A DNA stretch of 64,000 nucleotides from Kiloniellaceae bacterium (GTDB taxonomy: Bacteria; Pseudomonadota; Alphaproteobacteria; Kiloniellales; J153): the NCBI GenBank assembly GCA_021776115.1, contig JAJFGN010000039.1, positions 1 to 64,000 of the forward strand, read 5' to 3'. Both the position numbers and the translations under genes were made by a program. The notes beneath the pieces are model-generated. The model did no database searches. It was not told where the DNA came from and saw only the letters and a list, made by a program, of their open reading frames with translations. Below are positions 1 through 64,000 of the stretch, piece after piece; position 1 is the stretch's first letter; each line of letters begins with the position of its first letter.

Positions 1-1362
1 CAGATCGAACTGGCCGAGCATCTTGTTGTCCGATGCCATCTCGCGCTCGCCCTGGAACACGCGGATGGTCACCGCGCTCTGATTGTCCTCGGCTGTCGAG
101 AACACCTGGCTCTTCTTGGTCGGGATCGTGGTGTTGCGCTCGATAAGCCGCGTGAACACGCCGCCCAGCGTCTCGATGCCGAGTGACAGCGGAGTGACGT
201 CCAGCAGCAGGACGTCTTTCACGTCGCCCCGGAGCACGCCGCCCTGAATGGCGGCGCCGGAGGCAACCACCTCGTCGGGGTTGACGCCCATGTGCGGCTC
301 CTTGCCGAACAGGGTCTTGACCGTTTCCTGGACCTTGGGCATGCGGATCATGCCGCCGACCAGAATCACCTCGTCGATTTCGCCGGGCGATACGCCGGCG
401 TCCTTGAGCGCCGCCTTGACCGGGCCGACGGTGCGCTGAATCAAGGAATCGACCAGGGCTTCCAGCTTGGCGCGGGTCAGCTTGATATTGAGATGCTTCG
501 GGCCCGCCTGGTCGGCGGTGACGAAGGGCAGGTTGACCTCGGTTTGCGTGGCGGAGCTGAGTTCGATCTTGGCCTTTTCCGCCGCCTCCTTGAGGCGTTG
601 CAGGGCGAGCTTGTCCTGGCGCAGGTCGATGCCCTGCTCCTTTTTGAACTCCTCGGCCAAATAATCGATGATCTTCTGGTCGAAGTCCTCGCCACCCAGG
701 AAGGTGTCGCCGTTGGTCGACTTCACTTCGAAGACGCCGTCGCCGATTTCCAGGATCGAAATATCGAAGGTGCCGCCGCCCAAGTCGTAAACCGCGACCG
801 TACCGGTCTTTTTCTTGTCCATGCCGTAGGCGAGCGCCGCCGCCGTCGGCTCGTTGATAATACGCAAGACCTCGAGGCCGGCGATCTTGCCGGCGTCCTT
901 TGTCGCTTGGCGCTGGGAATCGTTGAAGTAGGCCGGCACCGTGATCACCGCTTGGGTGACCGGCTCGCCCAGGAAGGCTTCCGCGGTTTCCTTCATCTTT
1001 TGCAGGATGAAGGCGGAGACTTGCGAGGGGCTGTATTTCTTGCCCTCGGCCTCGACCCAGGCATCGCCATTGTCGCCCTTGACGATCTTGTAGGGCACCA
1101 GGCCCATGTCTTTCTTGGTCATGGGGTCGTCGAAGCGCCGTCCAATGAGGCGCTTGATCGCGAACAGCGTGTTCTCGGGGTTGGTCACCGCCTGGCGTTT
1201 CGCCGGCTGGCCGACCAGGCGTTCGCCCGAATCGCTGAAGGCCACCATGGAAGGGGTCGTGCGGCCGCCCTCGGCGTTTTCGATCACCTTGGTGTCCTTG
1301 CCGTCCATGACCGCGACACAGGAATTGGTCGTGCCCAGGTCGATACCGATTACTTTACTCAT
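1..1362 (-). CDS. dnaK: Molecular chaperone DnaK (Hsp70), 3' end cut by window edge
   Basis: ATP-dependent Hsp70 that folds and disaggregates cytosolic proteins with DnaJ and GrpE. The reverse strand reads [20 protein letters not shown], the Hsp70 phosphate-1 signature, followed by the [12 protein letters not shown] signature near residue 195 and [14 protein letters not shown] near residue 335. Only about 454 of the usual ~640 residues lie in the window: the whole nucleotide-binding domain and the start of the substrate-binding domain. The C-terminal lid is off the left edge. The ATG at 1362 has a GAGGAG ribosome site just upstream. Its co-chaperone gene grpE and the heat-shock repressor gene hrcA follow at 2.8-4.6 kb on the same strand, separated from dnaK by two genes on the plus strand. 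Identity is certain from the sequence; the function is family knowledge. Confidence 0.98.
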
Positions 1363-1485
1363 GATTCTCCTCGTTTTTCTAGCAAACCGCTTGGGCGGCC
1401 TTAAGGGTTAAGCACCGCCGCCGGGTCCCCACTCGTGGAGTCCGTAAAAGAAGTGTTACTTGTCATAACCTTGAAGGTTCACGGG

Positions 1486-1515
1486 ATATATAAGCAGCCA
1501 GCCCAAGGCTGCAAG
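1486..1515 (-). promoter_or_regulatory. Candidate heat-shock-type promoter of dnaK
   Basis: On the minus strand CTTGCAG (1509-1515) is followed after about 14 bases by CTTATATAT (1486-1494). This resembles the alphaproteobacterial sigma-32 pattern (CTTG, then CYTATNT with a 17-18 base spacing counted from the -35 core). It lies about 125 bases upstream of the dnaK ATG in the 304-base gene-free stretch 1363-1666, where nothing else is evident. The match is approximate and the assignment is an inference. Confidence 0.4.
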
Positions 1516-1666
1516 GCTGGAATTCCGCGCCTTTTGGGGAAACGTCACCGCAGCGTGCCATGGCCGCCGGGCGGGAAGCGGCCGCGCCTTGCCGCCGCCG
1601 CGCGCAGAGGTCAAATTTGACCGGCCCCAAGCCCGCAAAACCGCCACAAGGAAACGAAGCAAACCC

Positions 1667-1918
1667 ATGCGCCGCAACCTCCCGCCCCTGCCCAAGGACG
1701 GCATCTTCCGCGCCATCCTATGGATCCTGATCGCCAGCACCATAGGCGGAGTCCTGATCGCCATCGGCGCCGAAACCCTGGTCAAAAGCCCCGAGTTGAA
1801 CAGCCTCGGCATGATCGTGGCACTGATTTCAGGGGTCCTCTATGGCTTTTTCCGGTTTCTGGGCGCCCGCGAGGCAAAGCGGCGGGCGGAGGAGGAAGAC
1901 GGATCGCACAAGCCATGA
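1667..1918 (+). CDS. Small two-helix membrane protein, unknown function
   Basis: An 83-residue protein beginning MRRNLPPLPKDGIFRAILWI. Two hydrophobic stretches are visible, at about residues 11-33 (ILWILIASTIGGVLIAIGAE) and 40-62 (LNSLGMIVALISGVLYGFF), followed by a basic/acidic tail, so it should be an inner-membrane protein with both ends on one side. The ATG at 1667 was preferred to the upstream in-frame ATG at 1589 because AAGGAAA lies about 11 bases ahead and the added 26 residues are arginine-rich and featureless. Its stop overlaps the start of the DUF1848 gene (ATGA, 1915-1918), implying translational coupling. I do not recognise the family. Confidence 0.7.
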   Translation: MRRNLPPLPKDGIFRAILWILIASTIGGVLIAIGAETLVKSPELNSLGMIVALISGVLYGFFRFLGAREAKRRAEEEDGSHKP

Positions 1919-2790
1919 TCGTCTCCGCCAGCTACCGCACGGATATTCCGGCCTTTTACGGCGATTGGTTCCGCCGCCGCTTAGTTGAGGGCACGGCCCG
2001 GGTCGCCAACCCTTACGGCGGACCAGCCTATGAGGTGTCTCTCAAGCGCCCCGACTGCGAAGGTTTCGCGTTCTGGACCCGCAACGTCGCGCCGTTTCGC
2101 GAAGCCCTGGCCGAGATCGCGGAGAGCGGGTTTCCCTTTACGGTCCAGTACACCATCACCGGATACCCGCGCGCCCTGGAAACATCCGTTACCGATGCGC
2201 AACGGTCGGTCGCGCAAATGCGCTGGCTGGCTGAAACCTACGGGCCGCGCGTGGCCGTGTGGCGCTACGACCCGGTTCTCATCACCTCCCTGACGCCCCC
2301 GGCCTGGCATCGCGAAGCCTTCGCCCGCCTGGCCAGGGCGCTGAGTGGGACCGCCGACGAGGTGGTGCTGTCCTTCGCCCAGATCTATGCCAAGACCCGG
2401 CGCAATCTGGAGCGCGCCGCCGCGCGGCACGGATTTACCTGGGAAGACCCGGCGGGAGGAGCGAAAACCGCCTTGCTGCAAGACCTGGCGGGAATCGCCG
2501 CCGGGCACGGCCTCTCGGCCACGTTATGCAGCCAGCCGGAGCTTTTAGGGCCCGACTTAAGCCCCGCGCGCTGTATCGATGCCCAGCGTCTCTCCGACAT
2601 GGCGGGAAAAGCTATCGCGGGCAAGACCAAGGGTAACCGGCCAGGGTGCCTGTGCGCCGAATCGCGCGACATCGGCGCCTACGATACCTGCCCGCATGGA
2701 TGCGTCTATTGCTACGCCGTGCGCCGTCCGGAACTGGCCAAGAAGAACCACCGCGCCCACGACCCAGGGGCATCCGCGCTCGGGCGATGA
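1915..2790 (+). CDS. DUF1848 family protein with C-terminal CxxxCxxC cluster
   Basis: A 291-residue cytosolic protein starting MIVSASYRTDIPAFYGDWFR, the hallmark N-terminus of DUF1848. The end carries a cysteine cluster: PGCLCAESRDIGAYDTCPHG followed by CVYCYA, so C-x-C and then C-x3-C-x2-C, spaced like a radical-SAM Fe-S ligand set although placed at the C-terminus. Motifs such as VWRYDPVLITSLTPP and FWTRNVAPF also fit the family. The function of DUF1848 is not established; an Fe-S protein is a reasonable inference. It overlaps the preceding small membrane-protein gene by 4 bases, is probably co-transcribed with it, and converges on grpE with 38 bases between the two genes. Its stop codon touches a 25-bp tandem repeat. 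Confidence 0.88.
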   Translation: MIVSASYRTDIPAFYGDWFRRRLVEGTARVANPYGGPAYEVSLKRPDCEGFAFWTRNVAPFREALAEIAESGFPFTVQYTITGYPRALETSVTDAQRSVAQMRWLAETYGPRVAVWRYDPVLITSLTPPAWHREAFARLARALSGTADEVVLSFAQIYAKTRRNLERAAARHGFTWEDPAGGAKTALLQDLAGIAAGHGLSATLCSQPELLGPDLSPARCIDAQRLSDMAGKAIAGKTKGNRPGCLCAESRDIGAYDTCPHGCVYCYAVRRPELAKKNHRAHDPGASALGR

Positions 2791-2839
2791 TGCCCTAGAG
2801 GCTCAAGCCGAGGCGATGCCCTAGAAGCTCAAGCCGAGG
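2789..2839. repeat. Two tandem copies of a 25-bp unit at the grpE 3' end
   Basis: GATGCCCTAGAGGCTCAAGC... at 2789-2813 recurs at 2815-2839 with a single G-to-A difference. The unit spans the convergent ends of the DUF1848 gene and grpE and contains the grpE stop (TGA, 2829-2831 on the minus strand). It looks like a simple local duplication; no mobile-element features are visible. Confidence 0.9.
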
Positions 2840-3497
2840 TATCGACCTCGCCGCCCGGTTCGCGGCGCTCGCCCGAAGCGCTCTCCGCGCCGCCGTTCGC
2901 CTTGGGACCGGGCGCGGGGCCGCCCTTGGCGACGCCGACTTGGGCCGCGCGCAGCAAGCGGTCGTGCAGGCGGTAGCCGGCACGCACCACCTGAACGATG
3001 GTGCCGGGCGGCTGACTGGGGTCCGGGATCTCGAAAATCGCCTCATGGGAATGGGGGTCCAGGCGTTCGCCCAAGGGGTCGATGCGGCGGATGTGATGGC
3101 GCTCGAAAACCGTTTGCAGGGCCTTTTCGGTCATCTGGACCCCGGTTATGAGGTTTTTCAGATGCTCGTCGGCCTCGATCGCCTCGGCCGGCACCGCCGC
3201 CAGGGCGCGGCTCAAGTTGTCCGCCACCTCGATCATGTCCTTGGCCAGGGGTCCGGGCGCATAGCGAACCGTGTCCTCGCGCTCGCGGCGGCTGCGCTGG
3301 CGCAGATTTTCGGTCTCGGCCAGGGCGCGCAGGAGCTGATCCTTGAGATCCAGAGCCTGGGTCTCAAGCTCCTCGATCCGGTCTTCCACACTCGGCGGGG
3401 CGTCCTCCTCCTGGGCGGCCGGCGCCTCGGGGGCGCAAGCTTCTTGGGAGTCACCTTCGTCCGCCGCCGGCGGCGTTTTGTTCTCGTTATCGGCCAT
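2829..3497 (-). CDS. grpE: Nucleotide exchange factor GrpE
   Basis: Releases ADP from DnaK. The protein has 222 residues: a low-complexity acidic N-terminus (about 1-35), a long coiled coil (VEDRIEELETQALDLKDQLL onward), then the beta-rich head with the GrpE signature PHSHEAIFEIPDPSQPPGTI and VVRAGYRLHDRLLRAAQVGV. A glycine/proline/glutamate-rich tail of about 30 residues follows. AAGAGG lies immediately before the ATG. It is downstream of hrcA with a 63-base gap, so the two probably form one heat-shock operon, with dnaK further on in the same direction. Its stop falls inside a duplicated 25-bp unit. Confidence 0.97.
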   Translation of the reverse strand: MADNENKTPPAADEGDSQEACAPEAPAAQEEDAPPSVEDRIEELETQALDLKDQLLRALAETENLRQRSRREREDTVRYAPGPLAKDMIEVADNLSRALAAVPAEAIEADEHLKNLITGVQMTEKALQTVFERHHIRRIDPLGERLDPHSHEAIFEIPDPSQPPGTIVQVVRAGYRLHDRLLRAAQVGVAKGGPAPGPKANGGAESASGERREPGGEVDTSA

Positions 3498-3560
3498 GCC
3501 TCTTGTCGGCTCCTGATCGTTTTTTACGGGTTGTATATCGCGCGGCGCCTGGGGTGGCGG

Positions 3561-4634
3561 CTATCCGAGTATGCGTCCGATTACCTTGGCGGTATAATCG
3601 ACCATGGGAATGATGCGGGCATAGTCTATCCGCGTCGGTCCCACAACACCGACGGCGCCAACAATTTTTTGCTGGCTGTTGGCATAGGGCGCGATCACGA
3701 CCGAGCATCCGGCCAGATCGAACAGGGCGTTATCGGCGCCAATGTAAATCTGCACGCCCTGGGCGGAGCCGGTCAGATCGAGCAGGCTTTTCAAGGCCTC
3801 CTTGGTTTCCAGCACCGAGAACAGTTTGCGAATGGCCTCAAGATCCTCGATCGCGTTTATGTCTTCCAGAAGATGGGCCTGGCCGCGCACGATCAGCGCG
3901 CCACCCTTGTCGTCCGTGGCCCAGGTCGCCAAACCCTGCTCAACCACGCGCGATGTCAGTTCATCGAGCCGCGCATGCTGGGCCGTCAATTCGTCGCGGA
4001 TCTCGCCCAAGGCCTCGGCGATGGTGCGCCCGGCCAGGCGCGCCGAGAGATAGTTGCTGGCCTCGATCAAAGACGAGGCCGGCAGGCCGGCTGGAACGTC
4101 AATAACCCTGTTTTCCACGGCACCCGAGGCAAAGACCAGAACCACGAGCGCGCGTCCGGGTCCCAGCAGCACGAACTCAATATGTTTCAGCGGCTCGTCC
4201 TGCTTGGGGGCGACCACAAGGCCGGCGCACCGCGACAGGCCCGAGAGCATGTGGGTTGCCTCCTCCAAGGCCTGGGGCAGGCTGCGCCCCGAGGCAACGC
4301 ATTGGCTCTCGATGTTTTCGCGCTCTCCCTTGGTCAGATTCCCATGTTCCAGAAGGCCATGGACAAACAGCCGCATGCCGATGTCGGTCGGCAAGCGCCC
4401 GGCCGAGGTGTGCGGCGCATAGAGCAGGCCCAGATCCTCAAGATCCGCCATGACATTGCGAATAGTGGCCGGTGACAAATCGATACCCAGGCGCCGCGAT
4501 ATGGTTCGGGAACCCACGGGCGCGCCGGTTTCCACATAAGCGTCCACGATGCTGCGAAATATCTCGCGCGAGCGCTCGTTCAGCGCTTGGATGGTCGAGG
4601 GTGGCGAGGCTCCCATTACGTCCTGCGGTTTCAT
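3561..4634 (-). CDS. hrcA: Heat-inducible transcription repressor HrcA
   Basis: Repressor of class I heat-shock genes that classically binds the CIRCE inverted repeat. The 357-residue protein has the N-terminal winged helix (LNERSREIFRSIVDAYVETG, then SRTISRRLGIDLSPATIRNV and MADLEDLGLLYAPHTSAGRL), the GAF-like middle domain, and the conserved C-terminal SVVIAPY and VGPTRIDYARIIPMVDYTAK. No CIRCE element was found next to hrcA, grpE or dnaK in this window. A short perfect palindrome lies just upstream of the ATG (separate entry). The gene starts a minus-strand hrcA-grpE unit and is divergent from rph. Confidence 0.97.
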   Translation of the reverse strand: MKPQDVMGASPPSTIQALNERSREIFRSIVDAYVETGAPVGSRTISRRLGIDLSPATIRNVMADLEDLGLLYAPHTSAGRLPTDIGMRLFVHGLLEHGNLTKGERENIESQCVASGRSLPQALEEATHMLSGLSRCAGLVVAPKQDEPLKHIEFVLLGPGRALVVLVFASGAVENRVIDVPAGLPASSLIEASNYLSARLAGRTIAEALGEIRDELTAQHARLDELTSRVVEQGLATWATDDKGGALIVRGQAHLLEDINAIEDLEAIRKLFSVLETKEALKSLLDLTGSAQGVQIYIGADNALFDLAGCSVVIAPYANSQQKIVGAVGVVGPTRIDYARIIPMVDYTAKVIGRILG

Positions 4635-4641
4635 GCGGCCA

Positions 4642-4654
4642 TGACTTTAAGTCA
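4642..4654. promoter_or_regulatory. Short palindrome immediately upstream of hrcA
   Basis: TGACTTTAAGTCA is a perfect 6+1+6 inverted repeat, 8 bases upstream of the hrcA ATG. The position suits an operator or a leader hairpin. No protein can be assigned from the sequence. Confidence 0.35.
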
Positions 4655-4696
4655 ATTGGTGCCGGAAATGTAGGTAGCCCAGGGGGGCGCGTCAAT

Positions 4697-4733
4697 GTAG
4701 CCGGGCGCCGTAGGGCGCGGTAGCCGGGCGCCG
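4697..4733. repeat. Direct repeat in the hrcA-rph intergenic region
   Basis: GTAGCCGGGCGCCG occurs at 4697-4710 and again at 4720-4733, 23 bases apart, between the divergent hrcA and rph genes. The significance is unknown; the unit is GC-rich and may be an incidental duplication. Confidence 0.6.
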
Positions 4734-4810
4734 GTGGACGCGCCGCGAACCTTAGGTTAGCTTGGGCGCGACTGGCGATCCCGCCCTATTTCAAGCACCA
4801 GAGGCCCCAC

Positions 4811-5530
4811 ATGCGCCCTTCCGGCCGCGCCCCCGATCGATTGCGCCCCGTCACCCTCGAAATCGAGGTCAACAAGCACGCCGAGGGCTCCTGCCTGGCG
4901 CGCTTCGGCGATACCCACGTCCTGTGCATGGCCTCGATCGAAACCGGGGTGCCGCCGTTCCTGCGCAATTCCGGCAAGGGCTGGGTAACGGCGGAGTACG
5001 GCATGTTGCCGCGCGCCACCCACACGCGCGGCAACCGCGAGGCGGCGCGCGGCAAACAGAGCGGCCGGACCCAGGAAATTCAGCGCCTCATCGGGCGCAG
5101 CTTGCGCGCCGTGACCGACATGACCGCTTTTGGCGAACGCCAGATCAAGATCGACTGCGACGTGATCCAGGCCGACGGCGGCACCCGCACCGCCGCGATT
5201 ACCGGGGCCTATGTTGCCCTCTATCTCGCCTTCCGTCATATGCAGGAAATCGGCGCCCTCAAGACCATTCCGCTGTCGGGCCAGGTCGCGGCCATATCCT
5301 GCGGCCTGTATCGCGGCGTACCGGTTCTGGATCTCGATTACGAAGAGGACGTGGCGGCGGAAGTGGATGCGAATTTCGTCATGACCGACGCCGGTGAGAT
5401 CATCGAAGTCCAGATGACCGGAGAAGAGCGGCCCTTCCGGCGCAGCGAGCTGGATGCCATGTTCGCTCTCGCCGAGGCTGGGACACGCGACCTCGCCGCG
5501 CGCCAACGCGAGGCCCTGGAGATAAAATAA
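4811..5530 (+). CDS. rph: Ribonuclease PH
   Basis: Phosphorolytic 3'-5' exoribonuclease that trims tRNA 3' ends. The 239 residues begin [20 protein letters not shown] and show the family blocks [40 protein letters not shown], then [17 protein letters not shown] and [18 protein letters not shown]. Length and motifs are normal for RNase PH. The stop codon directly abuts the ATG of rdgB, giving the common alphaproteobacterial operon rph-rdgB-hemW, divergent from hrcA. Confidence 0.98.
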
Positions 5531-6142
5531 ATGGTGCGGCGCTGGCGCGGCGGCCGTTTGGTCATCGCGAGCCATAACCCGGGCAAGCTGCGCGAAATCG
5601 CCGACTTGCTAGCGCCTTTCGAGGCCGAAGCGGTCTCCGCCTCCAGCCTCGGTCTGCCCGAGCCGGAGGAAACCGGCACCACCTTCGTCGAGAACGCGGC
5701 ACTCAAGGCGCGCGCGGCGGCACAAGGCGCCGGCCTGCCCGCGCTGGCCGACGATTCCGGTCTTTCCGTCGCCGCCTTGGGCGGCGCGCCGGGCATTTAT
5801 TCCGCCCGCTGGGCCGGACCGGGAAAAGATTTCGGGGCCGCGATGGCGAAGGTCGAACAGGAACTAACCGCATGCGGCAGCCCGGACCGGCACGCCGCTT
5901 TCATCTGCGCCCTTACCCTGGCCTGGCCGGATGGCGCGCAGGCCGCCTTCGAAGGCCGGGTCGAGGGCCGCTTGGTCTGGCCGCCGCGCGGCGCGCGGGG
6001 CTTCGGCTACGACCCCATGTTCGTGCCCGAGGGCCACGATATCACCTTCGGTGAGATGGAACCGGCGGCCAAGCACGCGATCAGCCACCGCGCGGATGCC
6101 TTTGAAAAGCTGGTCGCGGCGGTCTTTAATCGGGACTCATGA
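5531..6142 (+). CDS. rdgB: RdgB/HAM1 non-canonical purine NTP pyrophosphatase
   Basis: Hydrolyses dITP, XTP and ITP to monophosphates, keeping them out of DNA and RNA. The 203-residue protein carries the N-terminal substrate motif [14 protein letters not shown], then [18 protein letters not shown] and [20 protein letters not shown], and the C-terminal [12 protein letters not shown] and ISHRADAF blocks. The start abuts the rph stop with no spacer, and the end overlaps hemW by 4 bases (ATGA), so expression should be coupled along the operon. Confidence 0.97.
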
Positions 6143-7299
6143 CTGACGCCCCCGAGCGCGGCTTCGGGCTCTACGTGCATTGGCCGTTCTGCCTGTCGAA
6201 GTGCCCCTACTGCGATTTCAACAGCCATGTGCGCGAAAACATAGATCAGGCGCGCTGGCGAGGGGCGTTGCTGGCTGAGCTGGATCACTATGCGGAGCAG
6301 ACTCAAGGCCGCCGCTTGACCAGTATCTTTTTCGGTGGCGGCACGCCCTCCTTGATGGCGCCGGAAACGGTTGGCGCGGCGATCGAGCGCGCGCAAGAAC
6401 ATTGGCGCTTCGCGCGCGATATGGAAATCACCCTGGAGGCCAACCCGACCTCGGTCGAGGCCGGGCGCTTCGCCGCCTTTCGCGGTGCCGGTATCAACCG
6501 GGTCTCGCTCGGGGTGCAGGCCTTCGACGACACGGCGCTGGCTTTTCTGGGGCGCCAGCACAGCGCCGCGGAAGCCGGACAGGCCCTCGACATCGCCCGG
6601 CGCCATTTCGCGCGCTGGTCCTTTGACCTGATCTATGCCCGGCCCGGCCAGGATGTAGCCACTTGGCGCGCCGAGCTTGCGCGCGCGCTGGCGGAAGGCG
6701 CCGGGCATCTCTCCCTCTATCAACTAACCGTCGAGGAAGGTACGGCCTTTCATGGCGCGGCGCGGCGCGGCGAGCTTGAGGTTCCCGGTGAGGCGCAAGC
6801 CACCCGGCTTTATGAGGCGACTCAAGAGGTTCTGGACGCGGCCGGGATGCCGGCCTACGAGATCTCCAACCACGCCCGGCCGGGGGCGGAAAGCCGGCAC
6901 AACCTGACCTATTGGCGCTATGGCGACTATGCCGGTGTCGGTCCCGGCGCCCACGGACGCCTAGCCCTGGGGGAGCGCAAGGTCGCGACCCGCCAGCACC
7001 GCGCGCCCGAGGCTTGGTTGGCGGCGGTCGAACGAGACGGCCACGCGACGCGGACACATCGCACTTTGTCCCGCGCCGACCGTTTTGCCGAGTTACTGAT
7101 GATGGGTTTGCGCCTTAGCGAAGGCGTGACCCGGACCGCCGTCCGCCGCGAGACCGGCCAGGATATCGAAGACCTGCTGCCGGCGCGCGAGCTTGACGCG
7201 CTCACCGAGGGCGGGTTTCTGGAGCTTGACGCGCGGGGAATACGCGTGAGCCCGGCGGGGCGGCTGCGCCTGAATGCGGTGCTGGCGCGGCTGCTTTAA
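6139..7299 (+). CDS. hemW: Radical SAM heme chaperone HemW
   Basis: Heme-trafficking radical SAM protein related to HemN. The 386 residues contain the cluster motif [12 protein letters not shown], with Cys18, Cys22 and Cys25 as C-x3-C-x2-C, followed by the [10 protein letters not shown] block and the glycine- and SAM-contact regions. The extra cysteine seen in genuine HemN (C-x3-C-x2-C-x-C) is replaced by Phe, which supports HemW rather than coproporphyrinogen dehydrogenase. Third gene of rph-rdgB-hemW, coupled by an ATGA overlap. It converges on the LpoA-like gene with a 7-base gap. Confidence 0.95.
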
Positions 7300-7306
7300 A
7301 AGCCCT

Positions 7307-8674
7307 TCAAGACCCGGCGTCTTGAAAACCCTGCGGGGCGGGATCGATCACCTTGAATCCATCCGGCACAAGCTCAAGGACCGCGAGGTGGCGCTCGGTG
7401 ACACCGCCGGGCAAGAAACGGAATACCCCGTCGATACCCGCGAACCCGCTTGGCTGGGTTATCGCGATGTCCTCGTAGGTAAAGCGTTCCGAAGCATTGG
7501 CCGCGCCGCGGGCCAGGACCGCCGCCAGGGCGGTCGCATCGTAGGCCAGGGAGACGACGCGCGGCGGGGAAGAGCCATAGGTGTCCTTATATCGCCCGGC
7601 GAAGGTTAGCCACAGGTCCGGCTGCGGGGCCGTGAACCAACCGCCGGACAGAGAAGGCTCCCGGCCCAGTTTCGAGTCTTCCCAGATCGAGGTGCCCAGG
7701 AAACGGACCTCAACCGGATCGACGTCGTAAAACGCGAGCGACGGGGCGATGACCTGTAAGCGCTTCCCGGCCTCGGGCAGGATCACGGCATCGAAATCCG
7801 GCTTGCCCAGGGTCTCCAAACCGTCGAGACGCTTTAAGGCCAGCTTCGCTGCTTCGTCGCCGCGCGCCGCCAATACCTGCCGTTGGTCGAGCAGGGCCTG
7901 GTGCCGTTCGTCGTAGTCCGCCAGGTTGCGCACCTCCAGCGTCACGTCGGCGGTGTCGGGCGGATAGGTCACCACGCGGCTAAGGCTCACGCCATATCGT
8001 TGCACCGAATCCTGCATGGCCGCGACGACGGCTTGACCATAGGGAGAGCTGGGCGCCATGACGGCGAAGCGAGTCAGGCCCTGGCGGCTCGCGTAGCCGA
8101 CCATGCGGTCGATCTGCGGCTGCGGCGCCAGGCCCATGACATAGACACCGCCGCCGGCGATCGAGCGGTCGTTGGAAAAGGTAATGACCGGAACCTGCGC
8201 CGCGCGGGCGTCCGGGGCTACCGCTTCCACGGAGGTCGCGAACAAAGGCCCCAGCATGAGACGGACATTCTCGGCTAGAATGGCGCGTCCAGCCTCCTGC
8301 GCGCCCTGCGGCGTACCGCCGGTGTCGCGCACCACAAGGGAAAAATCCTCGTCGGCGATATCGAAGAGAGCGAGTTGCGCCGCATTGAGCATGGCCTCGC
8401 CGATACGTGCGTAGCGGCCGCTGAGCGGTAGCAGGAGTCCGACCTTGATCGGGCCGCCCAGCTCAATCGCCGTCACCGAGGCATCGGGCGGCGTAACTTC
8501 GATCAAGGGCGGTAGCGCTTCGATCGGCACCAAGGGCTCGGGCGCGGCTTGCACGGGGGGAAGCGGCGCCTGTACCGTGGGCGAGCCGCCGCAGGCCGCC
8601 AAGGCCAGCAGACCGCCGAGCACGGCCGAATACCGCAGCCAGCCCAAGCGTGAATTGAATGTCGCTAAAACCAC
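7307..8674 (-). CDS. LpoA-like penicillin-binding protein activator lipoprotein
   Basis: A 455-residue lipoprotein. A GTG start at 8674 is preferred: GGGGG lies 8 bases ahead and the N-terminus becomes a classic lipoprotein signal, with SAVLGGLLALAAC ending in the lipobox LAAC. The mature part is a periplasmic-binding-protein fold of the Leu/Ile/Val-binding type: KVGLLLPLSGRYARIGEAML near its start and LMLGPLFATSVEAVAPDARA in the middle, as in the alphaproteobacterial penicillin-binding protein activator family. By homology it may stimulate a peptidoglycan synthase from the outer membrane. The 5' end overlaps the 5' end of the divergent rsmI by 16 bases, so each promoter must lie inside the other gene. 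Confidence 0.85.
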   Translation of the reverse strand: MVLATFNSRLGWLRYSAVLGGLLALAACGGSPTVQAPLPPVQAAPEPLVPIEALPPLIEVTPPDASVTAIELGGPIKVGLLLPLSGRYARIGEAMLNAAQLALFDIADEDFSLVVRDTGGTPQGAQEAGRAILAENVRLMLGPLFATSVEAVAPDARAAQVPVITFSNDRSIAGGGVYVMGLAPQPQIDRMVGYASRQGLTRFAVMAPSSPYGQAVVAAMQDSVQRYGVSLSRVVTYPPDTADVTLEVRNLADYDERHQALLDQRQVLAARGDEAAKLALKRLDGLETLGKPDFDAVILPEAGKRLQVIAPSLAFYDVDPVEVRFLGTSIWEDSKLGREPSLSGGWFTAPQPDLWLTFAGRYKDTYGSSPPRVVSLAYDATALAAVLARGAANASERFTYEDIAITQPSGFAGIDGVFRFLPGGVTERHLAVLELVPDGFKVIDPAPQGFQDAGS

Positions 8675-9645
8675 GTCGTTATCCCCCGCCGAAGCGCCCA
8701 GACCGTAGCGGCACGGCCACGCGAAGTAAACCAGCGCCGGCCTCGAACGAGCGCCCACCGGACGATCTGGCGCCGGGCCTCTATCTGGTCGCCACTCCAA
8801 TCGGTAATCTTGGCGACATCGGGGCGCGGGCGTTAAGTGTGCTGGCCGCCGCCGGCCTGATTGCCTGCGAGGACACGCGCAGAACCCGAAAACTCATGAA
8901 CGCTTATGGTCTTGGAACCCCCTTGAGCGCCTATCACGAACACAATGCCGCGCGCGCGCGGCCAGGCTTGATCGCCCGCATGACGGCGGGCGCGGCTGTG
9001 GCCTTGGTCTCGGACGCCGGCACGCCGCTGATATCGGACCCGGGCTACAAGCTGGTCCAGGCCGCGATCGCGGAAGACTTGAGCGTCACCGCCGTGCCCG
9101 GCCCCTCGGCGCCCCTGGCCGCCTTGATGATTTCCGGCCTGCCGAGCGATCGTTTTCTTTTCGCCGGATTCCTGCCAAGCAAATCCGAGGCGCGCCGGCG
9201 CGCCCTGAGCGAGTTGAGCCCGGTGCCAGCGACTTTGATTTTCTTCGAAGCGCCGCGCCGCCTGGCAGCAAGCTTGAGCGACATGTGTCAGTCGCTAGGC
9301 ACGCGCGATGCGGCGGTGGCGCGCGAGATCACCAAGCTGCACGAAGAAGTGCGGCGCGGCACGCTGGCTGAATTGGCCGCCCACTATGCCAGCGCGGGAC
9401 CGCCCAAGGGTGAGCTGGTTATCGTCGTCGGCCCGCCGGAAGAGGCCGCAAGCAGCTTCAGCGAGTCCGATATCGACGCCCGCCTGCGTGACGCTCTAGA
9501 GGGCGGCGCGAGCGTCCGCGATGCCGTCGCCACCGTCGCGGCAGCCACCAAGGTATCGCGGCAGCGTGTGTATACGCAGGCGCTGGATATCGCCGGGCGG
9601 CGAAGCGGCGGGCCCGATAGCGGCCGCGATACCCAGCATGAGTAA
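8659..9645 (+). CDS. rsmI: 16S rRNA (cytidine(1402)-2'-O)-methyltransferase RsmI
   Basis: Tetrapyrrole-methylase-fold enzyme that 2'-O-methylates C1402 of 16S rRNA. The 328 residues begin with an extended basic leader (about 40 residues, arginine/proline-rich) before the usual core start LYLVATPIGNLGDIGARALS. Further blocks are CEDTRRTRKLMNAYG, ALVSDAGTPLISDPGYKLV and AVPGPSAPLAALMISGLP. No later ATG precedes the core, so the extension may be real, or a non-ATG start may be used. Divergent from the LpoA-like gene and overlapping yraN by 8 bases, the common alphaproteobacterial arrangement. Confidence 0.95.
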   Translation: MSLKPRRYPPPKRPDRSGTATRSKPAPASNERPPDDLAPGLYLVATPIGNLGDIGARALSVLAAAGLIACEDTRRTRKLMNAYGLGTPLSAYHEHNAARARPGLIARMTAGAAVALVSDAGTPLISDPGYKLVQAAIAEDLSVTAVPGPSAPLAALMISGLPSDRFLFAGFLPSKSEARRRALSELSPVPATLIFFEAPRRLAASLSDMCQSLGTRDAAVAREITKLHEEVRRGTLAELAAHYASAGPPKGELVIVVGPPEEAASSFSESDIDARLRDALEGGASVRDAVATVAAATKVSRQRVYTQALDIAGRRSGGPDSGRDTQHE

Positions 9646-10006
9646 CCGGGATAGCCGGCGGCGGGCTTATGGCTTTGGCCGCGCCGCCGAGCGCCGGGCG
9701 GCTTGGTGGCTGCGCCTGAAGGGCTACCGCATTGTCGCCAAGGACTTCCGCGCGCCGGTCGGTGAGATCGATCTGGTGGCCCGGCGTGGGCGCGTCCTAG
9801 CCTTGGTCGAGGTCAAGGCGCGCGCCAGCCTGACCGAGGCCGCCCATGCCCTGGGCGCGCGGCAGCGCCGGCGGATCGAACGCGCGGGCACAATTTTTCT
9901 ACAGCACCGCCCGGAGCTTGCCGCTATGGATCTGCGTTTCGACCTTGTACTCTTGGCTCCGGGCCGCTGGCCGCGCCATATTGCCGACGCCTGGCGGATC
10001 GCGTGA
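9638..10006 (+). CDS. yraN: YraN family protein (UPF0102, endonuclease-like fold)
   Basis: The ATG at 9638, inside the rsmI stop region, gives a 122-residue protein of normal family length. Motifs: YGFGRAAERRAAWWLRLKGY, GEIDLVARRGRVLALVEVKA with the E-x-D and E-V-K residues of a restriction-endonuclease-like active site, and the C-terminal LRFDLVLLAP. The biological role of YraN is not firmly known. It is co-expressed with rsmI and followed by a BON-domain lipoprotein gene, as in many alphaproteobacteria. Confidence 0.93.
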   Translation: MSNRDSRRRAYGFGRAAERRAAWWLRLKGYRIVAKDFRAPVGEIDLVARRGRVLALVEVKARASLTEAAHALGARQRRRIERAGTIFLQHRPELAAMDLRFDLVLLAPGRWPRHIADAWRIA

Positions 10007-10086
10007 ACAATGCCTATGTTTTCCTTGGCCCCGCCGGCTGGGGGCCGGGTGGCGCATGGTCAAGATTCTATCGGGGGTGAGACACC

Positions 10087-10692
10087 ATGATACAACGCGT
10101 TCTTCGTCCTATTGCGATCGTCTTAGGCTTTAGCGCGGCCATTGGCGCCGGGGCTTGCGCGCCGGTCATCGTTGGCACCGGCGCGGCGGTCGGCGGCGCA
10201 GCGACGCAAGAGCGCGGCGTGAAAGGCGCGCTGGACGACCAGGGCATTGCCCTGGACATCAACGAACGTTGGTTTAGCGACGATCACGCGGCCTACAGCG
10301 GCGTCAATCTGCAAGTGCAGGAAGGCCGGGCCCTCCTGAGCGGCCAAGTCGTGGACCCCGAGACCAGAGTCAAGGCGGTCCGCCTGGCGTGGCAGGCAAA
10401 CGGCGTGCGCGAGATTATCAACGAGATTGAGGTGCGCGATCGCGGTTCGCTAACCGATGGCGCGCAAGACACTTGGATTACCACCAAGCTGTTGGCGCGC
10501 TTGATCGGCGATGAGGCGGTCGCGTCGCGAAACTATTCAATCGAGACCGTGAACGGCACCGTTTACCTGATCGGCGTGGCGCAAAGTCAGGAAGAGCTGC
10601 AAAGAGTTGTGGCACATGCGCGCGATGTCTCCTACGTCAAGCGGGTGGTCGATTACGTTCGCGTCAAAGCCGCCGATGGCGCGGCATCCTAA
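10087..10692 (+). CDS. BON-domain lipoprotein (OsmY/DolP-like)
   Basis: A 201-residue envelope protein. The signal peptide MIQRVLRPIAIVLGFSAAIG ends in a lipobox-like AGAC, followed by a glycine/alanine-rich segment (TGAAVGGAAT). Two BON domains follow: about 65-125 (VNLQVQEGRALLSGQVVDPE and the VREIINEIEV end) and about 130-195 (TTKLLARLIGDEAV, then NGTVYLIGVAQSQEELQRVV and VSYVKRVVDYV). BON proteins bind anionic lipid or maintain outer-membrane integrity. A GGGGGTGAG-type ribosome site precedes the ATG. Located between yraN and gshB, a widely kept order. Confidence 0.92.
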   Translation: MIQRVLRPIAIVLGFSAAIGAGACAPVIVGTGAAVGGAATQERGVKGALDDQGIALDINERWFSDDHAAYSGVNLQVQEGRALLSGQVVDPETRVKAVRLAWQANGVREIINEIEVRDRGSLTDGAQDTWITTKLLARLIGDEAVASRNYSIETVNGTVYLIGVAQSQEELQRVVAHARDVSYVKRVVDYVRVKAADGAAS

Positions 10693-10801
10693 ACACGGGC
10701 GTTCGCGAAAAAGCCCTGTGGCCCGTGACCTCGTGCCGCTATAGTGCGCGTCCATACCAAGGATCGCCGATAATGACCCACAGGAATGGTAACCCCTTGC
10801 C

Positions 10802-11758
10802 ATGAGCCTTGCCGTCGCGATCCAGATGGATCCGGTAGAGACCATCGATATCAACGCCGACAGCACTTTCGCCCTGGCCATGGAAGCGCGGCGGCGCGGC
10901 CACGGCTTGTATCACTATCTGCCGCAAGATCTTTCCTTGCGCCAGGGCCGCATCGTCGCCCGCGTTAGGCCCTTCGCGCCCCGCCGCGACCCGGCCAGCC
11001 CAGGCCAGATGGGGCCTGCGGAATCGATCGACCTGGCCGGCGTGGACGTGGTGCTGATGCGCCAGGACCCGCCCTTCGACATGGCCTACATCACAGCGAC
11101 GCATATGCTCGAGCACATCCACCCACGGACCCTGGTGGTGAACGACCCGGTTCATGTGCGCAACGCGCCGGAAAAATTGTTCGTCACCCATTTTCCCGAG
11201 TTGATGCCGCCAACCCTGATATCCAGCGACCGCGCGGAAATAGACGACTTCCGCGCGATGCATAAGGACATCATTGTAAAACCCCTGTTCGGGAACGGCG
11301 GTGCCGGCGTGTTTCATGTCGGGCCCGACGACGAAAACCTGAACGCCTTGCTGGAACTCTTCACCAGTCTCTATCGCGAGCCCATCATCGTGCAACGCTA
11401 CCTGCGCGAGGTGCGCCAAGGCGACAAGCGTGTGATCCTGATCGACGGCAAGGCCGCCGGCGCGGTCATGCGGGTCCCGCCCGAAGGCGAAGCGCGCGCC
11501 AATCTGCACGCCGGCGCGCGCGCCGAGAAAACCGCCCTGACCGCCCGCGACAAGGAAATCTGCGAGGCAATCGGCCCAACCTTGAAGGAGCGTGGCCTCA
11601 TCTTTGTCGGCATCGACATCATCGGCGACTACATGACCGAGATAAACGTGACCTCGCCAACCGGGATCCAGGAAATCAACCGCTTCGACGGCGTTTCGCT
11701 GGAAAGCGGTATTTGGGATGCGATCGAGGCCCGGCACGCTTCGGCCCATAGGGCATGA
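10802..11758 (+). CDS. gshB: Glutathione synthetase
   Basis: ATP-grasp ligase joining gamma-glutamylcysteine and glycine in the second step of glutathione synthesis. The 318-residue protein shows the GshB N-terminal domain (MSLAVAIQMDPVETIDINAD, then VVLMRQDPPFDMAYITATH), the phosphate-binding loop region VKPLFGNGGAGVFHVGPDD, and the metal-binding end FVGIDIIGDYMTEINVTSPT. Length and motifs are standard. The upstream gap contains a possible -10 element (TATAGT near 10740). A 7-bp inverted repeat (10694-10700 with 10721-10727) sits after the BON gene. Confidence 0.97.
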   Translation: MSLAVAIQMDPVETIDINADSTFALAMEARRRGHGLYHYLPQDLSLRQGRIVARVRPFAPRRDPASPGQMGPAESIDLAGVDVVLMRQDPPFDMAYITATHMLEHIHPRTLVVNDPVHVRNAPEKLFVTHFPELMPPTLISSDRAEIDDFRAMHKDIIVKPLFGNGGAGVFHVGPDDENLNALLELFTSLYREPIIVQRYLREVRQGDKRVILIDGKAAGAVMRVPPEGEARANLHAGARAEKTALTARDKEICEAIGPTLKERGLIFVGIDIIGDYMTEINVTSPTGIQEINRFDGVSLESGIWDAIEARHASAHRA

Positions 11759-11774
11759 GGCTAAAAAGCTACCC

Positions 11775-13745
11775 ATGCCCGATCCCGCGAAGTTTTCCGC
11801 ACCGGCACCAGATCGACACAACGACGACGACATTCCCTCGAATCCAAGCGCCACACCGAATTTTGGCGATATTCTGAACGCCCGCATCGACCGGCGCGCG
11901 GCCCTGGGTGGCGCGGTCGGAATCGCCGCACTCGGCGCCATGACGGCCATGGGCGCCGGCCTTTTCGCGCGGCCCGTGAAAGCGGCGGCCGGTCAGGGCC
12001 TAACCTTCACGGAAATCGCCCACGGCACCAACCAAACTCATCGCGTCGCGCCCGGCTATGACGCGCGGGTCTTGATTCGCTGGGGCGACCCGGTCGAAGC
12101 GGGCGCGCCGGAATTCGATCCGCTGAATCAAAGCGCGGCCGCGCAAAGTAAGCAGTTCGGCTATAACAACGACTTCGTCGCCTTCATGCCCTTGCCGACC
12201 GGGTCCGCCAATCCCGCCCATGGCCTGCTGTGCGTCAATCACGAATACACCAGTGACCACCTGATGTTCCCGGGCCTGACCAAGCACCGGGAACAGGCCA
12301 AGACGACGCAAGCGCGCGTCGATATCGAGATGGCCGCGCATGGTCACTCCGTCATTGAAATAGAGCGCGCCAAGGGCGCCTGGCGCGTGGTGACGGGCAG
12401 CCCCTACAATCGCCGCCTTACCGCCCTGGCGACACCCATGCGCCTGGCGGGACCCGCCGCCGGACACGCGCGCCTGAAAACCAAGGGCGACCCCAACGGC
12501 CGGGAGGTTATCGGCACCCTCAACAATTGCGCCGGCGGCGTGACTCCCTGGGGCACGGTCTTGATCGCCGAGGAAAACTTCCACGGTTATTTCGGCGGCG
12601 ATCCGCGGACCACCCCTGAGGCGCGCAATTACAAGCGTTATGGCCTGAAGGGCCGCCCCTGGCACGCCTGGCACGAATTCCACGCTCGTTTCCATGTGGA
12701 AAAGGAACCGAACGAAGCCAATCGCTTTGGCTGGATTGTCGAATTCAACCCTTACGATCCGCGATCCGTACCGGTCAAGCGCACGGCCCTGGGCCGATTT
12801 AAACACGAAGGCGCAACCAGCGTGGTCAACAAAGACGGCCGCGTGGTTCTTTATTCCGGCGACGATCAACGCTTCGAATATATCTACAAATTCGTCACCT
12901 CTGGGCGTTTCGATCCCAAGAACCGCGCGGCGAACCGCGATCTACTGGATAGCGGCACCCTGTATGCTGCCCGCTTCAAAGCCGACGGCACCCTCGATTG
13001 GCTGCCCTTGGTTTGGGGAACCGGTCCCCTGACCCCGGTCAACGGCTTCGCCAGCCAAGCCGAGGTTCTGATCGAGACCCGGCGCGCCGCCGACCTCTTG
13101 GGCGCAACCCCCATGGATCGCCCGGAAGACGTGGAGACCAACCCGGTCACCGGCACTGTTTACGCCATGTTGACCAACAACACCTCGCGCGGAACGGAAA
13201 ATACCGACGCGGCTAACCCGCGCGCCAAGAACCGTCATGGTCACATCCTGGAAATGATACCGCCCGGCGGGCGGGGCGCCGGCGCGGACCATGGTGCGCT
13301 CACGTATCGTTGGGATATTCCGGTGCTGTGCGGCGATCCCGCCAAGCCCGGCGACGGCGCCAAGTATCATCCCGGGGTCAGCGCCGACGGCTGGTTTTCG
13401 AACCCGGACAACTGCGCCTTCGATGACCAAGGAAACTTATGGATCGCGACCGACGGGTCGCCCAGAAACGGCTTCGCCGACGGCATCTGGGCCATGGCGG
13501 TCGAGGGCGATAACCGCGCCCTGACCCGGCATTTCCTGCGTGTGCCGCGCGGCGCCGAGATGTGCGGACCCGCTTTCACGCCCGGCGACGAGACTTTGTT
13601 CGCCGCCGTTCAGCATCCGGGCGCCGATAAGGGTTCGACTTTCGATACCCCTTCGACCCGCTGGCCCGACTTCGACGAGGCCATGCCACCGCGCCCCGCC
13701 GTCCTCGCGGTCACCAAGCGAGGTGGCGGAAGGGTGGGGAGCTAA
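11775..13745 (+). CDS. PhoX-family (DUF839) alkaline phosphatase, Tat-exported
   Basis: A 656-residue protein. The N-terminus has a PhoX leader: about 40 polar residues, then ARIDRRAALGGAVGIAALGA, a twin-arginine motif followed by a hydrophobic stretch, pointing to Tat export to the periplasm. The body carries DUF839 blocks such as LLCVNHEYTSDHLMFPGL, NNCAGGVTPWGTVLIAEENF, the RFGWIVEFNPYDP region and PDNCAFDDQGNLWIATDGSP. Family members are Ca/Fe-dependent phosphomonoesterases used in phosphate acquisition. The ATG at 11775 was chosen because it begins the typical leader. No Pho box was evident upstream. Confidence 0.9.
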   Translation: MPDPAKFSAPAPDRHNDDDIPSNPSATPNFGDILNARIDRRAALGGAVGIAALGAMTAMGAGLFARPVKAAAGQGLTFTEIAHGTNQTHRVAPGYDARVLIRWGDPVEAGAPEFDPLNQSAAAQSKQFGYNNDFVAFMPLPTGSANPAHGLLCVNHEYTSDHLMFPGLTKHREQAKTTQARVDIEMAAHGHSVIEIERAKGAWRVVTGSPYNRRLTALATPMRLAGPAAGHARLKTKGDPNGREVIGTLNNCAGGVTPWGTVLIAEENFHGYFGGDPRTTPEARNYKRYGLKGRPWHAWHEFHARFHVEKEPNEANRFGWIVEFNPYDPRSVPVKRTALGRFKHEGATSVVNKDGRVVLYSGDDQRFEYIYKFVTSGRFDPKNRAANRDLLDSGTLYAARFKADGTLDWLPLVWGTGPLTPVNGFASQAEVLIETRRAADLLGATPMDRPEDVETNPVTGTVYAMLTNNTSRGTENTDAANPRAKNRHGHILEMIPPGGRGAGADHGALTYRWDIPVLCGDPAKPGDGAKYHPGVSADGWFSNPDNCAFDDQGNLWIATDGSPRNGFADGIWAMAVEGDNRALTRHFLRVPRGAEMCGPAFTPGDETLFAAVQHPGADKGSTFDTPSTRWPDFDEAMPPRPAVLAVTKRGGGRVGS

Positions 13746-13854
13746 CCGCCCGCCCGCCGCCCTGGATCATTGGCCCTCGGCCCCCTAGACTTAGTACCTA
13801 CAATCGCGGAGAGCGGGCGAACAGACCCGCCAGAGAGTCCGATAGGGGGGCTGA

Positions 13855-15384
13855 GTGGTCGCGCGGGTAAATACGGTCGCGTTCCAGGGTGTCGAGGTCA
13901 TCGATGTCGATGCCCAGGTGCAGATGGCCAGCGGCATGCCGGCCTTCACTGTGGTCGGGCTGCCCGACAAGGCGGTGGCCGAAAGCCGGGAGCGGGTTCG
14001 CGCCGCCCTCAACGCCCTGGGCCTGGCCCTGCCGCCCAAGCGCATCACCGTCAACCTGGCGCCCGCCGACCTGGCCAAGGAGGGCAGTCATTTCGACCTG
14101 CCCATCGCCCTCGGTATTCTGGTCGCCATGGGGGTGCTGCCGGGCGATGAAATCGCCGGGTATTGCGCCCTGGGCGAACTCGCCCTGGACGGGCGGATCA
14201 GCGGCGTGGCCGGAGTCCTGCCCGCGGCCCTGCATGCCTTGGCGAGCGAGCGCGGCCTGATCTGCCCGGCGGTCCAGGGCGGTGAAGCGGCCTGGGCCAA
14301 TGGCATTGAGGTTCTGGCGCCCGATTCGCTTCTGGCGCTGATCAATCACTTCAAGGGCTCGCAGGTTCTCTCGCCGCCCGAACCGGCCCTGGCCGAGGCG
14401 CCGGGCGCCGCCGGAGGACTGGATTTGAAGGACATCAAGGGCCAGGAGAGCGCCAAGCGCGCGCTGGAGATCGCCGCCGCCGGCGGGCACAACCTCCTGA
14501 TGGTCGGACCGCCGGGCGCCGGCAAGTCCATGCTGGCGCAGCGCCTGCCCGGAATCCTGCCGCCCCTGAGCCCGGCCGAGGCCTTGGAGGTCAGTATGAT
14601 CCACTCGGTCGCCGGGCAGCTCGAGGGCGGCCGCCTGTTGCGCGTGCGGCCGTTTCGCGACCCCCACCATTCAGCCTCCCTGGCGGCCTTGGCCGGCGGC
14701 GGCATGCGCGCGAAACCGGGTGAGATTTCGCTTGCCCACCTGGGAGTACTGTTCCTCGACGAACTACCGGAGTTTCCGCGCCCGACCCTGGAAGCCCTGC
14801 GCCAACCCCTGGAGACCGGGCACATCGCCATCGCGCGCGCCAACATGCACGTCACCTATCCCGCCCGGGTGCAGTTTGTCGCGGCCATGAATCCCTGCCG
14901 CTGCGGCCATCTGGACGATCCGGCCTTGGCTTGCGCGAGGGCGCCGAAGTGCGCGCTGGATTACCAATCCAAGATTTCCGGGCCCCTGTTCGATCGCATC
15001 GATTGCCATGTCGAGGTCGCCGCCGTCAGCCCGGCGGATTTGTCTCTGCCGCCCCCCGCCGAGGGCTCCAACGAGGTCGCCCTGCGGGTCTCGATCGCGC
15101 GCGAGCGCCAAACGGCCCGCTACCGGAACTTGCCCGCCGACCGGCGCCCGCGCACCAACGCCGAAGCCGACGGCACTTTGTTGGAGGAAATCGCCGCGCC
15201 CGATACGCCGGGGCGCGACTTGTTGAGCGAGGCCGCCGGGCGCATGCGCCTGACCGCGCGCGGCTATCACCGCGTGCTGCGCGTGGCCCGCACCCTGGCC
15301 GACCTGGAAGGCGCGCGCGACGTGCGCCGCCTGCACATCGCCGAAGCTTTATCCTACCGAAGAGTCGTGCCCGCGCGGGCCTGA
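13855..15384 (+). CDS. comM: YifB/ComM family Mg-chelatase-like AAA+ ATPase
   Basis: A 509-residue ATPase of the ComM family, which in naturally transformable bacteria is a branch-migration helicase. The GTG start follows a strong GGGGGG site. The N-terminal Lon-like S5 domain (VDVDAQVQMASGMPAFTVVG) is followed by Walker A GPPGAGKSMLAQRLPGILPP near residue 220, FLDELPEFPRPTLEALRQPL (Walker B region), MNPCRCGHLDDP, and the C-terminal Mg_chelatase_C region ending LHIAEALSYRRVVPARA. The last 25 codons are present a second time at 17012-17094, suggesting integration at the 3' end of this gene. Confidence 0.95.
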   Translation: MVARVNTVAFQGVEVIDVDAQVQMASGMPAFTVVGLPDKAVAESRERVRAALNALGLALPPKRITVNLAPADLAKEGSHFDLPIALGILVAMGVLPGDEIAGYCALGELALDGRISGVAGVLPAALHALASERGLICPAVQGGEAAWANGIEVLAPDSLLALINHFKGSQVLSPPEPALAEAPGAAGGLDLKDIKGQESAKRALEIAAAGGHNLLMVGPPGAGKSMLAQRLPGILPPLSPAEALEVSMIHSVAGQLEGGRLLRVRPFRDPHHSASLAALAGGGMRAKPGEISLAHLGVLFLDELPEFPRPTLEALRQPLETGHIAIARANMHVTYPARVQFVAAMNPCRCGHLDDPALACARAPKCALDYQSKISGPLFDRIDCHVEVAAVSPADLSLPPPAEGSNEVALRVSIARERQTARYRNLPADRRPRTNAEADGTLLEEIAAPDTPGRDLLSEAAGRMRLTARGYHRVLRVARTLADLEGARDVRRLHIAEALSYRRVVPARA

Positions 15385-15390
15385 GCGCGC
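15308..15390 (+). repeat. Left copy of the duplicated comM 3' end (attachment-site-like)
   Basis: These 83 bases (the last 25 codons of comM plus 6 bases) match 17012-17094 at 73 of 83 positions by my count. Left and right copies bound a lower-GC insertion of about 1.6 kb. In this interpretation the left copy completes comM and is the element-borne attachment site. Confidence 0.75.
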
Positions 15391-15453
15391 GGCCGGCGCC
15401 TTCTGCTGGTCATGAGTCCGAAGCTCAGGAATCTTAGTTGGCGGGCAGGCGCT

Positions 15454-15467
15454 TTGACGCAAATCAA
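15454..15467. promoter_or_regulatory. FNR/FixK-type binding site
   Basis: TTGACGCAAATCAA matches the FNR/FixK/Anr palindrome TTGAY-N4-RTCAA in both half sites. It lies in the leader of the secreted-protein gene, about 160-280 bases ahead of its possible starts, and inside the putative inserted block. It suggests oxygen-responsive expression; this is inferred from the motif alone. Confidence 0.55.
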
Positions 15468-15626
15468 TGCGCGCCGGCGCCTTGTAGTGTAGGGACGTAA
15501 CGTCGAACAGACCGTACCGTCCAAGAAGACCTGCCTAGACTCTACCCGGTACCCGCGTTCGAGACGAGGGGATATTTGTCGTCACATCTGCTTGCAGTCT
15601 ACGACGCAATTAGAAAGGCGGACAAA

Positions 15627-16844
15627 ATGATATCCCAGGAACTCGTTCCCTCTTTGCCGCTGGAATGGCAGGTGTTTGGGCCGACAAGGGCCCGGACCGC
15701 AGACCGGGGGAACTCGAACAATCGTAACAAAATGAGCGCCCTAACAGCAGCCGCACTCGTAGCGGGCGTGATGGCTGCCAGCGCTCCAGCTCATTCTCAG
15801 ACGAGCAACTTCTGTGCCACGCAAAGCGATCCCAGTGTCCTCCTATGCGACGACTTCTTTAACGTGCCAAACGGGCCACCGCCCGCCGAATATCTTGTTG
15901 TAACTCCACGAGGAGGCACCCAATCCGCAATGAACGTATCGGTGGCGAACGAAGAACTGCTCATGGCTTATGCCGGAGGCTTCGGTGTCGCGGCCGCCTC
16001 TCGCGTTGAGACGTTCCAAATCGACGGGACATCGAATCTGGCTTTGGAAGGTGACGTGAAATTCGGTGCGTACGCTCGTTCGGCGGCTGGTATTGAATGG
16101 AGCGAAGCACCTAATCCTGCCGATCAGATACAGTTCTTTCTGCAAAGAGATGAGCAAAGGGCTTATATTGGCGTGTGGATCAGCGACCTCAGCGACCCCG
16201 GTAATTCGGTAGCTTATTATACGTCGAAAGTCTTTCCGATAAACAGCTCCCAAACATACCGGCTAAGGGTCGAAGTTTTGGGGCATGAACGCATACGTGC
16301 TTATGTGGATGGTCAAATGATATTTGATCTTGGCGCGGCCGAACTTGGCGGGGATCTTTCGGGCCTCACGGGTCTCGATCTTAACCCGGCGTTCGTCGCC
16401 AATTCCCACGGGTCATCTCCTTGGCAAGTCCTGTTTTTCGACAATCTGCTCGTTCGCGACTTGCCAAAGCTGGCGTGCGTGGGTTTCGAACCGCCCATGG
16501 CAGGTGGGCCCGTGACGGTGAAGAAGGATCGTGCGCTTCCGCTTAAGATTGAGCTTCACAACGATCTGGGCATGTCGATCGCCGATTGGGACATCCCGGC
16601 TCCCCCCGTCATCCAGATCGTGTACACACCAAGCGCTGGCGCGGCTCAAGACGTCACGCATGACTCCATAGCTGTGGGACACGGAACGGAAGGGAATCAT
16701 TTCGAGTTCACGGGTAGCCGCTGGCAATACAACCTCAGAACGGATGGGTTCTCGGGTGTGGGGACCTACACCATAACGGTCGTACCCGGAGGGGACTATT
16801 TTGTCGACCCGACCTGTACCGCCTCGTTCGTCAAGAACAACTGA
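15627..16844 (+). CDS. Secreted protein with C-terminal PxKF-like beta domain, cargo of comM-end element
   Basis: About 405 residues from the ATG at 15627 (AAAGGCGGA ahead). A TTG at 15576 behind GAGGGG, or an ATG at 15732, are alternatives; the start is uncertain. A hydrophobic signal segment SALTAAALVAGVMAASAPAH precedes the mature part. The middle, with paired short strands (VETFQIDGTSNLALEGDVKF, AYVDGQMIFDLGAAELGG), reads like a jelly-roll/LamG-type sheet. The end has ALPLKIEL and later WQYNLRTDGFSGVGTYTITV, resembling the PxKF-type domain at the end of secreted surface proteins. Base composition is less GC-rich than neighbours, the gene lies between two copies of the comM 3' end, and an FNR-type box precedes it. 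No homologue is recognised; surface or binding functions are guesses. Confidence 0.65.
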   Translation: MISQELVPSLPLEWQVFGPTRARTADRGNSNNRNKMSALTAAALVAGVMAASAPAHSQTSNFCATQSDPSVLLCDDFFNVPNGPPPAEYLVVTPRGGTQSAMNVSVANEELLMAYAGGFGVAAASRVETFQIDGTSNLALEGDVKFGAYARSAAGIEWSEAPNPADQIQFFLQRDEQRAYIGVWISDLSDPGNSVAYYTSKVFPINSSQTYRLRVEVLGHERIRAYVDGQMIFDLGAAELGGDLSGLTGLDLNPAFVANSHGSSPWQVLFFDNLLVRDLPKLACVGFEPPMAGGPVTVKKDRALPLKIELHNDLGMSIADWDIPAPPVIQIVYTPSAGAAQDVTHDSIAVGHGTEGNHFEFTGSRWQYNLRTDGFSGVGTYTITVVPGGDYFVDPTCTASFVKNN

Positions 16845-17011
16845 TTGAGGGTCGCGATACTGGTCGCTATTCGGGACTTCTCGGCCCCGTCCCGCAATCG
16901 CCAAGGGCAGCGGGAGCCGTCCCCAAAACAAACGCTGGCTTGACCCGAGGGATGGCTTCCTTGCCGTATTGCTGGATGCAAGACTTGTCTAAAAGCCGAA
17001 CGTCGAGACGC

Positions 17012-17094
17012 AAGGCGCCCGCGACGTGCGCCGCCTACATATCGCTGAAACCCTATCCTATCGAAGAGTCGTCCCCGCGCGGGCCTGAGTGCGC
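17012..17094 (+). repeat. Right copy of the duplicated comM 3' end
   Basis: In the comM frame it reads QGARDVRRLHIAETLSYRRV then VPARA and a stop, against EGARDVRRLHIAEALSYRRV in comM. Seven of the nine differing codons are synonymous, so both copies evolved as the end of a working comM gene before coming together. Upstream homology stops abruptly at about 17010; downstream it stops 6 bases after the stop codon. No comM start or body is present here. The 264-base stretch 16845-17108 holds no other gene. Confidence 0.8.
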
Positions 17095-17108
17095 TCCGCT
17101 TAAGCGCC

Positions 17109-17549
17109 TCAGTGGGGCGTTAGAGTCTCCAAGGCAATACGGGTCGCGTGTTCAAGCGGATCGCGGCATTCGTTACTGACTTTAGCGGATAGACTCATCA
17201 GCTTCGCCGCCTCTTCCGCGTAGCCGCGCATGGCCTTTTGCGTGAAGTCGGACTGGACCTGAAAGGCCTCGCGCAAATCGGAGCAGTGCGCCAAGGCTTC
17301 TTGGGTTTCCACATCCAAGCGCAAGCGCGTGTTACTGAATTCCATGATCTCGCGCTGCATCTCGGCCATGCCCTTCAGCATCGCCAAGTTCGCATTGATC
17401 ATGGCCTCCAGGGCTTTGGTGTTACCAGTGCCGCCGGTTCCGCCCTCGCTGCTTGCGCTAGCGGCGGTGGTCTTGGTCTCTCGGGTTTTGCGGCTTTCTT
17501 TGGAAGCCTCCAGGGGTGTATTCGTGGATTTTGGAGTTTGCTGTGCCAT
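17109..17549 (-). CDS. Phasin family protein
   Basis: A 146-residue protein. The Ser/Thr/Lys-rich N-terminus (about 1-45) is disordered and is followed by an all-helical phasin domain: ALEAMINANLAMLKGMAEMQ, then REIMEFSNTRLRLDVETQEA and the FQVQSDFTQKAMRGYAEEAA block typical of the Phasin_2 family. Phasins coat polyhydroxyalkanoate granules; some have general stress or chaperone roles. No PHA synthase gene is in the window. It ends next to the right comM-end copy and has a good promoter candidate upstream (17653-17681). Confidence 0.88.
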   Translation of the reverse strand: MAQQTPKSTNTPLEASKESRKTRETKTTAASASSEGGTGGTGNTKALEAMINANLAMLKGMAEMQREIMEFSNTRLRLDVETQEALAHCSDLREAFQVQSDFTQKAMRGYAEEAAKLMSLSAKVSNECRDPLEHATRIALETLTPH

Positions 17550-17652
17550 GTCTATGCCTCCGCCTCAATATTGACGCGCTAAAAGCGGCCGCCAAGCGCC
17601 CTGTCGCTAGCGCCCTTCACTGCAGGGCAGTGCCCAGCAAGCCCTTCGGTAT

Positions 17653-17681
17653 TATTTACGAAACATTAACCATAATTTCAA
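17653..17681 (-). promoter_or_regulatory. Sigma-70-type promoter candidate for the phasin gene
   Basis: On the minus strand TTGAAA (17676-17681) and TAAATA (17653-17658) are separated by exactly 17 bases, about 100 bases upstream of the phasin ATG. The plus strand of the same stretch contains TTAACCAT, like a CtrA half-motif, but no full CtrA site is present. The stretch to 17757 holds nothing else evident. Confidence 0.5.
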
Positions 17682-17757
17682 TGGGGGTTTTACGGGGAGC
17701 ACTCTTTATTCCCGCGGCCATGGAACCGGCGGCCGGGAGGCTTAGGCGATAGGCCGG

Positions 17758-18126
17758 TTATTTTTCGGCCGGCTTGATCATGCGGCCTAAATCCTTACCG
17801 GCGAAGATGTGCAGGTGGAAATGCGGCACGTCCTGGTGCGCGTCGCGCCCGGTATTCGCCAAGATCCGGTACCCCGTCGCGGCCAAACCGGCATCGCGCG
17901 CGATTTTGCCCGCCGCGCGCACCAGGGCGGCGATTTCAGCCTCGCTGGCGTGTTCGGAGAAATCGTCGAAGGAAGCATAAGCGCCTTTTGGGATCACCAG
18001 GACATGGGTCGGCGTTTGCGGGTTGATGTCGTTGAAAGCCAGGACGCGTTCATCCTCGTAGATCTTATGGCAGGGAATTTCGCCACGCAGAATCTTAGCG
18101 AAGATATTATTTGGGTCGTAGGTCAT
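17758..18126 (-). CDS. HIT family protein (HinT-like nucleotide phosphoramidase)
   Basis: A 122-residue histidine-triad protein. MTYDPNNIFAKILRGEIPCH is the standard N-terminus, with ILANTGRDAHQDVPHFHLHI carrying the H-x-H-x-H triad (HFHLH). HinT-type enzymes hydrolyse AMP-lysine and other nucleoside phosphoramidates. The ATG at 18126 overlaps the hisE stop (ATGA), placing it at the end of the his operon. The 13 C-terminal residues IFAGKDLGRMIKP complete the fold, so the gene is intact. Confidence 0.95.
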   Translation of the reverse strand: MTYDPNNIFAKILRGEIPCHKIYEDERVLAFNDINPQTPTHVLVIPKGAYASFDDFSEHASEAEIAALVRAAGKIARDAGLAATGYRILANTGRDAHQDVPHFHLHIFAGKDLGRMIKPAEK

Positions 18127-18470
18127 GATCGTGAGTCCTTTTCGGCAATGCCCGACATGGCCTGGCGGGCCTCGAGCGTGGCCCAGATATCGGCCGGGGT
18201 CAGGCCGCGGGCCGACCAAAGCACAAGCAGGTGATACAAGAGATCGGCGCTTTCGGCGGCGAGCTTGTCGTTATCGCCCGCGACCGCCTCGATCACCGCC
18301 TCGACCGCTTCCTCGCCCACTTTTTGAGCGATCTTATTGGTTCCCTTGGCAAACAAACCGGCAGTGTGGGATAGGCTTGGGTCGGCATCGCGCCGGCTTT
18401 CGATGATCTCGAACAACCGGTCGAGGATCTGGCCCCCGGTATCGCTTGCCCCGCTTCGATTATCGCTCAT
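18123..18470 (-). CDS. hisE: Phosphoribosyl-ATP diphosphatase HisE
   Basis: Second step of histidine synthesis: PR-ATP to PR-AMP. About 115 residues from the ATG at 18470 (a TTG at 18494 would add 8). The MazG-like helical core shows SLSHTAGLFAKGTNKIAQKV, then GEEAVEAVIEAVAGDNDKLA and ESADLLYHLLVLWSARGL, with the E-E and E-x-x-D metal ligands present. It sits 52 bases after hisF and overlaps the HIT gene by 4 bases. hisI is not in this operon or window. Confidence 0.95.
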   Translation of the reverse strand: MSDNRSGASDTGGQILDRLFEIIESRRDADPSLSHTAGLFAKGTNKIAQKVGEEAVEAVIEAVAGDNDKLAAESADLLYHLLVLWSARGLTPADIWATLEARQAMSGIAEKDSRS

Positions 18471-18522
18471 GCGCTCATGCCCCAGTTTCGCCAACCGGTC
18501 ACCGGTATCAGGAATTCTCGCG

Positions 18523-19299
18523 CTAGGCTAGGGGCCGGATCGGCACGCCCGCGCGATCCATGAACGCCTTCGCCTCGGCGATCGAGTATTCCCCGAAGTG
18601 AAAGATCGAGGCGGCGAGTACCGCCGAGGCATGACCGTCGCGGATACCCGCGACCAGGTGATCCAGCGTCCCGACGCCGCCCGAGGCGATGACCGGCACG
18701 GCCACGGCGTCGGCGATCAAGCGTGTCAGTTCGATGTCATAGCCCTGCTTGGTGCCGTCGCGGTCCATGGAGGTCAACATGATCTCACCCGCGCCCAGAT
18801 CGGCGATCCGGCGCGCCCAGGCCAGGGCATCGAGCCCGGTCGCGTCGCGGCCGCCGTGGATGAACACCTCGAAGCCGCTCGGGCACTCCGGCGCGCGGGT
18901 GCGCTTGGCGTCGATCGCGACCACGATGCACTGAGAGCCGAACTTTTCCGCCGCCGCCGCAACCAAGTCAGGCGATTTGACGGCGGCGGTGTTGATCGCG
19001 ATTTTGTCGGCCCCGGCCAGAAGCAACGCCCGCACATCGCCGACCGCGCGCACCCCGCCCCCGACGGTCAGCGGCATGAAACATTGTTCCGCCGTGCGCG
19101 CGACCACGTCGAGAAAGATACCGCGATTCTCATGGCTGGCGGTGATATCGAGAAAGGTCAATTCATCCGCGCCGGCCTTGTCGTAGAGACGCGCCTGTTC
19201 CACGGGATCGCCCGCGTCGCGCAGATCGACGAAGTTGACGCCCTTGACGACCCGGCCGTCTTTTACGTCGAGGCAGGGGATAATACGCGCCTTGAGCAT
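18523..19299 (-). CDS. hisF: Imidazole glycerol phosphate synthase cyclase subunit HisF
   Basis: Cyclase half of the HisFH complex: uses ammonia from HisH to make IGP and AICAR from PRFAR. The 258-residue TIM barrel starts [20 protein letters not shown] with catalytic Asp11, has [20 protein letters not shown], the phosphate-binding [20 protein letters not shown] and [16 protein letters not shown] loops, and the second catalytic Asp in [14 protein letters not shown]. The ATG at 19299 is 5 bases after the hisA stop; a longer upstream in-frame extension lies inside hisA and is discarded. Confidence 0.98.
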
Positions 19300-19304
19300 G
19301 GGAA

Positions 19305-20039
19305 TCAGGCCGCCTTCGTATTCACCAGGGCCAAGGCGCTGGCTGGATCGATGCGTCCGTCGTAAAGCGCGCGGCCGCAAATAACGCCAGCGATCCCGGT
19401 GTCTTCAACCGCCATCAAGGCGGCGATATCGTCAAGCGAGGCCACCCCGCCGGAGGCGATGACCGGGATATCCAGGGACCGCGCGAGATCGCGTGTCGCC
19501 GCGACATTAACCCCCTGCAAGGCCCCGTCGCGGTCAATATCGGTATAGACGATCGCCGCCACGCCGGCATCGGCGAAGCGCCGGGCAAGATCGTGAGCAT
19601 GGATACCGCCATCGTCGGCCCAGCCCTTGACCGCGACCCGGCCCGCGCGCGCGTCGATACCGACCGCGACTTGGCCGGGGAAGGCGGCGCAGGCGTGGCG
19701 CACCAAATCCGGCGTCTCGACCGCCGCGGTCCCCAGAATGACCCGGCGCACCCCCGCGCTCAGCCAGGCCTCAACCGTCTCCATATCGCGGATGCCGCCA
19801 CCCAGCTGCACCGGCACCTCGATCGCTGCCAAGATGTCTTCGACCGCCCGGCGGTTCACGGGTTTGCCCGCGAAAGCACCGTCGAGATCGACCAGATGGA
19901 GCCAGGTAAACCCGGCCTCGACGAAACTGCGCGCCTGGGCGGCGGGATCGTCGTTGAACACGGTCGCGCTTTCCATCGCGCCGCGCAGCAGGCGAACCGC
20001 CTGACCGCCCTTGAGGTCAATCGCCGGGTAGACGATCAT
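19305..20039 (-). CDS. hisA: ProFAR isomerase HisA
   Basis: Amadori isomerase converting ProFAR to PRFAR, the substrate of HisF. The 244 residues begin [20 protein letters not shown] with the catalytic Asp8, and show [40 protein letters not shown] and [20 protein letters not shown], the last carrying the second Asp. The half-barrel repeat with HisF is evident. The start overlaps the upstream GNAT gene by 4 bases (ATGA). Confidence 0.98.
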
Positions 20040-20617
20040 GCCGGAACCGGGTTTTCGCCGTTAAGGTCCTTGCAGAAATAGTGGCCGGCGTGCCAACGGC
20101 CCTCGATCAGGGCGTAGTGCGGGTGAGTGCCCCAGCGCCGGTATCCCATGGTTTCGTAAAGCTTGATCGCGGCTTCCTGGGTTTCGCGCACATCGAGATT
20201 CAAGATCCGCAGCCCAGCGGCGCGTGCCGCGTCCTCGACTTCCTGCACCACCATGCGGGCGAGCCCATGGCCGCGGGCCCAGGGCGCGATGAAAGAAGTC
20301 GTGAGATGGCCAACCGTTGCCTGCGCCTCGTTATAGCGCGGCGGGCGGACCAGTTGCGCCGATCCGGCGACGGTTCGCTCCAGGCGGGCGACGAAGAGGT
20401 CGCGCTCGGGCACCAGAAGAACGCCCTTCCAGTAGGTTTCCATGACGTGGCGGGGCGGGGGCTTGAGCCAGCCGAAGCCGCCGCCGTCGGAAATCGCGGC
20501 CTCCGCCGCATCGCACAGATCGTGCAGATCCGGACCTAGGAATTCTGTCACCCGCTCGACCATGACGGCCGCTTGGCCGGGTTCTTGGATTACATCTCGC
20601 TCGTTCCTAGCGCTCAT
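20036..20617 (-). CDS. GNAT family N-acetyltransferase inside the his operon
   Basis: A 193-residue protein with the GNAT core at about residues 60-165: a strand-helix block around [20 protein letters not shown] (the acetyl-CoA loop has the R/Q-x-x-G-x-G/A form as R-G-H-G-L-A), then [20 protein letters not shown] and the terminal [20 protein letters not shown]. The substrate cannot be read from the sequence. The ATG at 20617 overlaps the hisH stop and the end overlaps the hisA start, so it is translated as part of hisB-hisH-GNAT-hisA-hisF-hisE. No histidine-pathway step requires an acetyltransferase, so a regulatory or housekeeping role is possible. Confidence 0.9.
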
Positions 20618-21258
20618 GGATGCCACCTAAGGAAATTTTGCAGCAAGCGTAAACCCGCCGCCTGGCTTTTCTCGGGATGAAATTGCGTGCCGATCATGTT
20701 CGCGCGCCCAACGGCCGCCGTCACGGGGCCTCCGTAATCGACCTCCGCCAGAACCTGGCCCGGATCGTCGGGCCGCAGTTCATAGCCGTGAACGAAGTAC
20801 ACATGGGGACGCGCGCCCAGGTCCGCCAGCACCGGGTGGTCCGAGGCCAAGATCCGCAAATCGTTCCAGCCCATGTGAGGTATCTTGAGCGCCGGGTCTT
20901 CTGGACGCAATGGCACGACCTCGCCGGGAATCCAATCCAGGCCCGGATGATCGCCGTGTTCGCGGCCGATCCGGGCCATTAGCTGCATGCCGATGCAAAT
21001 ACCCAGAAACGGGCGGCCCTTGTCGATAACCGCCTCTTGTAGCGCCTCGATCATGCCCGGCAGGGCGTCCAGACCGCGCCGGCAATCGCCAAAAGCGCCG
21101 ACGCCGGGCAAGACAATGCGATCCGCCGCCGCGACGGTTTCAGCCGCGGCCGTTACCACGATGTCCTGGCGCAAACCCGCTTCAGCGCTGGCGCGTTCCA
21201 GCGCCTTGGCCGCCGAACGCAAATTGCCGGAGCCGTGATCGACGATCGCAACAGTCAT
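20614..21258 (-). CDS. hisH: Imidazole glycerol phosphate synthase glutaminase subunit HisH
   Basis: Glutamine amidotransferase that supplies ammonia to HisF. The 214 residues have [40 protein letters not shown], the nucleophile elbow [20 protein letters not shown] (Cys in GICIGMQ), and the catalytic His/Glu block [20 protein letters not shown]. The triad is intact. It starts 32 bases after hisB. Confidence 0.98.
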
Positions 21259-21290
21259 GTTATCCCCGGATGGCGGGCCGTGAAATTTAC

Positions 21291-21878
21291 TTACAACTTA
21301 CCCTTGGTCGAGGGAATCGCGTCGGCCCGGCGCGGATCGATCTCGACCGCCTGGCGCAAGGCGCGGGCCAAGCCCTTGAAGCAAGATTCGACGATATGGT
21401 GCGCGTTCGTACCGTAGAGGTTTTCGACATGCAGGGTCAGGCCGGCGTGCTGGGCGAAGGCTTGAAACCACTCCTTGAACAACTCGGTATCCATTTCGCC
21501 CAGTTTGTCGCGTAGAAAACCGACCTTCCAGATCAGATAGGGCCGGTTCGAGGCGTCGAGCGCGACCCGGCTCAAGGTCTCGTCCATGGGCACGCTCGCC
21601 TCGCCATAGCGGCGGATGCCCTTGCGCTCGCCCAAGGCCTTGGACACCGCCTGGCCCAGGACAATGCCCGTATCCTCGGTGGTGTGATGGTAATCGATAT
21701 GCAAATCGCCCTTGGCCTTGAGCACGATATCGAACAGGCCGTGACGCGCGAGTTGCTCGATCATGTGATCGAGGAAACCGATTCCGGTATTCACGTCGTA
21801 GACGCCGCTTCCGTCCAGGTTCACCTCGGCGGAAATCTGCGTTTCGCTGGTCTTGCGGTCGATTTTAGCCCGTCGCAT
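21291..21878 (-). CDS. hisB: Imidazoleglycerol-phosphate dehydratase HisB
   Basis: Manganese-dependent dehydratase of the histidine pathway. The 195-residue monofunctional form (no phosphatase domain) has [40 protein letters not shown] and [20 protein letters not shown], which hold the metal-binding His/Glu set. First his gene of the cluster; a SAM-dependent methyltransferase gene lies 75 bases upstream on the same strand, so transcription may begin at either. Confidence 0.98.
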
Positions 21879-21953
21879 GGGCGTTCTCTTTTCGCTGAAG
21901 GGTTGAATTTCGGCGCCTTTTTAACAGGAAGGCGGGGGTAGTGCCATCCTCCT

Positions 21954-22757
21954 TCAATGCCGCCCCCAAGCGGCCAGGGCGAAAACTCTGTGGTCGACGC
22001 GAAGCGGTTCCTCTGGAAAGTCGGCCGACAAAGTACGGGCCAGGTCTTCATCGAAACGCGCGAGGGTGGCGGGGTTCATGACAGGCCCCACGGCCGCGCT
22101 GGCCCGGATTCGCCCGCGCCACGCTTCCTGGCTGTAGGACAATTGGGTAGTAAAGGCGAAGGACTCCCAGTCGTCGAAGCCCGACGAAGTCAGTTCCTCG
22201 GCCCAGACGGGATATTGGAAAACATTCCTTGTCGTCGAGGGGCGCGCCGGACTGTGGCGGCGAATGGTCTGAATCGTCTTGTCGATCACGTTTCCCGGCC
22301 GCAGGTGCCAATCGAGATCGGCAATGAGAAGCCGTCCCTCGGGCCGCAACAACCGGCGCGCCTCGGCCGCCGCCTTGGGCCGGTCGAACCAATGCCAGCA
22401 GGTCGCTGCTGAAATCACGTCGAAATACCCGGCGGCAAGGCCGCTCGCCTCGGCCGGGGCTTGGATATAGTCGATGGACAGCCCGGCGTCGCGGTCCGCT
22501 TCGCGCGCTTCGGCGAGAAGTCCGGCCGAGAGATCGAGCCCGGTGACCTGGCAACCGCGCCGGGCGAATGCGCGGGCCAGCAAGCCGGTGCCGGTGCCCA
22601 GATCGAGCAGGCGCTGGCCCCGCAGGCCAAGGCCGAGCCTTTCCAGGCGGGTGAAGAACTCAGGCGGGAAACCCTGCCGCCAGCGCCCGTAGTCGGCCGC
22701 GGCCTTGCCGAAATCGACCCTGGGCCGGGCCGGGACCTGCTCGCCATTAGACGCCAC
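21954..22757 (-). CDS. Class I SAM-dependent methyltransferase (Methyltransf_11-like)
   Basis: About 267 residues. GTG at 22757 is preferred because GGAG lies 9 bases ahead; a TTG at 22772 is the alternative. The Rossmann motif LLDLGTGTGLLARAFARRGC is followed by VTGLDLSAGLLAEAREADRD and the post-II block YFDVISAATCWHWFDRPKAA, close to small-molecule or UbiE-like methyltransferases that act on free metabolites. The substrate is unknown. It is divergent from hslV and upstream of hisB on the same strand. Confidence 0.88.
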   Translation of the reverse strand: MASNGEQVPARPRVDFGKAAADYGRWRQGFPPEFFTRLERLGLGLRGQRLLDLGTGTGLLARAFARRGCQVTGLDLSAGLLAEAREADRDAGLSIDYIQAPAEASGLAAGYFDVISAATCWHWFDRPKAAAEARRLLRPEGRLLIADLDWHLRPGNVIDKTIQTIRRHSPARPSTTRNVFQYPVWAEELTSSGFDDWESFAFTTQLSYSQEAWRGRIRASAAVGPVMNPATLARFDEDLARTLSADFPEEPLRVDHRVFALAAWGRH

Positions 22758-23378
22758 GCGGATAATCTCCAATTCAGGAACCTTCGCGCATAATAGCTGC
22801 CGGGGACCGCCCTGTCGCCTTGACCTGGGGGCCCCACTGCGCCATGTGTCACCTCATGTCCGAAACCCAATCCCAGACTTGGCACGGCACCACGATTCTG
22901 TCCGTGCGCAAGGGCGGCACGCTGGTCATCGCGGGAGACGGCCAGGTTACCTTGGGCCAAACCGTGATTAAATCCAATGCCCGCAAGGTGCGGCGCCTGG
23001 GCAAGAGCGGTGAGGTCATCGCCGGTTTCGCCGGCGCGACCGCCGACGCCTTCACCTTGTTCGAACGCCTGGAGGGCAAGCTTGAGACCTTTCCCGGGCA
23101 ACTGACCCGGGCTTGCGTCGAGATGGCCAAGGATTGGCGCACCGACCGCTACTTGCGCCGGCTGGAGGCCATGATGGCGGTCGCCGATAGCACGGTGTCC
23201 CTGGTACTTACCGGGACCGGCGACGTGCTTGAGCCCGAGGACGGTTTGATCGGCATCGGCTCCGGCGGCTCCTACGCGCTGGCCGCCGCGCGGGCGCTCA
23301 TAGACCAGGACAACATGGAGGCCGAAGCGATCGCCCGCAAGGCCTTGGAAATAGCGGCAGGAATTTGCGTTTACACCA

Positions 23379-24737
<1,359 letters not shown>

Positions 24738-24878
24738 CTTGGCGCCTTTCGTTCCGGTGCGCCGGTTCAGCCTTCCAGAACAAAAAAACTTCGGTTCAAA
24801 AGCCTTACGCGGTAACCTTTTCGCGCGGGGGCCGTGGGCGGGCGCCCGAAGGCACCCGCCTGTAACGATGCGGCGCGC

Positions 24879-25310
24879 TCAGCGATTTTGCAGGCTGCAT
24901 CCCAGGGTACCGACGGACACGATGGTACCCGCCCCCGCACCCGGCCAATTCGCCGGGAACGGCGAGTCGGCGTCGCCCGGACCGGCGGTGGTATCGAAAT
25001 TGAGATCGCCGCCAAGATCGCCGCCCGCCAATACGGCAAGCGTGATATTGCCGACCGTCTCGCCGTCGATTTTGATCTGCAAGACGTCGCCGTCCATATG
25101 GCCGCCGCCCTGAACGGCCTCGAAGGAGCTCGAGAACTTCTCCCGGTCTCCCTTGTCTTCAAAGCGGGCATCGATGCTGGAATCTCCGGCCGCCGAATCG
25201 CGGCCGCATTCCACACGGTCGCCGCCGGCTTGCGCGGCGCCGCCGGCCGTGGCCATGACCAAGCTCATGGCCAGCACTAGGGACGATTGCCTGAAAAATT
25301 TTGCGTACAT
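24879..25310 (-). CDS. Small secreted protein, unknown function
   Basis: A 143-residue protein with a Sec signal MYAKFFRQSSLVLAMSLVMA and an AQA cleavage site near residue 28. The mature chain is acidic, glycine/aspartate-rich, with two cysteines (VECGRD near its start, LGCSLQNR at its end) that could form a disulfide. FEDKGDREKFSSSFEAVQGG and DVLQIKIDGETVGNITLAVL suggest a small beta fold. GAGGAG lies 8 bases ahead of the ATG. I do not recognise the family. It lies convergent with hslU. A GC-rich hairpin at 24837-24860 follows the gene but has no T-run. The 230 bases upstream to the HTH gene contain nothing else evident. Confidence 0.75.
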   Translation of the reverse strand: MYAKFFRQSSLVLAMSLVMATAGGAAQAGGDRVECGRDSAAGDSSIDARFEDKGDREKFSSSFEAVQGGGHMDGDVLQIKIDGETVGNITLAVLAGGDLGGDLNFDTTAGPGDADSPFPANWPGAGAGTIVSVGTLGCSLQNR

Positions 25311-25540
25311 CGACTGTTCTCCTCTCGTGGGATTTGATTTTTATTACCCAACCTCCCCGGCTGGGCCGCGAACGGGCCGCCGCGCGACAAACAACTTCTA
25401 GCCACCGCGCAACGGTCCGCGGAGTTGTTTGCGCAAAATGCGTGCCAAGGTATGAATCCGCCGCGAAACCCCTGTTTCGCGGCGCGCGGCATGGATTGGG
25501 CGCGTCCCCGATTGGGGCACTTAGCCGTGTATTGGTGAAA

Positions 25541-25906
25541 TCACCCGGTGTTGCCGCCGCCCTTAACGTCTTTCAGCAGCCGCTCGATGGTTTCCTGGGG
25601 CAGGTCCGCGATACACGCGGCGAGGGCGTTGGCCAGTTCCGTTGCCTCCGCGCTCAAGCCCGCGGTGTCGACCGTGACGCGCGGGTGCGAGAGGTCCGCC
25701 AGGCGCTGCAGATCCTCCGCCTCGTCCCAGATAATGCCCAGGTACTGACAGACCCGGTGCACGAAGCGCCGGTTCGGCCGGCCGCGCTGGCCGTGTTCGA
25801 GGGCCGAGAGATAGGCCGGCGAGACGCCCAGGCCCGCCGCCATGTCCTTGGCCGCCAAGCCGCGGGCGGCGCGCAACTCGCGCATTTTCTCGCCGAAGGG
25901 AGTCAC
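25541..25906 (-). CDS. XRE-family helix-turn-helix regulator
   Basis: About 121 residues from a GTG start (25906) that overlaps the smr stop as GTGA. The HTH_XRE domain spans roughly residues 5-65: FGEKMRELRAARGLAAKDMA, then AGLGVSPAYLSALEHGQRGR and PNRRFVHRVCQYLGI. A conserved helical tail follows, with LSHPRVTVDTAGLSAEATEL. Proteins of this type are commonly paired with smr in alphaproteobacteria. Here the unit is lutABC-smr-HTH, so the regulator is co-expressed with lactate-utilisation genes; whether it controls them is unknown. Confidence 0.9.
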   Translation of the reverse strand: MTPFGEKMRELRAARGLAAKDMAAGLGVSPAYLSALEHGQRGRPNRRFVHRVCQYLGIIWDEAEDLQRLADLSHPRVTVDTAGLSAEATELANALAACIADLPQETIERLLKDVKGGGNTG

Positions 25907-26490
25907 GGCCGCGCCTTGCGCAGTAGAACGTACAAGGCCCCCATGCCGCCGTGTTTCGATTGCGCGTAGTCGAAGGCGAGAATACGCGCGCGGTTTTCCG
26001 GTTCGTTGAGCCAACGCGGCACCTGGGCACGTATGATCCCGCCGCCCTGTGTAATGTCGCCCTTGCCGGTGATCACCACGATGCAGCGCTTGCCCACGTC
26101 CTGGGCGCGCGCCAGGTAGCCTGTTAGCGCGGACCGAGCCTGATCCTGCGTGTAGCCATGCAGGTCCAAAGTGCCTTCGATGGCCATGCGGCCGCGCCGC
26201 ATGCGCTCGGCGCTGCGTTTGTCGACACCGGCGATATCGCCATGGCCCAAGTTCGGCGCGGGCGGTTTCGGAGATGGCTTCGCAGGGGTTGAAGGCGCGG
26301 CTCTTCTAACCGCGCGCTTGGCCGAATCTCCTGGCGGTTTAACCGGATGGGGGGCGGGAGGCGCTTCGGATTTAGCCGCCGGCGACACGCTGCGTGGCGG
26401 TTTCTTCAGGGGCGCCGCGTCTCGGGTCACAAGTTCCCACAAGGCACGCTCGTCCCCGGAAAGATTTGGGTCGCGATCCTTAGGCGCCAT
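25903..26490 (-). CDS. Smr/MutS2-domain endonuclease-like protein
   Basis: A 195-residue protein starting MAPKDRDPNLSGDERALWEL. A proline/alanine/lysine-rich linker (about 30-95) precedes the Smr domain: the signature TLDLHGYTQDQARSALTGYL (D-L-H-G), then CIVVITGKGDITQGGGIIRA and the DYAQSKHGGMGALYVLLRKA end. Smr domains nick DNA or RNA. The start at 26490 lies inside lutC (11-base overlap). In many alphaproteobacteria smr directly follows mltA; here lutABC intervenes. Confidence 0.94.
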   Translation of the reverse strand: MAPKDRDPNLSGDERALWELVTRDAAPLKKPPRSVSPAAKSEAPPAPHPVKPPGDSAKRAVRRAAPSTPAKPSPKPPAPNLGHGDIAGVDKRSAERMRRGRMAIEGTLDLHGYTQDQARSALTGYLARAQDVGKRCIVVITGKGDITQGGGIIRAQVPRWLNEPENRARILAFDYAQSKHGGMGALYVLLRKARP

Positions 26491-27196
26491 CGCCCGTACC
26501 GTCTTCAGACTCCTCCCCCGGGCCATCTTCGACCAACACGATATGCAGGCGGCGCGGTCCATGGGCGCCGAGCTGGATGGTTTGCTCGATATCCGCGGTC
26601 CGCGACGGTCCGGTTATGAAATTTACCGTGCGCGGCAGCTCGCCCGGGCCGTGCTTGGCGCGCACAAGATCCCAGGCATCTTCGTAGGGTCCAACGACCT
26701 GCGACGCCTTGATCATGACGATATGGGTGTCGGGCAGAAAGTTGAGCGTCGTCGGCGCGGCCTCCCCCGACAACAGCATAAGCGTACCGGTTTCCGCGAT
26801 TCCCGCGAAAGCCCCCGTCAGGGAGGTTTCGTCGCTTGCCTCGGCTCGTCCGCGTTCGACCGTGAGCAGGCTCTGCGTATCCCAAGGCAGGGCATCGATC
26901 TCGGGATCGGGCGCCGCCCGCAGGCGTTGCGGCAAGTTGTGCTTCTTAAGGTATGTCGCGACCGCGCCCGGCACGTCCTGCGCGACCGCTACCCGCGTCA
27001 GGGTCGCGGAATGCTCCTCCGCCATGGCCTGAAAAAGATCGACCCGCGCTTTGGCATCGATTTGAGCGCGTGCCGGAACCGGGCCGCGTTCGCGGGTGTC
27101 CAGGCGTGCCTCGACCGCCGCGAGCGCCGCCGCGTCGCCGGCGGCCCGCTTCAATGAACGCCGTACCGCGCCCAGGATCGCATCCCGGCCGCTCAT
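26480..27196 (-). CDS. lutC: LUD-domain lactate utilization protein LutC
   Basis: Part of the LutABC L-lactate dehydrogenase. The 238-residue LUD-domain protein begins MSGRDAILGAVRRSLKRAAG, and has SLTGAFAGIAETGTLMLLSG, HIVMIKASQVVGPYEDAWDL and the terminal FITGPSRTADIEQTIQLGAH with GPRRLHIVLVED, all conserved in LutC. The start overlaps the lutB stop (ATGA, 27193-27196). The end overlaps smr by 11 bases. Confidence 0.93.
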   Translation of the reverse strand: MSGRDAILGAVRRSLKRAAGDAAALAAVEARLDTRERGPVPARAQIDAKARVDLFQAMAEEHSATLTRVAVAQDVPGAVATYLKKHNLPQRLRAAPDPEIDALPWDTQSLLTVERGRAEASDETSLTGAFAGIAETGTLMLLSGEAAPTTLNFLPDTHIVMIKASQVVGPYEDAWDLVRAKHGPGELPRTVNFITGPSRTADIEQTIQLGAHGPRRLHIVLVEDGPGEESEDGTGDGA

Positions 27197-28620
27197 GGCG
27201 CGCCGCCTGTCTTGCGCTCGGCCCAAAGGGACTGAAACGTCCTGCCTTGGGGGGCGGGGAAATCGCGATGCCGGGTCCAGCCACCGGCGAAGGGCAGCCA
27301 AGCGAAGCGCCCCTTGCGCCGCCCAAGCGCGCCCAGCACCCGCATCTCCAAGCCAAGCAACCAGTGATAAAGCGCCGGACGGCGCGCCAGAAAGGCCCAG
27401 GCCGCAAGGCCATAGCGCACCGGCGCCGGCGTCAGGTGACGTTCGAATTCGCGCTCGCGCCAATGCCGCATGAGCTTGGGCAGGGGGATGCGCATGGGGC
27501 ACACGCTTTCGCACCGCCCGCAAAAGGTCGAGGCATTGGGCAGGGCCCCCGCTTCTTCCACACCGAGGAGGCCGGGAGTCAAAACAGCGCCGATGGGTCC
27601 GGGATAGACCCAGCCGTAGGCGTGGCCGCCGATGGCGTGATAGACCGGGCAATGGTTCATGCAGGCGCCGCAACGGATGCAGCGCAGGACCTCGCGAAAC
27701 TCGCCGCCCAGCATCCGGGAGCGCCCGTTATCGAGCAGGATGACGTGGTATTCCTCGGGCCCGTCCGGGTCCTCCGGCCGCTTGGGGCCGCTGGACACGG
27801 TGGTGTAGGTCGTGAATTCCTGACCCGTCGCGGAGCGTGCGAGAACGCGTAGTATCGTACTTAAATCGTATAAGTTCGGTATGACTTTTTCCAGGCTGGC
27901 CACAACAATATGTACCTTGGGTATAACCTGGGTCAGATCGCCGTTGCCCTCGTTGGTGACGATGACCGAGGAGCCGGTTTCCGCGATCAGGAAATTGGCG
28001 CCGGTGATCCCGACGTCCGCGGCAAGGAAGCGCGAGCGTAAGACCTGACGCGCCTCGTCGACCAGATGGCGCGGCTCCGACAAGGGGCGGTCTTTAGGAA
28101 ACTGCGGGTGCGCCTTTCGAAAATCGGCCTCGATCGCATCCTTGGTCAGATGCACCGCCGGCGCGATGATGTGGCTGGGCGGCTCGTGGCGCAGCTGAAT
28201 TATGTATTCGCCCAGGTCGGTCTCAACCGGGGTGATGCCGTTGGCCTCCAGATAATCGTTGAGCGCGATCTCTTCCGAGATCATGGACTTGCCCTTGGTG
28301 ACCGTCTTGGCGCCGGCGCGCCGGCAAATTTCCAGGACCGCCGCGCGGGCGTCTTCCGCCGTCGCGCACCAATGTACGTGCCCACCTCCGGCCTGTACGT
28401 TTTCCGCATAGCGTTCGAGATAAAGGTCGAGGTGATCGAGCGTATGGTTCTTGATATCGCGCGCGGCATCGCGCAGGGCTTCGAACTCGGGCAGGCGCGC
28501 GGCGGCGGCGGCGCGTTTGGTGATAAAGCCCGTCTTGATGTTATCCAGGGCGCGCCTGAGCTGCGGATCGGCGAGCGCGGCCTTGGCGTTGTCCTTGAAG
28601 GAATGAGCTATCGAGCGCAT
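27193..28620 (-). CDS. lutB: Iron-sulfur lactate utilization protein LutB
   Basis: A 475-residue central subunit of LutABC. The N-terminal LUD domain (about 65-300) includes KTVTKGKSMISEEIALNDYL and ANFLIAETGSSVIVTNEGNG. A two-cluster 4Fe-4S ferredoxin module follows at about 310-395: CIRCGACMNHCPVYHAIGGH and FCGRCESVCPMRIPLPKLMR. The C-terminal DUF3390-type tail ends the protein. The gene overlaps lutC by ATGA and starts 6 bases after lutA, so the three subunits are made from one transcript. No separate L-lactate permease is in the window. Confidence 0.95.
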   Translation of the reverse strand: MRSIAHSFKDNAKAALADPQLRRALDNIKTGFITKRAAAAARLPEFEALRDAARDIKNHTLDHLDLYLERYAENVQAGGGHVHWCATAEDARAAVLEICRRAGAKTVTKGKSMISEEIALNDYLEANGITPVETDLGEYIIQLRHEPPSHIIAPAVHLTKDAIEADFRKAHPQFPKDRPLSEPRHLVDEARQVLRSRFLAADVGITGANFLIAETGSSVIVTNEGNGDLTQVIPKVHIVVASLEKVIPNLYDLSTILRVLARSATGQEFTTYTTVSSGPKRPEDPDGPEEYHVILLDNGRSRMLGGEFREVLRCIRCGACMNHCPVYHAIGGHAYGWVYPGPIGAVLTPGLLGVEEAGALPNASTFCGRCESVCPMRIPLPKLMRHWREREFERHLTPAPVRYGLAAWAFLARRPALYHWLLGLEMRVLGALGRRKGRFAWLPFAGGWTRHRDFPAPQGRTFQSLWAERKTGGAP

Positions 28621-28626
28621 GGATTT

Positions 28627-29421
28627 TTAGTCCTTGGCCGCTTCGCCGATGGCGGGATCGTCGGTCATTTCGGCCAGAACCTCGGCGACGTGGCGCGCCT
28701 CGACCGGCACGCCCGTGCGTTTCAGTTTCCCCGCCATGTTCAGGAGGCATCCAAGATCGCCGGCCAGAAGCGTACGGGCGCCGCTTTTGGCGATACCATC
28801 GATCTTATCGCTGACCATGGTGTTGGAAATATCTGAAAATTTGACGCAGAAAGTGCCGCCGAAACCGCAACAGACGTCGGAATCGCGCATCTCGTTCAGG
28901 GTCAAGCCCCGCACGCTGGCCAGCAGTTGGCGCGGTTGCTCCCGGACGCCGAGTTCGCGCAATCCCGAACAGCCGTCGTGATAAGTGACCGTGCCCTCGA
29001 AACGCGCCGCGAGCGCGCTCACGCCGCGCACGTCGGTCAGGAAAGACGTAAGCTCGTACGTTCGCGCCGCCACGTGTTGCGCGCGCGCCGACCAGGCCGG
29101 ATCCTCGGCCAGCAAGGCGGGATAGTGCTCGCGGATCATGGCCGCGCAAGAGCCAGAGGGCGCGACCACGTAATCGAAGCCCTCGAAGGCCTCGATCGTC
29201 TGGCGCGCCAGGGCCTGGGAATCCGCCCGGTCGCCCGAGTTATAGGCCGGCTGGCCGCAGCAGGTCTGGGCGCGCGGGACCTCGACCGCGCAGCCGGCAT
29301 CCTCGAGCAACTTGACCGCGGCAAAGCCCACGCTGGGACGCATCGCATCGACCAGGCAAGTCACGAACAGCCCCACGCGCGCGGGCGCGTAGGCGGATTC
29401 TAGTGGTGAATCTTGCGGCAC
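28627..29421 (-). CDS. lutA: CCG-domain lactate utilization protein LutA
   Basis: A 264-residue protein of two CCG (cysteine-rich) domains, as in GlpC and heterodisulfide reductase subunit B. VGLFVTCLVDAMRPSVGFAA starts the first, which ends AQTCCGQPAYNSGDRADSQA. The second ends DSDVCCGFGGTFCVKFSDIS. The paired cysteines ligate an unusual Fe-S centre. The start is a GTG at 29421. First gene of lutABC-smr-HTH. The stretch 29422-29513 to mltA must hold its promoter, but none is clear. Confidence 0.95.
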   Translation of the reverse strand: MPQDSPLESAYAPARVGLFVTCLVDAMRPSVGFAAVKLLEDAGCAVEVPRAQTCCGQPAYNSGDRADSQALARQTIEAFEGFDYVVAPSGSCAAMIREHYPALLAEDPAWSARAQHVAARTYELTSFLTDVRGVSALAARFEGTVTYHDGCSGLRELGVREQPRQLLASVRGLTLNEMRDSDVCCGFGGTFCVKFSDISNTMVSDKIDGIAKSGARTLLAGDLGCLLNMAGKLKRTGVPVEARHVAEVLAEMTDDPAIGEAAKD

Positions 29422-29513
29422 CTCGGGTGGGTATCCTTACACCAAGACTTTGTTGAAAACTCTTTGAACGATAATGCAGGCCGCCCGGCAAATGGCAAGC
29501 CGGGGCGAATTCG

Positions 29514-30734
29514 TCAACTGCTTGCCTGGCGCCGCTCGGCCACGCTTCTGGGGACCAGGATGTAGAAACGCCCGCGCTGTTTCATGCCGCCGGCGAAATC
29601 CAGGGCTTTCTCGCCCGTGCCCCAGAAAAAATCGGCCCGCAAGGGGCCCTTGATCGCGGCCCCGGTGTCCTGGGCCACCATGAGGCGGCGCAACGGCCGC
29701 GTCTCGCCCGGCCAGGTCGTGTCGAGGAACACGGGCATGCCGTAGGGCACGAAGTGCGGATCGACGGCGATCGAGCGGCCGGCGGTCAGCGCCACGCCCT
29801 GCGCTCCGATCGGGCCGTCGCCATCGATCCAGCGAAAAAAGATGAACCGCGCGTTGCGTTCCATGAATTCGCGGCCCTCGACCGGATTGGCCCGCAGCCA
29901 ATCCCGGATACCTTGCATCGACGCTTGGCTGCGCGGGATCTTGCCCGCGTCCAGCAACAAGCGTCCGATTCCCGTGAAATCGCGCCCGTTGGACATGGCA
30001 TAGCCCACGCGCCGTTCGCTGCCGTCGGGGAAGCGCACCTTGCCGGAACCCTGAATCTGCAAGAAGAAAACGTCGACCGGATCGTCAGCCCAAAGAAGCT
30101 CCAGACCGCGCCCGGCAAGCAGGCCGGCCTCGATATCGCGTCGGGAGGGGTAAGGCTTTAGCCGTCCTCCGGCGACCTGGCCGACAATGTTCCGGCCCTT
30201 CAGATCGGGGGTGAAATCACCTAAATTGACGGTGACCAGGTCGTCGGGCCGAGCAAAGATGGGCGCCATGAACTCGCCGCCAGGAAAAAGGGCGCCATTT
30301 AGTTCGGCCTCGTAGTATCCCGTGACGAGCCCGGTCTCGCCCTCGGGGGTCCGCATCTGAAACGGCACGAACCAGGTTTCGACCAAACCGCGCGCCACGC
30401 TTGAATCGGCGCCCGCCGTCTCGGCGAGCGCGGCACAGGGCGCGCGCCAGTCCGCGACCGTGCCGCCGACCCAAGTGCCGGAGGCGCCCACGGTTTGCGC
30501 GTCAGACTTACCCTCCAATCGCGCGCAAGACCGTGCGAGAGCCGGCAACACGGCCCCCGCGTCATCCACCGACCAACCGGGCAAATTCGTGAATTCAACC
30601 TCAGTGAAACTGAGCGGCGCCGGTGGCGGCGCCTTTTTCTCGCAAGCGGCGAGGGCCACGACAGCAGCCAGCAAGACAAGGGCGCGGGGCACCGCACGCG
30701 GCCAAGAAAGCGGCTCGACGAGACAACAAGACAT
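29514..30734 (-). CDS. mltA: Membrane-bound lytic murein transglycosylase A
   Basis: Outer-membrane lipoprotein that cleaves peptidoglycan glycan strands. From the ATG at 30734 (GGGGA 7 bases ahead) the protein has 406 residues, with ALVLLAAVVALAAC ending in lipobox LAAC. The MltA barrel shows GLVTGYYEAELNGALFPGGE, VDVFFLQIQGSGKVRFPDGS, and the 3D-domain region SIAVDPHFVPYGMPVFLDTT with MVAQDTGAAIKGPLRADFFW. Located between the Tim44-like gene and lutA on the same strand. A longer upstream frame is Arg/Pro-rich and overlaps nothing useful. Confidence 0.95.
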   Translation of the reverse strand: MSCCLVEPLSWPRAVPRALVLLAAVVALAACEKKAPPPAPLSFTEVEFTNLPGWSVDDAGAVLPALARSCARLEGKSDAQTVGASGTWVGGTVADWRAPCAALAETAGADSSVARGLVETWFVPFQMRTPEGETGLVTGYYEAELNGALFPGGEFMAPIFARPDDLVTVNLGDFTPDLKGRNIVGQVAGGRLKPYPSRRDIEAGLLAGRGLELLWADDPVDVFFLQIQGSGKVRFPDGSERRVGYAMSNGRDFTGIGRLLLDAGKIPRSQASMQGIRDWLRANPVEGREFMERNARFIFFRWIDGDGPIGAQGVALTAGRSIAVDPHFVPYGMPVFLDTTWPGETRPLRRLMVAQDTGAAIKGPLRADFFWGTGEKALDFAGGMKQRGRFYILVPRSVAERRQASS

Positions 30735-30877
30735 GGCGCGATCCCCCATTCCCGGCACCTTCGGGTGTCCCGCGCCGGAATGCGATTCGACCGCGTCCCG
30801 GCGCAACGCTGGGCCGGTTATAGCGGATCGCCGCCCGGCGGTCTCGCGGTCTCTTTGTGGGGAAGCTGGTGGCCGGT

Positions 30878-31594
30878 CTAGCTCGGGCTTTGGGTTGCCA
30901 CCAAGGTCCAGTTGGGATCGCGGCTGCGGGTATTGCGCGCGAAGGTCCACAGATCGGTCACTGTCGTCATCTGATTCTGGTCGCCATCGACGGCCTCGCC
31001 ATCCTTGTCGGTCATGACGTTGATCTGCTCGGACACGAACTTGACGGTCACGAAGGCGGTGCGGCCCTGAAGCTCAGCCTCGACCAAGCTCACATCCTTG
31101 ATGCCCACCAAAGTGGTCTCCAATACATGACCGGCTTTCCGCCGTTCCTCTATGGCGCCGGCGAAGTCGTCGTAAACGTCATTCGCCAAGAGCGGCCGCA
31201 AAGCTCCGGTATCGCCCTCGCCGAAGGCCGCGATCACCATCTCGAAGGCGCTTTGCGCCCCCGATACAAACTGTTCTTGGTCGAAAGACTTGTCGGACAG
31301 CTTGATTTGCGTCAACCCGGCGTCCAAAGGTGTCGCCGGCTGCGCGCCAGGAGTCGCCTCGGCGGCCTCGTCTTGGCCCTCGTCGCTGGCCTGGTCGGCG
31401 CCGGGGCGCGTACGATCGGGCAAGGGTATGACCTTGTCGTCGGCCTCCTCTTTGTTCTTAGCGAGAGGATCGTAACGGGCAGCCGGCGGCTTTTCGTGCC
31501 CGGTGCGCTTACCCAGCACGTTGCGCAAGCGCAGCACGAAAAAGGCCGCAATCGCTGCGAAAAGAATTATGTCGAGGAACTGAAAATCGCCCAT
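30878..31594 (-). CDS. Tim44-like domain protein (TimA type)
   Basis: A 238-residue protein. An N-terminal membrane helix (FLDIILFAAIAAFFVLRLRN) and an acidic linker precede a Tim44 domain: SFDQEQFVSGAQSAFEMVIA, the LRPLLANDVYDDFAGAIEER block, and DLWTFARNTRSRDPNWTLVA. Alphaproteobacterial homologues are inner-membrane proteins related to the mitochondrial import factor Tim44; their bacterial role is not settled. Divergent from fxsA and upstream of mltA, a very widely kept order in this class. Confidence 0.94.
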   Translation of the reverse strand: MGDFQFLDIILFAAIAAFFVLRLRNVLGKRTGHEKPPAARYDPLAKNKEEADDKVIPLPDRTRPGADQASDEGQDEAAEATPGAQPATPLDAGLTQIKLSDKSFDQEQFVSGAQSAFEMVIAAFGEGDTGALRPLLANDVYDDFAGAIEERRKAGHVLETTLVGIKDVSLVEAELQGRTAFVTVKFVSEQINVMTDKDGEAVDGDQNQMTTVTDLWTFARNTRSRDPNWTLVATQSPS

Positions 31595-31811
31595 GAACTG
31601 TGCCTATGGCGCTATAAACCGGCCGCATCGGCCAGCGCGCGCTATCTACGTCTAGTCCTAACGCAGTATGGTTTAATCCGAGTTTATGGCCAGGGTAGGC
31701 CCAGGTCCACCGTCCCGGTTCCCCTCGCGCGAGCCGGATTCGATCATGCAGACCTTGTAGATGCGCGTCCTACTCCAACCTAAATAGGCAACCAAGGGGT
31801 AAAGAGCAAGC

Positions 31812-32318
31812 ATGGGTATCCTCCTCCTGGCCGCCTTTATTGGCGTACCGTTGCTGGAAATTGCCGTTTTCATCGAGGTCGGCGAGGCCATCGGCCTTTG
31901 GCCGACCTTGGCCACGGTCGTCTTGACCGCCCTGATTGGGACTTGGTGCTTGCGGGCCCAGGGCCTGGCAACATTGGCGCGCGCCCGGGCCCAGATCGAT
32001 CGAGGCGCCCTGCCGACGCGAGAGCTTTTCGATGGCGCTTGTCTTCTGATCGCCGGCGCCCTGCTTTTAACCCCCGGGTTTGTGACCGACACTGTCGGAT
32101 TCCTCCTGTTCCTGCCGGCCGTGCGCGATATTCTGCGCGGCGTATTGGCACGCCATGTCGAGGGCCGGATGGAAAGCCATATCTATGTCGACGGCCGGGA
32201 GGTCCATAAGCGCGGGCGCGCGGGCGCCACTATCGATGGCGAATTCGAGGAAGTCGCCGACCCGGACGATCGCCCCAATCCACCCTTGGGCGGCAGCGGG
32301 CCGGGAGCGCGGCCGTGA
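31812..32318 (+). CDS. fxsA: FxsA family inner-membrane protein
   Basis: A 168-residue protein with three hydrophobic segments: MGILLLAAFIGVPLLEIAVF, LWPTLATVVLTALIGTWCLR and ACLLIAGALLLTPGFVTDTV, the last the family signature (L-L-L-x-P-G-F-x-T-D). FxsA binds or affects phage F exclusion in E. coli; its normal role is unclear. A polar glycine-rich C-terminus follows. It overlaps the next gene by GTGA and is divergent from the Tim44-like gene; 217 bases separate the two, without an obvious site. Confidence 0.93.
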   Translation: MGILLLAAFIGVPLLEIAVFIEVGEAIGLWPTLATVVLTALIGTWCLRAQGLATLARARAQIDRGALPTRELFDGACLLIAGALLLTPGFVTDTVGFLLFLPAVRDILRGVLARHVEGRMESHIYVDGREVHKRGRAGATIDGEFEEVADPDDRPNPPLGGSGPGARP

Positions 32319-32833
32319 TTCTGGTCCGTCATGGCCAATCGGATTTCAACGTCGTCTATAACGTGACGCGCCAAGACCCTGGAATCGTCGACCCGGGCCT
32401 GACCGAGGAAGGCGTTCGCCAAGCCGAGACGGCGGCCGAAACCCTAGCGGGGCACGACCTGCGCCGGGTTCTGGCCAGCCCCTATACCCGCACCCTGCAC
32501 ACAGCAGACATCATCGCCAAGGCCCTGGGCCTGCCGGTCGCGATCGAGCCGATAGTGCGCGAACGCTGTTACTTCACCTGCGATATTGGATCGCCACGCT
32601 CCGATCTGATTGGCCGCTGGGGTCATTTCGAATTCGGCGACCTGCCGGAACGCTGGTGGCCGGAACCGGAGGAGACCGAAGAGGAACTCGGGGTGCGCTG
32701 CCGGAGATTTCGCGCCGACATGGCCGAAAGCGAGGATTGGCGCCATGTTTTGGTGGTCTCGCATTGGGGATTTATCCGCGGCCTGACCGGCGAGGCGGTG
32801 GCCAACGGCACGGTCCTGCCGTTTCAGCCCTGA
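32315..32833 (+). CDS. Histidine phosphatase family protein
   Basis: A 172-residue protein of the phosphoglycerate mutase-like superfamily. The GTG start overlaps the fxsA stop. The catalytic R-H-G motif is at the N-terminus (ILVRHGQSDFNVVYNVTRQD), with LASPYTRTLHTADIIAKALG, and the second catalytic His in HVLVVSHWGFIRGLTGEAVA. Key residues are intact, so it should be an active phosphatase; the substrate is unknown. Located between fxsA and secB. Confidence 0.9.
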   Translation: MILVRHGQSDFNVVYNVTRQDPGIVDPGLTEEGVRQAETAAETLAGHDLRRVLASPYTRTLHTADIIAKALGLPVAIEPIVRERCYFTCDIGSPRSDLIGRWGHFEFGDLPERWWPEPEETEEELGVRCRRFRADMAESEDWRHVLVVSHWGFIRGLTGEAVANGTVLPFQP

Positions 32834-32940
32834 TACCAAGTCCAGCCCGGTCAGTTGTTCCGGCTCGGTATCCGTGTTAGCCAAACCGCCCATATGAACT
32901 GAAGGCATCCCGATGCGGACGCCGGACGCAGGAGCCCTTC

Positions 32941-33432
32941 ATGGCCGCGCTGAGCAACGATTCACCGTTTCAAATCCAATCCCAATACATCAAGGACCTG
33001 TCGTTCGAGAACCCGAACGCACCGGAAGTCTATGTCGCGCTTTCGCAGTCTCAGCCCGAGGTCAACGTCAACATCGACGTCGGTTCGCGGCATCTAAGCG
33101 AGCGCACCTTCGAGGTGGTGCTCAATATTCGTGTCGGCGCGAATGTGGACGGCAAAACGGCATTCTTGGTCGATCTGCACTACGCGGTGCTGATTAACGT
33201 GCACCAGAACTTCCCCGAGGCTGAGATTGAGCCCTTGCTGCTCAAGGAAGGCCCGCGCTTCATCTTTCCTTTCGCGCGCAGCGTTGTGGCCGACGTCACT
33301 CGAGAAGGCGGTTTTCCGCCGCTGGCCATAAATCCGATCGACTTCGACCGCTTCTACGATCGCAACAAGCAGGCCAACGGCCGGGACGAAATTAGCGGCG
33401 AAAGCCCCCCGACCCCGGCCACCGAAAGCTGA
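32941..33432 (+). CDS. secB: Protein-export chaperone SecB
   Basis: Tetrameric cytosolic chaperone that keeps preproteins unfolded and hands them to SecA. The 163 residues include FQIQSQYIKDLSFENPNAPE, RTFEVVLNIRVGANVDGKTA, VHQNFPEAEIEPLLLKEGPR and the terminal FPFARSVVADVTREGGFPPL followed by the N-P-I-D-F motif. A polar tail of about 20 residues ends the protein. Convergent with dnaQ, with 9 bases between. Confidence 0.97.
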   Translation: MAALSNDSPFQIQSQYIKDLSFENPNAPEVYVALSQSQPEVNVNIDVGSRHLSERTFEVVLNIRVGANVDGKTAFLVDLHYAVLINVHQNFPEAEIEPLLLKEGPRFIFPFARSVVADVTREGGFPPLAINPIDFDRFYDRNKQANGRDEISGESPPTPATES

Positions 33433-33441
33433 CCGCGACGC

Positions 33442-34137
33442 TTAGCGCCGCCAGATCGGATCCTTGATCGTTGCAAGCAGCGCCTCGTGCGCGCCGCGTT
33501 CCGCCTCGCTCGGCGCGTGCGGCCGCGCTGGGCGCAGGGGCCGGACGCCGTCGCGCCCTTCGGCGGGAAGACTGCCCGCCACGCTCGCCAAATTGAAGCC
33601 CGGTTGCCGGCCGCCGCGCAGTTCCAGGTAAACTTCGGCCAGGAGCTGACAATCGAGAAGCGCGCCGTGAAAGTTGCGCGCGGAGGTATCGATCTCGAAG
33701 CGCCGGCACAAAGCATCCAAGCTGGCCTGCGCGCCGGGAAACCGGCGGCGCGCTAGGGCCACCGTATCGATCGCGCGCGCGGGATCGAGCGCCGGACGCC
33801 CAATCCGCGTCAGTTCCGCGTTCAAAAACTTCAGATCGAAGCGCGCGTTGTGGATGACCAAGGGGTCATCCCCGATAAAATCCAGGAATTCGTCCGCGAC
33901 CTCGGCGAAGCGTGGGTGCGCGGCCAGGAACTCGCCGGTCAAACCGTGCACGGCCTCGGCCTCGGCCGGCATCTCGCGTTCCGGGTTCAAATACCGCCGG
34001 AAGTGCTCGCCGGTTGGCACGAAACCGACGATTTCCAGGCAGCCGATCTCCACGATCCGGTGGCCGGCTTCCGGGTCCAGCCCAGTTGTTTCGGTGTCCA
34101 GCACGATTTCCCGTGTCGCGGGCACGGCGGTGGTCAT
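33442..34137 (-). CDS. dnaQ: DNA polymerase III epsilon subunit (proofreading exonuclease)
   Basis: DnaQ-type 3'-5' exonuclease. The 231-residue protein has Exo I EIVLDTETTGLDPEAGHRIV (Asp14, Glu16), Exo II PLVIHNARFDLKFLNAEL, and Exo III-epsilon ARNFHGALLDCQLLAEVYLE with the catalytic His and Asp. The C-terminal ~60 residues, the alpha-binding tail, are Arg/Pro-rich. Last gene of DUF299-maf-aroE-coaE-dnaQ; its ATG overlaps the coaE stop. Same order as the origin-left operon of Caulobacter. Confidence 0.96.
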   Translation of the reverse strand: MTTAVPATREIVLDTETTGLDPEAGHRIVEIGCLEIVGFVPTGEHFRRYLNPEREMPAEAEAVHGLTGEFLAAHPRFAEVADEFLDFIGDDPLVIHNARFDLKFLNAELTRIGRPALDPARAIDTVALARRRFPGAQASLDALCRRFEIDTSARNFHGALLDCQLLAEVYLELRGGRQPGFNLASVAGSLPAEGRDGVRPLRPARPHAPSEAERGAHEALLATIKDPIWRR

Positions 34138-34781
34138 GATCGTTCTCCAGGGCAGCGGATGGCGTGACGTCGACGCAAGACGGCCAGTGCCGAGGCAATC
34201 TGCCGCAAGGCATGGCGCCGACTCAAGCCGGTGTCGATGACGAAGTCGGCGCGCGCGCGTTTTTGCTTATCCGGCATCTGCCGCGCCGAGATCGCCACCA
34301 GGCGCGCCGCCGTCATGCCGGGGCGGGCAAGGACGCGCGGGTGCTGCACGAAGCGTGGCGCGCTAACGACCATGACCGCGTCGCATTGGGCGTCGCCCCC
34401 GGTTTCGTACAACAAAGGTATATCCAAGACCGCGATCGCCAAGCCGCTGCGCGCGGCGCGGCGCAGGAAAGCGCGCGCCGAGCGGCGCACCAAAGGGTGC
34501 AGGATCGCTTCCAGCCGCCGCAGCGCCGCGGCGTCGTGGAAGACCCGCGCGCCGAGCAACTTGCGATCGACCGCGCCGTCCTCTGTCACGCCGGGGAACG
34601 CGGCTTCGACCGCCCGAACCGCCGCGCCGCCGCGCGTCATCAGGCCGTGCACCGACGCATCGGCGTCGTGAACCGGAACGCCTAATCGCCGAAGCGCTCG
34701 CGCCACGGTCGACTTCCCCATCCCGATCGAGCCGGTCAGGCCAAGTACGATCGGCCGGTTGCGATGCTTGCGCCGCCGCAC
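34134..34781 (-). CDS. coaE: Dephospho-CoA kinase
   Basis: Final step of coenzyme A synthesis. Walker A is in PIVLGLTGSIGMGKSTVARA. Also VPVHDADASVHGLMTRGGAA (the D-A-D motif), HPLVRRSARAFLRRAARS and AVLDIPLLYETGGDAQCDAV. The start is uncertain: GTG at 34781 gives 215 residues; a TTG at 34793 overlapping the aroE stop as TTGA gives 219. There is no ATG. The N-terminus RRRKHRNRP is unusually basic. The stop overlaps dnaQ by ATGA. Confidence 0.93.
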   Translation of the reverse strand: MRRRKHRNRPIVLGLTGSIGMGKSTVARALRRLGVPVHDADASVHGLMTRGGAAVRAVEAAFPGVTEDGAVDRKLLGARVFHDAAALRRLEAILHPLVRRSARAFLRRAARSGLAIAVLDIPLLYETGGDAQCDAVMVVSAPRFVQHPRVLARPGMTAARLVAISARQMPDKQKRARADFVIDTGLSRRHALRQIASALAVLRRRHAIRCPGERS

Positions 34782-34789
34782 GGCCTGGA

Positions 34790-35644
34790 TCAATCCCGGT
34801 TCAGGACAAAGGCGCGGAGCTCCGGCGTGACCTCGGGCGTCACACCGAACCAGGCCTCGAATCCGGGGCGCGCCTGATGCAGCAACATGCCCAGCCCATC
34901 CACGGCCGCGTGGCCGCGCGCGCGCGCGCGGCGTAAGAGGTCGGTTTCCAAGGGGGTATAAACGATATCCGTGACCAGTGCCGAGGTCGGCAAATCGTCC
35001 AAGGCCAGATCCAAGGCGCCGTGCCCAGCCATGCCCAGGCTGGTCGTGTTGACTAAAAGCCCGGCGCCCGACAAGGCGTTGGCGCGCGCGTCCCACGGGA
35101 CGCAGACCACGGCGCCCTTCATGTCTCCGACCCCTATGTCTTCAGCCAGCGCCTCGGCGCGCGCCGGTGTGCGATTACACAAGCGAACCTCCTGCGCCCC
35201 GGCATCGAGCAAGGAAACGATCACCGCCCGCGCCGCGCCGCCGGCGCCGAGAACAACGGCCGGCGCCGCGCTCGCACGCCAAGCGGGCGCGCCATCGCGT
35301 AAATTCTCGATGAAGCCGAAGGCGTCGCTATTGCGCCCTTCGATCCGTCCATCGCCGAAGACCAGGGTATTGACCGATCCGATGCGTTGAGCCGCCGCGT
35401 CGAGCGTGTCGCATAGGGCCAAGGCGGCTTCTTTGTGGGGGATCGTCAAGTTGGCGCCGCGAAAACCAAGCGCCGCCAGGGCACGCACCGCGCCTGGGAA
35501 GGCATCGGGCCGGACCGGCAGGGGCACATAGGCACCGTCGATGCCGTGCTTGTCGAGCCAATAGCCGTGCAGGCGGGGTGAAAGCGAATGCCCGACAGGC
35601 CAGCCCATGACGCCGGCGAGCTTGGCATGTCCGCTCAGAATCAT
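34790..35644 (-). CDS. aroE: Shikimate dehydrogenase (NADP+)
   Basis: Reduces 3-dehydroshikimate to shikimate in the aromatic amino-acid pathway. From the ATG at 35644 it has 284 residues: [20 protein letters not shown] (the S-x-S substrate motif), [20 protein letters not shown] with the catalytic Lys, [20 protein letters not shown] with the catalytic Asp, and the NADP loop [20 protein letters not shown] followed by NRTPARAE. The ATG overlaps the maf stop. Confidence 0.97.
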
Positions 35645-36282
35645 TGCGGGATCACCCTGTGGCCGCGCAGAAAGCCGAGCAGCGGCAGCAACGGTAGGCC
35701 GAGGATGGTGAAATAGTCGCCCTCCACACGGCTGAAAAGCTGTGCGCCCAAGCCTTCCAAGCGATAGCCGCCGACCGAGCTCAAGACGGACTCGCCCGCC
35801 GCCTCCAGATAAGCCGCGATGAAGCTGTCGCTCAAGGGACGGATTTCCAGCTTCGCGACCGCGTTGTGATGCCACAGCCGAACGCCGTCGCGCAGAACGC
35901 ACACGGCGGCCATTAAGACATGACTCCGCCCGTTGAGAGCCTTGAGGTGTTGGGCCGCCGCGCCCAGGTCGGTGGGCTTGTCGAACCAGGTTCCCTCGCA
36001 ATCGAGAATCTGGTCGGCGCCGATCACGAGGGCCCCGGCATGGCGGCGCGCGACGTGGCGGGCCTTAAGCTCGGCGAGGGTTTCAGCCGCTTGCGCGGCG
36101 TCGGCACCTTCGCTACGTAGCGACGCTTTGATTTCAGCCTCGTCGATGTGCGCGGGATCTTGCACCGCGGGCACGCCAGCGTGTCGAAGAATATCGCAGC
36201 GCACGCGGCTGGCCGAGGCGAGAACAACCGGCCCTTGCGATCCCGCTAAGATCAAGCGATCAGCGCCGGGCGCGGTATTCAT
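35641..36282 (-). CDS. maf: Maf/YceF family nucleotide pyrophosphatase
   Basis: Hydrolyses non-canonical or methylated nucleoside triphosphates. The 213-residue protein has [20 protein letters not shown] (the S-x-S-x-R-R-like motif, here SASRVR), [20 protein letters not shown] (G-A-D-x-x-x), [20 protein letters not shown] and [20 protein letters not shown], where many Maf proteins have a D-K-A-G motif; the variant [11 protein letters not shown] suits the YceF-like branch. ATGA overlaps join it to both neighbours. Confidence 0.93.
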
Positions 36283-37100
36283 TCCGCAGCCTCTTTATGA
36301 CGCGCGTAGTGGTTCATGATGGTCGCGGCGGTTTCCTCGATCGAGCGCCGCGAGACATCGATGATTGTCCACTCGTTCTTGTTGCACAGCTTTCGGGCCC
36401 AGGTAACTTCCTCGCGCACGGATTCTAGGTCAACATAATCGGTCTCGTCCTGATCGCGAGCGATCATGCGCAGGCGGTTGCGCCGCACCTGTACTAGGCT
36501 GGTGGGATCCTTGGTCAGCCCCACCACCAGAGGCCGCGTCAGATTGAATAAACTAGACGGTAGGGCGCAGTTGGGCACAATCGGTATGTTAGCCGCCTTG
36601 ATGCCGCGGTTCGCCAGATAGATACAGGTCGGTGTCTTGGAAGTCCGCGACACGCCTAGGAGCACGACATCGGCCAGGTTCAATTCGTCCGGCAACTGCC
36701 CGTCGTCGTGCGAAAGGGCGAAATCCATAGCCTCCATGCGTTGGAAATATTCGGCGTCGAGCGCATGTTGCAGGCCGGGCCGGCCCCGGATTTCGGACCC
36801 GAACCAGGCCGCGAGCCGATGTATGATCGGATCCAGAACCGGTATGCAGGGGACATCGAGGCGCCGGCAGCCATCCAACAGCACATTGCGCAGCGCCTCG
36901 TTTACCAGTGTGAAGAGAACCGGCCCCGGAGTTTCCTCAATGCCCTTCAGGCACTTTTCCATTTGGCCGCGAGTCCGGATCAAGCTCCAGACATGTTCGA
37001 TCGGCTCTATATCGCTAAACTGCACGAGGCAGGCGCGCGCCACCGAATTGATCGTTTCACCGGTCGCGTCCGAAACCAAATGCAAATGGTGAGAGGTCAT
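36279..37100 (-). CDS. Pyruvate,phosphate dikinase / PEP synthase regulatory protein (DUF299, kinase-pyrophosphorylase)
   Basis: Bifunctional serine/threonine kinase and Pi-dependent pyrophosphorylase that inactivates or reactivates PPDK or PEP synthase. From the ATG at 37100 it has 273 residues: HLVSDATGETINSVARACLV, PVLDPIIHRLAAWFGSEIRG, and the P-loop-like LLGVSRTSKTPTCIYLANRG, then RPLVVGLTKDPTSLVQVRRN. This is the orthologue of Rickettsia RP001, which flanks the replication origin opposite hemE. It is the first gene of the leftward operon DUF299-maf-aroE-coaE-dnaQ. No ppdK or ppsA gene is in the window. Confidence 0.95.
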   Translation of the reverse strand: MTSHHLHLVSDATGETINSVARACLVQFSDIEPIEHVWSLIRTRGQMEKCLKGIEETPGPVLFTLVNEALRNVLLDGCRRLDVPCIPVLDPIIHRLAAWFGSEIRGRPGLQHALDAEYFQRMEAMDFALSHDDGQLPDELNLADVVLLGVSRTSKTPTCIYLANRGIKAANIPIVPNCALPSSLFNLTRPLVVGLTKDPTSLVQVRRNRLRMIARDQDETDYVDLESVREEVTWARKLCNKNEWTIIDVSRRSIEETAATIMNHYARHKEAAE

Positions 37101-37569
37101 ACCCGCCCGTTTCCGCCGATTATCGACGCCACCCACAGATGGGTGCGTGAACTATTCGAAACCGGGGATAAGTGACCCGGCTTTTGTGCTACCGTGAATC
37201 CCATGCACGCGATCCCGTCTCGTTACGGCATCTGTCGCCAGCCTCGCCAGCTTGTCCCCAGGTGTGATTAAGTGTCGCCATCAACCCAGTCGAAACACGG
37301 TTATCCTTCTTATCCACGTCTTACCGGAACGGCGCAAGTCGGCCGAATCCCGGCTCGCCTGAAACCAATCCACCGATGAGCCCGCATACCCGGACCGGCA
37401 AGCGAGCCAATTTGGCGTGCCACCGGACAAGCCGTGCATAACCCATGAATTACCGACATCCACAGGACCAACTACTAATTCAATAACTATATTATCTTTA
37501 GTTTTGTTATAAGAGGTGCTCGAACTTCACCCGTGCCGTCTCTCCCAGAAACTTGTGTAGGACCTTTCG
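37101..37569. other. Probable chromosomal replication origin (oriC)
   Basis: 469 bases without a gene between the divergent DUF299 (RP001-type) gene and hemE, the setting of Caulobacter Cori and the Rickettsia origin. DnaA-box-like 9-mers: TTATCCACG at 37310-37318 (+), TTATGCACG at 37433-37441 (-), TTAATCACA at 37263-37271 (-), each 8/9 to TTATNCACA; weaker ones are TTATCCCCG at 37163-37171 (-), ACATCCACA at 37456-37464 (+) and TTGTCCCCA near 37252. An AT-rich tract at about 37470-37513 (ACTAATTCAATAACTATATT onward) could be the unwinding element. Two GANTC (CcrM-type) sites lie at 37196 and 37345. No complete CtrA site was found. oriC is inferred from synteny plus boxes; no perfect box is present. 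Confidence 0.7.
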
Positions 37570-38616
37570 GTGACGCCAGATCGTAAACCGCTTTTGCGCG
37601 CGTTGAGTGGCCAAGCTTGCACACCGCCGCCGATATGGCTCATGCGTCAGGCTGGGCGCTACCTTCCGGAATATCGGGAGATACGGGCTCGTGGCGCCGA
37701 TTTCCTCGACGTCTGTTTGTCGCCCGACCTGGCGGTCGAAATCACGCTGCAGCCTATCCGCCGGTATGGCTTCGACGGCGCGATCGTGTTTTCCGATATT
37801 TTGATCGTGCCACACGCTTTGGGCCAGAAAGTTTGGTTTGTGGAAGGGACTGGGCCGCGATTGGAGCCCCTGCGCCGGATCGAGGATCTGGACCGGCTCT
37901 CTCAGGGCGGTATGGCTGAGGCGCTTGCGCCCGTCTACGAGACGCTGCGGCGTTTGCGGAGGGAATTGCCGCCAGAGGTGACACTGATCGGCTTCGCCGG
38001 CGCACCCTGGACGGTGGCCAGTTATATGGTGGAAGGGGGCACGAGCAAGGATTACGCGCTCGCTAAGACCTGGGCCTATCGTGCGCCCGCGGAATTCTCG
38101 CGCTTAATCGATCTTCTGGTGGGCGCGACGGCGGATTATCTGATCGCCCAGGTCGAGGCCGGGGCGGAGGCGCTGCAGCTATTCGATTCCTGGGCCGGGG
38201 TATGGCCCGAGGCAGAGCTTCGCCGTTGGTGTCTGGAGCCGGCCAAGGAGATCGTTAGGCGGGTGAAGACCGTGTATCCGGACGTTCCAATCATCGTATT
38301 CCCGCGCGGTGCCGGGCTTATGTACGAGGCCTTTGCCCAGGAAGTGGGGGCCGACGCCTTAAGTCTGGATACAACTATGCCCCTGGTCTGGGCCCGCGAG
38401 CATCTGCAAGGCAAGGTCGCCCTGCAGGGCAATCTCGATCCGTTGTTGCTGGTCGCCGGCGGGGAGGCACAGAGACAGGCGACGCGCGCGATCCTGGATG
38501 CTCTGGCCAGCGGCCCTTTCGTGTTCAACCTGGGTCACGGCATTACGCCGCCGACACCACCCGATCACGTTTCGGCATTGGTCGAACAAGTTCGATCCTG
38601 GCGGCCTGGATCGTGA
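37570..38616 (+). CDS. hemE: Uroporphyrinogen decarboxylase
   Basis: Decarboxylates uroporphyrinogen III to coproporphyrinogen III. The 348-residue protein from a GTG start shows PPIWLMRQAGRYLPEYREIR, the URO-D signature 1, FDGAIVFSDILIVPHALGQK, TLIGFAGAPWTVASYMVEGG (signature 2) and LSLDTTMPLVWAREHLQGKV. The start faces the putative origin; no canonical promoter was identified in the AT-rich leader. First of hemE-hemH-hemJ; hemH begins 10 bases after its stop. Confidence 0.97.
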   Translation: MTPDRKPLLRALSGQACTPPPIWLMRQAGRYLPEYREIRARGADFLDVCLSPDLAVEITLQPIRRYGFDGAIVFSDILIVPHALGQKVWFVEGTGPRLEPLRRIEDLDRLSQGGMAEALAPVYETLRRLRRELPPEVTLIGFAGAPWTVASYMVEGGTSKDYALAKTWAYRAPAEFSRLIDLLVGATADYLIAQVEAGAEALQLFDSWAGVWPEAELRRWCLEPAKEIVRRVKTVYPDVPIIVFPRGAGLMYEAFAQEVGADALSLDTTMPLVWAREHLQGKVALQGNLDPLLLVAGGEAQRQATRAILDALASGPFVFNLGHGITPPTPPDHVSALVEQVRSWRPGS

Positions 38617-38626
38617 GTCTGGGATC

Positions 38627-39652
38627 GTGAGCAAGCTCGCGGTAGTCTTGTTTAACTTGGGCGGACCGGACAAGCCGGAATCGGTGCGCGGGTTTCTATT
38701 CAACCTCTTCAACGACCCGGCGATTATCGCTGCGCCAGCCCCGGTGCGCTGGCTTCTGGCGCAATATATTTCTCGTCGGCGCGCCCCGGTCGCACAGGAA
38801 ATTTACGCCAATCTGGGGGGCGGGTCGCCGCTGCTGGCCAATACGCTAGTCCAGGCCCGGGCCTTGGAACAGGCGCTGGGCGGGAGCGCACGGGCTTTTA
38901 TCGCGATGCGCTACTGGCATCCTTTCAGCGATGAGACGGTGGCCGAGGTCAAGGCCTTCGCGCCCGAGCATGTGATCCTTCTGCCGCTCTATCCGCAATT
39001 CTCGACCACGACCAGCGGTTCTTCGATCGAAGACTGGAAGCGTGCCGCCGCCAAAGCAGGATTGCGCGCGCCGACCTCAAGCCTGTGCTGCTATCCCCGC
39101 GATCCCGGTTTTCTGGGCGAGGTGGCGGAGCGTTTGCGTGTGGTCTTGGCGGAGGCGAATGCGGGCGCGAAGCCCCGGGTTTTGTTTTCCGCCCACGGTC
39201 TGCCGAAAAAAATCGTCGCCGGCGGGGATCCCTATCAATGGCAAGTCGAGCAGAGCGCACAAGGCGTTGTCGAAACCTTGGGCCAGCCGGATCTGGACTG
39301 GCGACTCTGCTATCAAAGCCGGGTTGGGCCGCTGGAATGGATCGGGCCCTCGGTCGAGGAAGAGATTACGCGTGCCGGTGCTGAGAGAGTGCCCTTGATC
39401 GTTGTGCCGATTGCCTTCGTTTCGGAGCATTCCGAGACCCTGGTCGAGCTCGATATCGAGTATGCGGCGCTCGCCAAACGCAAGGGCGTGCCGAGTTACC
39501 GTCGGGTGCCGACGGTGGACGACGGTGCGCGCTATATTGGCGGACTGGCCGCGCTGGTACGGGGCGCGGTAGACGCCGCGGGAGGGTTATCGTCCGGCGA
39601 GGGCCCGAGGATTTGTCCGCGGTCATGCACGCGGTGTCCCCAAGGGGCGTGA
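38627..39652 (+). CDS. hemH: Ferrochelatase with C-terminal cysteine cluster
   Basis: Inserts ferrous iron into protoporphyrin IX. A GTG at 38627 gives 341 residues: MSKLAVVLFNLGGPDKPESV, MRYWHPFSDETVAEVKAFAP, LLPLYPQFSTTTSGSSIEDW, LFSAHGLPKKIVAGGDPYQW with the catalytic His, and VVPIAFVSEHSETLVELDIE. The C-terminus ends ICPRSCTRCPQGA, with Cys330, Cys334 and Cys337; another pair lies in SSLCCYPRDPGF. Several ferrochelatases, including alphaproteobacterial ones, hold a [2Fe-2S] cluster with three ligands in the C-terminal extension, so this may too. The spacing C-x3-C-x2-C differs from the human C-x2-C-x4-C. Confidence 0.96.
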   Translation: MSKLAVVLFNLGGPDKPESVRGFLFNLFNDPAIIAAPAPVRWLLAQYISRRRAPVAQEIYANLGGGSPLLANTLVQARALEQALGGSARAFIAMRYWHPFSDETVAEVKAFAPEHVILLPLYPQFSTTTSGSSIEDWKRAAAKAGLRAPTSSLCCYPRDPGFLGEVAERLRVVLAEANAGAKPRVLFSAHGLPKKIVAGGDPYQWQVEQSAQGVVETLGQPDLDWRLCYQSRVGPLEWIGPSVEEEITRAGAERVPLIVVPIAFVSEHSETLVELDIEYAALAKRKGVPSYRRVPTVDDGARYIGGLAALVRGAVDAAGGLSSGEGPRICPRSCTRCPQGA

Positions 39653-39668
39653 AAAAAAGGGCTAAGCC

Positions 39669-40112
39669 GTGACCGGTTTTCTAGGTGAATATTATCTTTG
39701 GGTCATGGCGCTGCACATTATCGCCGTGATCTCCTGGATGGCGGGCATGCTCTACCTGCCGCGTCTTTACGTCTATCACTGCGACGCCGAGGTCGGCTCC
39801 AAGCAATCGGAAACCTTCAAGATCATGGAGCGCCGCTTGCTGCGCGCGATCATCAATCCGGCGATGACCGTGGCTATGATTTTGGGATTCATGCTGGTGG
39901 CGCACCTCGATGCCTGGGGTGAGGGCTGGATGATCGCCAAGTTCGCGCTGGTGTTTGCCATGGGCGCGGTCCACGGCATGTTCTCGCGCTGGCGCCGCCA
40001 CTTTGCCGCAGATGAGAACCGGCATTCGGCGGTCTTCTACCGCTATATGAACGAGGTCCCGACCGCGCTCATGATCGGCATCGTCATATTGGTGCTGGTG
40101 AAGCCGTTCTAA
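39669..40112 (+). CDS. hemJ: Protoporphyrinogen oxidase HemJ
   Basis: Oxidises protoporphyrinogen IX to protoporphyrin IX in the membrane. The 147-residue protein has four hydrophobic helices. The conserved His lies in YLWVMALHIIAVISWMAGML; PRLYVYHCDAEVGSKQSETF, MERRLLRAIINPAMTVAMIL and KFALVFAMGAVHGMFSRWRR are HemJ blocks. The start is GTG at 39669. Co-transcribed with hemE-hemH. With hemW at 6 kb the window contains several late heme-pathway functions, and HemJ explains why hemG or hemY is not needed. Confidence 0.95.
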   Translation: MTGFLGEYYLWVMALHIIAVISWMAGMLYLPRLYVYHCDAEVGSKQSETFKIMERRLLRAIINPAMTVAMILGFMLVAHLDAWGEGWMIAKFALVFAMGAVHGMFSRWRRHFAADENRHSAVFYRYMNEVPTALMIGIVILVLVKPF

Positions 40113-40214
40113 GCGGCAGCGGACGTGTCGCCGCCGCTTGACGCGGGCCGGCGCTTGGAGTATCCACAGCTTATCTCTACCCTTGCCGTTCGGCGGGTTA
40201 ACCCTATTTAATAA

Positions 40215-40235
40215 TACGGTAACGGATTAACCGTA
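40215..40235. promoter_or_regulatory. Inverted repeat in the rho leader
   Basis: TACGGT at 40215-40220 and ACCGTA at 40230-40235 form a perfect 6-bp inverted repeat with 9 bases between, 137 bases upstream of rho. It could be an operator or part of the rho leader structure; rho is commonly autoregulated. Nearby TTAA motifs do not form a correctly spaced CtrA site. Confidence 0.3.
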
Positions 40236-40371
40236 CCCTGCACTGACCCCATCTGTTTCGGCACGGGCGATTCCGCCCCCTGTCATCGCGGCCCAGCATG
40301 GGCGCGACACCATCTTCCCCTTTCGATCCGAGCACGCTTCCTTATCCCATTCCCATTCAGGCCATCCACCC

Positions 40372-41628
40372 ATGAACCTAGAAGAACTGAAGGCCAAGAG
40401 TCCGGCCGATCTGCTCTCCTTCGCCGAAGAACTGCAGATCGATAACGCGAGCGCCCTGCGCAAGCAGGACATGATGTTCGCGATCCTGAAGCAGATGGCC
40501 GAAAACGACGTGCCGATCAGCGGCGCGGGCGTACTGGAGATCCTGCAGGATGGCTTCGGCTTCCTGCGCTCCCCGGAATCGAATTATCTGGCCGGCCCGG
40601 CCGACATCTACGTCAGCCCCAGCCAGGTGCGCCGCTTTGGCCTGCGCACGGGCGACACGGTTGAGGGCCAGATCCGCTCCCCCACGGACGGTGAGCGCTA
40701 TTTCGCCCTGCTCAAGGTCAACACGATCAATTTCGATCCGCCGGAGAATTCCCGCCACCGGATCAACTTCGACAACCTGACCCCGCTTTACCCCGATGAG
40801 AAGATCACCCTTGAGATCGAGGATCCGACCAAGAAGGATCTGACGACCCGGGTCATCGATCTGATCTCGCCCCTGGGCAAGGGCCAGCGCGCGATCATCG
40901 TGGCGCCGCCGCGCACCGGCAAGACCATGATGTTGCAGAACATCGCCCACGCGATCGCGGAGAACCATCCGGAAATTTATCTGCTGGTTCTCTTGATCGA
41001 CGAGCGGCCGGAGGAAGTCACCGACATGTCCCGCTCGGTCAAGGGCGAGGTCGTCAGTTCAACCTTCGACGAACCGGCCAGCCGCCACGTTCAGGTTGCC
41101 GAAATGGTCATCGAGAAGGCCAAGCGCCTGGTTGAGCACAAGAAGGACGTGGTCATCCTGCTGGATTCCATCACCCGCCTGGCGCGCGCCTATAACACGG
41201 TGGTGCCCAGCTCCGGCAAGGTTCTGACCGGCGGTGTCGACGCGAACGCCCTGCAACGCCCCAAGCGTTTTTTCGGCGCGGCGCGCAATATCGAGGAGGG
41301 CGGCTCGCTCACCATCATCTCGACCGCGCTGATCGATACCGGCAGCCGCATGGACGAAGTTATCTTCGAAGAGTTCAAGGGCACGGGTAACTCCGAAATC
41401 GTGCTCGACCGCAAGCTGGCCGACAAGCGCACCTGGCCGGCGCTCGACATCGGCAAGTCCGGCACCCGCAAGGAGGAGTTGCTGGTCGATAAGGGCACGC
41501 TCAGCAAGATGTGGGTCCTGCGCCGCATCCTGATGCCCATGGGCATGACCGATTCGGTCGAATTCCTGGTCGACAAACTCAAGCAGACCAAGAACAACGC
41601 CGATTTCTTCGATTCCATGAATCAGTAG
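40372..41628 (+). CDS. rho: Transcription termination factor Rho
   Basis: Hexameric RNA helicase that ends transcription. The 418-residue protein begins [20 protein letters not shown], has the RNA-binding cold-shock-like domain ([20 protein letters not shown]), Walker [21 protein letters not shown] at about residue 180, Walker [21 protein letters not shown], and the R-loop with [20 protein letters not shown]. Normal length for alphaproteobacteria. The hemE-hemH-hemJ-rho order followed by mnmE-mnmG is typical of the origin-right arm. Confidence 0.99.
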
Positions 41629-41698
41629 AGTCAAGGGTAGACAAGCTTACCTTGTATCCACTCTGCCTTAAGTCACCTCTGGGCACGACAGGCGGTTT

Positions 41699-41779
41699 TT
41701 CACCACGAAGACACGAAGGTCACGAATAGTGGAAGAAGCACCAGATCTCGCTTCGTGAGCTTCGTGTCTTCGTGGTGAA
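41699..41779. repeat. Long palindrome of the CACCACGAAGACACGAAG type after rho
   Basis: Left arm 41699-41726 and right arm 41752-41779 are reverse complements at 27 of 28 positions (left arm begins TTCACCACGAAGACACGAAG), with a 25-base loop. The right arm is followed by CCCTCTTTTTT, so on the plus strand it could act as the rho terminator. The core CACCACGAAGACACGAAG is, from memory, a dispersed intergenic repeat met in many unrelated bacterial genomes. It lies alone in the gap between rho and the convergent quinone oxidoreductase gene. Confidence 0.85.
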
Positions 41780-41836
41780 CCCTCTTTTTTGGTCCAGCTC
41801 GCTAGCGGATAACGAGCATCGACGGCCGAGCCCGGA

Positions 41837-42811
41837 TCACACCTCGAAGATCGTACTCCCGGTCGTCTTGCGCGCCTCCAGGTCGCGGTGCGCCTGCGCC
41901 GCCTCGGCCAGGGGATAGGTCTGCTTGACCTTGATTTTGACCGCGCCCGAAAGCACGGTCTCGAAGAGTTCGTTCGCGCTGCCCAGCAAGTCCTTACGCT
42001 CGGCGGTATAGGTCATGAGCGTGGGGCGGGTGATGAAGAGCGAGCCCATGGCGGCCAGGCGCCCAAGATCCAAAGGCGGTACCGGCCCGGAGGCGTTGCC
42101 GAAGGTCACCATCGTACCCAGCGGGGCGAGGCATTGCAGCGAGCCGTCGAAGGTGTCCTTACCCACAGAATCGTAGACCACCGGCACGCCCTTGCCTTCG
42201 GTGATCTCCTTAACCCGCGCGGCGAAGTCTCCCTTGTTGTAGTTGATCGTGTGGGTGCAACCGTGGGCCTGCGCGATCTCGGCCTTTTCGTCGGTCCCGA
42301 CCGTGCCGATGATAGTGACGCCCAGATGCTTGAGCCACTGACAGGCGATGAGACCGACGCCGCCGGCCGCGGCATGAAACAACACGGTCTCGCCCTTCGA
42401 GACGCGGTAGGTGCGGCGGATGAGATACTGCACCGTCATGCCCTGCAGCATCATCGCCGCGGCTTGTTTTTCGTCTATGTCCGCCGGCAGCTTGACCAAA
42501 CGATCCGCCGGCATGATGCGGGCCTCGGCATAGGCCCCGATCGGAGGCGCGGCATAGGCGACGCGGTTACCCTTCTTCAGATCGTTCACGCCCTCGCCCA
42601 CCGCCTCCACTAGACCGGCGGCCTCGAGCCCAAGTCCGGAAGGGTATTCGAGCGGATAGAGCCCGGAGCGGTGATAGACGTCGATGTAGTTGAGACCGAC
42701 GGCGGTGTGTTTCACGCGGACCTCTCCGGGTCCGGGATCGCCAAGCTCGACGTCCTCCCAGGACATCACGTCCGGGCCGCCGGCTTTCTTGATGCGAATC
42801 GCTTTGGTCAT
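41837..42811 (-). CDS. Quinone oxidoreductase, zinc-less MDR family (QorA-like)
   Basis: A 324-residue NADPH-dependent medium-chain reductase without zinc. VELGDPGPGEVRVKHTAVGL and NYIDVYHRSGLYPLEYPSGL form the quinone-oxidoreductase signature, and the Rossmann loop VLFHAAAGGVGLIACQWLKH binds NADPH. The cysteine/glutamate ligands of alcohol dehydrogenases are absent, consistent with QOR. It reduces quinones in one-electron steps in characterised homologues. The ATG overlaps the stop of the dienelactone-hydrolase-like gene, so the two are co-expressed. Confidence 0.95.
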   Translation of the reverse strand: MTKAIRIKKAGGPDVMSWEDVELGDPGPGEVRVKHTAVGLNYIDVYHRSGLYPLEYPSGLGLEAAGLVEAVGEGVNDLKKGNRVAYAAPPIGAYAEARIMPADRLVKLPADIDEKQAAAMMLQGMTVQYLIRRTYRVSKGETVLFHAAAGGVGLIACQWLKHLGVTIIGTVGTDEKAEIAQAHGCTHTINYNKGDFAARVKEITEGKGVPVVYDSVGKDTFDGSLQCLAPLGTMVTFGNASGPVPPLDLGRLAAMGSLFITRPTLMTYTAERKDLLGSANELFETVLSGAVKIKVKQTYPLAEAAQAHRDLEARKTTGSTIFEV

Positions 42812-43503
42812 GTGTCGAGGTGCTCCTTGAAAAAATCGAGCGTGCGTTTATTGGCCAGATCGGCCGCGGCCTTGTCGTAATGCTTGCCGCCGACGCGCGC
42901 GAAGGCGTGATCTTGAGAGGCGTAGTCGTGCAGCGTGACATGCGCGTTGTTGCTCAAGGCCGAGGCGACTTTCTGTTGCGCCTCCGGCGGCACGAACTGG
43001 TCCTTGGCCGCGACGTGCAGCATCAGCGGAGTCTTGATCGCCGGCGCCTCGTCGAGCAGCTCCGCCAGTCCGACGCCGTAGTATCCAACGCTGGCGTCCG
43101 CATCGCTGCGCGTGGCCATGAGGTAAGCGAGCTTACCGCCCAGGCAATAGCCGATCGCGCCGGCCTTGCCGCTACAGGCCTCGTGCGAACGCAGCGAGGC
43201 GAGCGTCGCTTTCAAATCGTCGATGCCCTTGTCGACATCGAACAGCCCGAAGAGCTCGAAAGCCCGCTTCCATTCGGCGTCCGTCTTGTCGGTGATTTGA
43301 ATTCCCGGTTCGATACGCCAGAAGATATCGGGGCAGCAGGCAAGGTAGCCCGCGCCGGCCAGCCAGTCGCAGACGTCCCGCATGACCTGGTTGACGCCGA
43401 AGATTTCCTGCGCGACCACGATTCCGGGTGCCGGTATTTTACCGGGCAAGGCCAGATAGGCGGCGAAGCCGCCGTCCGGTCCCTCGATGACGATATCGGG
43501 CAC
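42808..43503 (-). CDS. Dienelactone hydrolase family protein
   Basis: A 231-residue alpha/beta hydrolase. MPDIVIEGPDGGFAAYLALP, GIVVAQEIFGVNQVMRDVCD and the nucleophile elbow AIGYCLGGKLAYLMATRSDA with Cys (G-x-C-x-G), then the Asp in MLHVAAKDQFVPPEAQQKV and the His in YASQDHAFARVGGKHYDKAA: the triad Cys-Asp-His is complete. The substrate (carboxymethylenebutenolide or another lactone) is not determinable. Paired with the QOR gene by a 4-base overlap; no aromatic ring-cleavage genes are nearby. Confidence 0.94.
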   Translation of the reverse strand: MPDIVIEGPDGGFAAYLALPGKIPAPGIVVAQEIFGVNQVMRDVCDWLAGAGYLACCPDIFWRIEPGIQITDKTDAEWKRAFELFGLFDVDKGIDDLKATLASLRSHEACSGKAGAIGYCLGGKLAYLMATRSDADASVGYYGVGLAELLDEAPAIKTPLMLHVAAKDQFVPPEAQQKVASALSNNAHVTLHDYASQDHAFARVGGKHYDKAAADLANKRTLDFFKEHLDT

Positions 43504-43633
43504 GATGTTCCCCTGTGTCTTGGCCGTGAATCCGGCCTCGGGTAAGTTGCCGAGAGTCTAGCGCAACCGCGGCCCCTCTGTCACGGCGGCATGGGGTTCT
43601 GAATAGAGCGAGGCGGCATTTTTGGGAGTGCGG

Positions 43634-44329
43634 ATGACGGACGATTTCAAAGGCTTTTCGCCAGATTTCTTCGCGTTTTTCGAGGAACTGGCGGCTGCGA
43701 ACACACGGGAGTGGTTTCAGGCCAACAAACCCCGCTACACGGACGTGGTGCAGAATGAGCTATCGGATTTCGTGTCCGCCATGGCGCCACGCCTCAAGCG
43801 GATATCGAAGCACTACCTGGCCGATCCCCGGCCCAACGGCAAGACGATCTTCCGCATCTATCGCGATGTGCGCTTCTCGAAGGACAAGCGGCCCTACAAG
43901 GAGCACGCGGCTTGCCACTTCCGGCACGCCGGCAAGGGCGACGTGCACGGGCCGGGATACTATTTCCACCTGGAGCCGAAGGAGGTCATTTTCGGTGGCG
44001 GTATTTGGAAACCGGCGCCGGAGGATTTGAACAAGATACGCGCGGCCATCGCCGGGGACGCGAAGGCCTGGTCGAAGATCGTCGGCAACCCGGACTTAAA
44101 GGAGACTTTCGGTGGGGTTTCGGGCGATGGCCTCAAGCGTGCCCCGAAAGGCTATGCGCCCGACCATCCCCACATCGAGGATCTGAAGCGCAAGACCTTC
44201 TTCGTGATTCGCCGGGTGCCGGCGGCCCTGGCGCGCAAGGCCGAAATTCTGGACGAGGTCGAGACAAGCTTCCGGACGGCGGTGCCGATCATGCGTTTTT
44301 TGAGCAAGGCCCTGGGCGCGCCCTTTTAA
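43634..44329 (+). CDS. DUF2461 family protein
   Basis: About 231 residues from ATG 43634 (GTG 43628 and TTG 43622 are alternatives). FSPDFFAFFEELAAANTREW, the central IFRIYRDVRFSKDKRPYKEH block (the strongest family signature), and YFHLEPKEVIFGGGIWKPAP identify DUF2461 (TIGR02453). Function unknown. It ends 4 bases inside the ogt gene on the opposite strand (convergent overlap, 44326-44329). Confidence 0.93.
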   Translation: MTDDFKGFSPDFFAFFEELAAANTREWFQANKPRYTDVVQNELSDFVSAMAPRLKRISKHYLADPRPNGKTIFRIYRDVRFSKDKRPYKEHAACHFRHAGKGDVHGPGYYFHLEPKEVIFGGGIWKPAPEDLNKIRAAIAGDAKAWSKIVGNPDLKETFGGVSGDGLKRAPKGYAPDHPHIEDLKRKTFFVIRRVPAALARKAEILDEVETSFRTAVPIMRFLSKALGAPF

Positions 44330-44817
44330 ATTAGTATCGCGCCCTCGTGGCGCAGCAGGGCGAGCTTGGTTTCGGTGCCGCGTCCGCCGGAAAAGCCGCC
44401 CAGCTTGCCGTCCGCCGCCATGACCCGGTGACAGGGGATGAGGATCGGAATCGGGTTACCGCCACAGCCCTGGCCGACCGGTTGCGGTGCGACGCCAAGC
44501 TCACGCGCCAGATCGCCGTAGGTGCGGGTCCGCCCATAGGGGATTTCCAGCATCGCGCGGCACACGGCTTTTTGGAACTCGCCGCCCGGCGGATCGAGCG
44601 GCAGATCGAAGTCCCGGCGGGAGCCCGCGAAATACTCCTCGAGCTGCTTGACCGCGCGTGCGAGCAGGGGATGCTCCGGTTCGGCCAGATTGGCCGGGGC
44701 GTCATCCTCGCCTATCCAGGTGAGGCGTGTCACCGCGTGGTCATCGGCAGTGATGCGAAGTTTGCCGAACGGCGAGTCGATGACGCAGCTTGCCTCGCCG
44801 GGCCGCGTGGCGGTCAT
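44326..44817 (-). CDS. ogt: Methylated-DNA-protein-cysteine methyltransferase
   Basis: Suicidal repair of O6-methylguanine. The 163-residue protein has the active-site PCHRV with Cys129 in IPILIPCHRVMAADGKLGGF, the helix-turn-helix EIPYGRTRTYGDLARELGVA, and a short N-terminal domain (CVIDSPFGKLRITADDHAVT). No Ada regulatory domain is present. It starts within the stop of the DUF255 gene (ATGA), so the pair is an operon. GQGCGGNPIPI replaces the more usual A-N-x-x-N-P-I-P-I. Confidence 0.96.
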   Translation of the reverse strand: MTATRPGEASCVIDSPFGKLRITADDHAVTRLTWIGEDDAPANLAEPEHPLLARAVKQLEEYFAGSRRDFDLPLDPPGGEFQKAVCRAMLEIPYGRTRTYGDLARELGVAPQPVGQGCGGNPIPILIPCHRVMAADGKLGGFSGGRGTETKLALLRHEGAILI

Positions 44818-46883
44818 AGGCTCGGGCCCGCGCCGAGCGCGCCGCGCAGCTCCTCGGCCGAGGTTATGGGCAGGGAACAGATCGTGCCCCGGCATACGTA
44901 CGCGGCCGGGCCGTCCTCTGCCGGGCCCTTGCCCCGGGCCGGGTGGCCCTCGGGCAGGGTTTCGCCCGGCGCGACCGCTTGCAGCACCCGGTCCGGCAGG
45001 CAAAGCGCGTGGACCGCGGCGATCATGTCGCGGCTGCGGGTGTGCGCCGGGTCACCCGCGATCACGACCTGAACCGCGTTACGCAGGAACTCGTTGGCGT
45101 TAATGAGGCTTGCGAGCGGGAAGAAATTGCGCCCGATCTGGCCGGAAAAGGCGGCGATCAGGGCTTCGGCCCGTTCGCGGTAGTGGGCTTTGCCGGACAG
45201 GTAATAGAGCCGGGCCAGGACTTCGGCCATGACTCCGTTGCCCGCGGGCAGCGCGTTATCGTGTGCGCTCTTGGTGCGTACGATCAAGCGCTCGGTATCC
45301 GCGGCGGTCAGGAAGTAACCGCCGGAGTCGGAATCCCAGTAGTAGCGGTCGAGCACCTTGACCCAGTCTTCGGCTTGAGTGACGTAGGCGGACTGGCCCG
45401 TTGCCTCGGCCAAAGCCAGGGCGGCGGCCGACATATTGGCGTAGTCGTCGAGCAGGCCGGGATGGGCTAGGCGTCCGTGACGCCAGGCGTGTTTAAGACG
45501 GTCGGTCTCGGTCATGGTCTCGGTCACGAACGCGAAGGCGCGTCGGGCCGCTTCCAGCCACTCCGGAGCGTTGAAGACAGGCGCCGCGCGCGCAAGGGCC
45601 GCGATCATGAGTCCGTTCCAATCGGCCAGAACCTTGTCGTCCCAGCCGGGCCAAACGCGCCGCGCGCGAACCTGGACCAATTTGTCCCGGCAGGCGGCGA
45701 GGAATTTTTCCTCGGATGCGGGCCGCATTTTGGGCGCGTGGGAGCGGTTGAGGATGGTCTTGCCTTCCCAGTTACCGTTCGGGGTAACGTCGTAGGCTTC
45801 CTTGAAAAAGGGCGCGTCCGCGCCGAGTACGGCATCGATTTCCGGCGCGCTCCAGACATAGAACTTGCCTTCCTCGCCTTCGCTGTCGGCGTCCAAAGTA
45901 CTGGCGAAGGCGCCGCTGGGCGTCCCTCCCGTGCCGTCGGCATCCGCGATCATTTCGCGCAAGCTCCAGGCGGCGGTTTCGCGCACGCGCTGTTCGAACA
46001 GGGGATCGCCCGTGTCTTGCCAAGCCCAAGTCAAAAGTTCGATCATTTGCGCGTTGTCGTAGAGCATTTTTTCGAAATGCGGCACCAACCAACGGTTGTC
46101 GACGGCATAACGGGCGAAGCCACCGCCGAGGTGGTCGTAGATTCCGCCTTGGGACATGCGGGTCAGGGTGTTCGTCACAGCGTCTCGGAAGGGCTCTTGA
46201 CCGCGCCGCTTCCAGGCCCGCCACAATAGCTTTAAGGCCGCGCACTGCGGAAACTTAGGGGCCTGACCGATGCCGCCCTCGATGGGATCGACCTCGCGCA
46301 GCAAGTGCTCGGCGACGGTGTCGGTTACCTCGGTCGAGATGTCGGTCGCGGGCAGGGTCGCGGAAATGCGCTGCAAGGCGTCCGCGATGGCGCCGACATT
46401 TTTGTCCACCCGCGCCCGGTCATTCTCATAGACCTCCGCAATGGCTTGCAGGATTTGAGGGAAGCCGGGCCGGCCATAGCGCGGCTCGGGCGGAAAATAG
46501 GTGCCGCCCCAAAAGGGCTCCCCATCCGGGGTCAAGAACATGGTCAGAGGCCAACCGCCTTGTTCGCCGAGCAGATTGAGCGCTTGTTGGTATATGGCGT
46601 CGATGTCCGGACGCTCTTCGCGGTCGACCTTGATATTGACGAAGAGCCGGTTCATGTCCGCCGCTATCTTGGCGTTCTCGAATGATTCATGCGCCATGAC
46701 GTGGCACCAATGACAGGCGGCGTAACCGACCGACAAGAGAACCGGGCGGCCGCTTTCACGCGCCGCCTCAAAGGCCTCCGCGCCCCAAGATTGCCAGGCC
46801 ACGGGATTGTCTTTGTGCTGCTGGAGGTAAGGGCTGGTGCCTTCAGCCAGGCGGTTGACAAGCGGCGGGGCGGTGTCTGCCAT
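44814..46883 (-). CDS. Thioredoxin-domain DUF255 protein (YyaL/SPATA20-like)
   Basis: A 689-residue protein starting MADTAPPLVNRLAEGTSPYL. The N-terminal thioredoxin-like domain has ACHWCHVM with Cys57 and Cys60 (C-x2-C), and NIKVDREERPDIDAIYQQAL. The large (alpha/alpha)6-barrel that follows includes GIYDHLGGGFARYAVDNRWL and the VPHFEKMLYDNAQMIELLTW block. The cellular function of this widespread family is not established, though a glycoside-hydrolase-like barrel with redox domain is clear. It is the first gene of an operon with ogt and is divergent from the DUF6489 gene. Confidence 0.95.
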   Translation of the reverse strand: MADTAPPLVNRLAEGTSPYLQQHKDNPVAWQSWGAEAFEAARESGRPVLLSVGYAACHWCHVMAHESFENAKIAADMNRLFVNIKVDREERPDIDAIYQQALNLLGEQGGWPLTMFLTPDGEPFWGGTYFPPEPRYGRPGFPQILQAIAEVYENDRARVDKNVGAIADALQRISATLPATDISTEVTDTVAEHLLREVDPIEGGIGQAPKFPQCAALKLLWRAWKRRGQEPFRDAVTNTLTRMSQGGIYDHLGGGFARYAVDNRWLVPHFEKMLYDNAQMIELLTWAWQDTGDPLFEQRVRETAAWSLREMIADADGTGGTPSGAFASTLDADSEGEEGKFYVWSAPEIDAVLGADAPFFKEAYDVTPNGNWEGKTILNRSHAPKMRPASEEKFLAACRDKLVQVRARRVWPGWDDKVLADWNGLMIAALARAAPVFNAPEWLEAARRAFAFVTETMTETDRLKHAWRHGRLAHPGLLDDYANMSAAALALAEATGQSAYVTQAEDWVKVLDRYYWDSDSGGYFLTAADTERLIVRTKSAHDNALPAGNGVMAEVLARLYYLSGKAHYRERAEALIAAFSGQIGRNFFPLASLINANEFLRNAVQVVIAGDPAHTRSRDMIAAVHALCLPDRVLQAVAPGETLPEGHPARGKGPAEDGPAAYVCRGTICSLPITSAEELRGALGAGPSL

Positions 46884-46988
46884 GAAGTGCCGGTACCTTC
46901 TGGGGCAAGTGACGGGATTGGATAATTGGTCTATATGGGGGATTGGGTGGGCGCGGCTCAACCCAAAACGCTATCGAGGTGCCGGACA

Positions 46989-47261
46989 ATGAAGATCACG
47001 CTCGATGTCGACTGCACGCCGGAGGAGGCGCGCCGGTTCTTGGGCCTGCCGGATATCGGATCGATGCAGGATGAACTGGTCGCCGAGTTAGGTCGGCGCA
47101 TGATGTCTAATCTCGAGGCCATGGAACCCGAGGCCCTGATCAAAACCTGGTTGCCGGTTGGTTTGCAAGGCTTGGAGAACGCCCAAAAAATGTTCTGGGC
47201 CCAAATCAACAAGGCGGCAGAGGCGCAGAAAGGAAAAACCGACAAGGGGGGTGGGACGTAG
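46989..47261 (+). CDS. DUF6489-type small protein
   Basis: A 90-residue cytosolic protein starting MKITLDVDCTPEEARRFLGL. It is mainly helical with PDIGSMQDELVAELGRRMMS and the WLPVGLQGLENAQKMFWAQI block, ending in a Lys/Gly tail. This pattern is common next to mnmE in alphaproteobacteria; I recall it as DUF6489, function unknown. It precedes the (2Fe-2S) ferredoxin-like gene. The start was chosen at the first family-like residue; longer in-frame sequence upstream is not conserved-looking. Confidence 0.8.
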   Translation: MKITLDVDCTPEEARRFLGLPDIGSMQDELVAELGRRMMSNLEAMEPEALIKTWLPVGLQGLENAQKMFWAQINKAAEAQKGKTDKGGGT

Positions 47262-47299
47262 GCTTGGATCGAGAACAGAAAAAGAACGTCTCCGCCAGC

Positions 47300-47650
47300 A
47301 TGCCAGATCCGCCGGCCTATTATCGCTGCCACGTGTTTTGCTGCACCAACGAGCGGCCGGCCGGGCATCCGCGCGGGTGTTGCAAGGAAAAGGGCAGCGA
47401 GCGGTTGCGGAACTATATGAAGGCGCGCGCCAAGGAATTCGGCCTGAGTGATGTACGTATCAATATCGCTGGGTGTCTCGACCGCTGCGAACTCGGGCCG
47501 ACCATGGTGATCTACCCCGAAGGGGTGTGGTACAGCGTCCGTACCAACGAGGATGTGGACGAGATCTTGCGCACCCATGTGATGCAGGGGGGCAGGGTTA
47601 AGCGACTGATATTGAAGCCGGAAGACGATCCACCTCGCGCGGACGGATGA
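47300..47650 (+). CDS. Thioredoxin-like (2Fe-2S) ferredoxin family protein
   Basis: About 116 residues from the ATG at 47300; a TTG at 47264 behind GGTGGGA adds 12 residues. YYRCHVFCCTNERPAGHPRG with CCKEKGSERLRNYMKARAKE and INIAGCLDRCELGPTMVIYP give the family ligand set: Cys from the first block, then C-x3-C (GCLDRC). It matches the thioredoxin-fold [2Fe-2S] ferredoxins (Shethna-type). The partner enzyme is unknown. Located between the DUF6489 gene and mnmE. Confidence 0.9.
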   Translation: MPDPPAYYRCHVFCCTNERPAGHPRGCCKEKGSERLRNYMKARAKEFGLSDVRINIAGCLDRCELGPTMVIYPEGVWYSVRTNEDVDEILRTHVMQGGRVKRLILKPEDDPPRADG

Positions 47651-47772
47651 TTGTTGCGGTGGCGGAACGAGCCGTAAAGCGGCCGCGCCTCGGCGACAGG
47701 TGTTGTTCCGAATACGAAACGGTATCATCCGTACGTGTACGTCCGGCTTCTTGACGCGTGGATTGGGCTGAT

Positions 47773-49119
47773 ATGACCGACACCATCTTTGCCCTGTCCA
47801 GTGCCCCGGGGCGCGCCGGTGTCGCGGTGGTGCGGGTGAGTGGGCCGAAGGCGGGCGCCGCCTTGGAGGCGCTAGCCGGGGGTCTGCCGGCGCCGCGGAT
47901 GGCCTGCCTGGCGGCCTTGCGCGATCCGCAAACCGGGGCCGAGATCGATCGCGCTCTGATCCTGTGGTTTCCGGGGCCTGCCAGTGTGACCGGGGAGGAT
48001 GTCGCCGAGTTGCACGTGCATGGCGGCCGCGCGGTTATCGATGGGGCGGTCGAGGCCTTGAACGACTTGCCAGGGTTGCGGCCGGCCGAAGCGGGGGAGT
48101 TCACACGGCGGGCCTTCGATAACGGCAAGCTCGATCTGAGCGAAGTGGAGGGTCTGGCGGATCTAATCGAGGCTGAGACCGCGGCCCAGCGCGGCCAAGC
48201 CTTGCGCCAGATGGGCGGCGCCCTGTCTGCGCGGGCGGAAGCCTGGCGCGCGCGCCTGGCTCGGGCTTTGGCGCACCTGGAAGCCGGGATCGATTTCGCC
48301 GAAGAGGACCTGCCGGGGGATCTGGAGGCCGGCGTGCGGCCGGAAATCGCGGCCTTGCACGATGAGATTGCGGCGGCCCTGGACGACGGGGGCCGGGGCG
48401 AGCGGCTGCGTGCGGGCATGAGCGTGGCCATCATCGGCCCGCCCAACGCGGGAAAGTCCAGCCTGCTCAATGCGCTGGCGCGACGGGATGTGGCGATTGT
48501 GTCTGAACACGCCGGCACGACGCGAGATGTGATCGAGGTCCACTTGGACCTGGGTGGCTACCCGGTGACGTTGTCCGATACCGCCGGACTGCGGGAGGTT
48601 TTGGCCGAGGAGGGACAAAAGAGCATTGAGGCGGAGGGCATTCGGCGGGCGGCCGCGCGGGCGGCGGCGGCGGACTTGAAGTTGGCCGTGATCGACATCC
48701 GCGACGCCCGCGATCCGGACCGGGCCACTCTGGCGCTTCTGGATCGAGATAGTCTGGTGGTGCTCAACAAGGCCGACCTTGGAGGCGCGCCGGGGCAGGC
48801 GGAGATTGCGGGTCATCGGGCCAGCGTCGTTTCACTTGCGACCGGTGAGGGCCTTCCCGCGCTCATTGAGCGTCTGACCGCGGAGGCGGCACGGCGCTTC
48901 GGTGCGACGAGCGAGGCGCCGGCGATTACCCGGGCCCGGCACCGCGCCGCCTTTGAGGACGCGGTCGCGGCCTTGGACCGGTCCTTGAGGGCGGAGGCGG
49001 TCGAGCTGGCGGCCGAGGACCTGCGTCTGGCGGGGCGGGCGCTGGGACGGATCGCGGGCCGTGTGGATGTCGAGGATTTACTGGATATTATATTCCATGA
49101 TTTCTGTATAGGGAAATAG
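47773..49119 (+). CDS. mnmE: tRNA uridine-5-carboxymethylaminomethyl GTPase MnmE
   Basis: With MnmG makes the cmnm5 modification on wobble uridine. The 448-residue protein starts MTDTIFALSSAPGRAGVAVV. It has the N-terminal folate-binding domain (GEFTRRAFDNGKLDLSEVEG), the G-domain inserted at about 215-370 with P-loop VAIIGPPNAGKSSLLNALAR, ISEHAGTTRDVIEVHLDLGG-type switch (VSEHAGTTRDVIEVHLDLGG), DTAGL and NKAD, and the C-terminal signature ending C-I-G-K. A GTG 15 bases upstream is an alternative start. Confidence 0.98.
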   Translation: MTDTIFALSSAPGRAGVAVVRVSGPKAGAALEALAGGLPAPRMACLAALRDPQTGAEIDRALILWFPGPASVTGEDVAELHVHGGRAVIDGAVEALNDLPGLRPAEAGEFTRRAFDNGKLDLSEVEGLADLIEAETAAQRGQALRQMGGALSARAEAWRARLARALAHLEAGIDFAEEDLPGDLEAGVRPEIAALHDEIAAALDDGGRGERLRAGMSVAIIGPPNAGKSSLLNALARRDVAIVSEHAGTTRDVIEVHLDLGGYPVTLSDTAGLREVLAEEGQKSIEAEGIRRAAARAAAADLKLAVIDIRDARDPDRATLALLDRDSLVVLNKADLGGAPGQAEIAGHRASVVSLATGEGLPALIERLTAEAARRFGATSEAPAITRARHRAAFEDAVAALDRSLRAEAVELAAEDLRLAGRALGRIAGRVDVEDLLDIIFHDFCIGK

Positions 49120-49143
49120 CGGGCGGCGTATCGAGCTACGCAA

Positions 49144-49159
49144 TGTTTCACGTGAAACA
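49144..49159. promoter_or_regulatory. parS centromere site 1
   Basis: TGTTTCACGTGAAACA is the perfect 16-bp ParB-binding palindrome. It lies in the mnmE-mnmG intergenic gap, about 11.7 kb from the putative oriC and 3.6 kb from parB. Confidence 0.95.
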
Positions 49160-49229
49160 ATCTGGAATTCATGCCGGACGGCTACGGTCATCGTTTGACT
49201 CTGAACGAACGGCTTTTTAGGTTTCGGCC

Positions 49230-51101
49230 ATGACCCCATGGGATGTGATCGTTGTCGGAGGCGGGCACGCCGGCTGTGAGGCTGCGGCGGCGGCGGCGCG
49301 CATGGGTGCGGCCACGCTGCTTCTGACCCATAAGCTCGACACCATAGGGGTCATGTCCTGCAACCCGGCGATTGGGGGATTGGGTAAGGGCCACTTGGTC
49401 CGGGAGATCGATGCCCTGGACGGGATCATGGGGCGGGCCATCGACCGGGCCGGTATTCAATTTCGAGTTCTGAACCGGAGCAAGGGCCCGGCGGTGAGGG
49501 GGCCCCGGGCTCAGGCCGACCGGGAGCTATACCGGAGCGCGGTCCAATCTTTGCTGAGCGAACAACCGAACCTGACTGTTCGGTCTTGTTCGGTCGAAGA
49601 CCTCTGGCTCGACCCCGCCGGCCACTGCGCCGGCGTCGTGGCGGCGACCGGTGAGCGCTTGGCAGCCGGGTCGGTGGTCCTGACGACCGGGACCTTCCTG
49701 CGCGGTGTCATTCATATCGGCCGGGAGACGCGGGCCGCGGGCCGGGCCGGGGACGCGCCGGCCCTGGGCTTATCTGCGACATTGAATGGCTTGGGTTTCG
49801 CTCTCGGTCGGCTCAAGACCGGGACCCCGCCGCGCCTGGATGGCCGGACCATCGACTACGCCGGCCTTCAGGCCCAGCCGGGGGACAAGACGCCGGAGCC
49901 CTTTTCGACTTTGACCGATCGCATTGAGGTGCCGCAGGTTCCTTGCCACATCACCCACACCACGCCAGAGGGTCACGAGCTGATCCGGCGCAATCTACAC
50001 CAGGCCCCAATCTATTCCGGGCAGATCGAAGGGACCGGGCCGCGCTATTGTCCCTCGATCGAGGACAAGGTGGTTCGCTTTGAAGATCGCGAGCGGCACC
50101 AGATCTTTCTTGAGCCCGAGGGCCTCGAGGATCCGACGGTTTATCCGAACGGGATTTCGACCTCCTTGCCGCGTGAGATCCAGGCGGCTCTGCTCAAGAC
50201 CATTCCGGGCCTGGAGCGGGCGGTGATGACCCGGCCCGGTTATGCGATTGAGTACGATTACGTGGACCCACGGGAGTTGACACTGGACCTGCAGACCCGG
50301 CGGGTGCCCGGCCTCTTCTTCGCGGGCCAGATCAACGGCACCACCGGCTACGAGGAGGCGGGCGCACAAGGCCTGATCGCCGGCGTGAACGCGACGTTGC
50401 TGTGCGGCCGGGATGGAGCGGGCGATGCTTTCGCCCCGGACCGGGCCCAGGCCTATCTCGGCGTGCTGATCGACGACCTGGTTACCCGCGGGGTCACGGA
50501 GCCTTACCGCATGTTTACCAGCCGGGCCGAGTATCGCTTGCACCTGCGGGCCGACAACGCCGACCAGAGACTGACGGAACTTGGGATCGGAATTGGCTGT
50601 GTTGGGCCGGAACGCCGGGCTCATTTCAGGGCGAAGGCCGAGGCTCTGACGCAACTGCGGGGCCGGCTGGGCGCTTTGCAGGCCGCACCCGGCGAACTTG
50701 CACGCCAAGGTATCCCGGTCAAGCGGGACGGGGCGCGGCGCACCGCCTTAGATTTGTTGCGCATCCCGGGGGTCGACCTCGCCCGGCTTGCGACGCTTTG
50801 GTCCGAGATCAAGGTTGTGCCCTCGGATCTGGCGACCCTCATTGAAACCGAGGCGCTCTATCACGGGTATCTGGAACGCCAGGACGCAGACATTCGGGCG
50901 TACCGCCGGGATGAGGCGCTTCACCTGCCCGCCGCTCTCGAATACACCGAGGTGGGTGGCCTGTCGAACGAAGCGCGCCAGGCCCTGACTGCTGCGCGCC
51001 CTGCTACCTTGGGCTCGGCCTCCCGTCTGCCGGGTGTTACCCCCGCGGCCCTGGTTGCGCTCCTGCGCCACGTGAAGCGGGGCAGGCGCACTGCCGCCTA
51101 G
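49230..51101 (+). CDS. mnmG: tRNA uridine-5-carboxymethylaminomethyl synthesis enzyme MnmG (GidA)
   Basis: FAD-dependent partner of MnmE. The 623-residue protein has the dinucleotide loop [40 protein letters not shown], the GidA signature [20 protein letters not shown] and the [20 protein letters not shown] block. Its length is standard. parS sites flank it on both sides. The C-terminus RRTAA is followed by 20 bases to rsmG. Confidence 0.99.
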
Positions 51102-51121
51102 GGATCTTGGATAGCTTGGCG

Positions 51122-51844
51122 ATGAAAACCTTGGGCCCGGAAGACTTCCGCAAGGCCACCAATGTTTCACGTGAAACATTGGCGCGGCTGGAGCTTTACG
51201 CCGCTCTTTTGGAAAAGTGGTCCGGGGCCATCAATTTGGTCAGCCGGGACAGCTTGCCGGAGCTTTGGCGCCGGCACATGCTCGACTCGGCGCAGCTCCT
51301 GGCGCTGCTCCCACCTCCGCCTCGTGGGCGGCCCCGGACGATTCTCGACCTAGGCAGCGGCGCCGGGTTCCCGGGCTTGGTCTTAGCCATCCTCGGCGCC
51401 GGCGATGTGCACCTGGTCGAAGCCGACACCAAGAAGATTGCATTCTTACGCGAGGCCGCCCACATAACTCAAACCGAGGTCAAGCTCCACAACTGCCGGA
51501 TCGAGGACCTCGCGCCGATTCCGGTCGATGTCCTAACCGCCCGGGCGCTGGCGCCCTTACCCCGGCTCCTGGACTTGGTGGAACCTTTTTTCCAGCAAGC
51601 AGAATCCGTTGATCCGAACGAACAAGCGAACACCAAAGCGAACAAATTGCCGAACCCGGCACAGGGTGTCCCGCGGCCCGAAGGCCCCATGGCTCTGTTT
51701 CCCAAAGGTCGGGATGCGGAACGGGAATTGACCGACTCCGCCGAAAAGTGGATGATGCGGGTAGAGGTCTTTCCGAGCCGAAGCGACCCCAACGGCCAGA
51801 TCGTCCGGCTCAGCGGGCTTGCGAGGAAGGGGCATCGACCGTGA
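51122..51844 (+). CDS. rsmG: 16S rRNA (guanine(527)-N7)-methyltransferase RsmG, with extra insertion
   Basis: Adds m7G at position 527 of 16S rRNA. About 240 residues from ATG 51122 (TTG 51107 or 51116 are possible). The SAM loop TILDLGSGAGFPGLVLAILG, IAFLREAAHI and the ARALAPLPRLLDLVEPF motif are standard. Between PFF (about residue 157) and GPMALFPKGRDAERELTDSA (about 188) there is a polar, low-complexity stretch of about 29 residues (QQAESVDPNEQANTKANKLP...) longer than in usual RsmG proteins. The N-terminal NVSRET is encoded by a parS site. The stop overlaps parA (GTGA). Confidence 0.95.
   Translation: MKTLGPEDFRKATNVSRETLARLELYAALLEKWSGAINLVSRDSLPELWRRHMLDSAQLLALLPPPPRGRPRTILDLGSGAGFPGLVLAILGAGDVHLVEADTKKIAFLREAAHITQTEVKLHNCRIEDLAPIPVDVLTARALAPLPRLLDLVEPFFQQAESVDPNEQANTKANKLPNPAQGVPRPEGPMALFPKGRDAERELTDSAEKWMMRVEVFPSRSDPNGQIVRLSGLARKGHRP
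51163..51178. promoter_or_regulatory. parS centromere site 2, inside rsmG
   Basis: A second perfect TGTTTCACGTGAAACA, 2.02 kb from the first, embedded in the rsmG reading frame where it encodes N-V-S-R-E-T. The palindrome extends 4 bases further on each side (51159-51182). Confidence 0.95.
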
Positions 51845-52692
51845 ATCACGAAGAAATTCAGAGATTTAGTCCGCATTTGCCCGAGCCCGGCCCGGTTCGC
51901 GGCCGGATTCTCGCGGTCGCCAATCAGAAGGGCGGGGTTGGTAAGACAACCACGACCATCAACCTGGCGACCGCTCTGGCGGCCTGTGGCAAAAGGGTGC
52001 TAGTCGTCGATCTCGATCCTCAGGGTAACGCCAGCACCGGTCTGGGCATCCGAGAAGAGCGCCGAAGCCACAATATCTATAGCGTCATCGTTGGGGACAG
52101 ACCCCTCGACGACTCTGTGCTCGAAAGCCGCGTTCCCGGTATGTTTGTGGCGCCATCCAACGTCGATCTCTCGGGCGCCGAACTGGAATTGATCGACCTG
52201 CCGGAGCGCGAGCACCGGCTGCGCCGCGCGCTTGAGCAGTCCGAGTTGCGGTACGATTATATCTTGATCGACTGCCCGCCGGCGCTCGGCCTGCTGACCC
52301 TCAACGCCCTGGTCGCCGCCGATGCGGTCCTGGTGCCGCTGCAGGCTGAGTTCTACGCCTTGGAGGGACTGTCGCATTTAATCCGTACGATTAAACGGAT
52401 CAAGCGCGCACTCAACCCGGCCCTGGAAATACAGGGAATCGTGCTGACCATGTACGACCGGCGCAATAACCTCTGCGATCAAGTCGCGCAGGATGTGCGC
52501 GCGCACATGGGCGATGCGGTCTACGACACCGTAATTCCACGCAACGTGCGCGTCTCCGAAGCGCCGTCCCACGGCAAGCCGGTTCTGATCTACGACATGA
52601 ATTGTGCCGGGTCTCAGGCCTATATCCGCCTGGCCAGGGAAATCCTGCGCCGCGAGCAGACGAGCGGGCCCGTTCCCGCCCTGGCTTCCTAG
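51841..52692 (+). CDS. parA: Chromosome partition ATPase ParA
   Basis: Deviant-Walker ATPase that drives origin segregation with ParB-parS. From the GTG at 51841 it has 283 residues: ILAVANQKGGVGKTTTTINL (K-G-G-x-G-K-T), VDLDPQGNASTGLGIREERR, DYILIDCPPALGLLTLNALV and VLVPLQAEFYALEGLSHLIR. The short N-terminus lacks the HTH extension of plasmid ParA proteins, so it is of the chromosomal (ParA-Ia-like, Soj) type. The start overlaps the rsmG stop; parB follows after 16 bases. Confidence 0.98.
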   Translation: MNHEEIQRFSPHLPEPGPVRGRILAVANQKGGVGKTTTTINLATALAACGKRVLVVDLDPQGNASTGLGIREERRSHNIYSVIVGDRPLDDSVLESRVPGMFVAPSNVDLSGAELELIDLPEREHRLRRALEQSELRYDYILIDCPPALGLLTLNALVAADAVLVPLQAEFYALEGLSHLIRTIKRIKRALNPALEIQGIVLTMYDRRNNLCDQVAQDVRAHMGDAVYDTVIPRNVRVSEAPSHGKPVLIYDMNCAGSQAYIRLAREILRREQTSGPVPALAS

Positions 52693-52708
52693 ACTTCCCC
52701 GGCCCGTC

Positions 52709-53638
52709 ATGGCCCCCATCGACGAACCCGCCAGCCCCGGCGACCCATCCAAGCGAACCAATCTCGGCCGTGGTTTAGCGGCGTTGTTCGGAGAAGAAAC
52801 CGAAGACTATCAATCACTTGACAAGGTTCGCGCGGGCAAAAGCGTTCCGATCGAACACATCCATCCGAACAAGAAGCAACCGCGGCAGGCTTTCGACCAA
52901 GAGACCCTGGCAGCCCTAGCCGCTTCAATCAGCGCCAGCGGTATCTTGCAGCCGATTTTGGTCCGGCGTCATCCGGACCGGCCCAGCGAATTCGAGATCG
53001 TGGCCGGAGAGCGGCGTTGGCGCGCGGCCCAGATGGCGAAGCTCCATGAGATCCCGGTCGTCATCCGAGAGCTGTCCGACGCCCAGGCGCTCGAGCTGGC
53101 CCTGGTCGAGAACGTTCAGCGCCAAGACCTGTCGCCGCTCGAGGAAGCCGAGGGCTACCACCGCCTGATCGAAGAGTACCAGCATACTCAGGACGCCCTG
53201 GCCAAGGTTATCGGCAAGAGCCGCAGCCATATCGCCAATACCCTGCGCCTGTTGAACCTTCCGGATTCCGTTCGCAATCTGCTCGCGGAGGAAAAATTAA
53301 GCGCCGGCCACGCTCGCGCCTTGCTCGGCGCCGAGGATCCGGAATCCCTGGCCAAGCTCGTCGTGGCGCGGGGCCTGAACGTGCGCCAGACCGAACACCT
53401 GGTTCAACAGTCGCACGAAGGCCCCAAGGCCGCCGCCCACCCGGCCCGGACCGCCCGCGCACCGAAGGACCCGGACACCGTCGCCCTGGAACGCGACCTG
53501 ACCGCTCTTCTGGGTCTCAAGGTGACGATCGATTTCGAGGGTAAGTCCGGCTCCCTGACCATCCATTATCAGACCCTGGAGCAGCTCGACGACGTGCTAC
53601 GCCGCCTAAATCAGGTACCGGACTCCAGTAGCGCCTAA
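52709..53638 (+). CDS. parB: Chromosome partition CTPase/DNA-binding protein ParB
   Basis: Loads at parS and spreads as a CTP-dependent clamp. The 309-residue protein has the N-terminal LGRGLAALFGEE motif (ParA activation), VPIEHIHPNKKQPRQAFDQE, the CTP-binding EIVAGERRWRAAQMAKLHEI (G-E-R-R-x-R-A), the ENVQRQDLSPLEEAEGYHRL block, the HTH around VIGKSRSHIANTLRLLNLPD, and a C-terminal dimer domain. Two matching parS sites lie within 4.5 kb upstream. Confidence 0.98.
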   Translation: MAPIDEPASPGDPSKRTNLGRGLAALFGEETEDYQSLDKVRAGKSVPIEHIHPNKKQPRQAFDQETLAALAASISASGILQPILVRRHPDRPSEFEIVAGERRWRAAQMAKLHEIPVVIRELSDAQALELALVENVQRQDLSPLEEAEGYHRLIEEYQHTQDALAKVIGKSRSHIANTLRLLNLPDSVRNLLAEEKLSAGHARALLGAEDPESLAKLVVARGLNVRQTEHLVQQSHEGPKAAAHPARTARAPKDPDTVALERDLTALLGLKVTIDFEGKSGSLTIHYQTLEQLDDVLRRLNQVPDSSSA

Positions 53639-53660
53639 AGCCCAAGACGCCGACCTCCGG

Positions 53661-53679
53661 AAAGGGAACTCCCCTTTTT
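53661..53679 (+). terminator. Rho-independent terminator after parB
   Basis: AAAGGG (53661-53666) and CCCTTT (53672-53677) form a stem with loop AACTC, followed by TT and A, 22 bases after the parB stop. It separates parB from the convergent holA. Confidence 0.6.
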
Positions 53680-53729
53680 AGGCGATTTCGTTTCCATTCC
53701 GAAATGACATTCTAGGGCCGAACGGGCCC

Positions 53730-53749
53730 TCGTTTCTCTAACGAAACGA
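53730..53749. terminator. Inverted repeat between parB and holA
   Basis: TCGTTTC (53730-53736) and GAAACGA (53743-53749) form a perfect 7-bp stem ending right before the holA stop (53751). It may serve as a transcription barrier for holA, but no T-run follows on either strand. Confidence 0.4.
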
Positions 53750-53750
53750 T

Positions 53751-54821
53751 TTACCGGCTAGCACGGCCCGCGCGCCGCTCGGGTCCAGGAGCCCGCGTCA
53801 CGGCACTCAGGGCCTGGGCACACAACAGCTCGCCCGGCGCGCCGCTGCGCTTGCAGGCCCGCTCGGCCTCGAGCAGCGCGGCTAAGGCCTTGCTTAGCCT
53901 GTCCGGTGTCCAGGCCTGTGTCTGCGCTCGAAACCGTGGCACCGATTTCCAGAACGGCGGCGGCCGCAGCTTTTTCATCGCCGCGTCCGGCGCGGCACCC
54001 TGCACGACCAGGCCGGCGACCAAATGTAGCCGCTGCAAATGCCGGGCCGCCGCCCGCAAGATCGCCACCGGGTTCGCCCCTTCGCGCAGGCTCCGCGACA
54101 GGGCGCGCTCCATCGCCAGAAGATCGCCGTCGCCAAGGGCATAAGCCAGATCGTCCATGGAGAGGGCCGCGTTGTCGCCGATACAGGCCTGCGCGTCCTC
54201 GATCTCAATCCGGCGCCGCGCCGGCTGCGGCTCACCTCGGCCCGCGCCCATATACAGCAGCAGTTTCTCAAGTTCGCACCGGGTCGTCATGCGGTCGCCC
54301 CCTAGGTTGGCGACGAGATAGGCAAGCGCGTCGGGCGCCGCGCTCAACCCGGCCTCCCTCAAGGTCTCCCCAATCAAGGCCGGCAACACGCGCTCGTCGT
54401 CGCGGTAACAAGGCAGGGCCGCGGTCTCGGCCGCACCTTCGAAGGCTTTGCGCAGGGCGGAGCGCGCCGGCAAGTCGCCGGCCTCGACCACAACCAGGGA
54501 ATCGCTTGGCGTTCCGGCCAGCAAGCCGGCGACCGCCGGCGCCGAAGCTTCGTCGGCGTCGCGCAAGCGCACGGCGCGGCGGCCGCCGCCAAAGGCCATC
54601 GCGGCCGCCTCGTCGCCTAGGCGCGCCGGATCGGATTTCACCTCGGCGTTGGTCAGCTCCGCGACGCGAAACGGATCGGCGGGATCGCCAGCCACCAAAG
54701 CGGTGAGGGCGCGCGCCCGCTCGCGCACCAAACCGCTATCCGGACCGTAGAGCAGCACCGCGCGCACGGCCGGCGGCGGTGCGCGCAGGAAACGTTCGAT
54801 ATCCCTTGGGGCGATCTTCAT
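53751..54821 (-). CDS. holA: DNA polymerase III delta subunit HolA
   Basis: Opens the sliding clamp within the clamp-loader complex. From the ATG at 54821 it has 356 residues: IERFLRAPPPAVRAVLLYGP, the SGLVRERARALTALVAGDPA block, LVANLGGDRMTTRCELEKLL and LREGANPVAILRAAARHLQR. An ATG 18 bases upstream (54839) lies inside the palindrome element. No ribosome site is visible ahead of either start, and the 264-bp element begins 5 bases upstream of 54821, so the leader was probably replaced. In other alphaproteobacteria holA directly follows lptE. Confidence 0.93.
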   Translation of the reverse strand: MKIAPRDIERFLRAPPPAVRAVLLYGPDSGLVRERARALTALVAGDPADPFRVAELTNAEVKSDPARLGDEAAAMAFGGGRRAVRLRDADEASAPAVAGLLAGTPSDSLVVVEAGDLPARSALRKAFEGAAETAALPCYRDDERVLPALIGETLREAGLSAAPDALAYLVANLGGDRMTTRCELEKLLLYMGAGRGEPQPARRRIEIEDAQACIGDNAALSMDDLAYALGDGDLLAMERALSRSLREGANPVAILRAAARHLQRLHLVAGLVVQGAAPDAAMKKLRPPPFWKSVPRFRAQTQAWTPDRLSKALAALLEAERACKRSGAPGELLCAQALSAVTRAPGPERRAGRASR

Positions 54822-54825
54822 GTCG

Positions 54826-55089
54826 AGAGCATAGTCCATTCATATTGAATCATTTGACCGGTATTTCGCGTCTGCTGGCTAGGCACGGTTCACGCTGCGG
54901 TCTCGATGACCGCAAGTGGGCCGTAACGACGTCCAGCGGGCGCGAAATACCGGCCTCCGGTGGGCCAAATCAGGCCATCGTCGTCGTTACGAAACTTGCC
55001 CGATGCCCCGCATCGCGCTGCGTTCCGTGCCTAGCCGAGTGACCTGATTTGGCGCCATCAAATGGTTCAATATGAATGGACTATGCTCT
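54826..55089. repeat. 264-bp multi-palindrome element between holA and the LysE gene
   Basis: The ends are inverted repeats matching at 31 of 32 positions (54826-54857 with 55058-55089; left end begins AGAGCATAGTCCATTCATAT). Inside are further pairs: B 54858-54878/54933-54953 (19 of 21), C 54877-54888/55025-55036 (12 of 12), F 54923-54931/54982-54990 (9 of 9), D 54964-54974/55043-55053 (11 of 11), plus hairpins 54897-54913 and 55001-55015. B+D and C+F cross one another, so two alternative folds exist inside the same outer stem. No coding potential. It fills the gap exactly, starting 5 bases before the holA ATG and ending 5 bases before the LysE stop. Confidence 0.85.
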
Positions 55090-55094
55090 AAGCT

Positions 55095-55718
55095 TCAGGC
55101 CGCGCGCCGGATCGTGGCGGTTAGCAACCCGGCCCCAATCAAAAAGGAGCCGCCGATCCGGTTCACGGTCTTCATGGCCGAGGTCGAGCGGAGGCTCCGG
55201 CGCAGGCGGCTCGCGAAGAGCGCATAAAGCAGGGCATTGATCACCCCCAAACCGACAAACGTCGCACCGAGCAAAACGAACTGCGGCAGCAAGGACGCCT
55301 CGGGCGCGACAAAGTGCGGTAGGAAGGCGACGTAGAAGGCGATCGACTTCGGATTCAGCGATGTCACCAGCCAAGTTCGCGCCAGCATAGCCCGCCCATC
55401 GCCGGCCCCCGCCGCAAGGACCTCGACCGGCGCGGGTGGGCTCCGCCACATCTTGACGCCCAGCCAAATCAAATACATCGCGCCGGCCCATTTCAGCACG
55501 GTGAAAAGCGTGGCCGAGGCCGCCAATATCGTCCCCAGACCGATCAACGAGAGCGTGACGCTGGTCGTGTCGCCCAAGCCGACGCCCGCGACGCAGGTCA
55601 AAGCCGCGCCCCGGCCGCGCGCCAGCGCGTACGACACAACAAGAATAACCGTCGGTCCGGGCACAGCCAGGACCGCGACGGTCGCCAAAACATAGCTCAG
55701 ATACAACTCGATCGGCAC
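55095..55718 (-). CDS. LysE/RhtB family amino-acid exporter
   Basis: A 207-residue inner-membrane protein with about six hydrophobic helices. MPIELYLSYVLATVAVLAVP followed by the family signature GPTVILVVSYALARGRGAAL, then VAGVGLGDTTSVTLSLIGLG and NPKSIAFYVAFLPHFV place it in LysE/RhtB. The substrate is unknown. It lies between holA and lptE, and interrupts the common lptE-holA adjacency; the palindrome element borders its 3' end. Confidence 0.93.
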   Translation of the reverse strand: MPIELYLSYVLATVAVLAVPGPTVILVVSYALARGRGAALTCVAGVGLGDTTSVTLSLIGLGTILAASATLFTVLKWAGAMYLIWLGVKMWRSPPAPVEVLAAGAGDGRAMLARTWLVTSLNPKSIAFYVAFLPHFVAPEASLLPQFVLLGATFVGLGVINALLYALFASRLRRSLRSTSAMKTVNRIGGSFLIGAGLLTATIRRAA

Positions 55719-55844
55719 AGACAGAATCCCGCGTCATTCAGGGTAAGGAGGGATAGTCAACGCAGACCGGGCGCGGCCCGTCAATCGTCTGTTTGACGCC
55801 CGCGCGGACGAGCCAGACGCGTCTACCAGGCCCGTCTAAAGGTA

Positions 55845-56375
55845 TTACTTCCTGGCGATCCGGGCGAAGTACACCGCGAGGCGGTTGCTGATTTCATCGG
55901 AGATTTCGCGCAGCGCGCGCTTTCGCGCATCGGACTCTGAAAACAAGGTCGCGAACTGACTTTCCAGAATATTGTAGCTGTTGATGGAGCGGCTGCGCCC
56001 CTTGAACAGTTCCTTTCCCGAGCGCCCGTCACTCAACACGAAATTGGCGGCAACGATTAGGTTCGAACGGGTCGCGGTTTCGTCTTTGCGGATACCCAAT
56101 TCCTCGAGCGTTTCCGACACCACGACCTGGAGACTATAGGCCGGGTTAGCGGGTTGACCCCGGGGGTTCAGGCGATCGCGCAGTAAGTTGTGCAACTGTT
56201 GGCCGACCCGATCGGGCATCGGTTGAATTCGAACCGATGCCAGCTGGTCCTGCGCACTCAACCCGTTATCGCCGCGGCCATACAGCGGTTGAAAGCCGCA
56301 GCCCGCCATGGCTAGTGCCAAAAAGAAAACACAGCCGGCGACGCCGGCGCGCCGCAGCCGTTTAAACCACAACAT
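55845..56375 (-). CDS. lptE: LPS assembly lipoprotein LptE
   Basis: Outer-membrane plug that partners LptD in LPS insertion. From the ATG at 56375 it has 176 residues: signal [18 protein letters not shown] with lipobox MAGC and the FQPLYG motif typical of LptE, then [40 protein letters not shown] and the [20 protein letters not shown] tail. The start overlaps the end of leuS (56362-56375). Order leuS-lptE-holA is usual; here the LysE gene is inserted after lptE. Confidence 0.95.
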
Positions 56376-58953
56376 TGACGATCCGATTTTTGACAACGAT
56401 GACCTTTCTGAGCGCCTTGCCCTCGACCAGGCGTTGAACCGCCGGGTCCGCCAGCGCTCGTTCGCGCGCCGCCGCTTCCTCGGTGTCACGCGGCAGGTCG
56501 ATCGTCGCGCGCAACTTACCATTGACCTGAACCGCGACGGTCACGGACTCGTCGATCACAAGCGCAGGATCGGCTTCCGGCCAAGGCAGCGTGACCAGCA
56601 GGTCAGCGTAGCCCAGGCTGCGCCACATTTCCTCGCCCAGATGCGGCATCATGGGAGCGGTTAAGCGGGCGAGCACTTCAAAGGCCTCGCGCAACGCCCA
56701 ATAATCCTCGCTGCCTCTCGCTTGAAACGCCGTCACGGCGTTGGTGAACTCGTAGACTTGCGCGACCGCCCGGTTGAACCTAAACGCCTCGATGTCCCTA
56801 GTCACGCCATCGATCGTCTTGTGCGCCGCGCGCCGCAGCGCCGTCGCGGCATCGCCCATCTTCGCCGGCATGGGCGCGCCGGCCGGCGGCAAGTTGGGCG
56901 CCGCTTCTCCAATCAGGCGCCACAGCCGCTGGGTGAAACGCCAAGCGCCTTCAATCCCCCCCGCGGTCCATTCCATGTCGCGCTCCGGCGGGCTGTCGGA
57001 CAGCATGAACCAGCGGGCGGTGTCGGCGCCGTAAGTCTCAATGATATGCTCGGGATCGACGACGTTGCTCTTCGATTTGCTCATCTTTTCGGAGCGGCCG
57101 ACGGTCACTGGGTTGCCGGAATCCCGGTGAACTGCCGATCCATCCGGGCGCTTATCGATTTCATCGGGGGTTAGCCAGCCACCGGCTTCGCTCCGGTAGG
57201 TTTCGTGGCAGACCATACCCTGGGTAAAAAGACCCGCGAAGGGCTCCTCGATGCTGGTGTAGCCGAAGCGCTTTAAGCCGCGGGTAAAGAAGCGCGAATA
57301 CAGAAGATGCAGAATCGCATGCTCGATGCCGCCGACGTACTGGTCGACCGGCATCCAGCGATCGACCATATCCCGGTCGAGCGGTTTGTCCTCGACTTGC
57401 GGACAACAGAAGCGGGCGAAGTACCACGAGGAATCGACGAAGGTATCCATCGTGTCGGTATCGCGCTCAGCCGTGGCGCCGCAGGAGGGGCAGTTGGTGT
57501 TCTTCCAGCTCGGGTGGTGGTGCAGGGGGTTGCCCGGCTTATCGAATGTCACGTCGTCGGGCAGCAGAACCGGCAGTCGATCCGCGGGCACCGGCACCGG
57601 CCCACAGGCCGGGCAATGCACGATCGGAATGGGGCACCCCCAATAGCGTTGGCGCGACAGGCCCCAGTCGCGCAAGCGGTACTGCACCGTGCCGGTACCC
57701 ATTTCCTGTGCTTCCAGGCGGGCGATGACCGCCTTCTTGGCATCCGGTACGCTCATGCCGTTCATGAAATCGGAGTTGTAGATTCTGCCGTCGCCAACAT
57801 AGGCCGTGTCGCCGACAGCGAAATCCTGGGCATCGGCGTCGGGCGGCAGGACCACCGGTAAGACGCCCAAGGTGTACTTGCGGGCGAAATCCAGGTCGCG
57901 CTGGTCGTGCGCGGGGCAGCCGAAAATCGCGCCCGTGCCATAGTCCATGAGCACGAAGTTGGCCACGTAAAGCGGCAGCTCTTGGCCTTCGACAAAAGGG
58001 TGCAGCACCTTCAACCCGGTGTCGTAACCTTTCTTTTCCGCCGTCTCGATGGCTTCTTCGCTGGTCCCCAAGCGGTCGCATTCGGCGACGAAATCAGCCA
58101 AGTCCGGGTCGGACGCCGCCAACTCCGCCGCCAGGGGGTGATGTGGCGACAGGGCGCAGAAGGACGCGCCAAAGAGCGTGTCGGGCCGGGTCGTGAAGAT
58201 CTCGAGCGGCGTCTCGCGCCCGGCGATCTTGAAGTAGACCCGCGCGCCTTCGGACCGACCGATCCAGTTTTGCTGCATCAGGCGGACCTTCTCCGGCCAG
58301 CGGTCGAGGCGCCCAAGAGCCTGCAGCAGATCCTCGGAAAACTCGGTGATCTTGAAGAACCATTGGGACAACTTGCGCCGTTCGATCGGCGCGCCGGAAC
58401 GCCAGCCCTTGCCCTCGACGACCTGCTCGTTGGCCAGGACCGTTTGGTCCACCGGATCCCAGTTAACCCAGGATTCGCGGCGATAAATGAGATCGTGTTC
58501 CAGGAATTCGAGGAACAAGTGCTGCTGATGCTTATAGTAGCTGGGATCGCAGGTCGCGATTTCGCGCTCCCAGTCGATGGACAGGCCCATCATCTTAAGC
58601 TGCGCGCGCATGGCGGCGATGTTTTTGTGTGTCCACTCCGCGGGGGGCTCCCCCCGCTCCATGGCCGCGTTCTCCGCGGGAAGGCCGAAGGCGTCCCAGC
58701 CCATCGGGTGCAACACCGAGAATCCGCGCGCGCGTTTGTACCGCGCAATCACGTCGCCGATCGTATAATTGCGCACATGGCCCATATGGATGCGCCCCGA
58801 GGGATAGGGAAACATCTCGAGGACATAGTATTTTGGCTTCGGCGGGGCCCCGGGTTGGGCCGCCGGCTCGGAGTCGCGGGCCGTGAAACAGCCGCCGCGC
58901 TCCCACGCCGCCTGCCACTTGGCCTCGGATTCCTTGAAGTTATAACGGCTCAT
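56362..58953 (-). CDS. leuS: Leucyl-tRNA synthetase
   Basis: Class I synthetase. The 863-residue protein starts [20 protein letters not shown] and has the HIGH motif as HMGH in [20 protein letters not shown] (about residue 56), the editing domain (about 220-410) with GVLPVVLP-type region, a zinc-like cysteine set (CPACGP and NCPSCG), the KMSKS loop in [20 protein letters not shown] near residue 625, and the anticodon and C-terminal domains. Length is normal. The gene lies 127 bases downstream of the DUF3576 gene and overlaps lptE by 14 bases. Confidence 0.99.
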
Positions 58954-59080
58954 GCTGGTTCCAGGGCCGGGTCGCCGGCACCGCATCGTATTGTCACGAG
59001 CCCACGGCGGGGGCCGAAGCAGCGCCAATCAAATGAAAGGAAATTGGTAGCGCCGCCGCGCTTTCGCCGCCACCGCTCTC

Positions 59081-59641
59081 CTACTGCAGGCCGGCGATGC
59101 GAAGCTGCCGCGCCCGTACGAGAATGGCATTTTCCAGATCGGCGCCGGTTTGCGGCTCAACGCCGGCGTCAACCCAGTTCCCGTCGGCGCCTTGAAGCTG
59201 CCGGAACACGCTGGTGCGCAGACCGTCCGCCCGTAACTCCCGTCCCAAAATGTAGACGGTGACCTTGAAGCGCTCTTCTCTCACCTCCGGCGGCGTGTAC
59301 CAGTCCGTGATGATGACCCCGCCAAAAGGATCGGCCGATGCCAGTGGCATGAAGGACATGGTGTCCAGAGAGGCACGCCAGAGGAAGCTGTTGACGCCGA
59401 TTCCGCCCTCGCCGCCCTGGCCGGGCTCGGGCGGTGCGTCGGTGCCGATACCAAGACCGCCGGGGCCGAAAATGCTGCCGGGGCTGCTATAGCCGCCGGC
59501 GTGGCTGCCTTTGTTGCCTTTGCCCGTAGGGGTCGTATAGTCGGTATTCGGGTCGGCGAGCGAGCATGCCGCTAGAAACACGGCCGCCAGGCCGATGGCT
59601 CCAAGCCTTCGCATGCAGGTGACGATAGCCTTGTACTTCAT
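59081..59641 (-). CDS. DUF3576 lipoprotein
   Basis: A 186-residue lipoprotein with signal LGAIGLAAVFLAACSLADP (lipobox LAAC). A glycine-rich linker (about 40-70) precedes a conserved domain: GIGVNSFLWRASLDTMSFMP, LASADPFGGVIITDWYTPPE, RFKVTVYILGRELRADGLRT and LENAILVRARQLRIAG. This is the alphaproteobacterial DUF3576 found upstream of leuS. Function unknown; probably an outer-membrane-associated factor by its lipobox. Convergent with nothing; the sulfotransferase gene is 151 bases upstream on the same strand. Confidence 0.93.
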   Translation of the reverse strand: MKYKAIVTCMRRLGAIGLAAVFLAACSLADPNTDYTTPTGKGNKGSHAGGYSSPGSIFGPGGLGIGTDAPPEPGQGGEGGIGVNSFLWRASLDTMSFMPLASADPFGGVIITDWYTPPEVREERFKVTVYILGRELRADGLRTSVFRQLQGADGNWVDAGVEPQTGADLENAILVRARQLRIAGLQ

Positions 59642-59792
59642 CGCGCCCACCAAACTTCGTTGTGTCCCAAACCGCCGCAGTGGATCCCCATCCCGATCCA
59701 GCCGACAGCCTGTTTTCCCTTCAATCCAGCCGCTTGCATAGCGCGAAACGGCGCCGTGCGCAACGTTCCGGCGTGTCCGTTTCTGAGGCGCT

Positions 59793-60920
59793 TCAGTATT
59801 CCCAGCCATAGTCCCGCGCCATCTCGGGTGGAAGGATCTCCCAGGCCCTTTTGCGCTGCGCCTCGGTGAAGACGCTCCGCCACTCTTCCGTTTCGCCCTT
59901 GCGCAGGTGAACTGTCTCGGCCTTGGCATCGGCCGCGAAGTCCGCGCGCGAAATGTCGTAAAATTTTAGGACCTCGGCAAAATATGTCTCGGGCTCGGCG
60001 AGAAAGGATTCAAAGCTCATGAACAAGACCGACAAGGGCGGATCCGCCTGCGCGGCGATGGTGCGCCAACCGGCCAGGAACTCGATTTGCAGGGGTAAAT
60101 AGTGCTCGAGGCACCAATCGATCAACTCCTCCATGCTTGCGGCCAAGGTGCCAGCGGGCGGCACGATCTTTCGCCACAAAGGACCCATGACGCGCTTGCC
60201 GACATCGTCTCGGACGAAGTGCGCCCAGGAAAGGGCCGCCTGCCTGGGATCGCGGTGGTGTACGATCAAGCGATCGATTCCAGCGTCGCGTAGGGTCGCA
60301 AGGTTGTGTGCGGTCGGCCCAATGTGCTCCTTGACGGCGACGCCACCCTTTGCCGCCTCGACGACCCGCGAGGGCACCAAGCAGCAATCCGGGAAAAGCC
60401 CGAGAGAGAAATAGCATTGGGCCAGGCCGAGGCCTTGCGCCAGCTTGTTCCAAATGCTCTCGCTCGCCGATTTCGGCAGGGTCGAAATCACCAGCGCCGG
60501 CAGGCCGCGCTCGATACTCTTTTCACGCCGGGTGCTGAACTCGGCGGGATCCGAGCGAATTGGGTTGAGCGGCAGGATGAGCCCGGCGGCCATGGCCTCC
60601 GCCTCGCCCCGCCGGTTCTGCGCCAGCAGGAAGTTCACCAATGCAGCGCGGGAACGCATGTCGTCCGGTTGGCGCTGAACTCCGGCGCGGGTCAAGTCGA
60701 TCGCACGGGCCAGATTGGCCTGAGCTTGAGGATCGCGGCCCTGGCGATAGTCGATGGACGTCAGCATCACCAGCGTATCCACATGATCGGGCGCGGCCCG
60801 CGCGATGCGCTCGTAAATCTGACGCGCGCCGTCCAAATCTCCCGCGAAGTGCTTGGTCTGCGCCATGCTAAAAGCTTGGGTCAGGGAAACCGTTTGGGTC
60901 GTGGTCTGCGCTTCGCTCAA
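59793..60920 (-). CDS. TPR-containing sulfotransferase family protein
   Basis: About 375 residues from a TTG at 60920; TTG 61007 (404 residues) or ATG 60866 are alternatives and the true start is uncertain. One or two TPR-like repeats at the N-terminus (FAGDLDGARQIYERIARAAP and QAQANLARAIDLTRA) precede the sulfotransferase domain: 5'-PSB-like LVISTLPKSASESIWNKLAQ, 3'-PB-like IVHHRDPRQAALSWAHFVRD, and the terminal FADAKAETVH-like (AETVHLRKGETEEWRSVFTE). It would transfer sulfate from PAPS. The acceptor is unknown; no sulfated surface-polysaccharide genes are in the window. Divergent from the oxygenase fusion gene. Confidence 0.75.
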   Translation of the reverse strand: MSEAQTTTQTVSLTQAFSMAQTKHFAGDLDGARQIYERIARAAPDHVDTLVMLTSIDYRQGRDPQAQANLARAIDLTRAGVQRQPDDMRSRAALVNFLLAQNRRGEAEAMAAGLILPLNPIRSDPAEFSTRREKSIERGLPALVISTLPKSASESIWNKLAQGLGLAQCYFSLGLFPDCCLVPSRVVEAAKGGVAVKEHIGPTAHNLATLRDAGIDRLIVHHRDPRQAALSWAHFVRDDVGKRVMGPLWRKIVPPAGTLAASMEELIDWCLEHYLPLQIEFLAGWRTIAAQADPPLSVLFMSFESFLAEPETYFAEVLKFYDISRADFAADAKAETVHLRKGETEEWRSVFTEAQRKRAWEILPPEMARDYGWEY

Positions 60921-61121
60921 GGGTTCTGATCCGATTTTTGGGCTTGTGTGCGCGGAGTATGTCGAACTTGGGTTGGCTCGGCAAGAATCCGGGACAAACC
61001 GGTACAAGCACGCCGGCCTGGCGCCGGAAGCTGTACGCGCGGGCGCTGTTATGCTAAGCCTGCGCGCCCTTTTCGATGCATTCGTGACGCCGCTCTTTCG
61101 GGGGCGCGGAGGCTGCTATCT

Positions 61122-62309
61122 ATGTCGCTAATGCCGCCACCGGCAAATCCGCGCCGTTTGGGCGCGGGCGATCGCATCCCCGACTTCGGCTGGCTCGATA
61201 CTCGGGGATGCCATTTCGCGCTCGACCAACCGGCACACGCCGGGCGCGTGAGTGTCGTTCTGGTGAGCGCTGCGGCGACCGGCGCCCAGCGTGAACTAGC
61301 GAAACTGCGCGACCTGCACCAAAAGTTGCGCGCCTTGGATGCCCAAGTCATCGCCGTGACGCCCGCGCCGGCAGGCGAAAACGCCGCGCTGACAGCCAAG
61401 ATGAATCTGCCGTTCCCGGTGCTATCCGATGTGAGCTTCGCCCTGGGCCGAGCCCTGGGCTTGGAGCCCGCCGCCAAGGGCTCAAGCGCTAAGAAGAAGG
61501 CCGGCGTCTGCACGGTTATGATTGTCGATCCAAACCAAAGGATCGACAAACTGATCGCGCCGGCAGGCGGTGGCTGCCAAGCGATCCGGGCTCTGACCTT
61601 TTGTGAAAAGCGCGCGGCTGCGGCGCGCCGAATAGAGGACGCGCGCGAAAAGGCCGGGGCGACCGGGCCGGCCGGCGGTGCGACGGTCATCACCGGACAG
61701 GCTCCCGTCCTGATTTTGCCCAAGGTGATCGACCCTGACCACTGTGCGCGCCTCGTGCGGGCGTTCGAAGCCGGCCAAAGCTACGAGGGCGGCGTGGCCA
61801 GTCCCGAACACGGACGCAATGTTCCCATCCAAAAAATCAAGGTTCGCCAAGATGTGGCGCTCGCCGATGACGGGCCTGAGGCGCAAGAGCTGTTCGAAAT
61901 TTTCCGCCACCGCCTGTTCCCGGAAATGAAGAAGGCCTTCAACTACCGTGTGACGCGGGCGGAAACTCTGCGCATCGGCTGTTATACGGCAGAGGCGGGC
62001 GGCCATTTCGTGCCGCACCGCGACGACACCACACCCTATACCGCGCACCGGCGTTTCGCTGCGTCGATCAATCTCAATGCCGGCGACTACGAGGGCGGTT
62101 ATCTGCGCTTTCCCGAATATGGACCACACCTTTACACGGTGGAAACCGGTGGCGCGGTGGTCTTTTCGTGCTCTTTGCTGCATGAGGCGACGCGGATCAC
62201 GCGCGGCCGGCGGTTCGTCTTGCTTGGCTTCTATTATTCCGAGAGCGGACAGGCGATCCGGGAAAAACTTCGCTCACGAGACAATTTCGGCGGGCAAGCG
62301 GCGCCTTAG
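61122..62309 (+). CDS. Fusion of peroxiredoxin-like domain (no peroxidatic Cys) and 2OG-Fe(II) oxygenase
   Basis: A 395-residue protein. Residues ~10-165 look like an AhpC/TSA peroxiredoxin fold: GAGDRIPDFGWLDTRGCHFA, SVVLVSAAATGAQRELAKLR and VIAVTPAPAGENAALTAKMN with LPFPVLSD. The catalytic Cys position of T-x-x-C reads A-A-A-T-G-A-Q, so it is degenerate. Residues ~190-385 form a prolyl-4-hydroxylase-type dioxygenase with iron ligands His299 and Asp301 (HFVPHRDD), distal His354 (LLHEATRI) and 2OG-binding Arg363/364 (RGRRFVLLGFYY). The hydroxylated substrate is unknown. GGAGG lies about 11 bases before the ATG. Confidence 0.88.
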   Translation: MSLMPPPANPRRLGAGDRIPDFGWLDTRGCHFALDQPAHAGRVSVVLVSAAATGAQRELAKLRDLHQKLRALDAQVIAVTPAPAGENAALTAKMNLPFPVLSDVSFALGRALGLEPAAKGSSAKKKAGVCTVMIVDPNQRIDKLIAPAGGGCQAIRALTFCEKRAAAARRIEDAREKAGATGPAGGATVITGQAPVLILPKVIDPDHCARLVRAFEAGQSYEGGVASPEHGRNVPIQKIKVRQDVALADDGPEAQELFEIFRHRLFPEMKKAFNYRVTRAETLRIGCYTAEAGGHFVPHRDDTTPYTAHRRFAASINLNAGDYEGGYLRFPEYGPHLYTVETGGAVVFSCSLLHEATRITRGRRFVLLGFYYSESGQAIREKLRSRDNFGGQAAP

Positions 62310-62545
62310 GACTTCGGAAACATGTTGTGGTAAAAATGCCACGCACGACGTCCATTGGTCTCGCAAATCACCGAGCTAGCTTGACGAACCGGGCATTTAT
62401 TGGCCCTTATTCCACCGTGTTTCCTGAGTTTTCAGTTCTTTGACGAGGGGGCACGCCTAATCTGCCAGTGACTGATGCAAACAAGCAGCAGGGGAAGCGG
62501 GCAGAACACAAATGCATCTACAGCTGTAGAGAGGCGGAGAAGAAA

Positions 62546-63691
62546 ATGAGAAAGCAATTACTGCTTGGCACGACGGCCCTGCTGGCCGGTGCTGTGGCCA
62601 TGCCGGACTATGTGTCGGCGGAGGAGCCACTGCGCCTGTCGGTTCGGGGCTATAAGAACGAGTACTTCGGCATCGGTAGTGTCGATGACGACACCGACGC
62701 CGCAGCCGGTCGGGACACCGGCAACACCTCGCACTTCAGTGACGGCGAAGTTCACTTCAGGGGCGAGACCGCGCTTGATAACGGCCTGACCGTCGGTGTG
62801 CAGATCGAACTGGAAGCCAACAATAACGGCGACCAGGTCGACGAAGCCTACACCTACATTTCGGGCAGCTTCGGTAAGGTTATCCTGGGTTCCGAGAACT
62901 TGGCTCCCTACCTCACCTTCTGGGGCGTGACCGCGCCAAACGTCGGTGTGCCGATCAACTCGGGCTGGATTTCCGTCTGGGTTCCGAATGGCGGCGTCGC
63001 CACCGGTTTCCGGGTGCCGATGCAGACCACCAACCTGGAGCTGCGCAACGATAACTTCGGGGCGAGCTATCTGTCGCCGCGCTTTGCCGGCTTCCAGTTC
63101 ACGGCCGGCTACGCGCCGACTTCGGCTGGTGGGTCCAACTCGGGCGATCCGAAGAACGGCTTTACCGACAAGAACACCGAGAACAGCAATATCATTGCTG
63201 TCGGCGGTAACTTTAAGGAAAGCTTCAGCGGCGTCGATGTCGGTGTCGCGGTCGGCTACAACCGGGCCACGGTCAGCGATAACGCCGAAGCGGCTGGTGC
63301 GGACGATCCGCAGCAGATCAAGGTTGGCGCCAGTATCGGTGTCGCCGGCTTCACGATCGCCGGTTCCTACGCCAATGAGTTCGAGGGTCAGACCAACGCG
63401 ACCAACACGAACTCGACCGAAGGCCAGGCCTTCGACGTTGGCGTCAGCTACGGTATGGGCCCGTGGGGCGTTAGCGGGACCTATTTCCAAGGCCAGACCG
63501 AGCAGACCATCGCCGTTGGCGCGGACGACGAAGTCTTCGCCATTGTCGGCGCCGTGTCCTACGCCCTCGGGCCGGGAATCACGACCTCCTTCTCGGTCAT
63601 CCACGCCGAGTGGGAGAGCGAGGACGGCAGTGCCGCGCAACAGGACTCCGAAGGCACCATGGGCATTCTTGGCCTAGCCGTCGGCTTCTGA
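62546..63691 (+). CDS. Outer-membrane porin (gram-negative porin family)
   Basis: A 381-residue porin. Signal MRKQLLLGTTALLAGAVAMP with cleavage after VSA; the mature chain begins EEPLRLSVRGYKNEYFGIG and has alternating short strands and loops (DGEVHFRGETALDNGLTVGV, SFGKVILGSENLAPYLTF, LSPRFAGFQFTAGYAPTSAG), acidic loops, and a C-terminal strand ending GILGLAVGF with a terminal Phe, as outer-membrane barrels require. GAGAAG lies before the ATG. A weak promoter candidate (TTGACG at 62381, CCCTTA 17 bases on) and a strong terminator follow the pattern of a highly expressed single gene. Confidence 0.93.
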   Translation: MRKQLLLGTTALLAGAVAMPDYVSAEEPLRLSVRGYKNEYFGIGSVDDDTDAAAGRDTGNTSHFSDGEVHFRGETALDNGLTVGVQIELEANNNGDQVDEAYTYISGSFGKVILGSENLAPYLTFWGVTAPNVGVPINSGWISVWVPNGGVATGFRVPMQTTNLELRNDNFGASYLSPRFAGFQFTAGYAPTSAGGSNSGDPKNGFTDKNTENSNIIAVGGNFKESFSGVDVGVAVGYNRATVSDNAEAAGADDPQQIKVGASIGVAGFTIAGSYANEFEGQTNATNTNSTEGQAFDVGVSYGMGPWGVSGTYFQGQTEQTIAVGADDEVFAIVGAVSYALGPGITTSFSVIHAEWESEDGSAAQQDSEGTMGILGLAVGF

Positions 63692-63711
63692 TTTTTCAGA
63701 CTCTTCGGTTT

Positions 63712-63744
63712 GAAGGGGGCGGAATTTCCGCCCCCTTCTCTTTT
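63712..63744 (+). terminator. Strong rho-independent terminator after the porin gene
   Basis: GAAGGGGGCGGAA and TTCCGCCCCCTTC form a perfect 13-bp stem with a 1-base loop (63712-63738), followed by TCTTTT. Confidence 0.92.
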
Positions 63745-64000
63745 GCGCCGAATTCCGGCGCCGCGCGGCTTGCCTTGCGGCGTATGGCAGTGCTAGTGGA
63801 TGTGCCGCGCCTCGCACGCACTCGAGGCGCTAGTGTTGTGAATCTGAAGTTCGCGTCATAATTCATTGTTGTCATCCCGGACGTTAGGCGAGCCCGAAAA
63901 TCCTAGGATTTACGGGTGGCGAGCCTTACGATCCGGAATCTTCGGGTGGACCGAGTCTGGCCGTCGCCAAAGATCCCGGATCACTGACTTTCCTTGCCAA
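63745..64000. other. Gene-free tail with a dispersed-repeat-like segment
   Basis: No reliable gene is seen. TTGTCATCCCGGAC near 63868 and AGATCCCGGATCA near 63970 are the kind of motif found in dispersed intergenic repeats. A 24-base palindromic stretch (63893-63916: CCCG, then AATCCTAGGATT, then CGGG) and two copies of GGCGAGCC lie between. It could be the start of a REP-like element cut by the window edge. Confidence 0.4.

Follow-up and report, generated by a model that had tools for sequence, protein, structure and literature searches.

Between two minus-strand genes of a Kiloniellaceae bacterium, positions 54826-55089 of the window (the whole stretch of 64,000 nucleotides that was analysed) form a 264-bp nested palindrome with an outer stem of 31/32 matches, far above chance. 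What is it: a MITE-like mobile palindrome, a mosaic of nested insertions, or a structured RNA that switches, the three options offered by a sequence-only reading of this DNA? The 32-bp outer inverted repeat with 31 matches described in that reading was borne out (54826-54857/55058-55089, 97%), and an inverted-repeat search found the further inner pairs where they had been placed: 54858-54878/54933-54953 (21 nt, 90%), 54964-54977/55040-55053 (14 nt, 93%), 54877-54888/55025-55036 (12 nt, 100%), and 54922-54931/54982-54991 (10 nt, 100%), together with a hairpin at 54998-55018. The RNA minimum free energy (MFE) of the element is -160.9 kcal/mol, compared with -90.2 +/- 5.5 kcal/mol for dinucleotide shuffles (z -13.0; 0/200 as good). 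The minus strand gives a z of -12.5, and folding with DNA parameters (z -13.3) leaves the picture unchanged. The palindromic structure at 54826-55089 is not due to chance. The two sets of pairs that had been described as mutually exclusive are both present and do cross each other. Forcing the crossing pairs to form lowers the stability by 11.5 kcal/mol, to -149.4 kcal/mol for the best fold, and the probability of the crossing pairs in the free ensemble is 0.0. The features of the locus are listed below; the gene names are those of the sequence-only reading, R1 is a covariance model of a single hairpin module, TIR stands for terminal inverted repeat, and features without a strand are given by coordinates alone.

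53751-54821, minus strand: holA, with the start common to congeners at 54821
54825-54826: left target dinucleotide position, GA here, TA in most type-1 copies
54826-54857: left TIR, outer stem A, a type-1 end (A)GAGC...TCC, 31/32 complementary to 55058-55089
54858-54953, minus strand: arm 1, a hairpin module (R1 80.5 bits, E 1.3e-16; this copy is itself among the R1 builders)
54877-54888: conserved arm motif, can pair across the arms with 55025-55036 (crossing fold), weak covariation
54896-54914: apical hairpin of arm 1, adjoining the conserved CTTG (minus strand), from the MFE structure and covariation
54922-54931: conserved arm motif CGTAACGACG (GCGTTGCG-type on the other strand), can pair across the arms with 54982-54991
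54954-54960: linker joining the arms, between the R1 matches, CCTCCGG here, CCTTCGG and similar in other copies
54961-55054, plus strand: arm 2, the homologous hairpin module (R1 77.2 bits, E 7.4e-16; this copy is itself among the R1 builders)
54982-54991: arm-2 partner of 54922-54931
55001-55015: apical hairpin of arm 2 (CGATGC...GCATCG) with CTTG just before it, from the MFE structure; 98.2% of cells paired, 2/5 stem pairs invariant
55025-55036: partner of 54877-54888, GCCT-type motif of arm 2
55058-55089: right TIR, outer stem A', from the inverted-repeat search and covariation
55089-55090: right target dinucleotide TA, site CTAA
55095-55718, minus strand: LysE-type gene (lysE), upstream of the element on the same strand

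Sixty-six full-length copies of the element were collected, of which 57 were aligned (alignment A1) and nine, being truncated, deleted or very divergent, were omitted. In the fold composed of the outer stem and two arms, 91.9% of 3700 cells are paired, 53 of the 66 pairs have changes on both sides, and the covariation score is 0.488 compared with 0.149 for shuffled alignments (0/500 as high), with slid controls not exceeding 0.125. Double changes are found in 26 of the 32 pairs of outer stem A, where 96.8% of cells are paired, in 16 of 21 pairs of the arm 1 stem helix, and in 11 of 13 pairs of the arm 2 stem helix; the inner stems have them in 20 of 28 pairs and score 0.372 against 0.149. The sequence-only reading had proposed two alternative structures, and while the first of them covaries strongly, the second does so little: the crossing pairs score 0.149 versus 0.097 shuffled (0/500 shuffles as high; slid controls at most 0.059), with double changes in 11 of 22 pairs, and are for the most part conserved sequence rather than covariation.

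Arm 2 aligns with the reverse complement of arm 1 as one module, in which motifs of the GCGTTGCG, CTTG, and GCGCCT types surround an apical hairpin; the arm alignment (A2) used 63 of the 74 listed arms. The element is thereby shown to be a TIR stem within which two diverged copies of a hairpin module of approximately 95 nt stand in mirror orientation, joined by a CCTTCGG-type linker. Because the modules are mirror images, each strand contains one sense and one antisense module, and the crossing fold exists mainly because the arms are inverted homologous copies, complementary at their conserved motifs. These arm motifs hold their sequence across families while the stems change. Two loci (L043 and L088) have short tandem duplications of the apical hairpin within an arm, as if the hairpin amplifies itself. 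GTTAGGC/GCCTAAC-like strings in the arms suggested an attC site of integrons, a reading that was set aside in view of the known attC core sites.

On the minus strand the order of features is lysE, element, holA. In three congeners (G001, G002, and G003) lysE and holA are both present and the element is absent, i.e., the site is empty in 3/3, and the lysE stop is separated from the holA start by only 6 nt, 15 nt, and 8 nt, respectively. The element was accordingly inserted into a very short lysE-holA spacer in this lineage; three clean losses would be the less simple account. The statement that it exactly fills the gap has to be amended, as the lysE stop (55095-55097) and the holA start at 54821 are separated by 273 nt, and the element takes up 264 of these. 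Nor has a normal holA leader been removed, as had been suggested: with congener spacers of 6-15 nt there was no long leader to remove, and the element was added. The holA start common to the congeners is 54821 (MKIAPRD...) and not 54839, and the extra residues of the longer holA ORF start in the TIR and are missing from all three congeners. An in-frame ATG provided by the left TIR (54821-54839, minus strand) adds six residues (MDYALD) to the apparent holA ORF, and gene callers may prefer this TIR-borne ATG over the common start. The only ORF of at least 80 aa that is mostly within the element is an 87-aa GTG frame whose start lies inside holA.

The window's own genome (G000) contains 11 places matching the element at E ≤ 3.6e-49 and six at E ≤ 2e-9, 17 including the window copy, several of which are truncated where a contig ends; a pair of them may therefore be the two halves of a single copy. 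The best match reaches E ≤ 1e-5 in 26 of 58 genomes (own included) and the lax limit of E ≤ 1 in 49 of 58. Further copies and empty sites, the first check that the sequence-only reading had called for, are accordingly on record, and the second copy and compensatory changes whose absence it had named as fatal to the proposal are both present. With R1 at a limit of E ≤ 0.001 and up to 10 candidates scored per genome, matches were obtained in 44 of the 385 genomes sampled from the class. Of 398 genomes sampled from the phylum, 26 have a match, 14 of these 26 being outside the class; the own genome is counted in both samples. Among 11 non-class loci, four (L284, L285, L286, and L289) have a divergent module pair and seven a single module (E ≤ 0.01), and TIR palindromes are present in 5/5 of those inspected (5 of the 11). 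Parts of the form found in genome G631 match two megaplasmids (Halomonas and Variovorax) in a stretch that is without annotation; the window element itself has no match among plasmids. The arm DNA pattern occurs in at least 119 stretches of named genomes, with matches listed among Kiloniellales, Rhodospirillales, Hyphomicrobiales, Rhodobiaceae, Anderseniella, Pelagibius, Inquilinus, and Roseibium records; one cultured host with copies is Roseibium sediminicola. Many family matches stop at contig edges, and the element therefore probably also breaks assemblies.

These results show that the repeat family is real, widespread, and structured, and that its ends and insertions are like those of transposons. 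Its module is present in 44/385 sampled genomes of the class, yet no Rfam family matched at its gathering score (the three matches obtained are far below gathering scores), and no description of the element was found in a literature search that mostly covered papers readable without subscription. A divergent subfamily (L047, L049, and L050, in family f4 genomes) has another outer TIR and a different arm 1, with a nearly identical arm-2 apex. Exact copies of the arm-2 apical hairpin by itself (16-17 nt) are found at G000:C33:85893-85909 and at more than 10 other places where the rest of the element is unmatched.

We consider the element to be a non-autonomous, MITE-like mobile palindrome belonging to a Proteobacteria-wide family, most likely moved in trans by an IS630-type transposase and with its fold presumably kept as DNA, and we place the probability of this reading at roughly 0.85. 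The MITE-like option of the sequence-only reading is strongly supported by the dispersed copies, empty sites, edge duplications, and TIRs; the first three, as read from genome comparison, show the mobility of the family. Like bacterial MITEs in general, the element is short, non-coding, and bounded by TIRs, has dispersed copies with empty sites, and, in one of its two forms (type 2), has a target-site duplication. The TA target and IS630-like TIR of IS630-derived MITEs are found in the other form, type 1, to which the window copy belongs, and not in type 2.

The same core is found within these two terminus classes. Type-1 ends read YTA/GAGC...GCTC/TAR (slashes mark the element edges). TA is present at both sides in 48 of 65 type-1 copies, with no longer duplication. 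In the flank profile of the 65 copies, left position -1 is A in 64 and left position -2 is T in 59, and among the 47 copies with TAGAGC at both ends the left TA is preceded by C or T in 46. The count of 48, against 46.4 when shuffled, comes from sites too uniform for shuffling to tell duplication from target preference. The window copy has GA at its left edge and TA at its right, and the left GA counts against the mobile-palindrome reading. Type-2 ends read TNA/TACCAA...TTGGTA/TNA, with a 3-bp TNA duplication; flanking 3-mers are identical in 25 of 49 type-2 copies, compared with a shuffled mean of 13.6 and a maximum of 24 in 500 shuffles. The preferred target of IS630 is the TA of CTAG, and some groups of the IS5 family typically duplicate TNA. 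Elements with type-1 (GAGC) ends, at TA in YTAR and mostly in CTAG, were most likely moved in trans by a transposase of the IS630/Tc1-mariner family, and the type-2 (TACCAA) ends on the same core would imply another transposase or cutting geometry. The window copy, which has type-1 ends, landed in the very short lysE-holA spacer.

IS630-type insertion sequences (ISs) are present in the same order, in 18 of 61 genomes at E ≤ 1e-20. Like type-1 copies, the IS630/Tc1-mariner ISs of the order have TIRs that start with TAGAGC and TA flanks; unlike the element they encode a DDE transposase. Of 30 IS630 loci, six have a TIR pair by the criterion used in this analysis, all beginning TAGAGC, and 24 do not. 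The best agreement is with an IS630-type IS of genome G020 (L112), whose TIR begins TAGAGCGTAATCCG and which agrees with type-1 ends at 22/29 positions in one TIR and 21/29 in the other; the match of the TIR tails beyond TAGAGC was reached by 0 and 7 of 2000 shuffles. A second IS (L114) has a weaker tail match, reached by 112 and 96 of 2000 shuffles, and for the four remaining ISs the tail match was reached by 3, 31, 2, and 14 of 300. No IS630 transposase of the L112 type was detected in the window's genus at E ≤ 1e-20, and the IS630 transposase domain PF13358 has no match in G000, G001, or G002 and two short fragments in G003, one of them over the cut-off. The TIR lists of G000, G001, G003, G005, G009, and the one-contig G788 contain no facing TIR pair 1-3 kb apart that could be an autonomous partner. 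The ends and targets suggest that DDE transposases move the copies in trans, the enzyme for type 1 being IS630-like.

The positions of the copies relative to genes bear on whether the element acts in RNA. Gene context was determined for 115 full copies with at least 400 bases on each side, using a codon-usage script rather than a standard gene finder, with expected counts taken from intergenic lengths in the same loci. Five copies had no gene call, and of the 110 called copies four were the same place in two collections, so that final counts are based on 106; before removal of these duplicates there were 60 tandem, 30 convergent, and 19 divergent copies, and 231 G.U versus 239 A.C pairs. The 106 distinct copies comprise 57 between tandem genes, 30 convergent, 18 divergent, and one inside a called gene. 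Since 62.1, 16.5, and 26.4, respectively, are expected from intergenic bases (p 0.0009), convergent sites are enriched and divergent sites depleted. The median distance to gene 3' ends is 6 nt for tandem and 12.5 nt for convergent sites. A stop codon lies within -4 to +2 nt of the element edge at 44 of 117 adjacent gene 3' ends; 42 of these 44 stops are TAG or TAA, and 36 are exactly where the duplicated bases and the first base of the element form the stop. Insertion at the TA of a TAG or TAA codon rebuilds the stop, which helps to explain the copies that abut gene 3' ends.

A structured RNA element, whose transcribed hairpins would act in mRNA as a terminator, an attenuator, an RNase III site, or a two-fold switch, would account for the very stable fold and for the 57 of 105 distinct classified copies that lie between tandem genes, and a terminator-like role would also fit the convergent enrichment, the divergent depletion, and the closeness to gene 3' ends. 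The stop-codon position, however, is at least partly explained by the TA target, and the copies have no significant orientation preference relative to tandem genes (24 same, 33 opposite, p 0.29). Read on the element's plus strand, the 57 aligned copies contain 234 G.U and 175 A.C pairs (p 0.004), as RNA would have it. Two near-constant T.G pairs of arm 1 account for this excess; without them the counts are 171 and 172. On the transcribed strand of the 57 distinct tandem copies, G.U pairs are as frequent as A.C pairs (224 vs 226, p 0.96). A small and biased control of five tRNAs from the same loci has five G.U and no A.C. The equality on the transcribed strand indicates that pairing is kept essentially strand-symmetrically, as DNA. 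No Rfam match came near significance, and the alternative fold, just 11.5 kcal/mol less stable, covaries little. We regard an RNA function as improbable. The switching RNA that had been one of the original options is not supported, given the little covariation of the second fold, its origin in the inverted arms, and the lack of a G.U excess on the transcribed strand. As a main explanation the RNA switch was rejected on covariation, the G.U versus A.C counts, and constrained folding; the crossing fold is thermodynamically possible.

If the fold is kept at the DNA level, what keeps it? Among 54 disjoint pairs of copies (only identical element sequences having been removed), the compensated fraction of changes rises with divergence, from 0.07 and 0.09 through 0.21 and 0.26 to 0.36 in five bins, which speaks for changes that accumulate step by step as the lineage spreads and against an instant correction. 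A comparison of conserved with variable positions in young pairs was discarded as circular, since conservation had been defined on these very sequences. Template switching at the replication fork could by itself correct palindromes to perfection without selection, leaving the family as fossil junk. The strand-symmetric mismatches fit this, as do the forms missing one or both arms, which are clean palindromes themselves. An instantaneous correction would not give the observed rise, though a slow one is compatible with it, and the arm motifs, unlike the stems, keep their sequence across families. Correction without selection is rather unlikely on this evidence. In the preferred reading of a mobile palindrome, the folded form would be kept as a cruciform or as single-stranded hairpins because only copies retaining the fold go on spreading, and the conserved arm motif would probably be bound by a protein, either a transposase or a host factor.

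By kind, the element stands with ERIC, Correia, and RUP as these are described in PMC2229807, and in its site habits it resembles REPs as described in PMC3733652; the double module and two end types set it apart from all of these. ERIC, Correia/NEMIS, and RUP are TA-flanked MITEs of 107-155 bp forming a single end-to-end stem-loop, and RUP has been tied to IS630-Spn1 through TIR similarity and TA targets (PMC2229807). The element resembles these in being a short, mostly intergenic palindrome with TIRs and a stable single-strand fold. Unlike them as described there (PMC2229807), it is 264 bp long, has two homologous inverted hairpin modules and a core common to two end types, and has matches in several proteobacterial classes. 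The CIR element of Caulobacter and other alphaproteobacteria is approximately 110 bp, with two arms and a linker, no 5'-3' end stem, and GANTC at a terminal loop (PMC2229807). Two linker-joined arms, intergenic location, and alphaproteobacterial conservation are common to both, and the element differs from the CIR as there described in its 264-bp length and 32-bp outer stem (PMC2229807). GANTC is found in only 20 of the 57 aligned copies, 16 of them in the left TIR, which does not agree with a CIR.

According to PMC3733652, REPs are 20-40 bp long with GTAG/CGTC tags, lie mostly between tandem or convergent genes near 3' ends, and often supply a TAG stop through their termini; the element shares with them inverted hairpin units, tandem and convergent sites, the nearness to 3' ends, and stop-codon supply. 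The mirror-image modules might be giant REPs in a BIME-like arrangement, with a tyrosine (RAYT/Y1) transposase that moves or recognises them. A conserved CTTG stands beside the apical hairpin of each module, and the modules are inverted, like REP dimers, which in A. variabilis and H. neapolitanus are placed within a longer palindrome (PMC3733652). G000, G001, and G002 each have one Y1_Tnp gene, but G003 has many copies and no Y1_Tnp match, and no good module is present within 1.5 kb of the Y1 genes of the other three genomes (best 14.8 bits, E 0.31). The modules are approximately 95 nt rather than 20-40 nt and have other conserved motifs, and REPs are not described there as having transposon-type ends with an edge duplication (PMC3733652). 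The element has CTTG beside the hairpin and no 20-40 bp GTAG/CGTC palindrome, and G000-G002 contain no repeat-flanked RAYT gene. A REP/BIME origin is highly improbable. The Y1_Tnp (RAYT-like) frame of the window's own genome encodes 222 aa (L125, G000:C54:42594-42881) and has no module alongside.

Size variants of the element differ by whole arms. Among 89 near facing TIR pairs, chosen by eye from the TIR lists of G000, G001, G003, G788, G005, and G009, 63 are full length (240-300 bp), 10 are of one-arm size (140-180 bp), 13 of zero-arm size (40-65 bp), and three are other. L092 retains only arm 2 and L093 only arm 1, and nine palindromes of 48 bp (L128-L136; seven in G001 and two in G003) are zero-arm forms, with TIRs and almost nothing between them. 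Arms are thus lost whole and cleanly. Conserved arms would be of no use to a passive MITE, and their conservation is a point against the MITE reading. It is conceivable, though we hold it only tentatively and think it doubtful, that across Proteobacteria a DNA-hairpin unit, the two-arm core, is conserved in its own right and has been combined with two or more different transposition ends (those with 2-bp TA and with 3-bp TNA duplications). A protein would then recognise its mirror-image modules in the folded state, as single-stranded or cruciform DNA, and the core rather than the ends would be the true selfish unit. With the same double hairpin in two sorts of transposon end, clean arm loss, and landing at stop codons, the old question of why many bacterial MITEs retain an elaborate internal structure becomes testable.

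The remaining option, a mosaic of nested insertions, does not apply to the window copy, since the two-arm architecture is conserved as a unit. At another locus (L295, 99-566) four module matches stand in a row (-,-,+,+), with type-2 ends inside an AGAGC-ended element, and there one element appears to be nested in another.
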